Origin: a virus
Virus record (IMG/VR): IMGVR_UViG_3300021960_000210
Coordinates: 1-37,868 of that record
DNA length: 37,868 nucleotides
Reading direction: 5' to 3' (one strand)
The notes below the pieces were generated by a model. That model was not told the origin of the DNA. It saw only the letters and a list, made by a program, of their open reading frames with translations, and searched no databases. Below, piece after piece: positions 1 through 37,868 of the stretch; position 1 is the stretch's first letter; every line of letters starts with the position of its first letter. The translations under genes were made by a program, and so were the position numbers.

Positions 1-146
1 TCCACGTAGGGTCCGTGTGGTCGTTTGGAGTCCTCTCTGACATAAGTTTGCTCTTCGTTGACGGCAGAAATCCATAACGAAAGTTTCATTACCAACCATA
101 TCACAACAAGAGGTAAAAAGCAAGCAATAAGAATTAAAGGTTTCAT
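1..146 (-). CDS. Small membrane protein, partial (C-terminus outside window)
   Basis: The reading frame opens with ATG at 146 and runs off the window edge after 48 codons. The first visible residues (MKPLILIACFLPLVVIWLVM) form one strongly hydrophobic stretch that could be a membrane anchor or signal peptide, followed by a charged tail (NEEQTYVREDSKRPHGPYV). Its start overlaps the stop of the preceding gene as ATGA, which suggests translational coupling. I do not recognise the family. The overlap and the clean hydrophobic-then-charged pattern support a real gene. Confidence 0.6.
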   Translation of the reverse strand, partial: MKPLILIACFLPLVVIWLVMKLSLWISAVNEEQTYVREDSKRPHGPYV

Positions 147-343
147 TCATCAACCTCCCAACATTTTTCGAACTTATCCCTCAACTCATTAAGTTTAACT
201 TGGTGTTGAAACTCCATGATATATTCATTGATTTGTGCTTCATCTTCAGTGAATTCCATACGATATTTGAGTTTAATATTAACAAGACGCACCATTTCCA
301 TATAGAATTCAGTGCCTTTGTGAATAAACTCTTCGTATGTCAA
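143..343 (-). CDS. Small hypothetical protein, TTG start
   Basis: This 66-residue protein is acidic, rich in Glu and probably helical (MTYEEFIHKGTEFYMEMVRL at the N-terminus). No ATG lies near the front. I chose TTG at 343 because it overlaps the TGA of the upstream gene (TTGA) and has a GGAG Shine-Dalgarno at 353-356 with nine bases between; a TTG at 358 would be longer but has no such signal. The gene ends in an ATGA overlap with the next one, so it is part of a tightly coupled run of small genes. The function is unknown. Confidence 0.6.
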   Translation of the reverse strand: MTYEEFIHKGTEFYMEMVRLVNIKLKYRMEFTEDEAQINEYIMEFQHQVKLNELRDKFEKCWEVDE

Positions 344-657
344 TCTCTTTGTCTCCAATCATCAGGGCGATCTTCATTGAACCAATCAACAATCTCATCA
401 ACACTACCAAAGTTTGTGCGATGATTTGATGGATCAGGATCACCCAAACCCATCTTATTCATGAAATCGTCCATACTACCCTCAACCATATCAGGATTAG
501 CAGCACGTCCTCTTGCTCTTTTGAGCATCTCTCTAGCAGAAGTATTTGCCTTGGCAAGTTTCTCTGCCCAAATCATATCCTCCAAACCTACAGATTCTTG
601 TGCTACAATCTTCTCACAGATTGCTTCTAAACGAAGACGATACTGTGTGGAAAGCAT
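340..657 (-). CDS. Conserved-looking hypothetical protein (105 aa)
   Basis: A 105-residue soluble protein with a helical, charged N-terminal half (residues 1-50, many Glu, Lys, Arg and Ala) and an acidic C-terminus rich in Asp and Trp (DWFNEDRPDDWRQRD). No catalytic motif, signal peptide or membrane segment is visible. The ATG at 657 has a GGAG ribosome site about nine bases upstream and a late-promoter motif (678-685) about 20 bases upstream. The gene is transcribed as the head of a coupled set of small genes. From memory, similar small proteins occur in cyanophage genomes, but no function is known to me. Confidence 0.7.
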   Translation of the reverse strand: MLSTQYRLRLEAICEKIVAQESVGLEDMIWAEKLAKANTSAREMLKRARGRAANPDMVEGSMDDFMNKMGLGDPDPSNHRTNFGSVDEIVDWFNEDRPDDWRQRD

Positions 658-677
658 ATGTTACTCCAGTTATGGGA

Positions 678-685
678 TTATTTAT
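678..685 (-). promoter_or_regulatory. Candidate T4-type late promoter
   Basis: The minus strand reads ATAAATAA, which contains the TAAATA core used by T4-like cyanophages. It lies 20 bases upstream of the ATG at 657 and overlaps the final Lys-stop codons (AAA TAA) of the gene at 678-920. Confidence 0.55.
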
Positions 686-920
686 TTTCGTCGAAGTATT
701 TCTGTAACTCTTTAGCGAGTTTCATAGAACGACGCCACATAAAATATTTTACCACAGGATTGCGAGGGTTATGTATCAACCACCACTTTGCCTTCTCATA
801 CCATAAATTAATAACCTTTCCCCACAAAATAAAAGCAGCAGCAACACTCTTATCAGTTAAGATAAGATATGCTACTACTGCAAATAGAAAGTATGTTATG
901 TAGGAATATCCCATACTCAT
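678..920 (-). CDS. Small membrane protein (80 aa)
   Basis: An 80-residue protein. Residues about 5-37 are hydrophobic and hold one or two membrane-spanning segments (YSYITYFLFAVVAYLILT, then SVAAAFILWGKVINLWY). The C-terminal part is basic and amphipathic (WRRSMKLAKELQKYFDENK). The layout fits a small inner-membrane protein with a cytoplasmic tail. It begins two bases past the stop of the upstream gene. No family is recognised, and the role is unknown. It could act on the host envelope, but nothing in the sequence shows this. Confidence 0.7.
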   Translation of the reverse strand: MSMGYSYITYFLFAVVAYLILTDKSVAAAFILWGKVINLWYEKAKWWLIHNPRNPVVKYFMWRRSMKLAKELQKYFDENK

Positions 921-921
921 G

Positions 922-1122
922 TTAAGACTTCCATCTTAACGATTCAAGATATCCAAGTACATTATCCCGAACATCCATTAATTCATGATAACACTTTTGA
1001 TTGTGAGCACAATTACGAAGATCTGGATCTGGTTTGAGCACAGACTCTACAAACAAATCCACTCCCCGATTCCACTTATCTTGTTTAGATTCAACATCGG
1101 GAATGGTGTTTTGATCTTTCAT
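922..1122 (-). CDS. Small hypothetical protein (66 aa)
   Basis: A 66-residue, charged, soluble protein containing two Cys in CAHNQKC and a helical C-terminal part (ELMDVRDNVLGYLESLRWKS). No enzyme motif is visible. A lone CxxxxxC pair is too little to call a metal site. A late-promoter motif sits 24 bases upstream of its ATG, at 1146-1152, and the gene downstream follows after one base, so it heads a short late transcript. Function unknown. Confidence 0.65.
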   Translation of the reverse strand: MKDQNTIPDVESKQDKWNRGVDLFVESVLKPDPDLRNCAHNQKCYHELMDVRDNVLGYLESLRWKS

Positions 1123-1144
1123 TTTACTAATGTAATTGGTTGTA

Positions 1145-1357
1145 CTATTTAATCACTTCCCAATGATCATCTGCACTCTCATTCATCCAAAAGAAGTATT
1201 TTCCACTGATTGAAGCAAGAAATACTTTACCGTCTTGACGATTTTCTACACGACAAGAATGAAGTTTGTCCATCTGATTGGCAAAACGATTCTTTGCTTT
1301 TGAACTCTTCGGTTTTACACAGATGAATTCAGTCTTAAGAGTTTTCATAGTAATCAT
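1145..1357 (-). CDS. Small basic hypothetical protein (70 aa)
   Basis: A 70-residue basic protein (MITMKTLKTEFICVKPKSSK at the start) with a Lys/Arg-rich first half and an aromatic, acidic end (YFFWMNESADDHWEVIK). An in-frame ATG at 1384 would add nine residues. I prefer 1357 because GGAGG at 1369-1373 lies 11 bases before it, whereas nothing resembling a ribosome site precedes 1384. The ATG three codons later (1348) is also possible. The last codons (ATT AAA TAG) double as a late-promoter core for the next gene. Function unknown. Confidence 0.6.
   Translation of the reverse strand: MITMKTLKTEFICVKPKSSKAKNRFANQMDKLHSCRVENRQDGKVFLASISGKYFFWMNESADDHWEVIK
1146..1152 (-). promoter_or_regulatory. 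Candidate late promoter
   Basis: The minus strand reads TTAAATA, 24 bases before the ATG at 1122. It lies within the last codons and stop of the upstream gene. Confidence 0.5.
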
Positions 1358-1396
1358 AGTGTGATCAACCTCCACAAAGGTCATTGTACAGAGTTT

Positions 1397-1852
1397 TCAG
1401 GTGTGTGTCAAGCGGTTGGGGAAACAATAAACAAAGTCATTGATTCCCATGTATTCGTTATACAGGAACTCTTCCATCTGTCTTGCTTCAACCTCCCAGG
1501 GTTGGTCAGAATAGTCCGTCTCCGTGTGGTCTGTGCCCCTCCAAAGGCGTTTGCCGTGCTTATCCTTAAGATTACCCATAACGTGTTGATAAACGTGCCA
1601 GAGTTCGTGAAAGAGAGTCTGGAGGTATAGGTCAACATTCATTTTGTTATGAAGTTCAATCTCAAATTCACGGGGTCGCCAATCACAATCAGTGACAGAA
1701 ACCCATCCATAAACACACTCTCGCGCAAGACCACGATGGTTCACGGTAATTTCCAATTTATGCCTTGGAAGATATTGGTCAATGAACCAATTTACAGCAT
1801 CAACACAACGGTTCTTGCTGTAATTGTATCCGCTAGTGTATAATGTCAGCAT
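1397..1852 (-). CDS. Zincin-like metalloprotease (SprT/phage HExxH type)
   Basis: A 151-residue protein with a classic zinc-protease helix HELWHVYQH (H82, E83, H86, with a further His at 90), followed by PWEVEA at about 119-124, which may supply the third ligand. Small HExxH proteins of this layout occur in T4-like phages and resemble the SprT/ImmA-type minimal metallopeptidases. A role in protein turnover or virion maturation is possible but not shown. I chose ATG at 1852; a TTG ten codons upstream (1882) is open but has no better signal. It lies downstream of the modification cassette and is separated from it by a hairpin. Confidence 0.75.
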   Translation of the reverse strand: MLTLYTSGYNYSKNRCVDAVNWFIDQYLPRHKLEITVNHRGLARECVYGWVSVTDCDWRPREFEIELHNKMNVDLYLQTLFHELWHVYQHVMGNLKDKHGKRLWRGTDHTETDYSDQPWEVEARQMEEFLYNEYMGINDFVYCFPNRLTHT

Positions 1853-1882
1853 CAGAATACTGCGTTCAGTGCAACGTTGCAA

Positions 1883-2003
1883 ATCCTAACACCCCAATTC
1901 ATCAGAAGTATAAAGGATGTGACAAAAATTAATCGGTCTAGAGTTGAATACATCTGACTTGGGGGGTGCTCCTGTTACTGGAACACTTTGCTCGTCCCCC
2001 CCT
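1883..2003 (-). other. Intergenic gap between cassette and SprT-like gene
   Basis: About 120 bases without a supported gene. It holds the long hairpin at 1961-2002. On the minus strand there is also an A+T-rich stretch with TATACT (around 1908-1913) that could be a -10 element for the zincin gene, but no convincing -35 element accompanies it. Confidence 0.4.
1961..2002 (-). terminator. Long two-part hairpin after the cassette; possible terminator or RNA element
   Basis: On the minus strand a run of seven G (from 1996-2002) can pair with six C (from 1961-1966). Inside lies a second stem, GTGTTCC with GGAGCAC (seven pairs, one G-U), around loop AGTAACA, with a one-sided internal loop ACGAGCAAA. 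It begins one base after the stop codon region of the last oxygenase gene. No U-run follows, so intrinsic termination is not certain. It could instead be an RNA-processing or stability element. Confidence 0.5.
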
Positions 2004-2495
2004 TTAGAAGAAATTCAAATTTACATTCACTCTGCACTTATCGTCGGTGCATGTTGTGCTGTGATGTGGTTTTGATGGGTCAAATAGTAACACTCTGTTT
2101 TCAATTGATTCCACTTCAACTTTATTTTCCAGAACAGTGAGACCATTATTTGTATTCAAATACAAAATAGCACCACGATGAGAATAATCAAAATCGCAGT
2201 GCCCGTCGTGATGAATAATTGTATCTGTGGATGGATATAAATTTGCTTTAATTCTCATTACAGAATGACATTCAAGCAAATTTAAGAGAGGGGCAAAAAT
2301 TTGTGCTGCTGGTTCCACATTAAAGAACGCCCAAAACTCATGCGTAAAGTAATAAGATGCAACATTTGGCAAACTTTCACCATCGTGTGTAACCACTGGA
2401 GTAAAATTCCATGGAAAATTAGAATTAAATATTGAATCTTTGATGTTATCAAACTCTTTTTGAGGAAGAGCATTATCTATAATCTTATAGTCCAT
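2004..2495 (-). CDS. 2OG-Fe(II) oxygenase-like protein, copy 1
   Basis: A 163-residue protein of the compact double-stranded beta-helix type seen in many cyanophages. It shows the iron triad H99-x-D101 (GHCDFD) and H144 (KPHHS), and R155 (DKCRVNVN) for 2-oxoglutarate. The surrounding pattern (RGAILYLNTNNG, then ENRVLLFDPSKPH) matches prolyl-hydroxylase-like enzymes, which hydroxylate a substrate while turning 2-oxoglutarate into succinate. The substrate is unknown. It is the last gene of the modification operon and is a clear paralogue of the next gene (2499-2987), with nearly the same last 35 residues. Confidence 0.85.
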   Translation of the reverse strand: MDYKIIDNALPQKEFDNIKDSIFNSNFPWNFTPVVTHDGESLPNVASYYFTHEFWAFFNVEPAAQIFAPLLNLLECHSVMRIKANLYPSTDTIIHHDGHCDFDYSHRGAILYLNTNNGLTVLENKVEVESIENRVLLFDPSKPHHSTTCTDDKCRVNVNLNFF

Positions 2496-2498
2496 TTT

Positions 2499-2987
2499 CT
2501 AAAAGAAGTTGAAGTTTATATTTACGCGACACTTGTCGTTGGTGCAAGTTGTACTATTGTGTGGTTTTGACGGATCAAAAAGAAGAACTCTATTTTCCAC
2601 CGATTCTATCTCAATCCCATCTTCAATGATAGTGAATCCATCATTAGTATTCATATACAAAATTGCACCACGATGGGGAAATTCATAATCATAATGCTCG
2701 GATTGATATTCTATGTTAGTTGTTGATGGATACATATTTGCTTTGATTCTAATCAAAGCTTTACAGTCAATCTTATTTAAAAAGTCACCAAAAACTGTCC
2801 AGTAAGGATCAACATGAAATCCACAAAAGAACAGATGAGTAAAGTAATAAGAACTCGTTACTTTTAAATCTTCTTCCAAGTTAGAAACCCAGGGACTTAA
2901 ATGCCATTCAAATTTAGCATCTGTCATCAAGTTTTTTATTTTTAAAAAACTATCTTCTGGTAGAAAATTATCAATTACTTGGTACAT
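2499..2987 (-). CDS. 2OG-Fe(II) oxygenase-like protein, copy 2
   Basis: A 162-residue paralogue of its neighbour at 2004-2495, three bases away. Iron ligands are H98-x-D100 (EHYDYE) and H143 (KPHNS); R154 is the likely 2-oxoglutarate contact. The N-terminal thirds of the two copies differ much more than the catalytic ends, which suggests the same chemistry on different substrates or positions. Its start overlaps the upstream paralogue's end by 17 bases, so translation is probably coupled. The natural substrate cannot be inferred. Confidence 0.85.
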   Translation of the reverse strand: MYQVIDNFLPEDSFLKIKNLMTDAKFEWHLSPWVSNLEEDLKVTSSYYFTHLFFCGFHVDPYWTVFGDFLNKIDCKALIRIKANMYPSTTNIEYQSEHYDYEFPHRGAILYMNTNDGFTIIEDGIEIESVENRVLLFDPSKPHNSTTCTNDKCRVNINFNFF

Positions 2988-3501
2988 AGTTTATATTGAT
3001 TGCACAACGAATATTATCTGTTGATGTCACAGAATGGTGTTCAATTACACCATCAAAGATAAGCATTCTATTCTCCATACAATTAACTTTAGCAGTATCT
3101 TTTAAAATTGTAAACCCATTATTATTAGTCACATAAAAAAGTGCAACATTGTGGGGAACATGTCTATCCACATGGAACTCATGATAGATGTGTTCTTTAG
3201 TTGGAACCAATAAGTTTGCACGAACATCAAAAAGATTTTTGATATTGAGTTTATCAATAATTGGTTTAATCACAGAATAATACTTATCAAATTTCATTCC
3301 ACAATCTGAAGAATACATCAGACGATTATACATCCAATCGTGTTCCTCATATCCTGTCGGACCCAAATCAGGGTCTCTGACAATACCTCTATGATAGTTC
3401 CAAGAAAAATTGTTGGGGTCTGTAGTATCTTTGGGGAAAAAAGTATTTTTTATTCTTTGAAAATCTTCTTTAGGTAAGAAGTTGTCAACTATACTGTACA
3501 T
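2971..3501 (-). CDS. 2OG-Fe(II) oxygenase-like protein, copy 3
   Basis: A 176-residue member of the same family, more diverged than copies 1 and 2. Ligands are visible as H110-x-D112 (FHVDRHVPHN), H155 (EHHSVT) and R165. The N-terminus (MYSIVDNFLP) closely resembles copy 2 (MYQVIDNFLP), supporting descent from a tandem duplication. It has an extra insertion near residues 24-60 with several acidic and aromatic residues. It overlaps both neighbours by 17 bases. The enzyme class is well supported; the substrate is unknown. Confidence 0.85.
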   Translation of the reverse strand: MYSIVDNFLPKEDFQRIKNTFFPKDTTDPNNFSWNYHRGIVRDPDLGPTGYEEHDWMYNRLMYSSDCGMKFDKYYSVIKPIIDKLNIKNLFDVRANLLVPTKEHIYHEFHVDRHVPHNVALFYVTNNNGFTILKDTAKVNCMENRMLIFDGVIEHHSVTSTDNIRCAININYVPSN

Positions 3502-4450
3502 GTTTTTTGTTTGAAGTTTTCTCTACCTGCTGCTTCTTTCTTCCTTCAATATTTTCAACAATTTCTTGGTATGCTTTTTCTATCTCTTCTTTCGTAAATT
3601 CAATCCGTGGTTCATTTAATCTTGCTGACATATGAGAATGGAATCCAGAAATTCTCATACTGTCTGGATAGAATGGAACATCTCTTTCTATAATGTGAAA
3701 ATTATCATATGAAATGTTAATTGGATGTGTTCCAGAAATCATAACAGATGCTGGTTTGCCAAGTGCTCTGCACATGTGTTGACCACAACTATCACAACCA
3801 ACGAAATAATCAGCAGATTCAATAACTGCCGCCCATTCTCTTAAATTTGGATCTGGTTCTGGTTTGTAAGTTTTTGCATTATTAAATTGCTTATCTGCCA
3901 TTAGAATTAAATTATAATCCTTTGAGAGATTATCAATAAAATAATCAACCATGTTCATTGGCATTGATCTGTTGCTGTCATCAAATATTCCATCTGGATA
4001 TAAAACAGCGCCAGATCCAAAGGGTTGAAGTACAATGGTTTTCTTTTTATTGAAAAATGTTTTTGCGTGTTCTATAACTTGAAATGCACTTCTTTTCTCT
4101 GGAGTAGAAAGTTTAAGTTGCATATCTGGCAAGTCACTATGATCCGTAGTCTTGTTGATACAGACATCAAATGCTTCTCTTAAAGATATCTCATTACGAT
4201 AATATGCAGGAACTCTATAAGGTTCTGGGCTAATAACCTCATCTGCTTTCAAGAATAAATCAAAAGAACTTTTTTGATTGGGATCAAATGTTCTTTCTTG
4301 AAGTTCTGGAAATCCCCACGTTACAAAATCCCATCCAGGAATCATAACATACCATTCTTCATCTGGATGGTTTTTATAGTATTTTAACAGTGCTGGAATT
4401 GAGGTGATTACTCTACCTACTCCGCCATCAATGTAAATTATTTTGCTCAT
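3485..4450 (-). CDS. Glycosyltransferase family 9-like (heptosyltransferase-like)
   Basis: A 321-residue protein with a two-lobed GT-B look. The N-terminal lobe begins MSKIIYIDGGVGRVITSIPA, where family 9 enzymes have a glycine-rich loop for the acceptor side. The C-terminal lobe starts with KKTIVLQPFGSGAVLYPDG (about residue 135) and carries AAVIESADYFVGCDSCGQHM (about 205-225), typical of ADP-heptose:LPS heptosyltransferases, where a conserved D/G-S-G-x-x-H region binds the nucleotide sugar. It would add a sugar to a glycan or protein. It overlaps its neighbours by 17 bases and one base (TAATG). The donor sugar cannot be told from the sequence. Confidence 0.75.
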   Translation of the reverse strand: MSKIIYIDGGVGRVITSIPALLKYYKNHPDEEWYVMIPGWDFVTWGFPELQERTFDPNQKSSFDLFLKADEVISPEPYRVPAYYRNEISLREAFDVCINKTTDHSDLPDMQLKLSTPEKRSAFQVIEHAKTFFNKKKTIVLQPFGSGAVLYPDGIFDDSNRSMPMNMVDYFIDNLSKDYNLILMADKQFNNAKTYKPEPDPNLREWAAVIESADYFVGCDSCGQHMCRALGKPASVMISGTHPINISYDNFHIIERDVPFYPDSMRISGFHSHMSARLNEPRIEFTKEEIEKAYQEIVENIEGRKKQQVEKTSNKKHVQYS

Positions 4451-5145
4451 TAGAAATAACGAATCTTATTAAGTTCTTTGAATTTTTTAATTCCCTCTTT
4501 TAAGAAATCAATTTTATTACTTACAGTGTGTGCAATAATGTTTAGATTGGGGAAATCATGCTGAAGAGATGCTGTTTCAATGTTATATCTATGCAGATTT
4601 AATGTCAACAAAAATTCGTCTAAAAAAATTCCATCAAGTTTAGATATGTCTGGCAAATCTTTATCTTTAAAATAATTCAAAAACTCTTCATGGTTACTAT
4701 CAAAATTTATATACCGATAGTATTGTAGTGGGTCATCATATTTTCTCACGCAATTTCTTGAGTCTCTATGAAAAACTAAAAAGAAGAACGGAGCATAATA
4801 ATTGATGTTATACTTTCCTTCAACGTTTTTTGTATGAAAATGATGCGATGGATCTATGTAAGATGTGATTATAACTCTATCCTTATCTACAAGTTCAGTT
4901 AAATCAATTCCTTTTGGATCTATTAGACAGTCTGCATCTAAAAAAATGACCCAATCATAATCCTCACAAATGTCATACAGTTGAAATTTTTCTAGATTAA
5001 TATCAAGCCCTGGAAACTTTCTTTCCTTGATGACATGAAAATCTGCACCAATATTTTTAGCATATTCTCTCATATGAGGAAAAGTTAGATCAGTAACCTC
5101 TTTATTGTAATCATTGATATTGAGAGTAACCAAAAGTTTTTTCAT
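4450..5145 (-). CDS. Glycosyltransferase with DxD motif (GT-A type)
   Basis: A 231-residue protein. Residues 60-75 read CEDYDWVIFLDADCLIDP, where D70-A-D72 is the metal and nucleotide-sugar binding DxD of GT-A enzymes. The N-terminus (MKKLLVTLNINDYNKEV) and HMREYAKNIGADFHVIK fit nucleotide-sugar transferases of the GT8/GT34-like sort. A longer frame starts at 5169, but I chose ATG at 5145 because it overlaps the upstream stop as ATGA. It sits between a GT9-like enzyme and an oxygenase, consistent with a shared modification pathway. Donor and acceptor are unknown. Confidence 0.75.
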   Translation of the reverse strand: MKKLLVTLNINDYNKEVTDLTFPHMREYAKNIGADFHVIKERKFPGLDINLEKFQLYDICEDYDWVIFLDADCLIDPKGIDLTELVDKDRVIITSYIDPSHHFHTKNVEGKYNINYYAPFFFLVFHRDSRNCVRKYDDPLQYYRYINFDSNHEEFLNYFKDKDLPDISKLDGIFLDEFLLTLNLHRYNIETASLQHDFPNLNIIAHTVSNKIDFLKEGIKKFKELNKIRYF

Positions 5146-5738
5146 AATAAATTTGGTCCGTGAACCCAACTAACAAGAGAACGTCTTTTTCCTCTTGTTA
5201 CTGGTTTTACTTCATGTAAAATATGAGAGAAGAAAAATATTAAAGTCCCTTTAGATTTTGGTGCAATAATTTCTTTTCCTTCACTATAAAGAACTAATTC
5301 TCCACCATCATACTCATCCTCATCAGATAATTGAATTGTGAAAGATATTTTTCTAACCGATAATAGACTAGGATCTAATCTATTACCACAGTCATTATGT
5401 TTTTTATAATATCCTCTTTGTATTGAATTATATTCAGTGAATTGCAAATCCTCAAAACAATTCACAATAAAATTATAGTTTTCCGAATTTACTTTGATTA
5501 TTTCTTTTATGAGTTTTTCAAACAACCAATCAGTTTTTTCATCATGAGACATCCACTTGTTTATGCATAATCTTAAGTTTTGAATTTCTCCAGCAACATC
5601 TAATCCAACTTTTCCAGAAGTTGATGGCAATTCTTTTGCATATTCAATTATCATCCCAATCTCTTGTTCGGATAAAAAGTTTTCTATGCAAACTATTGGT
5701 TCAATTTGAGGAGTAATTCTCAATAAGTTCATGTTCAT
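5142..5738 (-). CDS. 2OG-Fe(II) oxygenase (prolyl/PKHD hydroxylase-like)
   Basis: A 198-residue protein from a different branch than copies 1-3. It has the typical start of a prolyl 4-hydroxylase-like domain (CIENFLSEQEIGMIIEYA), then H114-N-D116 (YKKHNDCG), the strand ISFTIQLSDEDEYDGGELVL, and H175 with R185 (SHILHEVKPVTRGKRRSLV). These are the residues for iron and 2-oxoglutarate. Such enzymes hydroxylate proline, lysine or small molecules. Here it is coupled to a glycosyltransferase by an ATGA overlap, as would suit hydroxylation followed by glycosylation, but that is inference. Confidence 0.88.
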   Translation of the reverse strand: MNMNLLRITPQIEPIVCIENFLSEQEIGMIIEYAKELPSTSGKVGLDVAGEIQNLRLCINKWMSHDEKTDWLFEKLIKEIIKVNSENYNFIVNCFEDLQFTEYNSIQRGYYKKHNDCGNRLDPSLLSVRKISFTIQLSDEDEYDGGELVLYSEGKEIIAPKSKGTLIFFFSHILHEVKPVTRGKRRSLVSWVHGPNLL

Positions 5739-5741
5739 AAT

Positions 5742-6356
5742 TCAAGAGTAAGAAAGTATATTCTCTTTATAAAACAAGTCATAATCACTTTCATAAATTT
5801 CATGAAGGATATTTTTTGATCTCCTTGTCAATTTTAATATAGATTCATCTCTTATTGGTTCAGATACATTCAGTTTTTCAATATTATCAATTCCTATCTT
5901 TTTTAAATCACTATCAAGATTTTCATACTTTGCAATATAATCAACTTCAATTTCACCTGATTTATTTTTAACAAACCAAGATTGTGGCACAGTCGCTATG
6001 TGGTGACTTCCTGGATTTTCATATAAGTAATTGACGTATCCATTTATATCACACTCGTTACACAACTCATAATGTTTGTGTTTCGGTAGGTGACTTTCTG
6101 GATCAGCAGAGTTCCAAAAGTTTTCATATGTTCTAGCAAATTTATATGCAGAGATGAATCTATCAATTGGTTCTCTAACCACAGCAAATTTCAAATATCT
6201 ATTCCAATATTCTCCATAATTTTCTTTGTATTCTTCTATTGGTCTATGACCAATCAAACCCCTACCATCAAAGAATCCAAGTGCTTTGTATATTGAAGTT
6301 CCCGCTGTTTTTGGTATGTGAACAAATATTAGTTTTTTATCGTGATTTAACGCCAT
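5742..6356 (-). CDS. PAPS-dependent sulfotransferase (Sulfotransfer_2-like)
   Basis: A 204-residue protein with both hallmark motifs of sulfotransferases: the 5'-phosphosulfate loop FVHIPKTAGTS at residues 11-21, and the 3'-phosphate site VVREPIDRFISAYKFA at 59-74. HIPKTAGTS is characteristic of the carbohydrate sulfotransferase group, which moves sulfate from PAPS to a sugar hydroxyl. The C-terminal half has Cys, His and aromatic residues of unknown use. It lies among glycosyltransferases and oxygenases in one operon, overlapping the upstream gene by ten bases. The likely substrate is a glycan made by its neighbours; this is inference. Confidence 0.88.
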   Translation of the reverse strand: MALNHDKKLIFVHIPKTAGTSIYKALGFFDGRGLIGHRPIEEYKENYGEYWNRYLKFAVVREPIDRFISAYKFARTYENFWNSADPESHLPKHKHYELCNECDINGYVNYLYENPGSHHIATVPQSWFVKNKSGEIEVDYIAKYENLDSDLKKIGIDNIEKLNVSEPIRDESILKLTRRSKNILHEIYESDYDLFYKENILSYS

Positions 6357-7117
6357 GTATAATTCAAAGTAGATTTTTTTACCGTCTTTGTTTCATGCGA
6401 CTGTTCAATAATTTCTTTCCAGTCTACAACTGGACTAATATGATTTGCATCACAATGAGTAGACCATCCAGGCATTGGAGAAATAACGTACTTTCCTTGC
6501 TTTTGGAGATACCAAAACTTATCAAAGTCTTTTGAGAAATAATATCCTTCTTTCTTTTTTATTCCATTCTCCGAATATTCTTTGTGTATTTCTAAATCTT
6601 GCAATAAAGTTTTATATTTACATGCAAAAGTATTTGTCGTGGCGGGAACTGCTCTCCAATGGGAATTCTTTGTTGTAAAAGTTTCGCACAAATATCCTTT
6701 ACTAATGAACATATCAAAATCATACAATGTCACATAAGGGGATCCAATTTCAAATCCCTCCAAAAGAATTTGACTCCAATTTGGACGATGCAAATAATCA
6801 TCCTCCATTAAATAAACGATTTGGTCATCGTCAAAATTCTTTGATTGCACAATATCTAACATTGCAAGGAAACTACCAGTCTCCCCACCACAACTAATAA
6901 TTTCTACGTTCTTTTCTCTTGCAAGAAAAGTTTTATCTATTGATCCATTAAACTCATCATAGACAATTGTATAATTGACTAACTCTGGATCTAAAGTATT
7001 TTTAAAATTTTCAAAAACTTTAAACTTATTGAACCAAAAAGGTCTCTCTCTATCAGGAAGTTCTTGTATTTTGGAGTAATAACAGTGCCTCAAAAAAACT
7101 TCTATTGGTTTTTTCAT
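6347..7117 (-). CDS. Glycosyltransferase-like protein with EDDYLH motif
   Basis: A 256-residue protein with an alternating strand/helix pattern in the first 110 residues ending in VYLMEDDYLHRP, where E105-D106-D107 takes the place of the DxD metal site of GT-A enzymes. Later segments (SPYVTLYDFDMF; ATTNTFACKY; SPMPGWSTHCD) could form acceptor and active-site loops. It shares the EDDYLH motif with the next gene but little else, so they are distant paralogues. I assign a nucleotide-sugar transferase role from this pattern. Donor and acceptor are unknown. Confidence 0.65.
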   Translation of the reverse strand: MKKPIEVFLRHCYYSKIQELPDRERPFWFNKFKVFENFKNTLDPELVNYTIVYDEFNGSIDKTFLAREKNVEIISCGGETGSFLAMLDIVQSKNFDDDQIVYLMEDDYLHRPNWSQILLEGFEIGSPYVTLYDFDMFISKGYLCETFTTKNSHWRAVPATTNTFACKYKTLLQDLEIHKEYSENGIKKKEGYYFSKDFDKFWYLQKQGKYVISPMPGWSTHCDANHISPVVDWKEIIEQSHETKTVKKSTLNYTWR

Positions 7118-7127
7118 TATAAGAACT

Positions 7128-7925
7128 TCAATTTTTTATTTTTGAATATTTATCCCACCAGTCAATATGATCTATATGTGTGTTTCTTTGTTCTTCAAAC
7201 TGCAAATGAAGAGCAAGAGATGGAATTGGATTTACTCTGACTGCATGATTTTTCCAGATTTCAGAGATAGTGTTTCCCTCATGTACAAACTCATCAATAT
7301 CACTGACCCCATCCCAGGGTTTATACTCCAATGCAAGTTTTTCAAAAATGTTCCAATAATCTTGAAATATCTTTGGGGTGGTCATCATGGTAAATGTAGT
7401 CCAAACACCTTCTTTCCAATATCTGAATGGAGTTTTAAATATTCTTCCTGGGAATAATTGATCTGGCAAATAATCCTCTGGATTATCAAAGGGGAACAAA
7501 CAAATATCCTTTTCAATCTTATAATAATTCTTGAGATATTTGTAAGTGTCTAACATTTCTGGTATTGCATGAATATGATGTAGATAATCATCTTCCACAG
7601 AATATACCAAATCTGCATCACTATTTTTGCAAGTTAAAAATTGCATGTATCCACTATGATTGAACCCCCTTTCTTGTAAGTTTTTTATTTGATAGGGATG
7701 TTTGGAGTGTTCAAAGATTTGATAAAGGGATAAAATTAATTCTTCAGAACTATGATCGTCCAAAACTGTAAAACTAATTGAGTTATTGTCAACTAAATTA
7801 GCAGAATTAACAAGCGAAGACACACAACCAATTACCAACTCCCTTTTGGGAATGTCAATATACCTTGGTTTATCTCCATGAATGTTTTTTGAATCATGAG
7901 TTCTTAAAACAATTTCAAGTTTCAT
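7128..7925 (-). CDS. Glycosyltransferase family 2-like protein
   Basis: A 265-residue protein. The N-terminus is family-2-like (MKLEIVLRTHDSKN, then SISFTVLDDHSSEE with an LDD at 55-57), followed by NLQERGFNHSGYMQFLTCK and the putative metal site E111-D112-D113 in YSVEDDYLHHIH. Residues 160-230 hold aromatic and acidic segments suited to substrate binding. No membrane segment is seen, so it should act in the cytoplasm. It starts one base inside the stop of the upstream oxygenase gene (TAATG) and continues the operon. Confidence 0.72.
   Translation of the reverse strand: MKLEIVLRTHDSKNIHGDKPRYIDIPKRELVIGCVSSLVNSANLVDNNSISFTVLDDHSSEELILSLYQIFEHSKHPYQIKNLQERGFNHSGYMQFLTCKNSDADLVYSVEDDYLHHIHAIPEMLDTYKYLKNYYKIEKDICLFPFDNPEDYLPDQLFPGRIFKTPFRYWKEGVWTTFTMMTTPKIFQDYWNIFEKLALEYKPWDGVSDIDEFVHEGNTISEIWKNHAVRVNPIPSLALHLQFEEQRNTHIDHIDWWDKYSKIKN
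7147..7153 (-). promoter_or_regulatory. Possible internal late promoter
   Basis: The minus strand reads ATAAATA 30 bases before the ATG at 7117, inside the 3' end of the upstream gene. The context (GATAAATAT) is like that before the 1975-residue gene, but the A+T-rich surroundings raise the odds of chance. Confidence 0.3.
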
Positions 7926-8620
7926 TAATAACGAATCATTCCTTGTGGATTATTTGGTGGAGATAGATCAGGTGGTTTAGATCTTCCTTGTCTTTCATCG
8001 GTGTATGCAAATTCCATCCAACCAGTGGCAATGTACTTAACTCCACTTATGGGAGGATTTCCTCTGTGAGTATGAGTAAAGCAACCAGGGAACATAATAA
8101 ATGTTCCTTTTTTTGGTTTAATTCTCAAAGATTGATACAGAAATTCTGTTTCTCCACCTTCTTCAACATCATTAAGATAAAGTATCCAACTTAAAATTCT
8201 TCTATCAGCCTCAAAATGACCCTCATATTCACAATGCCATTGATGATATCCTTGAGTTTGATGAGTCTTTTGAATCTTTATAAATTTTGATTGATGTTTG
8301 GTTAAAATGTGGAGAATGGGATACTGATTATTGTAAATCGCATACAGATAATTATAAAGTCTATCATTAAATGGAGCAATAAATTCTGTATTCCAATCCA
8401 ATTCATTTGTAAGAATCCTATGATCGGTTGGACTAACCTCCATACCATAATCATCTTTATAGTATGGTTGAAGTCTTTCTCTAGTGTATCCGTTCTGGTG
8501 AAAGACTTCAAATAATTTTACGGTTCTATCGCACTCATTCTTTGTGAAGGCATTATCAAAAATACCAATAAAATCTTTAAATTCAAATTTTAGATTTGAT
8601 GGGTTAAATTCACTGAACAT
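7925..8620 (-). CDS. 2OG-Fe(II) oxygenase-like protein (HxE type)
   Basis: A 231-residue prolyl-4-hydroxylase-like protein. The core reads HQWHCEYEGH (residues 126-135) with H129-x-E131 instead of the usual HxD, then WILYLNDVEEGGETEF (145-160), MFPGCFTHTHRGN (176-188) with the distal His at 183 or 185, and VKYIATGW with K195 as likely 2-oxoglutarate partner. This variant is one I associate with cyanophage genomes. The C-terminal tail (205-231) is Pro-rich and disordered-looking. It overlaps the upstream gene by 11 bases. Glu for Asp still allows iron binding in principle; activity is not certain. Confidence 0.82.
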   Translation of the reverse strand: MFSEFNPSNLKFEFKDFIGIFDNAFTKNECDRTVKLFEVFHQNGYTRERLQPYYKDDYGMEVSPTDHRILTNELDWNTEFIAPFNDRLYNYLYAIYNNQYPILHILTKHQSKFIKIQKTHQTQGYHQWHCEYEGHFEADRRILSWILYLNDVEEGGETEFLYQSLRIKPKKGTFIMFPGCFTHTHRGNPPISGVKYIATGWMEFAYTDERQGRSKPPDLSPPNNPQGMIRY

Positions 8621-9227
8621 TTTGCATACTGCCTAAAGATCCTTTGGGAAGAACAATCAAATTGAAAGAAATTGAAATTGTTTCTTCATCATGATCGTTA
8701 GTTTCTACGTACTGCGAAAGATATGAAGGAACTAGAACGATATTACCTTCTTCTGGTTCAATACGTATTACTTCAGCAGTAAATTGATTCTTTTGTTCAA
8801 CCGCATTAAGACCATCCCACATTTTGTTGATTGCGGGATTGGGGATACAAAGGTTTCCACTCTTTTCTGGTGCAGAAAGATAGAAAACCCCAGAAAATGT
8901 ATTCTCATTAACGTGTTCGCAAATCATTGATTGACGACTGTCATTCACATTCGCCCAAGCAGAAGTAATTGCAATGTCACAATCCATAAAACCAAGATCT
9001 GCGGATGCTTGAAATGCCATTTGACAAGCATACTCAAAAAATGGACGCAGTTCTTCTATATGGTGAATTGTGTTTGGGGATTGATATCCAGCAACGTTTG
9101 ATTTCTGAACACTATGGTTTTGATCTTTATATTCCCTTACTTTTTCTAAAAAAATATTTTTATGACTTTCAAATTCTGGATAATCACTCTGCCACAAAGG
9201 AACAGAGAAAACAGACATTAAGTTCAT
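8610..9227 (-). CDS. Degenerate 2OG-Fe(II) oxygenase-fold protein (TIGR02466-like)
   Basis: A 205-residue protein with the outline of the 2OG-FeII_Oxy_5 (TIGR02466) family: start MSVFSVPLWQ, centre CEHVNENTFSGVFYLSAPEK (103-122), end GNIVLVPSYLSQYVETN and ETISISFNL. Family members normally have a distal His near the SQY position and Arg before the final SISFN. Here Q172/Y173 and T183 stand there, so catalysis is doubtful. It may bind a substrate or partner enzyme instead. It is the first gene of the operon, 20-odd bases after a sigma-70-like promoter. Confidence 0.7.
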   Translation of the reverse strand: MNLMSVFSVPLWQSDYPEFESHKNIFLEKVREYKDQNHSVQKSNVAGYQSPNTIHHIEELRPFFEYACQMAFQASADLGFMDCDIAITSAWANVNDSRQSMICEHVNENTFSGVFYLSAPEKSGNLCIPNPAINKMWDGLNAVEQKNQFTAEVIRIEPEEGNIVLVPSYLSQYVETNDHDEETISISFNLIVLPKGSLGSMQNVQ

Positions 9228-9253
9228 TATTTCAACAAATTTATATCTCTATT

Positions 9254-9281
9254 ATTCTAACACATTTAGTATAAAATGCAA
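9254..9281 (-). promoter_or_regulatory. Candidate sigma-70 promoter of the modification operon
   Basis: The minus strand shows TTGCAT (9276-9281) and TAGAAT (9254-9259), 16 bases apart, ending 26 bases before the ATG at 9227. Each box has four or five of six consensus bases. It would allow host-polymerase transcription of the cassette separately from the tail genes. Confidence 0.4.
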
Positions 9282-9285
9282 ACCA

Positions 9286-9774
9286 TTAAATGGTTTTGAA
9301 TGAACGAACACAGAAAATAGCATTATGAACCTGGAAATATCCACCATTACTTTGTGGATTTACAAACCATGCATAACTTGGAGGAGCATTTGAATTAGTC
9401 CAGTAGTCAGTATTACAATACGCATCCCAATATTGTTTACATACGGATCCTGGATTCTTTAATTGGTTAAAAGTGGGTACAAACCAACCACTAAATCCAG
9501 TAACCTGTTGGGCTCTAGTATTTGCATCTCCTCTTGAATACCAGTTTCTAGAAACTTCAGCACTCTGAGGAGCAACAATCCATTGAGTGCCTCCAGATTG
9601 GCAGATTAAAAACCCATTACAACAGGATCTACCAAGAACAAAACTTCCGTATAGTCTCCAAGTTGCAGCTTGGTTGATGCAAGCGGTTATTGAATCTCTC
9701 CAGGATCCAGCTTGATTTGCACAATTATACCCGATAGATCTCCAGGTTCCGTTTTGATTTACGCAGAGTGTCAT
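9286..9774 (-). CDS. DUF1566-like putative tail fibre tip, copy A
   Basis: A 162-residue protein. Residues 1-44 contain three imperfect 14-residue repeats with core C-x-NQ-x-x-x-WR (CVNQNGTWRS, CANQAGSWRD, CINQAATWRL). The rest has the outline of the DUF1566 (Lcl C-terminal) domain: GWFVPTFNQL, YWTNSNAPPSYAW, NGGY and the final AIFCVRSF. Domains of this kind take a C-type-lectin-like fold and are found on surface or receptor-binding proteins. There are eight Cys, some possibly paired. It is nearly identical to copy B upstream (four residue differences). The SD is AGGGG before ATG. Probably a receptor-binding or tip protein. Confidence 0.75.
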   Translation of the reverse strand: MTLCVNQNGTWRSIGYNCANQAGSWRDSITACINQAATWRLYGSFVLGRSCCNGFLICQSGGTQWIVAPQSAEVSRNWYSRGDANTRAQQVTGFSGWFVPTFNQLKNPGSVCKQYWDAYCNTDYWTNSNAPPSYAWFVNPQSNGGYFQVHNAIFCVRSFKTI

Positions 9775-9799
9775 TATCTTCCCCTTAAAAGACTAAACA

Positions 9800-10288
9800 T
9801 TAAATGGTTTTAAACGAACGGACACAGAAAATAGCATTATGAACGTTAAAATATCCACCATTGTTTTGTGGATTTACGTGCCATGCATAACTTGGGGGAG
9901 CATTTGAATTAGTCCAGTAGTCAGTATTACAATATGCATCCCAATATTGTTTACACACAGAACCTGGATTTTTCAACTGATTAAAGGTAGGAACAAACCA
10001 ACCACTAAATCCAGTAACCTGTTGGGCTCTAGTATTTGCATCTCCTCTTGAATACCAGTTTCTAGAAACTTCAGCACTCTGGGGAGCAACAATCCATTGA
10101 GTACCGCCAGATTGGCAAATCAAGAATCCATTGCAACAAGATCTACCTAAAACAAAACTACCATATAATCTCCAAGTTGCGGCTTGGTTGATACAAGCCG
10201 TTATTGAGTCTCTCCAGGATCCAGCTTGATTTGCACAATTATACCCGATAGATCTCCAGGTTCCGCTTTGATTAACGCAGAGTGTCAT
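9800..10288 (-). CDS. DUF1566-like putative tail fibre tip, copy B
   Basis: A 162-residue near-twin of copy A. It differs only at residues 8 (Ser for Asn), 137 (His for Phe), 142 (Asn for Ser) and 148 (Asn for Gln). Three of the four changes are in the C-terminal segment AWHVNPQNNGGYFNVHN, where lectin-like DUF1566 domains would expose loops. The same three C-x-NQ repeats open the protein. It starts five bases after the stop of the fibre-assembly-like gene, so it is co-transcribed with the adhesin genes. A role as receptor-binding tip is inferred from fold and place. Confidence 0.75.
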   Translation of the reverse strand: MTLCVNQSGTWRSIGYNCANQAGSWRDSITACINQAATWRLYGSFVLGRSCCNGFLICQSGGTQWIVAPQSAEVSRNWYSRGDANTRAQQVTGFSGWFVPTFNQLKNPGSVCKQYWDAYCNTDYWTNSNAPPSYAWHVNPQNNGGYFNVHNAIFCVRSFKTI

Positions 10289-10293
10289 TGCTA

Positions 10294-10860
10294 TTATGCA
10301 AAGAAATTAGTAGGCACAGTTGGCCAATCGCTTCCACCAAGATCAAAAGTAACAATATTTGTAACTGTTGATGGAAAATCACGAAGATCTTGACGATATG
10401 TTGTCAATTCATCTGATAAGGTAAGACCCTGTTCTTGTGCTCTTACAACTGCCCAATCAGTAGCAGATAAAAGATCATCTCTTTTATCTCTCAACATTTG
10501 CCACTTATTTGCAGTCCATTCCGTTGTTTCATCATCTGTAAAATCTACAAATGAATACGTTACACGAACTGTTCCTGCATCAACATCATCCCATTCAGCA
10601 TAAGAATCTCTAACAGTATGCTTAAGAGGTTGATCTTCTGGTTTATTGTCAATAACTACTTTCCATCCTTCATTGCGAAGTAAATACTCATCATTTACAT
10701 ATGCACCATTTGAAGCAAAAGTCCATTTTGGATGGAGTCTTTCGGTTCCATCAGGAGTCAAATATTGCTTGAGTGCTTGAGCACCATTCCAACTTTCAGA
10801 GTTCTCTGGAAAAACTTCTGGTAACCAATAAGTTGCGCTTCCTTCTGTAACAAATGGCAT
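10294..10860 (-). CDS. Tail fibre assembly/chaperone-like protein
   Basis: A 188-residue acidic, Trp-rich protein. The C-terminal half has the pattern W-x-x-x-R-D-x-x-D-x-L-L-x-x-T-D-W (ANKWQMLRDKRDDLLSATDW, residues about 118-138), followed by SDELTTYRQDLRDFP. This helix is typical of the phage tail-fibre-assembly/chaperone family (PF16778-like). Residues 1-100 are beta-rich with unknown function. Such proteins help fold or attach a tail fibre and are usually encoded beside it, as here between fibre-like genes. It may also be part of the virion. Confidence 0.7.
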   Translation of the reverse strand: MPFVTEGSATYWLPEVFPENSESWNGAQALKQYLTPDGTERLHPKWTFASNGAYVNDEYLLRNEGWKVVIDNKPEDQPLKHTVRDSYAEWDDVDAGTVRVTYSFVDFTDDETTEWTANKWQMLRDKRDDLLSATDWAVVRAQEQGLTLSDELTTYRQDLRDFPSTVTNIVTFDLGGSDWPTVPTNFFA

Positions 10861-10887
10861 TTTTTAAATCCTCTCTTATCTATGTAT

Positions 10888-10897
10888 AATTTATAAA
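10888..10897 (-). promoter_or_regulatory. Weak late-promoter-like motif
   Basis: The minus strand shows TTATAAATTA, close to the T4 TATAAATA late box, 28 bases before the ATG at 10860. The A+T-rich palindrome around it makes this uncertain. Confidence 0.25.
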
Positions 10898-11710
10898 TCA
10901 GTAGATATAGTATATATCGCCATTTGCTCCGCCTGATGCAGAGCCACCACTTTGAATTGTTCTGTTTCCTGTTGCGTTGCTTCCGATAGATCCAACTCCA
11001 CAAGTCATAATTCCACTTATCATCATTCCACCAGTGTTCACCGTGACTGCTGTTCCAACAGCAAATGAGTTATTGGCACCATCAAGAGTAATTGATGCTG
11101 TACCAACTGTAAGAATACCAGTGACTCTTGCATTACCATCAACAAGTAATGCAGTGGTTCCTACACCGACCGTAACTGTACCAATACCATTGGATGATCC
11201 AAGAGTTGCAATACCAGAAACAATCAGGTTTGCACTTGATAATACGTTTCCATCAGCATCAAATGACAAGTCAGCATCTGTTGCTGCTGCAGTCATTGTG
11301 CCAGAAGTTTGGCTAGTAACTACAAGTCTTTGAGAACCAGATGCTGCACTTAACTGTGATCCAGCATTGGTAATACCAGCACCATCACCAAAAAATGCAG
11401 TAGCACTTACAATACCACTTGATGCGAACATCGTGATGGCAGAACCAACAAACGCATCTCCAGTTACAGTTGCATCTCCAGTTACAGTTGCATTCCCAGT
11501 TACAGTTGCATTCCCAGCAACATCAAGTGCTCCATCCAGATTTAAAGATGTGGCACTTATAATACCACTTGATGCGAACATCGTGATGGCAGATCCAACG
11601 AAAACGTTGTCCGAAAAAGTGGAAACGCCAGTGTTTTGAATTCCATTAGGAAACGTTGGTGATCCTGCCCCCGATGAATTCTTTATATTATCAACTCTAA
11701 TTTCAGACAT
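10898..11710 (-). CDS. Repeat-rich tail fibre-like protein (270 aa)
   Basis: A 270-residue low-complexity protein rich in Thr, Gly, Ala, Val and Ser. It has a short N-terminal segment (MSEIRVDNIKNSSGAGSPTF) found on many phage fibre proteins, a twice-repeated segment GSAITMFASSGI at about residues 39 and 88, four hexapeptides of the type ATVTGN/D between, and a C-terminal half of beta-strand repeats. Residues about 165-215 are almost identical to a stretch of the 741-residue fibre protein. The pattern fits a trimeric beta-structured fibre. Two late-promoter motifs lie 27-37 bases before the ATG. Confidence 0.75.
   Translation of the reverse strand: MSEIRVDNIKNSSGAGSPTFPNGIQNTGVSTFSDNVFVGSAITMFASSGIISATSLNLDGALDVAGNATVTGNATVTGDATVTGDAFVGSAITMFASSGIVSATAFFGDGAGITNAGSQLSAASGSQRLVVTSQTSGTMTAAATDADLSFDADGNVLSSANLIVSGIATLGSSNGIGTVTVGVGTTALLVDGNARVTGILTVGTASITLDGANNSFAVGTAVTVNTGGMMISGIMTCGVGSIGSNATGNRTIQSGGSASGGANGDIYYIY
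11050..11216 (-). repeat. Fibre module shared with the 741-aa protein
   Basis: This stretch encodes about 50 residues (SSNGIGTVTVGVGTTALLVD, then GNARVTGILTVGTASIT) that recur almost unchanged at 16160-16339, although the DNA differs at many third positions. Confidence 0.8.
11458..11517 (-). repeat. 18-base tandem repeat in fibre gene
   Basis: Three full copies and a partial fourth of an 18-base unit (plus strand CTCCAGTTACAGTTGCAT) encode the hexapeptide run ATVTGN-ATVTGN-ATVTGD-ATVTGD. Copy number could change by slippage in steps of six residues. Confidence 0.85.
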
Positions 11711-11736
11711 CGCTTTCTAAAATTCCGTGTTACTTC

Positions 11737-11747
11737 TATTTATTTAT
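11737..11747 (-). promoter_or_regulatory. Candidate double late promoter
   Basis: The minus strand reads ATAAATAAATA, two overlapping TAAATA cores, 27 bases before the ATG at 11710. It overlaps the last Asp-Lys-stop codons of the upstream gene. Confidence 0.55.
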
Positions 11748-12237
11748 CTAATTTATTCAGTTCTGCTGCTCGCGCTGCCTCGTCGGCTCTTCTTGTCCAG
11801 GGGTTAGTAGTAATTGATCTTTGATACTTTCTTGGATTCAGAACTTTATCTTTTGCCTCAAGGACTTTTGCTTCTTGTTCTGCTTGAACTCTTGCTTTTG
11901 TATCAGGATCAGCAGCAAATGCCCATCCAAGAACTTGATCTTCTTCCAAATCATCCCAAGCAGAGAATGATGCTGTTGTAATTCCTGCTGTATTCAAAGA
12001 GACATCATACATAACAAGTTCTGTGTGTGTTTTTGACTCTGTAACAGTTGTTGCAATTCCAACTGTAATATCATCTGGATCATAAATGGTTGTTTCATAA
12101 GTATGATCAAAGGTCGTTGAGGAATTTAAATTAACTCTCACTACCTCTGCAACATTTTCAAAGCCATCTACATCACCAACAGTAATCACGTTGTAAATGG
12201 AATATTCGTGCTGAACTGAATTTGATGTGATAATCAT
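11740..12237 (-). CDS. Putative virion structural protein (165 aa)
   Basis: A 165-residue protein. Residues 1-85 are beta-rich and begin MIITSNSVQHEYSIYNVITV, with a TYETTIYDPDDITVGIATTV segment. Residues 95-165 are helical and charged (WDDLEEDQVLGWAFAADPDT, then KARVQAEQEAKVLEAKDKVL, ending ADEAARAAELNKLDK). A beta head with a coiled-coil-like tail suits a fibre-associated or adaptor protein. The position between two fibre genes supports this. I cannot name a family. A perfect CTAAATA late box lies 15 bases before its ATG. Confidence 0.65.
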   Translation of the reverse strand: MIITSNSVQHEYSIYNVITVGDVDGFENVAEVVRVNLNSSTTFDHTYETTIYDPDDITVGIATTVTESKTHTELVMYDVSLNTAGITTASFSAWDDLEEDQVLGWAFAADPDTKARVQAEQEAKVLEAKDKVLNPRKYQRSITTNPWTRRADEAARAAELNKLDK

Positions 12238-12250
12238 TGGTCTTTTTTAG

Positions 12251-15200
12251 TTATTTAGCGTTTGCTGTGGTGAATGGTGACTCTGCGAATGCCATGTAAA
12301 CATAAATCTCACCAGATCCATTGAAGTCTCCTCCAGTGCCTCTACACTTGAATCCATTAGATAAGAAATCTGTCGGAACCCCACCAGTATCAACGTTTTC
12401 AGTACCAGTGCCCGTGGTTGCAAGAGTATTAGTTACTGGATTTGTTGAACTTCTTACACTATCCATTACCAACCAAGCATCTGAATTAAGGACTCTCTTA
12501 ACCATTAAGAATGCCGGTTTAAATCCGGTGTAGATGAAAACTCCATCAGCATCTCCATTACCGGTGTAGGATCCAAATTTACTGAATCCGGGGATTTCAG
12601 TCCACATGTAAGCGATTGCTTTTTTGCTTGAGTTCCAAGCAGCACCAAAAGAAGCTACAGAACTTGTAGCACGAGTACTACTCCATAAATCAAATGTAGT
12701 TGCTTTAGCTGCATTAAGATTTAATTGTAAGTATTCACCACCTTCTACATTTAAACCACTGTGATAAACAAACCAATTGCTTGTAGAATCTCTATATCGA
12801 GCAATCACAACATCTGGTGCTTTTCCAAGTCCATGACCAAGTGTAAAAGCACTTCCTGTAGTATTAAATGAAGCAATACTAAATCCAGCATCCTGATTGA
12901 CACTCACCACAGAATTGATTGAACCATCTGTGTTTGTTGATGTGGTGCCTGCTCCTGCTCTCCAACACCAGGCGACAAAATCAGTACTACTATTATTCCA
13001 ATTTGAAGATAGACTAAACCCATCGGCATTAAAACTAAATGGACCGTTGATATCTTCATCGTTAGTTAAATTAACATATAAAGTGTGTCTTGATCCACGA
13101 ACAGAATCAAATATTCCATGATTGTACCCCTGATTTCTTGCTTTAACCCAAACTAAATCAGGAGTAAAACCAACACCTACAATATTTTTACCGTCAGTGC
13201 CATCACCAGCATAAAGCACAGTCTTAAAGTACTCACCAGGATTTTTAATCGCAGGAGTTGGTAAGTTATCCTCACATAATGCTAGGAAACCAGTTGGAGG
13301 TTCGTATCTGAACAGTCCCTTACCATTACCGTCCGTGAAGGTTGCTGCTGCTGCGGTATTTCCAGAGAAGGTTGGATTTTGACCAAAGTTTATATCAACA
13401 GTATTATTGTATGCACCTGCAAAAACATGAGCACCAGCTGTTGTTCCAAATCCAACATTTAAGGTGAAAGTATTATTAGTTCCCGCTGCAGGATCACCAC
13501 TAGATCCACCGGAACTATCAAACCAAGTATTATCCTTGCCAACCCATGCTCTTCCTGTACCAGCGTCATATGCAAGTTGATATATATCGCCTGCACCCGC
13601 AACCATTGCCGCTACATCAACAGCCAATGTTGTTGAATTTGCAACTATTCTTCCGCTGTTATTATTTGAATATATTACATAGTTTCCAGGTCCTGTCGCA
13701 TAACTTATTGGTTGGTTATCAGCAAGTCCAAATCCTGCAGCAACAGTTAATTCCGCACAATTGGTATGAACTCTACATTCTGCATAGTATTTACCAGTAG
13801 TGCCAAATCCAACAGTTCCTGTGTGAGCACGATGTGCTGTAGTTGCACTTGTTAATTGTAAGTTTCCATCTGACAAAGAATTTGATGTGAGGAATCTCAA
13901 TGGATTCAAAGTAGCAAAGTTATTCGCAGTAGAATCAGGAACTGCTCTCCAAGTCGCAATACCTACTGGTGCATAAGGTTTCAGAACATCAAAACCACCT
14001 TGGTATTTTGCTACACCTTTGTATACTCGGACATCTTGTATGTAACCTTTAAATGGAAAAGAATCATTATAACCACCTATTTGCACTTCATCATCACTGT
14101 TGTTGTATAAACTAGCAGGCGCAACTGTATTAACGCCAGTAGCAACACCATTTACATATATTGTGAGTTTAGTTCCTTTCTTTTCTGCCGCTAAATGTGT
14201 CCATTGACCTGTTGTTACAGCTACTCCTGATTGTGTATTTACAGAGGCACCACTACCTGTTTCATTGACAATAAAATATGGTTTGTATGTGTCGGATGGT
14301 ATATAAATTAACCAACTTCTTCTATCATCGGTTGCATTCCAAATACCAACGACTCCGTAATTATCAGTCATAGTTTCAGGATTAATCCAAGCTTCTGCAG
14401 TAAAATCACCAGATCCAAATTGAAAATCTGCACTATTTGGTGCTGCAAAGCGGTCGCCGCCAGCCCCATCAAAAATCATTGAACTTCCATAATATGATGG
14501 AATCTCATAACCAATACCAGCATTACCATTTGCTGTAAGAGTCTTATTGGTTCCACTACCTTTGATGTCAGCAGAGTAGTCTCTTGGTGCGTCTTCTTGC
14601 ACGACTACAATATTATCAAAATCGTGGTAGGTTCCCGCACCATCATTACCCAATTGCAATACTAACCAATGTTCTGCGGTAGAAGATGGTTGAAAATATT
14701 TTTGGACTTCTTCGGCAGAAGTAGAATATGCTCCAATTTGTGCAACCAAACCAGTAAATGATCCATCAGTATTTGATGTATTTGGGTCAGTACAAATTGC
14801 AGGATACTTTTTAGCGGTTCCTCCCAATCCACTATACTTTAGCAAATATCTTTTACCAGAAGTTAAAGTGCCAAGAGAAATACTACCTTGACCATAAGTA
14901 ACTCCTGGATTTGCAGAGGGTTGAGAAACTCTTAATGCACGAACAGTAGATCCAATTCCACTTGTAATAGATAAAGAACCAATAGAATTTTTATTCCAAC
15001 CATCTACAGTACCATCACCATTATCATATCCTGTTTCACCATCTGCAACTGGGTCAAAAGTTCCGTTCGTAACTAAATTAGCACTAGTGCTTGTAGAAAT
15101 ACCAGGAACAGCAAGAACCAAATTGGCAGCATAAGGGTCTGTTCTTAACTGACTGACATAAGCATCAGTCGTCGTTGGAGCACCATTCTTTGGTTGTGGT

Positions 15201-15949
15201 AGGTCTTCACCTTTCAGAGTGATAATGCTATTCGGTGTGGTATGGAAGTCAGCACCAAAGTTGGAACTATCATTCATTGGTAGATAGAATCCATTGACTC
15301 CAAAACCACCTGCTCTTTCAATATAAGATTTGATGACTCTTGGTGTCTTTGGAACCCATTGTCCTGGTCTGAAATCAGTTGCTCGTGTAGAACCAACAGA
15401 GATATAACCGTCTCCGTCCTTATAGAAACCAAACACATCTGGTGTGAGTGCTTGACCGTCTACAAAGAAGACATCTGCAAGCGTTCCATTAAAATAATTT
15501 CCACTTGTTGATCTTCCACCAAGAGTATGAATGTGTTCGAAGCGGTTGATTGCGGTATCATAATTTAATGGGCAAGCGGTATATGTTCCCCAATCTGTTA
15601 TTAATGCACCATTTACATATACTTTTACTCTTTCTTGAGCAATGTCATTAGTGCTATTAACGGCAACAAGAAGATGGAAAAAAGAAGAAATATCTCTGAT
15701 TACTATATCAGAAATCATACTTATTTCAGTAGAAGATCCACTTGTTCCACCATTTACAAAAATTTGGTTAGAATTATTTAAAGTAATTTGAAATTCCTGT
15801 TGTCCACCAGTATTGGCTGCAGGTTTTACCGACGAAAATATTATTCCATTAGAACTTGGAAGAGTGGATCTTTTTATCCATGCACCCCAAGTAAATACTT
15901 TACGATTTCCATCACTATTGTTTTGTTTCTTTGAATATTCGTTTGCCAT
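12251..15949 (-). CDS. Large LamG/SPRY-containing tail adhesin (1232 aa)
   Basis: A 1232-residue protein with several concanavalin-like domains. An N-terminal LamG-like domain (residues about 15-180: RKVFTWGAWIKRSTLPSSNG, later HTLGGRSTSGNYFNGTLADV) is followed by a linker, a second LamG at about 500-640 (GSGDFTAEAWINPETMTDNY; GQWTHLAAEKKGTKLTIYVN; YIQDVRVYKGVAKY), a SPRY-like region at about 700-850 (TGKYYAECRVHTNCAELTVA; AGDIYQLAYDAGTGRAWVG) and a C-terminal beta-rich part (VGFTPDLVWVKARNQ; APDVVIARYRDS). LamG and SPRY folds bind carbohydrate or protein. It is probably a receptor-binding tail fibre or adhesin. Confidence 0.82.
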   Translation of the reverse strand: MANEYSKKQNNSDGNRKVFTWGAWIKRSTLPSSNGIIFSSVKPAANTGGQQEFQITLNNSNQIFVNGGTSGSSTEISMISDIVIRDISSFFHLLVAVNSTNDIAQERVKVYVNGALITDWGTYTACPLNYDTAINRFEHIHTLGGRSTSGNYFNGTLADVFFVDGQALTPDVFGFYKDGDGYISVGSTRATDFRPGQWVPKTPRVIKSYIERAGGFGVNGFYLPMNDSSNFGADFHTTPNSIITLKGEDLPQPKNGAPTTTDAYVSQLRTDPYAANLVLAVPGISTSTSANLVTNGTFDPVADGETGYDNGDGTVDGWNKNSIGSLSITSGIGSTVRALRVSQPSANPGVTYGQGSISLGTLTSGKRYLLKYSGLGGTAKKYPAICTDPNTSNTDGSFTGLVAQIGAYSTSAEEVQKYFQPSSTAEHWLVLQLGNDGAGTYHDFDNIVVVQEDAPRDYSADIKGSGTNKTLTANGNAGIGYEIPSYYGSSMIFDGAGGDRFAAPNSADFQFGSGDFTAEAWINPETMTDNYGVVGIWNATDDRRSWLIYIPSDTYKPYFIVNETGSGASVNTQSGVAVTTGQWTHLAAEKKGTKLTIYVNGVATGVNTVAPASLYNNSDDEVQIGGYNDSFPFKGYIQDVRVYKGVAKYQGGFDVLKPYAPVGIATWRAVPDSTANNFATLNPLRFLTSNSLSDGNLQLTSATTAHRAHTGTVGFGTTGKYYAECRVHTNCAELTVAAGFGLADNQPISYATGPGNYVIYSNNNSGRIVANSTTLAVDVAAMVAGAGDIYQLAYDAGTGRAWVGKDNTWFDSSGGSSGDPAAGTNNTFTLNVGFGTTAGAHVFAGAYNNTVDINFGQNPTFSGNTAAAATFTDGNGKGLFRYEPPTGFLALCEDNLPTPAIKNPGEYFKTVLYAGDGTDGKNIVGVGFTPDLVWVKARNQGYNHGIFDSVRGSRHTLYVNLTNDEDINGPFSFNADGFSLSSNWNNSSTDFVAWCWRAGAGTTSTNTDGSINSVVSVNQDAGFSIASFNTTGSAFTLGHGLGKAPDVVIARYRDSTSNWFVYHSGLNVEGGEYLQLNLNAAKATTFDLWSSTRATSSVASFGAAWNSSKKAIAYMWTEIPGFSKFGSYTGNGDADGVFIYTGFKPAFLMVKRVLNSDAWLVMDSVRSSTNPVTNTLATTGTGTENVDTGGVPTDFLSNGFKCRGTGGDFNGSGEIYVYMAFAESPFTTANAK
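12252..12258 (-). promoter_or_regulatory. Late promoter, consensus CTAAATA
   Basis: The minus strand reads CTAAATA, the cyanophage late motif, 15 bases before the ATG at 12237. It is written into the last Ala-Lys-stop codons of the 1232-residue gene. Confidence 0.65.
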
Positions 15950-15960
15950 TATTGTTTACC

Positions 15961-18186
15961 TCAACCTAAAATAGTGGAACCAGAAGGGAAATAATCACTG
16001 ATAATCTCTACCCAATCAGTGCCATTGTAGAATTCAAGTGCAGAGTTCGTTGTATTCCATCGTAGATATGGAATATTTCCACTCGGTCTTTGTGCTGTAG
16101 TACCTTGGGGAAGTGCAATACCAGTGGTTGTCTGAGATAAGTTAATACCAGTAGAGTCAACAGTGACTGCTGTACCAACCGTGATTTTACTATTTAGACC
16201 ATCAAACGTAATTGATGCTGTACCAACCGTCAGAATTCCAGTAACTCTTGCGTTGCCATCTACCAGTAGTGCAGTAGTTCCAACACCAACAGTAACAGTG
16301 CCTATACCATTAGAGGAACCAAAAGTAGCGATTCCAGTATGGAAGATATTAGTAAATGTGGAAACACCAGATGCATTAAGACCACTATTTGCATTTAAAG
16401 TACCAGTTACATTTAATCCACCATTAGCAGCTGCTAACCCAGTGAAAGTAGAAAGACCAGATACGATAATACTATCAAATGATGCACGGGTAGTTGCTCC
16501 AATAGCAGGTTCACTAAAGACTCCAAGAACATCAAGACGAACTTCTGTTCCTGGTGTAATTTCAATTGTTGCGCCAGATCCAACAACAATGTTGTTTTCT
16601 CTCATAAATGCAACATTGCCATCATCTGCGCTGACATCAATTTCAAGAGTTGATCCTGCACCAACAAATAACGTTTCTGGCGTTACAAAAATATTGGATT
16701 CTGGATAATCAGCACCAATCGCAGTACCAAGACCACCTCCACCACCGCCACCTGCGATAGAAATAGAAACGGTTTTAGTCCCTGCATTATAGTCAATATT
16801 ATTTCCTGTTCCACCAAAATTCAGTGCAGTAACAACACCAGTTGCAATGTCAACTCCAGCTGATTGAATACCAATGTTAAATCCACCTGCTGCTGTTACA
16901 ATGCCAGTTACATTAACATTTCCATCAACTTCAAGTCTTTGAGTTGGTTCTGTTGAATTAACACCAATATTACCATTAGAATCGATGGTTAATGCTCTGT
17001 CAGTGCTATTGACAGCAAAGTCAATCTTATCAGATGCACCAACAGCTCTTACAACAGCGCCATCAAACGTAAAATTATCATAACCAAATAATAGTCCATA
17101 ACTACCATTATTATTTGCACCATAATAAACCTGACTACTTGCAGACTGTGTGCTTACTTGGATTGGAACATTTGAATCCACCAAAGTTTTACCACCCACA
17201 GATAGTGTAGTCTGTGGAACTGCAGAACCGATTCCAACTCTACCTGTGCTTACATCAAAGAAAGCTGTTGTTCCACCTGCGCCAATATTGACATCATCTG
17301 TGAATGTAGAAATACCAGCAAAATCAGCATTACCATTAATATCTAAAGTTGTACCAACAGTGGCAATGCCAGTTATGTTAATATTAACTGCAGAAGCGGT
17401 TGCATAAACAATACTACCGTCTACTGTCAAATCTCCATCAACAAAGACATCGCTTGCAAATGTACCAATTCCTGCAAAAGTGGAAATACCAGAAGTAACT
17501 TCAATACCACTTCCAAAAGTAGCAATTCCGACGAAAGTAGAAACACCAGTTACTGTAAGATCAGCAAAAGTGTTTGGTGCGTTTGAAATTGCTGCTTCAA
17601 TTGTTGCTGTCGTTGTTGCATCAAGTGAAGCAATATTCTGAAGTTCTCTGGAACTATTGATTACTGTTGTTCCATCAACTGCGTATGAGTTTGATGTTGT
17701 AACTCCAGCAACATAAACATCATTTTGGAATGTACTAAATCCAACAAAGGTTGAAAGTCCACTAACTTTAATGTCTGTAAAGGTATTTGGTGCATCTGCG
17801 ATTGCTGCTTCAATCGTTGCAGTTGTGGTTGCATCAAGTGAAGCAATGTTTTGCAGTTCTCTTCCAGAACTGATTACTTGAGTTCCATCAACTGCGTATG
17901 AGTTTGATGTTGTAACTCCAGCATTAAAAATTCCATTTTGAAATGTAGAGAGACCAACAAAGGTAGAAATTCCAGAAACTAAAACTTGTTGTGTGGTTGT
18001 AACACCAGTTACTGATAGATTGCTGGTAGTGGTTACACCAGAAACCGACACATCACCACGAACATCAAGCTCTTTAAGCGGAACTGTGGTGCCGATGCCA
18101 ACTTTATTCGTAGTAGCATCAGCAACAATGAGGTTACTGTCAACCTCTAAACCATTTTTGACTACAAAATTCTTATTTACAGCCAT
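15961..18186 (-). CDS. Repetitive tail fibre protein (741 aa)
   Basis: A 741-residue protein dominated by short beta-strand repeats of the form G-[IVL]-x-T-F-x-x (for example SGISTFVGLSTFQN), typical of trimeric phage fibres. After a head domain (residues 1-45, MAVNKNFVVKNGLEVDSNLI), a 71-residue unit is repeated in tandem at 71-141 and 142-212. A Gly-rich spacer (GGGGGGGLG) lies near 490. The end (about 690-735) holds WNTTNSALEFYNGTDWVEII, a common fibre C-terminal motif. The region near 620-675 is shared with the 270-residue fibre. Likely a long or side tail fibre component. Confidence 0.8.
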   Translation of the reverse strand: MAVNKNFVVKNGLEVDSNLIVADATTNKVGIGTTVPLKELDVRGDVSVSGVTTTSNLSVTGVTTTQQVLVSGISTFVGLSTFQNGIFNAGVTTSNSYAVDGTQVISSGRELQNIASLDATTTATIEAAIADAPNTFTDIKVSGLSTFVGFSTFQNDVYVAGVTTSNSYAVDGTTVINSSRELQNIASLDATTTATIEAAISNAPNTFADLTVTGVSTFVGIATFGSGIEVTSGISTFAGIGTFASDVFVDGDLTVDGSIVYATASAVNINITGIATVGTTLDINGNADFAGISTFTDDVNIGAGGTTAFFDVSTGRVGIGSAVPQTTLSVGGKTLVDSNVPIQVSTQSASSQVYYGANNNGSYGLLFGYDNFTFDGAVVRAVGASDKIDFAVNSTDRALTIDSNGNIGVNSTEPTQRLEVDGNVNVTGIVTAAGGFNIGIQSAGVDIATGVVTALNFGGTGNNIDYNAGTKTVSISIAGGGGGGGLGTAIGADYPESNIFVTPETLFVGAGSTLEIDVSADDGNVAFMRENNIVVGSGATIEITPGTEVRLDVLGVFSEPAIGATTRASFDSIIVSGLSTFTGLAAANGGLNVTGTLNANSGLNASGVSTFTNIFHTGIATFGSSNGIGTVTVGVGTTALLVDGNARVTGILTVGTASITFDGLNSKITVGTAVTVDSTGINLSQTTTGIALPQGTTAQRPSGNIPYLRWNTTNSALEFYNGTDWVEIISDYFPSGSTILG
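17551..17976 (-). repeat. 213-base (71-residue) tandem repeat
   Basis: Two adjacent copies encode residues 71-141 and 142-212 of the 741-residue fibre. Both contain AGVTTSNSYAVDGT, RELQNIASLDATTTATIEAA and NAPNTF or DAPNTF. The DNA copies remain strongly similar, so the duplication is fairly recent or kept alike. Confidence 0.9.
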
Positions 18187-18224
18187 TTCGGGTTCACTCT
18201 CCCCCAGTACTTTTTATCTTTTAC

Positions 18225-18231
18225 TATTTAG
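18225..18231 (-). promoter_or_regulatory. Late promoter, consensus CTAAATA
   Basis: CTAAATA on the minus strand lies directly after the stop codon of the 795-residue gene and 39 bases before the ATG at 18186. Confidence 0.6.
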
Positions 18232-20619
18232 TTAAACGACACGTCTGATAATAACTCGGGAAACATCAGTGCTTCCTCCCAGTTGTGCATCAACGATAGT
18301 AACGGATCCATTGGTGTATCCAGAACCACCGCCACCCCCAGCACCATTTACACCACCAGCACCACCAGTTGCTCCAGCACCACCATTTCCACCATTATTA
18401 CTTCCTGCTCCAGCAGTTTGAATAATGTTGTAACCATCCTTATATCCTCTAGTGATAGATGCACTATTGGTTATTAATGTACCATCAGATAATCTAAATT
18501 GAGCAGAAGTGCCAACATCACTACAAGCAGAAACTCCTTGTTGTCTCCAATAAACACCTTTTGGACAAGGAAGAACTCTACCACCAGCAGGAGCAGCTGC
18601 TTTAGTGTCTGGTGATGTTGCAGTTTGAGTTGTTAAAGAACCAAAAATTCCATTAGCAGGTAAGGCTCCTGCTGCTACAACTGTTCCACCAAGACCACCA
18701 TCTCTGCCAGTTCCAGTGATTCCAGCAACACCAACACCACCACCAAAACCACCCTTTCCAGTTGTTCCAGCATTTCCACCTTTACCAACACAAGCAAGCA
18801 ATGAACCTTTTCTGTAAACAAATGGCGTATCAATCAATGGATTTAATCCTGCAATTACATACTCAACATTTTGTTCCATTGTAAATCTGATTCTTGAGAA
18901 TCCACCTTCACCACCAGGATTACCAGAATTATCAGATCCCTTTCCACCATAAAGATCCATTTCAACTTCAATGTCTTTATCTGGAGCGTAAATGCTGAAA
19001 GTGTTTACAGTTAAGCTGTTTGCAGGTTTACTTGATGGGTCAATAAATTCATATTCTCCATCAAACAAATCAATTGAAAGTGGAGAGATTGTATTAGTTA
19101 CGCCTATTGCTTCAATATTGATTAAGAATTGATCTGCGATTGAAACTGGTACGAATTGAACAGTGTCAGATGTAACTGGTGAATTACTTGCTTGTGAATC
19201 TGAAACAACAACTTTAACATCTCTAATTCCAACTCTGTCAGATTTAATTGTTAGTGTAGGAGTTGTTGCACCTGAAATGGTTGTTTTTCTTGGCAGTTGA
19301 GCAGTATTACCAGGAATGCTAGGGTCATTAGTTAAGAAACTAATATTGACATATCCATTTCCGCCGTGATCTCCTTGTGACAGTAGAGTAGCGACACTGG
19401 AATTATATCCAGAACCACCGCCTCCGCCGCCACCGCCGCCAGACCCATTATCGGATCCACCGCCACCGCCAGAACCACCAGAGGTTCCACCACCTCCACC
19501 GCCGCCAGCACCGCCGTCTTGTCCAGGACTATTTCCACCAGATCCACCACCAGATCCTTGGTTTCCTCCACCACCAAATCCACCAGCACCACTACCACCA
19601 CTGCCACTTCTATTCCAGGAGCCACCGCCTCCTCCACCACCGCCTCCAGCGACGATGATTCTTCCGCCAGTAGTAGAGTCACTTACACTTGTTCCTCCAC
19701 CACCTCCACCACCAGATCCAGAGCATCCACCTGCTTTTCCACCACTTCCTCCGCCACCATCACCAGATCCTCCACCTCCGCCACTTCCAAAACAACTTCC
19801 ACCGCCGCCACCTTCTCTTCCTACATTCCAGGATAAAGTTCTTCCACCATCAGTTAATGAAAAACTTCCACTTCTAGCATTACCACCACCGCCACCACCA
19901 CCATTATTATCTGATCCACCAGAACCACCTTTACCGCCAGCAACAGAAACTCTTATTTGAGTTGCATCAGCAGGAACAGTTAGAGAACCACCACCACCAT
20001 ATTGTGCAGAAAACTGTGTAGCTTCGGATGTGTCATCAATAACACCATCACTTACAGCAACACCATCCAAATACCACTGATATGAAAGATTTTCTGAAAA
20101 ATTAGTTGTATCGGTTAGTCCAGCATCAACAGTAAATGTTGTATTTGTATCTAAATTAGCGGATCTTGCTGCTGGTTGAGCAACAATTTCCAATAAAGGA
20201 TTAATTGTAATTGTAGCAATACCAGTTGTAATTGGCTCTTGAAGTGGATTACCAGTTGAGCGAGCACTACCTACAGTAACTGCAACTCCAGGTAATCCAT
20301 ATGCAGAAGGATCTAAAGAAACCTCTGCATAAAATTTTCTCTGATTATCTGTTGGAGTTCTTAATGATGTTAAAGTAAGTGTTGATGTTGCTGTTCCAGT
20401 TAGAGTTGCAGTATCTCTTAATGCACCAACACCAACTTCATACCATTGATAGACTAAAGTTCCAGTGCTTGTTGCTGGGTTTGCAGGTGTTTGAGTTGGA
20501 TAAGAAGCTGTTCCGATTGCAACGATGGTGGTTGACCCATTATCCGCAACCGTAGAACCTGTTGGTTCAGTTAAGATTGAGAGAATGGGTCCGTTAAGGT
20601 CTAGAGTAGTTTGCTTCAT
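18232..20619 (-). CDS. Glycine-rich tail adhesin with Ig-like domains (795 aa)
   Basis: A 795-residue protein. Two Ig-like segments with the strand motif YQWY occupy about residues 10-195 (LVYQWYEVGVGAL; LSYQWYLDGVAVSDG). A block at about 208-430 is more than half Gly, with runs of up to nine Gly and scattered Ser, Asn and aromatic residues. A second, less extreme Gly-rich region covers about 555-780 (GGKGSDNSGNPGGEGG; GAGATGGAGGVNGAGGGG). Such blocks can pack as polyglycine-II helices, as in the gp38 adhesins of T-even phages (family knowledge). Cys residues recur in and beyond the Gly blocks. Probably a receptor-binding protein; homology to gp38 itself is not shown. Confidence 0.78.
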   Translation of the reverse strand: MKQTTLDLNGPILSILTEPTGSTVADNGSTTIVAIGTASYPTQTPANPATSTGTLVYQWYEVGVGALRDTATLTGTATSTLTLTSLRTPTDNQRKFYAEVSLDPSAYGLPGVAVTVGSARSTGNPLQEPITTGIATITINPLLEIVAQPAARSANLDTNTTFTVDAGLTDTTNFSENLSYQWYLDGVAVSDGVIDDTSEATQFSAQYGGGGSLTVPADATQIRVSVAGGKGGSGGSDNNGGGGGGGNARSGSFSLTDGGRTLSWNVGREGGGGGSCFGSGGGGGSGDGGGGSGGKAGGCSGSGGGGGGGTSVSDSTTGGRIIVAGGGGGGGGGSWNRSGSGGSGAGGFGGGGNQGSGGGSGGNSPGQDGGAGGGGGGGTSGGSGGGGGSDNGSGGGGGGGGGSGYNSSVATLLSQGDHGGNGYVNISFLTNDPSIPGNTAQLPRKTTISGATTPTLTIKSDRVGIRDVKVVVSDSQASNSPVTSDTVQFVPVSIADQFLINIEAIGVTNTISPLSIDLFDGEYEFIDPSSKPANSLTVNTFSIYAPDKDIEVEMDLYGGKGSDNSGNPGGEGGFSRIRFTMEQNVEYVIAGLNPLIDTPFVYRKGSLLACVGKGGNAGTTGKGGFGGGVGVAGITGTGRDGGLGGTVVAAGALPANGIFGSLTTQTATSPDTKAAAPAGGRVLPCPKGVYWRQQGVSACSDVGTSAQFRLSDGTLITNSASITRGYKDGYNIIQTAGAGSNNGGNGGAGATGGAGGVNGAGGGGGSGYTNGSVTIVDAQLGGSTDVSRVIIRRVV

Positions 20620-20630
20620 TTCAGATTACC

Positions 20631-23600
20631 TCAATTTGCAAAGTTTTGTCCGACCACTACTCCATATAAACCAGAAGTTCCAACATTTACACCATCAAAT
20701 ATCTTGAACAAGTATATATCCGACCTACTTGCAGTTGGTGTAACGATTGGTAATACGCCACCAGCAGGCCAAAATACTGGAATATCGGCACCACCAGAAG
20801 TTTTGAAGGTGTCAATACCAACGCTTCTGTTTCCTGTTCCATCTTGCTCAATCTTCAAGGTAAACTCACTCGCACCAGCAGGAGCATTTGTCAATGTAAA
20901 CTGCGTAATATCAGCAGTTGCTGTACAAATGAATGTTTGTGCTTGAGACAAGTCAACCGTAACAACATTAGAAACAATGGATAAGTAATTTACGTTTTCA
21001 GAATAAGTCTTGAACTTGGTATGTCCACCAATATCAAGTGTTGCTGTTGGAAGTGTTGATCCAATACCAACAGAACCAAATCCAACTTGTGTTGTGATTA
21101 CAGTTCCTGCAGTTCCAACGTGCAGATTTGTTGTTGTAACAATTCCAGTGGTGATCTTACCAGAAGTATTTCTGATATCAAAAGATCCAGATATGGTCGC
21201 TACTCCACTGACGTGAACATTGTTTGCCGTTAAGAGACCGACAAAATCAGCAACACCGTGAGCACGAAGCGAAGTTGTTGCCATTCCAACAAATCCAGCC
21301 TCAAGATTAACAGTTGGGACAGAAGTTCCAACACCAACAAGATTTAATTCAGTATTGTAAATGCCACCTGGGATATTTGTCCAACCCGTTGCAGATGCAT
21401 TCAGGTTAGTCAATCCATTACCATCACCAAAGAGTGTTGCAGCAGTAATTGAACTTCCAATCGTCAAGTTTGTGCTGATGTTTGCATCACCAATGACGTG
21501 TAAGTTATAAGTATTTGCAGTGGTTCCAATACCAACTCCATTTTCATCAACAGAGAATTGAGTAGATCCAGATCCAACAAGTAACTTACTTAATCCAGGA
21601 GTTGTTGTTGCAATTCCTACCTGATCAAAAATACCAATGTTGAGATCTTTGGAGATGCTTACACTACCAAATCTTCTCCAATCATTCTGCAGGGTATAAA
21701 CCCATCCAGCATATCCACCTTCAGTTGGGTCGGAGTACCAAACAACGTCACCTGGGTTTCCAGCAAGTGCTGGAGTTGAAATACCTACAGTGTATCTTCT
21801 AGAAACCGTAGCATCACCCTGTAAGAAGAGGTTGTTTGCTTCAACACCTTTTGGTGAATTAACAGTCAGTTTGTTACTAATAACAACTGGACCATTAAAT
21901 TCTGATGCAACCTTGTTGTCCTTTCCACCCTCAACACGAACTGCTCTACGGAATATGCCTTCCGTTGCATCAGTGACGTTCAGATTTGGAAGATTGCTAA
22001 TATCTTCACCAGTGATGCTTTGAACAGGAGTATCAAAGATTTCTTCACGACCTGTGATGGTGCTTAATTTCTTATTACCAGAGTATGAAATACCTTTGTC
22101 ATTCATACCAGTGTAGAAGTTAATTCCAGCACTTCTCTTGGTTGATTGTGCTAGAAGTTCTTCTTTTGCTGAAATAGCACGGTCTTGCTTATCTGGAAGT
22201 GTTGTTGAATAGTTTCCAGGACCAAATCCAACATATTCAAATGTATGACCAGATGCTCTGTTAATAGAGTGTCTTCTCAATTCTGTTGGTTTGACAGAGA
22301 TCTTTCTGACAACAGAGTTAATGACGTGAGTTGCAGGATCAGAACCAAGAACACCTCTAAAGATCTTGATTGGGTTTGCGCCAGAGGTTGTTGTCTTAAC
22401 TCTTACAATTTCATCATCAATCAAGAAGTAATCACCAATCTTAACGTCCAGAGAAGAAACATTAGTCAAGTTCATATCTTCTGTTGATGCAGAAGTAATA
22501 GCAGACAACAGTGTGGTTGTGATTCCAGCATAAGAAGGAATCATTCTTCCATCTAAACTCTCATCGTTTGGAGAAACAACCCCATCGTGAGAGATTGGAC
22601 CCTCTTTTAATGCAAAGATCGTTCCTGTTGCTGTTGGTGCAATTGTTCCAACTCCAATTCTGACAGCAAAGGAAGTTCCAGCACTTCCAACAAGTTTGTC
22701 AATAATAAAACTTCCATTGTATTGGGATTCTCCAGCGCCAGTAAATCTTACTCTTTGATTTACGCGAAGTCCGTGTCTAGACGCTGTGGTTACAGTTGCA
22801 ATACCAGAGGTAAAATCGTAGTTTAGACTATTAATACTAACTGATTGACCAACATTGTAGAGATAAGCATCTCCACAGACTGTCAAACCAATACCGGAAA
22901 TAGTAGATGCAAATCCAGCAATTGTTGATGCAGAAGCAACTGTGACAGAACTTGCGCCACCAACTTCAACAGAAGTAATTCTGTAGAGATCATTATATCC
23001 AGCCAGAGATTCTGAAGCAACTCCAACCACTCTTAACGTATCTCCAACGTTATTATAAATTGAAGAAACTTCAACGACCGCTTGAGAGAATCCTGTTGTA
23101 GTTGCAACACCAACAACATTCATCGTGTTGCCTACACCATACGCACTACCACCGTCCATTACAGTGACAGCAGTAATTGTTCCACTACCATCAATAGTAA
23201 TCTTTGCTGTAGCGTTCTTACCAGTTACTGATGAACCGATGGAAACCAATCTTGCATTGTAAATATCACCTGCAGAACCAGAACCATATCCAGCGCCACC
23301 ATCAACGATTGACAATCCAACAGCACGGTTTAATCCGTGATCAATTGCTGTAGTGATTGTGTGTGCAGAACCAGTTTGAGAGTGAATGTTGGTAATTGCG
23401 ATACCAACAGATTCCTTAAAGTAGTAATCTAAAGTTTCTTTTGTGATGCTACTCTTAACGTCATTAATAATAACATCACCAATCAGACTTGATTCAGCGA
23501 AACATTTGGAACCGTCTGGGTCAGAGTTGACATTATCCCTATCAATTTGAGGGAACAATTCCTTAACTGGTTGAGAGTAATTCTCTGCAGTGAAAGGAGA

Positions 23601-26558
23601 AACTGATGGATTGTTTGATGAATTCAGTACAGCAAGGTAGTAAACACCATCTTGCTCACCAGAAACATACTTCTGTGCTTCTTCAACTCTATATGCATAA
23701 TAGACCTTATTATATTCCTTTCTCTTGAAGTATGGCAGAGAACCTGTTCTATTTGAAGTATCGCTGCTGAATGTTCCGGGATCTGTTGTCAGACCAACAG
23801 AGAAGTGTTTTGCACTTCCAATTCCAGTAACAGTAAATGTGCCGTTAAATCCAGAACTTCCTGCTCCAGTTGTATTGACAGTACTCCTAACGTTTACAAT
23901 TTCAACTCTAGACCCAGCAGAAAGATTGTGTGGAAGTTCAGTGTCTACATTAACAACAGAACCTCCATCCCAGTTTGCTCCAGCAATAAATCTAAAGTTT
24001 CTTTGTTGGTTGACGTTTGAGATTGATCCACTTCCAAAATAAGTTTGGATTTCTGCATCAGTTGATCCAATAGATGTGTTAGATTCCTGAAGAATAAATC
24101 CTTCAATAGGTGGTCTTGCAACAACTCCACCGCTATTTGCTGGAAGAACATATCTGAAACGATATAAAGTATCTTCAGAGTTTCTTGTATCAGATCTTCT
24201 CTTGATAAAGGTTCTTGGAGTTGCAGTTCCAAGTGATGTTGAACCTAAACCAACAACAATTGGATAGATTGTGTTCTCTGTTGCAGCAGTTGCAACTTTA
24301 ACATACCATTGAGAATTATCAGAGTCGTATTGAATTGGGTGACCGATTTCTCCAGAGTTCTTATCAGAAACTCTACTGACGACTTTTAGAACACCGCCTT
24401 TTTCATTGATAGACAGTGGATTGCTATTCAGAGCATCATTCAGAGTTTTAGCAACTTTAATATTTCTATTCGTCGTAAGTCCACTTGTGATTGCGTAGTA
24501 AATGGAGTTTGATTCCAAACCATCTGGAAGTTGACCAGTATCACTAATAATACGAATAGATTCACCTTGAATAAAGGAGTGTGTTTCAGTAAATGTAATG
24601 ACATTAGAAACACCACCATCACTGAAAGAACCAATACTGTTGATTCCAGAAACACTTCTATCAACAGTATAAGTCTTTGTGCCACTAATTTGTGGATCTG
24701 CAATATCATCTCCACCCGCAGGCATTGTAACTCTTGCGGAGTATTCTGTTACAGAACCTGCAGAAGAAACAAGAACTCTTAATGTTTCACCACTTCTTGC
24801 ACCAAATCTATACCCTTCCAGTACGTTTTCTGGTGGAACTGCTTCGTTAGTCTCATTCAACAGATAAAGGTGTCCTGTTGAACCAACACCAACCGCACTT
24901 ACGTCGGATGGTAAAGTTTTGAGTACATCAATTGCGGAGAATTCAATGGAAGTTTCTGTCAGAGAGACTGCTTTTGGTGGAATGACGTGAGTGATATATC
25001 CCACATCGTCTTGTGAGAATGCAGTGTCTCTAAATCCAGATGCAATCAGTGCTCTCGCACCAAAGTTGGAGTTAGAATTGGTGATGGACATATCACCACC
25101 ATTTTCGGCAACAAAGTGCTCTGCATATCCAATTGCGAAGATCGAAACGCACTGAATAAATGAGTTGTTTGTTGATTTGATATGGAAGTTTCTAAAGTTA
25201 GGTTTAAATACTGCTCTAGAATCTGTGCTTAACGCCTCATTGCCAGATACAGTATTATCTTCCCACTCACCAGTGGTTGTGTTATATTTTACGAATGCTC
25301 TATCATCTTTTTGCAGACCGATGCCCGTAAATTGAGCAACAACCATTGACTTAAATCCGTCTGCTTTACTACCATCAGCAAGCAGACCGCACATTCCAAA
25401 AACGGAACGCAGAGAGATGTTGAAAATGTATGGTGATGCTGAAGATACGGTATCAGATTGTAATACTAAACTTGCACCTGTTGGTGATGGTAATGCATTA
25501 ACTGGCGCGTTTTGAACTCTATAAATGATTTGAGTATCGCTTGGTCTTTCAGCAACAACGAACTGACCATTATATCCATCTATACCAATACCTTCAATAC
25601 GAATAGGAGTATCTACATCTAATCCTTCAAGAGCAGATGTTGTTGTTACTGTAATATTAGTGCTTGCTGTTATACCATCTCCTGCTTTAATACTTGAGAT
25701 TCCAACAGACGCACCAGTTGAACCAACTATACGATATTCATCAATTTTTGGTTGAATGTCAAGACCAGAAGATGGATAGTCTGGTTCAATTGCTCTACCA
25801 GATGCTTGACCATAAACAAGACCGACTTTCTCATAATACATATCCAAGTCAGTTCTAGTTGTAGAATATGACTGGAAAGTATCGTTAATTTTTACAGCGT
25901 TCGCGCCATCCGCATACTCAAAACAAGTGAGTTTGTGGTGTGAGAAATTGGGGACAAAAGTGTTTGAAGTATAATCTTTGTAACAAACTCCATTTGGATC
26001 TGCATCAAAAAGACTGAACTGCCAGAAATAACAAGCGCCAGTTACACGGAAAATCGTGGAACTCTCAATATTATCGTTTACTGGATCTGGAATGTATTTT
26101 GGTCTTACCTTTGTTTTACGCAGATCCATACCAATGATGGATGTGCCTCGTGGAACAATAACGCCACCATAAATACTGTTCAGTTTCCAGAGTTCATTAT
26201 CTGCTGCAGTTAGATCAAAGTTTGAATCAAGATCAAATGGTGGGAGGTCATTTGAAGTCTCTCCACTTCTCAACCTATAATTATTAGTTCCGTCTGGAAT
26301 GTATCCAGGACGGTTGTCTATAATATGGTCTCCAGGATACAGTAATATACTAGTTTTTCCAAACCTATCGTTGTTTAATCCACGCTGATATGAAAATCTT
26401 GCTGCTTCGATCAGAGCACGCTGAACAGTTTTAAATGGTCGCGCAAGAGAATTTCCTTGATTCTCAACGCTGTCCGTAGCGTCTAAACTGTTAGGATCAA
26501 CATAAAGAATAGTACCACGTGAAGATTTCAGAAAATTATCTAATCTGGAGAGACCCAT
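20631..26558 (-). CDS. Very large virion structural/fibre protein (1975 aa)
   Basis: A 1975-residue protein, the largest here. Its N-terminus (SRGTILYVDPNSLDATDSVE, then RPFKTVQRALIEAARFSYQR and ILLYPGDHIID) is the opening of a right-handed beta-helix of the pectate-lyase-like kind and is, as I recall, a well-conserved virion protein of T4-like cyanophages. The middle has many beta-rich repeats (GGAGYGSGSAGD; DGGSAYGVGNTM). The C-terminal 450 residues are fibre-like, with short G-x-x-T repeats and an ending like other fibre proteins (QTFICTATADITQFTLTNAP). It probably forms a baseplate-attached fibre. A late promoter and a terminator lie just upstream. Confidence 0.8.
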   Translation of the reverse strand: MGLSRLDNFLKSSRGTILYVDPNSLDATDSVENQGNSLARPFKTVQRALIEAARFSYQRGLNNDRFGKTSILLYPGDHIIDNRPGYIPDGTNNYRLRSGETSNDLPPFDLDSNFDLTAADNELWKLNSIYGGVIVPRGTSIIGMDLRKTKVRPKYIPDPVNDNIESSTIFRVTGACYFWQFSLFDADPNGVCYKDYTSNTFVPNFSHHKLTCFEYADGANAVKINDTFQSYSTTRTDLDMYYEKVGLVYGQASGRAIEPDYPSSGLDIQPKIDEYRIVGSTGASVGISSIKAGDGITASTNITVTTTSALEGLDVDTPIRIEGIGIDGYNGQFVVAERPSDTQIIYRVQNAPVNALPSPTGASLVLQSDTVSSASPYIFNISLRSVFGMCGLLADGSKADGFKSMVVAQFTGIGLQKDDRAFVKYNTTTGEWEDNTVSGNEALSTDSRAVFKPNFRNFHIKSTNNSFIQCVSIFAIGYAEHFVAENGGDMSITNSNSNFGARALIASGFRDTAFSQDDVGYITHVIPPKAVSLTETSIEFSAIDVLKTLPSDVSAVGVGSTGHLYLLNETNEAVPPENVLEGYRFGARSGETLRVLVSSAGSVTEYSARVTMPAGGDDIADPQISGTKTYTVDRSVSGINSIGSFSDGGVSNVITFTETHSFIQGESIRIISDTGQLPDGLESNSIYYAITSGLTTNRNIKVAKTLNDALNSNPLSINEKGGVLKVVSRVSDKNSGEIGHPIQYDSDNSQWYVKVATAATENTIYPIVVGLGSTSLGTATPRTFIKRRSDTRNSEDTLYRFRYVLPANSGGVVARPPIEGFILQESNTSIGSTDAEIQTYFGSGSISNVNQQRNFRFIAGANWDGGSVVNVDTELPHNLSAGSRVEIVNVRSTVNTTGAGSSGFNGTFTVTGIGSAKHFSVGLTTDPGTFSSDTSNRTGSLPYFKRKEYNKVYYAYRVEEAQKYVSGEQDGVYYLAVLNSSNNPSVSPFTAENYSQPVKELFPQIDRDNVNSDPDGSKCFAESSLIGDVIINDVKSSITKETLDYYFKESVGIAITNIHSQTGSAHTITTAIDHGLNRAVGLSIVDGGAGYGSGSAGDIYNARLVSIGSSVTGKNATAKITIDGSGTITAVTVMDGGSAYGVGNTMNVVGVATTTGFSQAVVEVSSIYNNVGDTLRVVGVASESLAGYNDLYRITSVEVGGASSVTVASASTIAGFASTISGIGLTVCGDAYLYNVGQSVSINSLNYDFTSGIATVTTASRHGLRVNQRVRFTGAGESQYNGSFIIDKLVGSAGTSFAVRIGVGTIAPTATGTIFALKEGPISHDGVVSPNDESLDGRMIPSYAGITTTLLSAITSASTEDMNLTNVSSLDVKIGDYFLIDDEIVRVKTTTSGANPIKIFRGVLGSDPATHVINSVVRKISVKPTELRRHSINRASGHTFEYVGFGPGNYSTTLPDKQDRAISAKEELLAQSTKRSAGINFYTGMNDKGISYSGNKKLSTITGREEIFDTPVQSITGEDISNLPNLNVTDATEGIFRRAVRVEGGKDNKVASEFNGPVVISNKLTVNSPKGVEANNLFLQGDATVSRRYTVGISTPALAGNPGDVVWYSDPTEGGYAGWVYTLQNDWRRFGSVSISKDLNIGIFDQVGIATTTPGLSKLLVGSGSTQFSVDENGVGIGTTANTYNLHVIGDANISTNLTIGSSITAATLFGDGNGLTNLNASATGWTNIPGGIYNTELNLVGVGTSVPTVNLEAGFVGMATTSLRAHGVADFVGLLTANNVHVSGVATISGSFDIRNTSGKITTGIVTTTNLHVGTAGTVITTQVGFGSVGIGSTLPTATLDIGGHTKFKTYSENVNYLSIVSNVVTVDLSQAQTFICTATADITQFTLTNAPAGASEFTLKIEQDGTGNRSVGIDTFKTSGGADIPVFWPAGGVLPIVTPTASRSDIYLFKIFDGVNVGTSGLYGVVVGQNFAN

Positions 26559-26588
26559 CTTATTTGTGCATATAGTTCCGTTACAGAT

Positions 26589-26595
26589 TATTTAT
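26589..26595 (-). promoter_or_regulatory. Candidate late promoter
   Basis: The minus strand reads ATAAATA in GATAAATAA, 31 bases before the ATG at 26558 and just downstream of the hairpin terminator of the preceding island. Confidence 0.6.
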
Positions 26596-26598
26596 CAT

Positions 26599-26623
26599 AC
26601 AACAAAACCTCCCGAAGGAGGTT
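26599..26623 (-). terminator. Intrinsic terminator with UUCG loop
   Basis: On the minus strand AACCTCC-TTCG-GGAGGTT forms a perfect seven-base-pair stem with a stable UUCG tetraloop, followed by TTTTGTTG-like U-rich sequence. It lies 40 bases after the stop of the Mom-like gene and would end transcripts from the small-gene island. Confidence 0.85.
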
Positions 26624-26662
26624 ATGAAGCACACGGAAGGGGTTTGGTTTAAGTATCACCAC

Positions 26663-27274
26663 TTATATATTACCATAACTTTCTTGTTCCCACAAGACAT
26701 TTAATTTAGAGTCAAAAATCATCAAATATCTGTGCTTTCTACTGCGTTCTTTCCATTCTCCTTCAGAACCTTTTATTTTGCCGCGTGAATGCTTGGTGCC
26801 GTCTGAATAGTAGAAATCTTTTTTAGCATCTGTAATCCCACAATATTTAAAGTTACAAGCGCGATAAATTGTGCCACCATGAAAAGCACTATCAGCGTAA
26901 GATATGATGGCTCTGACTCTTGTGTCTTTGCGTAGTTGCTTGATGCATCTTGATACAAACCACGATGTAATATTGTATTCATCTTGTTGTGTGTCAGGGT
27001 GGATGCAAAGTCGTGAAAGTTCAAATAATCCTTCTTGTTCATTTCTCTCTAAACCAAATGCTCCTTTTGCTATTTCTGGAACGGGAAGTCCTGTAAAAAT
27101 ACAAACTCCCAATAATCCACCAATCTTTAATGGTGAAAAATCGTTCTTTTTGAATAATCCGTAATTATAACCCGATTTGAAAGATTTTGAGAAGTCCTTC
27201 AAATAATGATATTTCAGCAAAAGTTCTTCTGCTTCTTTTTTGCTAATTTTTTCGATGTAATAATCGGATTTCAC
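26663..27274 (-). CDS. mom: Mom-like DNA modification protein (GNAT-related)
   Basis: A 203-residue protein matching the layout of the phage Mu Mom family: an N-terminal KYHYLKDFSKSF (H23-Y24), GLLGVCIFTGLPVPE (about 53-67), the conserved ELSRLCIHP (85-93), NITSWFVSRCI (101-111), and the C-terminal SYADSAFHGGTIYRACNFKY (125-144). Mom is a GNAT-related protein that converts adenine in DNA to a carbamoylmethyl derivative and so protects phage DNA from host restriction. The match is by motif order; the exact product of this protein is not known. The start is GTG, because no in-frame ATG lies before the conserved part. It closes a small-gene island before a strong terminator. Confidence 0.8.
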   Translation of the reverse strand: MKSDYYIEKISKKEAEELLLKYHYLKDFSKSFKSGYNYGLFKKNDFSPLKIGGLLGVCIFTGLPVPEIAKGAFGLERNEQEGLFELSRLCIHPDTQQDEYNITSWFVSRCIKQLRKDTRVRAIISYADSAFHGGTIYRACNFKYCGITDAKKDFYYSDGTKHSRGKIKGSEGEWKERSRKHRYLMIFDSKLNVLWEQESYGNI

Positions 27275-27295
27275 TGATCACTTATGAGAACTTAA

Positions 27296-27367
27296 AGCCC
27301 CCGATCCGATTTGAACGGACGACCTGCTGTTTACAAGACAGCTGCTCTACCACTGAGCTACAAGGGC
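27296..27367 (-). tRNA. tRNA-Thr (anticodon UGU)
   Basis: The minus strand folds as a full cloverleaf of 72 bases: acceptor GCCCTTG with CGGGGGC (two G-U), D stem GCTC/GAGC, anticodon stem GCTGT/ACAGC with loop CTTGTAA (anticodon TGT), variable AGGTC, T stem GTCCG/CGGAT with TTCAAAT. The 3' CCA is not encoded. It would read ACA codons. Confidence 0.95.
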
Positions 27368-27368
27368 G

Positions 27369-27947
27369 TTAGTAATATTTAATTGTATTTTTATAGCAGA
27401 TATCAAAAGGAAAAACTATTCTAGTTTTTTTAGAATTTGTTCCAGAATATCCATGCCAAACGTCTGCTGGATAGATTAGCAAATCGTCTTCTTCACATGC
27501 GGGTGTAATTGATTCTGACAGACTTTCATTATTATAAAAAGTTGTGCATAGATGTTCATTTTTATCAAAAGACAAGTAATATATTCCAGAAAAAGAATAA
27601 TTTCTATTACTTTCGTGTATATGGGGAACACACTTTTGATCTTTTTCATAACAAACGCACCATAAATTAGATACTTCTAATTTCTTGTTCAAATTAATTT
27701 CTTTTGAAAATAAGAGCAATTTATGCTCTATTTCAGAAACTAAAAGATTTAATAAGTTAATACCATTGTATTGAAACCTACTGTCATCTTGAATTACATC
27801 AAAAATTCTTGCGTTTGTTGTTTCCCGATTTGCTTTTTTTAAGTTTTTGTCGGATTCTATATCCTTTATAATATCAGTTATTTTTTCTTTGAATAGAATT
27901 TCTAACTTTGTTTTATAAATTTTATGAGAAAAACAATCAATTAACAT
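27369..27947 (-). CDS. 2OG-Fe(II) oxygenase-like protein near the Mom-like gene
   Basis: A 192-residue A+T-rich gene. The C-terminal half has VPHIHESNRNYSFSGIYYLS (108-127), with H109/H111 as candidate iron ligands, then IYPADVWHGYSGTNSKKTRI, with distal H165 and R176. This matches the 2OG-FeII_Oxy_5-like layout and, unlike the protein at 8610-9227, keeps the distal His and Arg. The first 90 residues are helical and Lys-rich with no known match. The gene sits between a small gene and tRNA-Thr, upstream of the Mom-like gene. Protein, sugar or DNA base could be its substrate; nothing seen decides. Confidence 0.7.
   Translation of the reverse strand: MLIDCFSHKIYKTKLEILFKEKITDIIKDIESDKNLKKANRETTNARIFDVIQDDSRFQYNGINLLNLLVSEIEHKLLLFSKEINLNKKLEVSNLWCVCYEKDQKCVPHIHESNRNYSFSGIYYLSFDKNEHLCTTFYNNESLSESITPACEEDDLLIYPADVWHGYSGTNSKKTRIVFPFDICYKNTIKYY
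27376..27382 (-). promoter_or_regulatory. Possible late promoter before tRNA-Thr
   Basis: TTAAATA on the minus strand ends nine bases before the 5' end of tRNA-Thr, inside the last codons of the oxygenase-like gene. The region is A+T rich, so chance is possible. Confidence 0.3.
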
Positions 27948-28217
27948 CTAGTCTACGGGCAACATTTCTGGATTTTCCAGTTCTACTTCAAACATTAAAG
28001 GGTGGCACAATTCATCAATTAAGTAAAATGACGACTTGTAGAGGTCTTCTGGTTCGTAGCTTCTTTCGTTGTCCGCTAATTCAATCAAATCCAGATCATA
28101 TATTGCATCATCTGGAAGTTCGTCAAAAGTAAATGGAACTTGATTTATAAAATACATTAGAACAATCATACTACCATTTAAATACCAGCAGTATGCGGTG
28201 TCGATTCTGTATTTCAT
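27948..28217 (-). CDS. Small acidic hypothetical protein (89 aa)
   Basis: An 89-residue protein with an aromatic N-terminal half that may form beta strands (YRIDTAYCWYLNGSMIVLMY), then a strongly acidic part (DELPDDAIYDLDLIELADNE) and a hydrophobic, acidic end. No motif is recognised. Its stop directly abuts the ATG of the oxygenase-like gene (zero spacing), so the two are co-translated. A perfect CTAAATA late box lies 21 bases before its ATG, and it may also be read from the upstream sigma-70 promoter. Confidence 0.7.
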   Translation of the reverse strand: MKYRIDTAYCWYLNGSMIVLMYFINQVPFTFDELPDDAIYDLDLIELADNERSYEPEDLYKSSFYLIDELCHPLMFEVELENPEMLPVD

Positions 28218-28238
28218 AAGTAGATTTCTACTTTTGTG

Positions 28239-28245
28239 TATTTAG
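28239..28245 (-). promoter_or_regulatory. Late promoter, consensus CTAAATA
   Basis: The minus strand reads CTAAATA 21 bases before the ATG at 28217, between tRNA-Leu and the 89-residue gene. A short hairpin (AGTAGA/TCTACT) lies in the leader. Confidence 0.6.
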
Positions 28246-28266
28246 GATTCGGTTAAGAACTCCTAA

Positions 28267-28350
28267 TAGGAACGGAGAGAATTGAACTCTCACGGGCTAC
28301 TGCCCAACAGATTTTAAGTCTGGTGCGTCTACCTATTCCGCCACGCTCCC
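28267..28350 (-). tRNA. tRNA-Leu (anticodon UAA)
   Basis: The minus strand forms a type II cloverleaf of 84 bases: acceptor GGGAGCG/CGTTCCT (with wobbles), anticodon loop CTTAAAA (anticodon TAA) on a stem whose outermost pair C-T is mismatched, long variable arm (TTGGGCAGTAGCCC region), T arm GAGAG-TTCAATT-CTCTC and discriminator A. CCA is not encoded. It would read UUA codons, common in this A+T-rich genome. Confidence 0.92.
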
Positions 28351-28497
28351 ATCATAAATTGGGGGATGAAAACGGCAATACTCATTAAACGTAATTTTCA
28401 TTTCCTTCCAGGTAAGACCACAATTTGCTGCTGCTTTGGGAACATTCCACTTTGCTGCAAACAGCATTTCCATTGATTCTCTGGTTTCTGGACGCAT
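28333..28497 (-). CDS. Small HTH-like protein (54 aa) overlapping tRNA-Leu
   Basis: A 54-residue frame from ATG at 28497 to TAG at 28333. It starts MRPETRESMEMLFAAKWNVP and continues KAAANCGLTWKEMKITFNEY, with two helices and a turn (KAAANCGLTWKEM) resembling a helix-turn-helix. The last four residues and stop lie inside the 5' end of tRNA-Leu, an 18-base overlap. From memory, similar short proteins exist in cyanophages, which supports a real gene. It sits downstream of the sigma-70 promoter at 28782-28811. A DNA-binding role is only a guess. Confidence 0.6.
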   Translation of the reverse strand: MRPETRESMEMLFAAKWNVPKAAANCGLTWKEMKITFNEYCRFHPPIYDGSVAE

Positions 28498-28573
28498 TTG
28501 AAAAAAGTAATAGAGTGAAAAAATTGCCGGGATTTTTTTCCCCCGAAAATGGAACTAAAAGTTGATTTTAGTA

Positions 28574-28756
28574 TCAGACAGGACTTGCATACGTCAGCAC
28601 GTCTTCATCACAAGTAGCACGGACGAACTCAAGGACGTTCATAAACTCATCTACGGTGTCACAAGTCACGGTTTTTTCAGACCCTTCACTGGAATACAGA
28701 TGGACACTACGCTTCACGGGATCCACAACACAACGGGTCAGGAATTCGTCTTGCAT
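28574..28756 (-). CDS. Small hypothetical protein (60 aa)
   Basis: A 60-residue protein with two predicted beta strands (EFLTRCVVDPVKRSVHLYSS, EKTVTCDTVDEF) and an acidic helix (FMNVLEFVRATCDED). It has three Cys but no known metal motif. I recall near-identical short proteins in cyanophage genomes, with no function assigned. It is the first gene after a consensus sigma-70 promoter, suggesting early expression by host RNA polymerase, in contrast to the surrounding virion genes. Confidence 0.7.
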   Translation of the reverse strand: MQDEFLTRCVVDPVKRSVHLYSSEGSEKTVTCDTVDEFMNVLEFVRATCDEDVLTYASPV

Positions 28757-28781
28757 TGGTTTGTTTGTTGATTACCCACTT

Positions 28782-28811
28782 ATTATAGTGTGTGATGGGG
28801 TCCTTTGTCAA
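28782..28811 (-). promoter_or_regulatory. Consensus sigma-70 promoter
   Basis: The minus strand carries TTGACA (28806-28811) and TATAAT (28782-28787), both perfect, 18 bases apart, and 25 bases before the ATG at 28756. The -35 box overlaps the stop of the upstream structural gene. Confidence 0.85.
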
Positions 28812-29449
28812 GCATCTTGCTCTACTTCCAGTGGGGGAACGTCCTTACGGGTTGCGTTCACGGTATAGTAGCAATCAATTTTGGATGCATTACCAGAACG
28901 AACCAATACCTTTCTTCCCCATTCAACCTTATCAACGATCAAATCTTGAGAACTTCCAATTTGTGTGAGAGATACTGTGATTGATTCTGGATCAACTAAT
29001 CCCATCCAATACTCTGGAAGTTCAATCACATTAGCATCAGTCAGTCTTCCACGAACATAAACACCATTTTCAGGTCCTTCAAGACATCCGTGAACTAGTC
29101 TTTTATCTTTCTTTGTTGGATGTTGGATATTAAATGCTTTTACAACAGCATTTACGCTAGATACTGCGTTAATAACATTGCCAGTGATTGTTCCAGTGCT
29201 TGTAATATCACCAGTGATGTCAATATCGCCAACTCCATTGATTTCAACATTTACCTGAAGATTATCAATCTGTGCATTGCCGTGATAATACTGATCACAA
29301 GGAGGAATTTCTCCAATTCCAGATGGTTCAACCGTATCATTATTAGACGGTTTAGCAATGTAGGAATATAAAGTTGATTTTGTTCCTGTTACAAGTTTAT
29401 CAGTACAGTCTTGAGCTCCAGTGGTTTGTGGTACAAATGCTCCTGCCAT
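28808..29449 (-). CDS. Virion structural protein with HPTKxxxRL domain (213 aa)
   Basis: A 213-residue protein. A short repeat-like N-terminal part with Gly and Thr (GDIDITGDITSTGTITGN, residues 74-91) leads into a C-terminal domain at about 106-200 that begins FNIQHPTKKDKRLVHGCLEG, continues VYVRGRLTD and ELPEYWMGLVDPESITVSLT. This domain is common at the ends of phage fibre proteins, where it may serve as a trimer cap. The next gene upstream carries the same domain. The strong SD AGGAG before ATG suggests high expression. Confidence 0.75.
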   Translation of the reverse strand: MAGAFVPQTTGAQDCTDKLVTGTKSTLYSYIAKPSNNDTVEPSGIGEIPPCDQYYHGNAQIDNLQVNVEINGVGDIDITGDITSTGTITGNVINAVSSVNAVVKAFNIQHPTKKDKRLVHGCLEGPENGVYVRGRLTDANVIELPEYWMGLVDPESITVSLTQIGSSQDLIVDKVEWGRKVLVRSGNASKIDCYYTVNATRKDVPPLEVEQDA

Positions 29450-29460
29450 TTTTTTATCTC

Positions 29461-30246
29461 CTAATTTTTAACATCGTAATGATATCCAGCAACAGAATAC
29501 TCATCATTGTTTCCTGGGTAATCTGCTGGACTTTCTCCTTCATATTCGGGAATCAATCTCTCGCCGTCAGATCTTGTTCCAAAGATATGATAGAAACAAT
29601 CAATTGGTATTCCACCATTTGATTGAAGATATACTCTCTCCTCATCAATTCTCTTGACGATTACATTTTGATGAGCACCAACTGGAGTAAGGCTGACTGT
29701 AATTGTAGTCCAATCAACCAATCCCTTCCAGTACGCTGGTAGTAAAATTTCTTTTTTGTTTGTAATTCTTCCTCTAATATAAACATCATTGGAAGGACCT
29801 TCTGGACAAGTGTGGCGAAGTCTCCACCCCTCTTTTGTTGGGTGTGGAATATCAAAGTTTTTCTTTCTGGACAAAACGTGAAGTCCACAACGAGAAACAA
29901 CTTCTCCCTGTGCGATTACGTTTGTTCCAACATTGACACCAAAAGCAGTATCAACAACACCCAGAAATGCAGAAGGTCCAGAGACTGCTAATGAATATGG
30001 ATTATTGACACCAGTGCATAGGGATCCAGGAACAAGTGGTTTGACTAAAGCATCAGCATTTGTCAATGGACCAACATTTAAAGTTCCAAAAGGAACTGGA
30101 AATAAAGTTGGAGAACCAATAACTGCTGGTCCCTCAATCATTGCAGAGCCATTTACTTTTGCAGGACCTTCTCCAATCGCAGGACAAATACCTTGTCCTA
30201 CCTTTATCTGTCCACCTACAACTGTGTCATCTAAATTGAATGCCAT
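29461..30246 (-). CDS. Virion structural protein with HPTKxxxRL domain (261 aa)
   Basis: A 261-residue paralogue of the 213-residue protein. Residues 1-125 are Gly, Pro and Val rich with short repeats (GPAKVNGSAMIEGPAVIGSP), perhaps a beta-helical stalk. Residues about 131-228 form the shared domain (FDIPHPTKEGWRLRHTCPEG; VYIRGRITN; LLPAYWKGLVDWTTITVSLT). The last 30 residues are acidic and aromatic, unlike the paralogue. The ribosome site AAGGAGA is strong. It is probably part of the baseplate or a short fibre. Confidence 0.75.
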   Translation of the reverse strand: MAFNLDDTVVGGQIKVGQGICPAIGEGPAKVNGSAMIEGPAVIGSPTLFPVPFGTLNVGPLTNADALVKPLVPGSLCTGVNNPYSLAVSGPSAFLGVVDTAFGVNVGTNVIAQGEVVSRCGLHVLSRKKNFDIPHPTKEGWRLRHTCPEGPSNDVYIRGRITNKKEILLPAYWKGLVDWTTITVSLTPVGAHQNVIVKRIDEERVYLQSNGGIPIDCFYHIFGTRSDGERLIPEYEGESPADYPGNNDEYSVAGYHYDVKN

Positions 30247-30257
30247 TCTTTGTCTCC

Positions 30258-30941
30258 TTATGGTAAATTATTTTTTATTTGATATTCTTTGTGTAGATTT
30301 TTAGAATCTTTAACCGCACAAGCATCGGTGACACCCTGAATTAGTGATCCATACATTTTTAAAATTCCATTTGCAACAACCTCACCTGTTCCAGATGTAG
30401 CTATTTTATATGAATCTTTAGCATTGACTAAAAATTTTGGAGCATCAAACGAAATATTTTCATTTGCATTGACTCTGAAGTTTCCAGTTGATCCTGAACC
30501 AGATGCAATAATTTCAACATCAAGTCCTTGCAGTATTATTTTACCATTAGTTGCAACAAACCTTATATTACCATTCTTTGTATCAATAAAGCAACTGTCT
30601 GCTTCTGGAGCATTATCATGTCCACAAGAAATCTGACAAACACCAGGACTCATCAAGGTAGTCCAACCTTGACGTTGACCGTCTTTATCCATTGCAATGT
30701 GATGTCTACCATCAGCACCCTGCAACAAAACAGATGAAGTTACTGTTCCCTTTTCATCTATCTTTCCAAAAGCAATAGATCCGTGACTGTTTCCATAACG
30801 GATTGCATCAAAATTTTGTTTAGCAGTTGGTGATCCACTGAATTCGCCAGCAGATCTTTCGCCACCAGCACCCTTACCTTTGTAACTATTCGGAGTAGAA
30901 GCACCCGAATATCTATCATTTACGCAATTTTCTGATGACAT
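30258..30941 (-). CDS. Virion structural protein, beta-helix-like (227 aa)
   Basis: A 227-residue protein. After a flexible Gly/Ser-rich N-terminus (residues 1-45), the middle contains GRHHIAMDKDGQRQGW and the C-terminal 120 residues have regular short beta strands (NGNIRFVATNGKIILQGLDV; GNFRVNANENISFDAPKFLV) like the triple-stranded beta-helix of gp5/VgrG spikes. It lies in the baseplate gene block. A spike or needle role is plausible, especially because the gp5-like protein here appears to lack its own spike repeats, but is not proven. Confidence 0.68.
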   Translation of the reverse strand: MSSENCVNDRYSGASTPNSYKGKGAGGERSAGEFSGSPTAKQNFDAIRYGNSHGSIAFGKIDEKGTVTSSVLLQGADGRHHIAMDKDGQRQGWTTLMSPGVCQISCGHDNAPEADSCFIDTKNGNIRFVATNGKIILQGLDVEIIASGSGSTGNFRVNANENISFDAPKFLVNAKDSYKIATSGTGEVVANGILKMYGSLIQGVTDACAVKDSKNLHKEYQIKNNLP

Positions 30942-30963
30942 TTATCGTGGTCAGTGGATGTAC

Positions 30964-30970
30964 TATTTAA
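30964..30970 (-). promoter_or_regulatory. Candidate late promoter
   Basis: TTAAATA on the minus strand, 23 bases before the ATG at 30941 and just after the stop of the 374-residue gene. Confidence 0.5.
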
Positions 30971-30974
30971 TGTA

Positions 30975-32099
30975 TTAGATTAGATTGTCAGGTGTCCCTG
31001 GCAAATTGAGTCTTGGATCATTGCTAGTTATATCACTTCCCTGACGTTGAATTGCAGATGGTCTAGTTGTAACTTCACCATCAATACTTTCCTTGAGAGT
31101 ATCATAGACTTGGACAAGAGTTCCAGCTGTCTCATAGAATCCTGCATAACGAACTCCCTCCTTGTAGAAGACTGCACCATAGTATGCACGACCATCTACA
31201 TATCCAGTCTGCTTGAGACCAACAAGATCCGTAACTTGAATTAGTCTTCTGTCGTCAACTTCTAATTCAATGGGGTCTCTTACAACTTCAAAGACTGGTC
31301 TGAAACTTGCATTGACACCACATTCTGAAACAAGAGTGATGTCTGGATATTCTGTAAAACCTAAACCAGGTTCTACAACTGTCACACTGGCAACTTGACC
31401 GAAGGGATCTAGTTGATATGAAAGTGATGCACCATTACTTGGAGTGATTTCAAGTGAATCACCAGGACAACCATAGTTAATTCCAGGATTTTGAACGATG
31501 ACTTCTTTTAATTTTAAAAGTGCTGGATAAGATGTTGTTAATTCTTTTGGAATATTTGGAATCTCTCTTGACGAATATGAGTTTCCTGGATCATCAATGA
31601 TTGCACCGATGACTACACCTTTGCCAGTTTCTCCAGGTTGAACATAACTATCTCCCTCACCTATAACAGCACGGGCAACAGCACCTGCTCCAATCCCACA
31701 CTCGTCAATGATATCAATGAATGGTGCAGTTTCATATCCAGCGCCACCAGATACAATATCTATTGCTAATAAAGCACCATCAGATCCAATAATAGGATTA
31801 CCTACAGCACCAACGCCGTTGCCACCAAAGAAAAATGCTTCGGTTGGTTCACATTCAGCATCCAACTGCAAACCATCACAAGCATTCTTTCGGAGTAAAT
31901 CTTTTGGAGTAAGTTGATTGACTTGATCTATGGTCAAGTATTTTACCTCATCTCCAACGTCTAAAATAAAAATAGTGCCTGGATTTAATTTTTCATAGAC
32001 ATTTGCATTAGCAATTGTTGCTCCAGTAACATAACCATCAGTTGGAGAAATATATCCGACTCTTATATCTTCTACTGTCGGTGCGCCATAAAATGACAT
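30975..32099 (-). CDS. Virion structural protein (374 aa)
   Basis: A 374-residue protein with a conserved-looking N-terminus (MSFYGAPTVEDIRVGYISPT). The middle has three repeats of about 70 residues with core G-x-G-Y/F-x-x-x-P-x-I-x-[IL] (SGGAGYETAPFIDIIDECG; NPGINYGCPGDSLEIT; EPGLGFTEYPDITLVSECG), seen in other phage virion proteins. The C-terminal third has RLIQVTDLVGLKQTGYVDGR and AYYGAVFYKEGVRYAGFYET. No enzyme motif is found. Its place next to the gp5-like gene suggests a baseplate component. Confidence 0.72.
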   Translation of the reverse strand: MSFYGAPTVEDIRVGYISPTDGYVTGATIANANVYEKLNPGTIFILDVGDEVKYLTIDQVNQLTPKDLLRKNACDGLQLDAECEPTEAFFFGGNGVGAVGNPIIGSDGALLAIDIVSGGAGYETAPFIDIIDECGIGAGAVARAVIGEGDSYVQPGETGKGVVIGAIIDDPGNSYSSREIPNIPKELTTSYPALLKLKEVIVQNPGINYGCPGDSLEITPSNGASLSYQLDPFGQVASVTVVEPGLGFTEYPDITLVSECGVNASFRPVFEVVRDPIELEVDDRRLIQVTDLVGLKQTGYVDGRAYYGAVFYKEGVRYAGFYETAGTLVQVYDTLKESIDGEVTTRPSAIQRQGSDITSNDPRLNLPGTPDNLI

Positions 32100-32101
32100 A
32101 G

Positions 32102-33880
32102 TTATGCCTCGTTAATTATCGGTTCTGGATTTAAGTTTGCTGGGTTAAGTGCTCTTATATTGTCACCAAACCCACCAAAGTCCGCATCGGCTTGTTCACT
32201 CAATGCCTCGCCAATTGCTTGGAATAAGTTGGGTGGTTTATTACCTTTACCACCTTTCTCAAAGGTATACTTATCAGAAACTGTTTTACTTGGATCTAAA
32301 TCACATCCGAATAAATTGAATACCAATCCTTTGAATGAGAGTGCATCACTAATTTTAGCAGCGATTCCATTTATGAGGTTTGTGATGTCAGATATAGCAC
32401 CACTTGCTTCTGAAATTTTGCTCTTAATATCATTCAGGAAATCGTTGATAGTTTCAATGACATCCTTATTTAATTGGTCAACCTCACCTTTGGTTGCAGC
32501 AATGCATTTTCCAACAACTTGCTCTGCATAACACATTGGAGCTCTGCCAGTTGTTCTTCTGTCGCAGAATCCTTTACCATCCAATGCTGCTTGTCTTGCT
32601 CTCTCTTCAGCATCATTTAATCCAAGAGCATCATTTAAAATTCCCTGCACTAAAGAACAGAGGTTACTAGTTACTTTATTATATAAGCAAATGATAAGTT
32701 GGAAAAGAAGTTCTTTTACTTTGACAAATAAAAATCTAAAGTCAACAGGTATTGTCGCAACGATTTTTGTGAGTTCTTTATTTAATTTTTTAAGAAGATA
32801 CTCTTTTATCGTGTCAAAGATTATCTTCATATAATTTGCAATCAAACAAGCAGCGTCGTTGATAATTTTTTGAATATTAGATATCAAAGAAGATGCTGCT
32901 GCCAAATAACTTTGAAGTTTAGCAGTATACTTATTAACTTTCTTGACTACTTTATCAATCGTTGTTTGTATTGCTTTTATTGCACTCTCAATCTTACCAT
33001 CAGATTTTAAAAGAACAATCGGTTCTTCATATTCTGCTTGTCTCTTTACATCTGCAACTGTGGTTTGCTGGACTGCTGCAGGAGTTTCTATCTCTGCACC
33101 AGGAGCAGTTGCTGTATTTGGACTATCGGGTTGTGATTGTGTCGGTGCTGATGGTCTTCTGTCGTATCGTGGATCGTATCCACCTCTTGCATTTGGATCT
33201 CTGTTATATACACTTTGTCCAGATTGAATTGCAAGTGTTCTCTCCCTACGAAGTCTTGCACGTCTTTGTTCTGGAGTTTCTGGTTCTTGTGGAGAATCAG
33301 TTGTAGTAGTAGGAGTTCCTGCAGCAGGAGTTGTAGTCGAACTCGCTGGTGGTTGAGGTTTCTTTGTGGTTAAACTCTCATCAGGAACTTGTTCTTTTTG
33401 AGTGCCTTTCTTTGGAACTTTTCCTGTTGCATAACCACTTGTAGCTAGACTACCAGGAGTTTCATTAGTGACTCTGTTAGTTCCTATTGTCTTGGCAAGA
33501 GATGTCTGTGCATTGTTGCCCAGAACACCCATAATAACAGGAACTTGTTGATCCTTTCCGTCAAGAAAGAATCCAAATACCATATTTCCTTGACGGATGT
33601 TTGGTGTTTGATATGAAGATGCTTGACCACCACCAGCAGTCACAGGATACATTACCTGTGCCCAAGGAAGTTGATCTGATGGGATTACTGTTTCTCCTTG
33701 ATCGTGAAGACCAAGAATTCTTACTTTATATCTGTAACCCCATCCAGGAATCGTTTTTGGATCTTGAAACTTTCCGGGGATAATGTTCTCCCTCCAAGTA
33801 GAATCGTCAGCAACCTGACCAATCCACCAGAGAAAACTACCACCTAAAAATCCTGGATTAAATAAAGATCCTCCTTCCAT
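32102..33880 (-). CDS. 5: gp5-like baseplate hub protein (OB-fold), without lysozyme
   Basis: A 592-residue protein. Residues about 35-130 match the OB-fold of T4 gp5 and related spike proteins (GWGYRYKVRILGLHDQGETV; LPWAQVMYPVTAGGG; NMVFGFFLDGKDQQVPVIMG). Residues 140-255 are low-complexity Pro/Thr/Gln/Arg (disordered). The rest is a long helical, partly hydrophobic region (QSYLAAASSLISNIQKIIND; VKELLFQLIICLYNKV) and a Gly/Asn-rich end. T4 gp5 carries a lysozyme and a beta-helix after the OB-fold; I see neither, so the cell-wall lytic function may reside elsewhere. Part of the hub operon. Confidence 0.78.
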   Translation of the reverse strand: MEGGSLFNPGFLGGSFLWWIGQVADDSTWRENIIPGKFQDPKTIPGWGYRYKVRILGLHDQGETVIPSDQLPWAQVMYPVTAGGGQASSYQTPNIRQGNMVFGFFLDGKDQQVPVIMGVLGNNAQTSLAKTIGTNRVTNETPGSLATSGYATGKVPKKGTQKEQVPDESLTTKKPQPPASSTTTPAAGTPTTTTDSPQEPETPEQRRARLRRERTLAIQSGQSVYNRDPNARGGYDPRYDRRPSAPTQSQPDSPNTATAPGAEIETPAAVQQTTVADVKRQAEYEEPIVLLKSDGKIESAIKAIQTTIDKVVKKVNKYTAKLQSYLAAASSLISNIQKIINDAACLIANYMKIIFDTIKEYLLKKLNKELTKIVATIPVDFRFLFVKVKELLFQLIICLYNKVTSNLCSLVQGILNDALGLNDAEERARQAALDGKGFCDRRTTGRAPMCYAEQVVGKCIAATKGEVDQLNKDVIETINDFLNDIKSKISEASGAISDITNLINGIAAKISDALSFKGLVFNLFGCDLDPSKTVSDKYTFEKGGKGNKPPNLFQAIGEALSEQADADFGGFGDNIRALNPANLNPEPIINEA

Positions 33881-33886
33881 TAGTTA

Positions 33887-34105
33887 TTAGTCTTCGTAAA
33901 TTTTACATTCTGATGCATCTGGGTGTTCATCGCAATACATCTCAAAGGAGGTTGGATCATGATTATCGTCAGGATGCTTCGCTTGATACTTCTCAAGGTG
34001 TTCCAGTTCATCCTCAACATGACGACGCATTTGAGGTGAGAGAGTTGAATTATCTAAAATGTCTTTATCGTCATTAATGTGTTGTTGAATACTTCTGTCT
34101 GTCAT
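33887..34105 (-). CDS. cp12: CP12, Calvin-cycle inhibitor (auxiliary metabolic gene)
   Basis: A 72-residue protein. The C-terminus SFEMYCDEHPDASECKIYED matches the signature end of CP12 (Cys, eight residues, Cys: C58 and C67). Residues 28-37 (RHVEDELEHL) correspond to the central helix motif of CP12. The N-terminal Cys pair of plant CP12 is absent. In cyanobacteria CP12 bridges GAPDH and phosphoribulokinase and shuts down the Calvin cycle; phage copies are thought to divert carbon to NADPH and nucleotides. It lies inside the hub operon, with six- and five-base gaps. Confidence 0.9.
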   Translation of the reverse strand: MTDRSIQQHINDDKDILDNSTLSPQMRRHVEDELEHLEKYQAKHPDDNHDPTSFEMYCDEHPDASECKIYED

Positions 34106-34110
34106 CTTAC

Positions 34111-35463
34111 TTATGAACGATTAGTTGTGTGATTTCCAGTTCTTCCAAAAGAATCTCTAACCAGATTTAATTTAGTATGAGTTCCTTTTGTTGTAACGAG
34201 GTGGCACAGATCTGATATAATATATAGACCCCCACTTTGCTTACTTACTTCATCCTTTTTAGTGTCTTCAGAAAGTTCGGGAATATCTACATACACAGCA
34301 TCGCCAGCATGTAAGGAAAAATCCCCAGCAATTGTCACAGTTATCATGGAAGAATACAATTGATTATAGCGCATTATTGATTGATTGAGAATATTTTTCA
34401 CATCAAAATTAACTTCCGTTGACTTTCCAATTTGCTGTCTTGTATTTCCAGATGGAAGTGTTCCTGTATCAAGAAGGTAATAAGTTGTTCTTGAAAACTC
34501 TTTGTTCAAACCAGGAACATCAAACTCTTCATTCAGTTTTGGTAGTTCTTTTCCAGCTAGTTTTAAATATTGTTCCTTTGATTTTGCATCACTCGCAACA
34601 ACCTCATAGTAACAATTAAATGGATCAAACAAAATGGTGCGAGTAGAAAATGCACCTTTCTCAAGTTTATCTTTTGTATCAACTCTATTATCTTTGCTCA
34701 ACGCAAGTGCTTTCACATCATATCCAGCAGGCACTTGGTCTCTATCTGGAGAATCATTATAACTAATAGATTTCTTTTGTTTTTGTGAGAGCAATCCGTC
34801 AATGGATTTGAATTTGAATCCCTCCGAAGTTTCAAAGAAAAAATATCCAGCACTCTGTCCGCGTTTTTGATTGTCGGAGGAGACAGACAATCTAGACAAC
34901 CAATTCATCAGATAATAAGGTTTCTTATTGTTCCCAATAAAGTTATATGTATTTGATGTCTCTTCAATATCAAGTTTCTTTTGCGTGTTTAACCCTCCAC
35001 TATTTTGATTTGTTAAAATCTTTCTAACATGATCCGATATTCTACCGTCAAATCTTTGATTGAGTCTTATTTTTTCATTGAAAATAAATTCTCTTGATAC
35101 TAAATCCAAGTGAACAAGAGACTTATTAGTGTCATCAGAAACTGGCGTAACCTTATTAACATACAATGTAAGATTCAAAAATTGCTCATTATTATCTCTA
35201 AACTTAAGACTTACTCTTTCGGTTCCAACAATTGGCAAACCATCTATAGCGGTTTTACCCTTATATGTTCCACCAGCATCAACATAAGCAGCAGTTACTC
35301 TTATACTGTCTTGAAGAATACTTTCATAGTATGAAAGACTGACAATGCGATTGCCATTAGCAAGTTCAACAAGTTCACTCTTGTTTTTATTAGAATAAAT
35401 GCTGAACTTATTAATTGAAGATGGGGATGATTTTTCAGAAGTTACTGGGATTGGAGTTGCCAT
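34111..35463 (-). CDS. gp27-like baseplate hub protein
   Basis: A 450-residue protein with the layout of hub proteins related to T4 gp27 and P2 gpD: N-terminal beta domain (NGNRIVSLSYYESILQDSIR; VGTERVSLKFRD), a middle with an unfolding-resistant helical part, and a C-terminal domain ending in AGDFSLHAGDAVYVDIPELS, then SGGLYIISDLCHLVTTKGTH and TKLNLVRDSFGR. The last segment (a beta strand pair ending K-L-x-L-x-R-D) is typical of hub proteins. It would form the trimeric ring joining tail tube to spike. It neighbours the gp5-like gene, with only CP12 between. Confidence 0.75.
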   Translation of the reverse strand: MATPIPVTSEKSSPSSINKFSIYSNKNKSELVELANGNRIVSLSYYESILQDSIRVTAAYVDAGGTYKGKTAIDGLPIVGTERVSLKFRDNNEQFLNLTLYVNKVTPVSDDTNKSLVHLDLVSREFIFNEKIRLNQRFDGRISDHVRKILTNQNSGGLNTQKKLDIEETSNTYNFIGNNKKPYYLMNWLSRLSVSSDNQKRGQSAGYFFFETSEGFKFKSIDGLLSQKQKKSISYNDSPDRDQVPAGYDVKALALSKDNRVDTKDKLEKGAFSTRTILFDPFNCYYEVVASDAKSKEQYLKLAGKELPKLNEEFDVPGLNKEFSRTTYYLLDTGTLPSGNTRQQIGKSTEVNFDVKNILNQSIMRYNQLYSSMITVTIAGDFSLHAGDAVYVDIPELSEDTKKDEVSKQSGGLYIISDLCHLVTTKGTHTKLNLVRDSFGRTGNHTTNRS

Positions 35464-35483
35464 TTTATACTACCTCGTATTTC

Positions 35484-35490
35484 TATTTAC
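35484..35490 (-). promoter_or_regulatory. Candidate late promoter
   Basis: GTAAATA on the minus strand, 20 bases before the ATG at 35463, overlapping the Gly-stop codons of the 737-residue gene. Confidence 0.4.
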
Positions 35491-37700
35491 CCTGCGTATA
35501 AAGACTCTGCCCAGTCTTCGCCACCGCCAGAGATTGTGGTGACAGATGCTGCAGTTGAAGATGATTGACCCATTGGAGAAGATCCAGAAGAAATTGGAAT
35601 AGGTATGAACTGCACACCTCTTCTCTCATATGAAGCATACTTTTTAAGTGCAGTTGGATCTCTTAAAATAGAAAGGAATTTTGGATTTAATATTGCTACA
35701 GAATCTCCAGGAATTACAAATTCCAAGTCGTCCTTTCTACCAGGTTCTCCACCCAAGTTCATAAACATTCCTTTATCAACATATCCACCAGTATCTCTGA
35801 CATTAGCCGAGAATGTATCAGATCTCAAGGAGAAATTAAAGTGTCCAGGATGTCCTTTGTAACTTGAAGACCACATCCAGTTGTAGTTAGATCCATTTTG
35901 TCTCATCCATTGCCCTGATGATCCATGAATATCTAGACCCTCACCATACATGTGAGTGGAGTTTGGATGTCCACCAACTCTTGCATTTTTTTCTCTACTT
36001 CTACCACTACTTGCAACATCAGTTCCCTTAACTCTGCCACCAGAATCTGCAATCATTCTTGCAAATGCTTCTGCTGCTGGTTTAGATAAAACAACAGGTC
36101 TTCCTTGAGCATCTTTTTGCCCAACAACTGTCCAACCACTTCCAGCCTCTGGATGTGACGCACGAACAACACTTCCAGTAGGACCGCTTCCAATATTACC
36201 ACCAGAAGAACTTCTTCCATCAACATCCATAGAGAATGGTGCAAAGAAGTTTCCAAGAGATTTAAGTGGATCTGCTTGTCCCTCTTGTGGCGGGAAGAAT
36301 GCTTTTCTTAAGAGATCAAGTTTTTGTAAAACGGTTAGTGGATTGAGCATCCAACCAATATCGGGAATTGGTGTCTCTCTTCCAAACACTTTTTGCTTCG
36401 GAACTGACTTCATAAATCTAGAAAAACCACTACCCAACCATTTACCAATTGCTATTGCACCTTCAAAAATACTCTTCATTGCTTGCTTGAACTTTCGTCC
36501 AGCCTCTGCTGGACCTTTGCCCAAGATCAATTCATAAAGAAGATCACCAACAAATACACCTATCGTTTCACCAAGAAGAGTTCCTATAACAGGTATTGGT
36601 ATAAAGGTTCCAAGTAATCCACCCAGAGCAGCACCAACGCCCTTAAAGAGTGCTTGTCCAATTGGTTCCCCACCAAGTAAAGATGCTACTGCAACAATGA
36701 TGGGACCAACAATAGGTATTCTACCAAAAACATTCTTCGCAAGTTTTACTCCTGCCTTTCCAAAAAGTTTGAGTCCGAGTCTGCCAGGAGTTTTTCCAAG
36801 TCCACCTTTTAATATATTACCCCTTGATGCTGTCCTTGCTGCTAATGAATCAGCACCGGGTCTAACTGCAACACCTCTGGCAATTCCTCTGTTCATTGCT
36901 GCTTCGGCTGCCTTGTAACTCTTTCCATTGTTTAAAGCATTCTCATAGATTTTTCTTGCACCTGGTCCATACCGTGTTTGTATATTTCTAATACGAGCAT
37001 TCCTAGACTGTTCTGCAGCTGATGGCTTTGATATTCCACCACCAGGAAGTCTAGAACCTGGTTTTCCTGGTCTTCCAAATCTGTCTCTAGCACCAGAAGC
37101 CATGGACGCTAGTCCAACGACTATAGCAAGATTTAGAAATTTGTTTAATGCACTTGAAAAATCGTCAAATACTTTTAATCCTTTCTCTCCAAATTTTTCA
37201 CCAACCCATCCTCTTGTTTTATCATATGCTTCATATCCTTTCTGCACAAAAGTTCCAAATCCATCAATCAATTTAATTGTAAAGTCAGCCAACCAATCAA
37301 ATGTTCTTCCTATTACTGGAATGAGTGGTTGAATTTTATCAGCATACTCAACAAGTCTGGAAACAAAAAATCCTAAAAGAACATTTTTAATAAAGTTCTT
37401 TATCCTATCAAGAAAAGGAACTGGTGGCAGTTTAGTTTTTTTCTCTTCCCCACTTTCTTTCGGTGTTTTTTTCTCTAACTTTTTCTCTCTTTCTCTTCTT
37501 TGAAATCTAACTCTTTCTTTCTGCTTATTCTCTTCCTGCTTTTTAGTAATCACAAAAGAATTTTTTAAGATCTTATCAACCTCAATCAGTTTCTTTTTAA
37601 TAACAAAAAACTTATCTCTCTTTGGAGAAATAGACTCCGCAGTAATTTTTTTAGCGGGTTGGTATTTGACTATGGAAGAAGTTGGTAAGAGATTTGCCAT
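35487..37700 (-). CDS. Tape-measure-like hub protein with C-terminal M15-like peptidase
   Basis: A 737-residue protein. Residues 50-95 are a highly charged coiled-coil-like region (QEENKQKERVRFQRRERE); about 95-150 and 335-395 are hydrophobic (FIKNVLLGFFVSRLV; GVGAALGGLLGTFIPIPVIG), with a basic Gly-rich region between. Residues about 510-625 resemble D-Ala-D-Ala carboxypeptidases of the M15 type: STHMYGEGLDIHG (H-x-x-x-G-x-x-x-D) and GHPGHFNF (final metal His). This would cut peptidoglycan cross-links during entry. Hydrophobic segments may insert into the membrane. Assignment as tape measure is from the pattern, not a match. Confidence 0.7.
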   Translation of the reverse strand: MANLLPTSSIVKYQPAKKITAESISPKRDKFFVIKKKLIEVDKILKNSFVITKKQEENKQKERVRFQRREREKKLEKKTPKESGEEKKTKLPPVPFLDRIKNFIKNVLLGFFVSRLVEYADKIQPLIPVIGRTFDWLADFTIKLIDGFGTFVQKGYEAYDKTRGWVGEKFGEKGLKVFDDFSSALNKFLNLAIVVGLASMASGARDRFGRPGKPGSRLPGGGISKPSAAEQSRNARIRNIQTRYGPGARKIYENALNNGKSYKAAEAAMNRGIARGVAVRPGADSLAARTASRGNILKGGLGKTPGRLGLKLFGKAGVKLAKNVFGRIPIVGPIIVAVASLLGGEPIGQALFKGVGAALGGLLGTFIPIPVIGTLLGETIGVFVGDLLYELILGKGPAEAGRKFKQAMKSIFEGAIAIGKWLGSGFSRFMKSVPKQKVFGRETPIPDIGWMLNPLTVLQKLDLLRKAFFPPQEGQADPLKSLGNFFAPFSMDVDGRSSSGGNIGSGPTGSVVRASHPEAGSGWTVVGQKDAQGRPVVLSKPAAEAFARMIADSGGRVKGTDVASSGRSREKNARVGGHPNSTHMYGEGLDIHGSSGQWMRQNGSNYNWMWSSSYKGHPGHFNFSLRSDTFSANVRDTGGYVDKGMFMNLGGEPGRKDDLEFVIPGDSVAILNPKFLSILRDPTALKKYASYERRGVQFIPIPISSGSSPMGQSSSTAASVTTISGGGEDWAESLYAG

Positions 37701-37706
37701 AACTTA

Positions 37707-37868
37707 TCAGGTTGACATTCCTAATACTTTGATCTTTCTTGGTTCGTGCATGACTGCTGCATCAAAATCAGGAAGAGTATTGGTAGGACTCTTTGTGAAG
37801 TTTTGCCCAGTCATAGGAGCATCAACAGTCATCATTGCACTCTTAAACAATGCTTTTATGTCCTGTCC
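37707..37868 (-). CDS. Partial virion protein (C-terminal end)
   Basis: The last 53 residues of a gene whose start lies beyond the window: visible segments are GQDIKALFKSAMMTVDAPMT, GQNFTKSPTNTLPDFDAAV and MHEPRKIKVLGMST, then TGA. The family cannot be judged from this fragment. It ends six bases before the ATG of the tape-measure-like gene, so it belongs to the same operon and is probably also a tail or baseplate component. Confidence 0.6.
   Translation of the reverse strand, partial: GQDIKALFKSAMMTVDAPMTGQNFTKSPTNTLPDFDAAVMHEPRKIKVLGMST

What the first reader, a model, noticed from the sequence alone, without database searches (positions are those of the whole stretch)
26663..27274. Mom-family DNA modification gene in a cyanophage-like genome
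The order HYLKDFSKSF, GLLGVCIFTG, ELSRLCIHP and SYADSAFHGGTIY is that of Mom, which adds a carbamoylmethyl group to adenine in phage Mu. It implies that this phage's DNA may carry a modified base against restriction.
Basis: partly seen in the sequence, partly recalled or inferred. Interest (0 to 1): 0.66.

Follow-up and report, generated by a model that had tools for sequence, protein, structure and literature searches.

The report
Mom-type DNA-modification gene in uncultured cyanophage
A virus of cyanobacteria carries a genuine relative of phage Mu's Mom enzyme, which puts a chemical group on adenines in viral DNA so that bacterial restriction enzymes cannot cut it; such genes turn out to be common in uncultured cyanobacterial viruses and almost absent from those grown in the laboratory.

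Summary
Window 26663-27274, minus strand, is an intact 203-aa gene of the Mom family: Pfam Mom E=5e-26, profile match to the Mu Mom crystal structure 8bv8 E=1e-16, AlphaFold model closest to 8bv8 (Z 18.1; next entry 13.7). The residues shared with Mu are kept, including Ser104, the counterpart of Mu Ser124, whose S124A mutant is deposited as inactive. The gene is under purifying selection (dN/dS about 0.09). The window is a fragment of a T4-like cyanophage (Kyanoviridae). The likeliest function is post-replicative modification of phage adenines against host restriction; family and fold are shown, chemistry and protection are inferred. New here: a Mom subfamily with at least 595 matches in IMG/VR sits at two fixed sites in uncultured T4-like cyanophages (tRNA-Thr/tail-fibre and gp32/gp53 junctions), present in about half of the close relatives at each, sometimes beside homing endonucleases, yet absent from the syntenic isolates; at most four Synechococcus phage records have any Mom. 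Restriction-site avoidance is not relaxed in Mom-carrying relatives (null result). It is a new member of a known kind.

The parts
26663..27274 (-). mom gene, 203 aa, GTG start; Mom-family GNAT-fold protein
26606..26623 (-). probable intrinsic terminator (AACCTCC-TTCG-GGAGGTT, T-rich tail) 39 bp after the mom stop, before the tail-fibre gene
   Evidence: 6 terminator-like sites found in the region, 1.0 expected in shuffles; consensus match only
27296..27367 (-). tRNA-Thr(UGU) 21 bp upstream of mom; fixed landmark of this insertion site
27369..27947 (-). 2OG-Fe(II) oxygenase (PF13759), 192 aa; inserted between the 89-aa gene and tRNA-Thr, not a conserved partner of mom
27948..28217 (-). 89-aa conserved cyanophage protein (phrog_4134), landmark of the site
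28266..28351 (-). tRNA-Leu(UAA), landmark of the site
20631..26558 (-). large tail-fibre gene (1975 aa) downstream of mom; other landmark of the site

Best explanation
The gene encodes an active Mom-type DNA-modifying enzyme. SHOWN by computation: it is a Mom-family protein with the GNAT fold and the residues shared with Mu Mom, under purifying selection, in a T4-like cyanophage. INFERRED: during infection it acts on replicated phage DNA and converts a fraction of adenines, at short preferred contexts, to N6-carbamoylmethyl-adenine (or a closely related acyl-derived adduct) using an acyl-CoA-type donor in the GNAT pocket; the bulky group blocks host restriction enzymes, so progeny DNA survives in hosts with restriction-modification systems. 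It is carried as an optional counter-defence cassette at two fixed genome sites and is gained and lost often, possibly helped by homing endonucleases that sit in the same junction.
For: Pfam Mom E=5.4e-26; phrog_1384 E=3.7e-36; A2 profile to Mu Mom 8bv8 E=9.8e-17; 25% identity over 187 aa to Mu Mom; AF2 model pLDDT 89.9, best PDB match 8bv8 by Foldseek (E=2.7e-11) and by VIA-align (Z 18.1 over 178 residues against 13.7 for the next entry). Window residues H23, Y24, E85, R88, N101, S104, S125, A127, D128, Y137, N141, G146, H162 equal Mu H58, Y59, E108, R111, N121, S124, S146, A148, D149, Y159, N163, G168, H183; ten of these 13 are identical in all 195 subfamily rows, S104 in 191, S125 and H162 in 194. 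8bv8 is titled 'inactive mutant S124A'. dN/dS median 0.087. At the other site mom abuts, and in 25 loci overlaps by 4 bp, the stop codon of gp32, the replication ssDNA-binding protein, which suits work on replicated DNA. Mu Mom's product, N6-(1-acetamido)-adenine, and its role against restriction are reported in PMC10286901. Presence/absence in close relatives fits a counter-defence gene.
Against: No chemistry is observed, and assembled DNA sequence cannot report modified bases. Avoidance of palindromic 4-mers is the same in Mom+ and Mom- relatives (O/E 0.807 vs 0.801 at the gp32 site; 0.826 vs 0.823 at the fibre site), so no relaxed restriction pressure is seen. No Com-like regulator precedes the gene. 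H132 and K180, identical in all 195 rows, align with R and Q in Mu, so the substrate or adduct could differ.
Confidence: 0.78

Rival explanations
1. A Mom-fold enzyme with the same DNA target but a different adduct or base (for example another acyl or aminoacyl group on adenine): a Mom-like modifier with its own chemistry.
For: Only 25% identity to Mu Mom; subfamily-specific invariant residues H132 and K180; the C-terminal half differs from Mu. The donor is described as an acylated CoA 'such as glycyl coA' (PMC7824862), so the chemistry is open even for the type member.
Against: The residues shared across the whole family, including the S124 counterpart, are kept, which argues for the same core reaction.
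Confidence: 0.12
2. A GNAT of Mom ancestry that now acylates something else (tRNA, translation or host protein); its place beside tRNA-Thr would be functional.
For: In the window and in fibre-site relatives it follows tRNA-Thr; S-SSM7 also has its distant Mom straight after a tRNA cluster; the fold matches many acetyltransferases at Z about 13.
Against: The closest relatives (79-88% identical) sit between gp32 and gp53 with no tRNA in the loci scanned; 8bv8 outranks all acetyltransferases clearly.
Confidence: 0.06
3. Selfish passenger: mom is mainly moved and kept by homing endonucleases, with little benefit to the phage.
For: Endonuclease-like genes (two checked: NUMOD3) lie between gp32 and mom in 12 loci, and one lies in the same junction without mom in L103; in L128 an HNH-like frame sits behind mom, followed by a second copy of mom's 3' end; Mom domains are fused to endonucleases in other phages.
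Against: Most mom loci have no endonuclease beside them; strong purifying selection on the active site of an enzyme.
Confidence: 0.04

Closest known systems
Mom of Escherichia phage Mu (PDB 8bv8; PF25680)
   Same: Same fold, collinear motifs, 25% identity over 187 aa, the family-invariant residues including the S124 counterpart.
   Different: Shorter (203 vs 241 aa), different C-terminal half, no com gene in front, T4-like cyanophage instead of a transposable phage, gene between tRNA-Thr and tail fibre.
Mom-like protein of Synechococcus phage S-SSM7 (SSSM7_282, RefSeq 'Mom-like DNA modification protein')
   Same: Mom family in a T4-like cyanophage, also directly after tRNA genes.
   Different: 24% identical; resembles the Vibrio/ICP1-type Moms in the alignment; other genome place (near psbA), so probably a separate acquisition.
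Mom-like frame of Roseobacter phage CRP-212
   Same: Closest isolate relative, 51% over 98% of the protein.
   Different: A 55-kb phage; the frame overlaps the start of the gene annotated as MazG pyrophosphohydrolase and is not annotated as Mom.
Mom domains fused to endonucleases in jumbo and other phages (PMC7824862; phrog_559)
   Same: Mom domain.
   Different: The window protein is a stand-alone Mom domain without a nuclease domain.

Membership tests
Mom family (PF25680) | Profile match above the curated cut-off over most of the model | tested here: met
   91.9 bits vs 27.1, model positions 2-184 of 202
Mom family (PF25680) | GNAT-type fold closest to the Mu Mom structure | tested here: met
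   AF2 model pLDDT 89.9; 8bv8 rank 1, Z 18.1 vs 13.7 for the next entry
Mom family (PF25680) | Family-invariant residues, with the serine whose loss inactivates Mu Mom (S124) | tested here: met
   S104 aligned to Mu S124; H23, Y24, E85, R88, D128, Y137, N141, H162 all match
Mom of phage Mu (functional equivalent) | Makes N6-carbamoylmethyl-adenine in DNA | not testable with these tools
   needs LC-MS or nanopore signal from native virion DNA
Mom of phage Mu (functional equivalent) | Protects phage DNA from restriction | tested here: inconclusive
   indirect test only: palindrome avoidance equal in Mom+ and Mom- relatives
Mom of phage Mu (functional equivalent) | com gene overlapping the mom start (translational control) | tested here: not met
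   upstream lies tRNA-Thr; no frame of 20 aa or more in the same strand overlaps the start. This is a feature of Mu, not of the family
Endonuclease-fused Mom (phrog_559 type) | Nuclease domain in the same chain | tested here: not met
   203-aa protein with the Mom domain at 5-186 only

The most novel reading that the evidence does not exclude
A cyanophage-wide accessory hypermodification system: a distinct Mom subfamily, carried by about half of the uncultured relatives at two fixed junctions, makes an adenine adduct that may differ from Mu's, moves by homing-endonuclease-assisted exchange, and is systematically missing from isolates.
Probability: 0.2. Interest if true: 0.65.

Novelty: new member of a known kind. 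Interest (0 to 1): 0.42.

Why it matters
T4-like cyanophages are among the most abundant DNA viruses in water, and I found no paper in the held library on Mom in cyanophages. If active, the gene means that many uncultured cyanophages carry modified adenine, which could explain survival in restricting cyanobacteria and could bias cloning or amplification of their DNA. The presence/absence pairs at the gp32/gp53 junction give natural test pairs for what Mom does.

Tried and rejected
(1) Relaxed restriction-site avoidance in Mom+ phages: no difference. (2) The idea that the window's mom jumped from the gp32 site: a first tree put it among gp32-site copies, and an AU test with some rows mislabelled gave p=0.034, but with sites assigned from neighbours one fibre-site clade is not rejected (p=0.73), so the number of moves between sites is unresolved. 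(3) The 2OG-Fe(II) oxygenase next door as a modification partner: absent from all 80 fibre-site relatives. (4) Functional link to tRNA-Thr: the closest relatives have no tRNA nearby. (5) NCBIfam has no model that hits, not even for Mu Mom. (6) The main biochemical paper (Karambelkar 2020, known to me from memory: acetyl-CoA and iron binding by Mom) is not held and was not used as evidence. (7) Host copies: the scan of bacterial and archaeal genomes found no close relative in a cyanobacterial genome, only a 24% match in Nostoc linckia; the best two are MAG contigs at 57-63%.

Full report
WHAT IS THERE. The finding's coordinates hold an open frame on the minus strand, 27274 down to 26663, GTG start, 203 aa, with all four quoted motifs in order. 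The window is a whole IMG/VR virus record of 37,868 bases, a fragment of a T4-like cyanophage: tail and baseplate genes on the minus strand, matching Synechococcus phages SynMITS9220M01, S-SM2 and Bellamy in order.

FAMILY. Pfam Mom PF25680 matches at E=5.4e-26, well above its cut-off; PHROG 1384, 'Mom-like DNA modification protein', at 3.7e-36. Direct BLASTP to Mu Mom gives 25% over 187 residues. A profile of 42 relatives finds one significant solved structure, 8bv8, Mu Mom, at E=9.8e-17. The AlphaFold2 model (mean pLDDT 89.9) has 8bv8 as first match by Foldseek and by VIA-align (Z 18.1, 178 residues, 3.7 A; next entry 13.7, an acetyltransferase). The deposited structure is titled 'inactive mutant S124A'; the window's Ser104 aligns with Mu Ser124 and is conserved in 191 of 195 relatives (Thr in four). 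His23, Tyr24, Glu85, Arg88, Asn101, Ala127, Asp128, Tyr137, Asn141 and Gly146 are identical in all 195 and in Mu. dN/dS in pairs with dS 0.1-1.2 has a median of 0.087. As far as sequence can tell, the gene encodes a functional Mom-family protein.

TWO RESIDENT SITES. All but two of those 80 (L015, L073) sit at one place: after gp33 and gp32, before the convergent gp53 and gp48 (gene names). The gp53 neighbour is 76% identical to that of the freshwater isolate S-SRM01, which has gp32 and gp53 facing each other with no mom. Of 80 loci found with the S-SRM01 gp53, 38 have mom in the junction and 37 do not; five are cut too short to tell. In most mom-less loci the gap is only about 30-50 bp. In 25 loci mom overlaps the gp32 stop by 4 bp, and its stop usually overlaps the convergent gp53 end by 6-36 bp, so it is packed tightly into the junction.

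The window belongs to the second site: tRNA-Leu, an 89-aa gene, tRNA-Thr, mom, tail fibre. In S-SM2 and Bellamy a frame of 56 codons is all that lies between tRNA-Thr and the fibre gene. Of 80 relatives fetched with the fibre N-terminus, 37 have a mom match upstream of the fibre gene, 64-78% identical apart from one remnant (L303); the others lack it or are too short to tell. A likely intrinsic terminator follows mom in the window. Of 12 long contigs tested, 11 have a single match to the window Mom (nine at 67-85%, two distant ones of the S-SSM7 type) and one, G004, has two. Whether the gene moved between the two sites once or several times is not resolved.

HOST AND ISOLATES. Photosystem II reaction-centre genes occur in 10 of 13 long contigs tested, 12 of which carry a Mom (L108 is the one without); this ties them to cyanobacteria. 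Among 50,697 phage records the closest relative is Roseobacter phage CRP-212 (51%). At least 461 records named Synechococcus phage, cyanophage or Prochlorococcus phage have a gp53 relative, but Synechococcus does not reach the tenth place (4 records) in the Mom tally, and the one seen in the list is S-SSM7, whose Mom is 24% identical. The tool may withhold records near the window, so this absence is not proof.

MOBILITY. Endonuclease-like genes lie between gp32 and mom in 12 loci, and one lies in the same junction without mom in L103; the two checked by Pfam hold NUMOD3 motifs. In L128 an HNH-like frame sits after mom and is followed by a second copy of mom's 3' end; Pfam does not name this frame, so 'HNH-like' is my reading of its sequence. 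Mom domains joined to endonucleases in other phages are known (PMC7824862) and appear among the fold matches. Help by homing endonucleases is plausible, not shown.

FUNCTION. Mu Mom converts adenine to N6-(1-acetamido)-adenine and blocks restriction (PMC10286901); the donor is described as an acylated CoA (PMC7824862). Transfer of this function to the window gene is inference from family, fold and residues. The one indirect test I could run, relaxed avoidance of palindromes in Mom+ relatives, was null: both groups avoid 4-base palindromes alike (O/E 0.807 and 0.801 at the gp32 site, 0.826 and 0.823 at the fibre site). That shows no relaxation but does not refute protection, since the two states alternate among close relatives.

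VERDICT. A real, probably active Mom; a new subfamily and genomic setting within a known family.

Noticed in passing
L128:4685-5926 (minus strand of the locus): HNH-like frame directly behind mom, followed by a duplicated copy of mom's 3' end: looks like a homing endonuclease that targets mom.
   Followed up: partly
L032, L049, L119, L120, L126, L127, L129, L130, L171-L174 between gp32 and mom; L103 at the same junction without mom: NUMOD3-type homing-endonuclease-like genes of about 180-260 aa occupy the gp32/gp53 junction.
   Followed up: partly
L010:9344-9997: FkbM-type methyltransferase (PF05050) gene between gp32 and mom.
   Followed up: no
window 27369-27947: 2OG-Fe(II) oxygenase between the 89-aa gene and tRNA-Thr, absent from all 80 fibre-site relatives.
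   Followed up: yes
L303:3739-3894: Only the last 50 or so codons of a mom-like gene remain upstream of the tail fibre: a decayed copy.
   Followed up: no
L362 contig (G004:C1:137138-137545): A 153-kb cyanophage contig with a second, distant Mom (34%) besides the fibre-site copy.
   Followed up: no
L095-L174 and L293-L372: These cyanophages under-use CATG, AGCT, GTAC and GGCC whether or not they carry mom, a possible sign of lasting restriction pressure.
   Followed up: partly
L082:8001-8585 (Roseobacter phage CRP-212): A Mom-like frame is not annotated as such; the annotated MazG gene begins inside it.
   Followed up: no
L154:4682-5262: mom appears split by a frameshift near codon 108: a broken copy or a sequencing error.
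   Followed up: no
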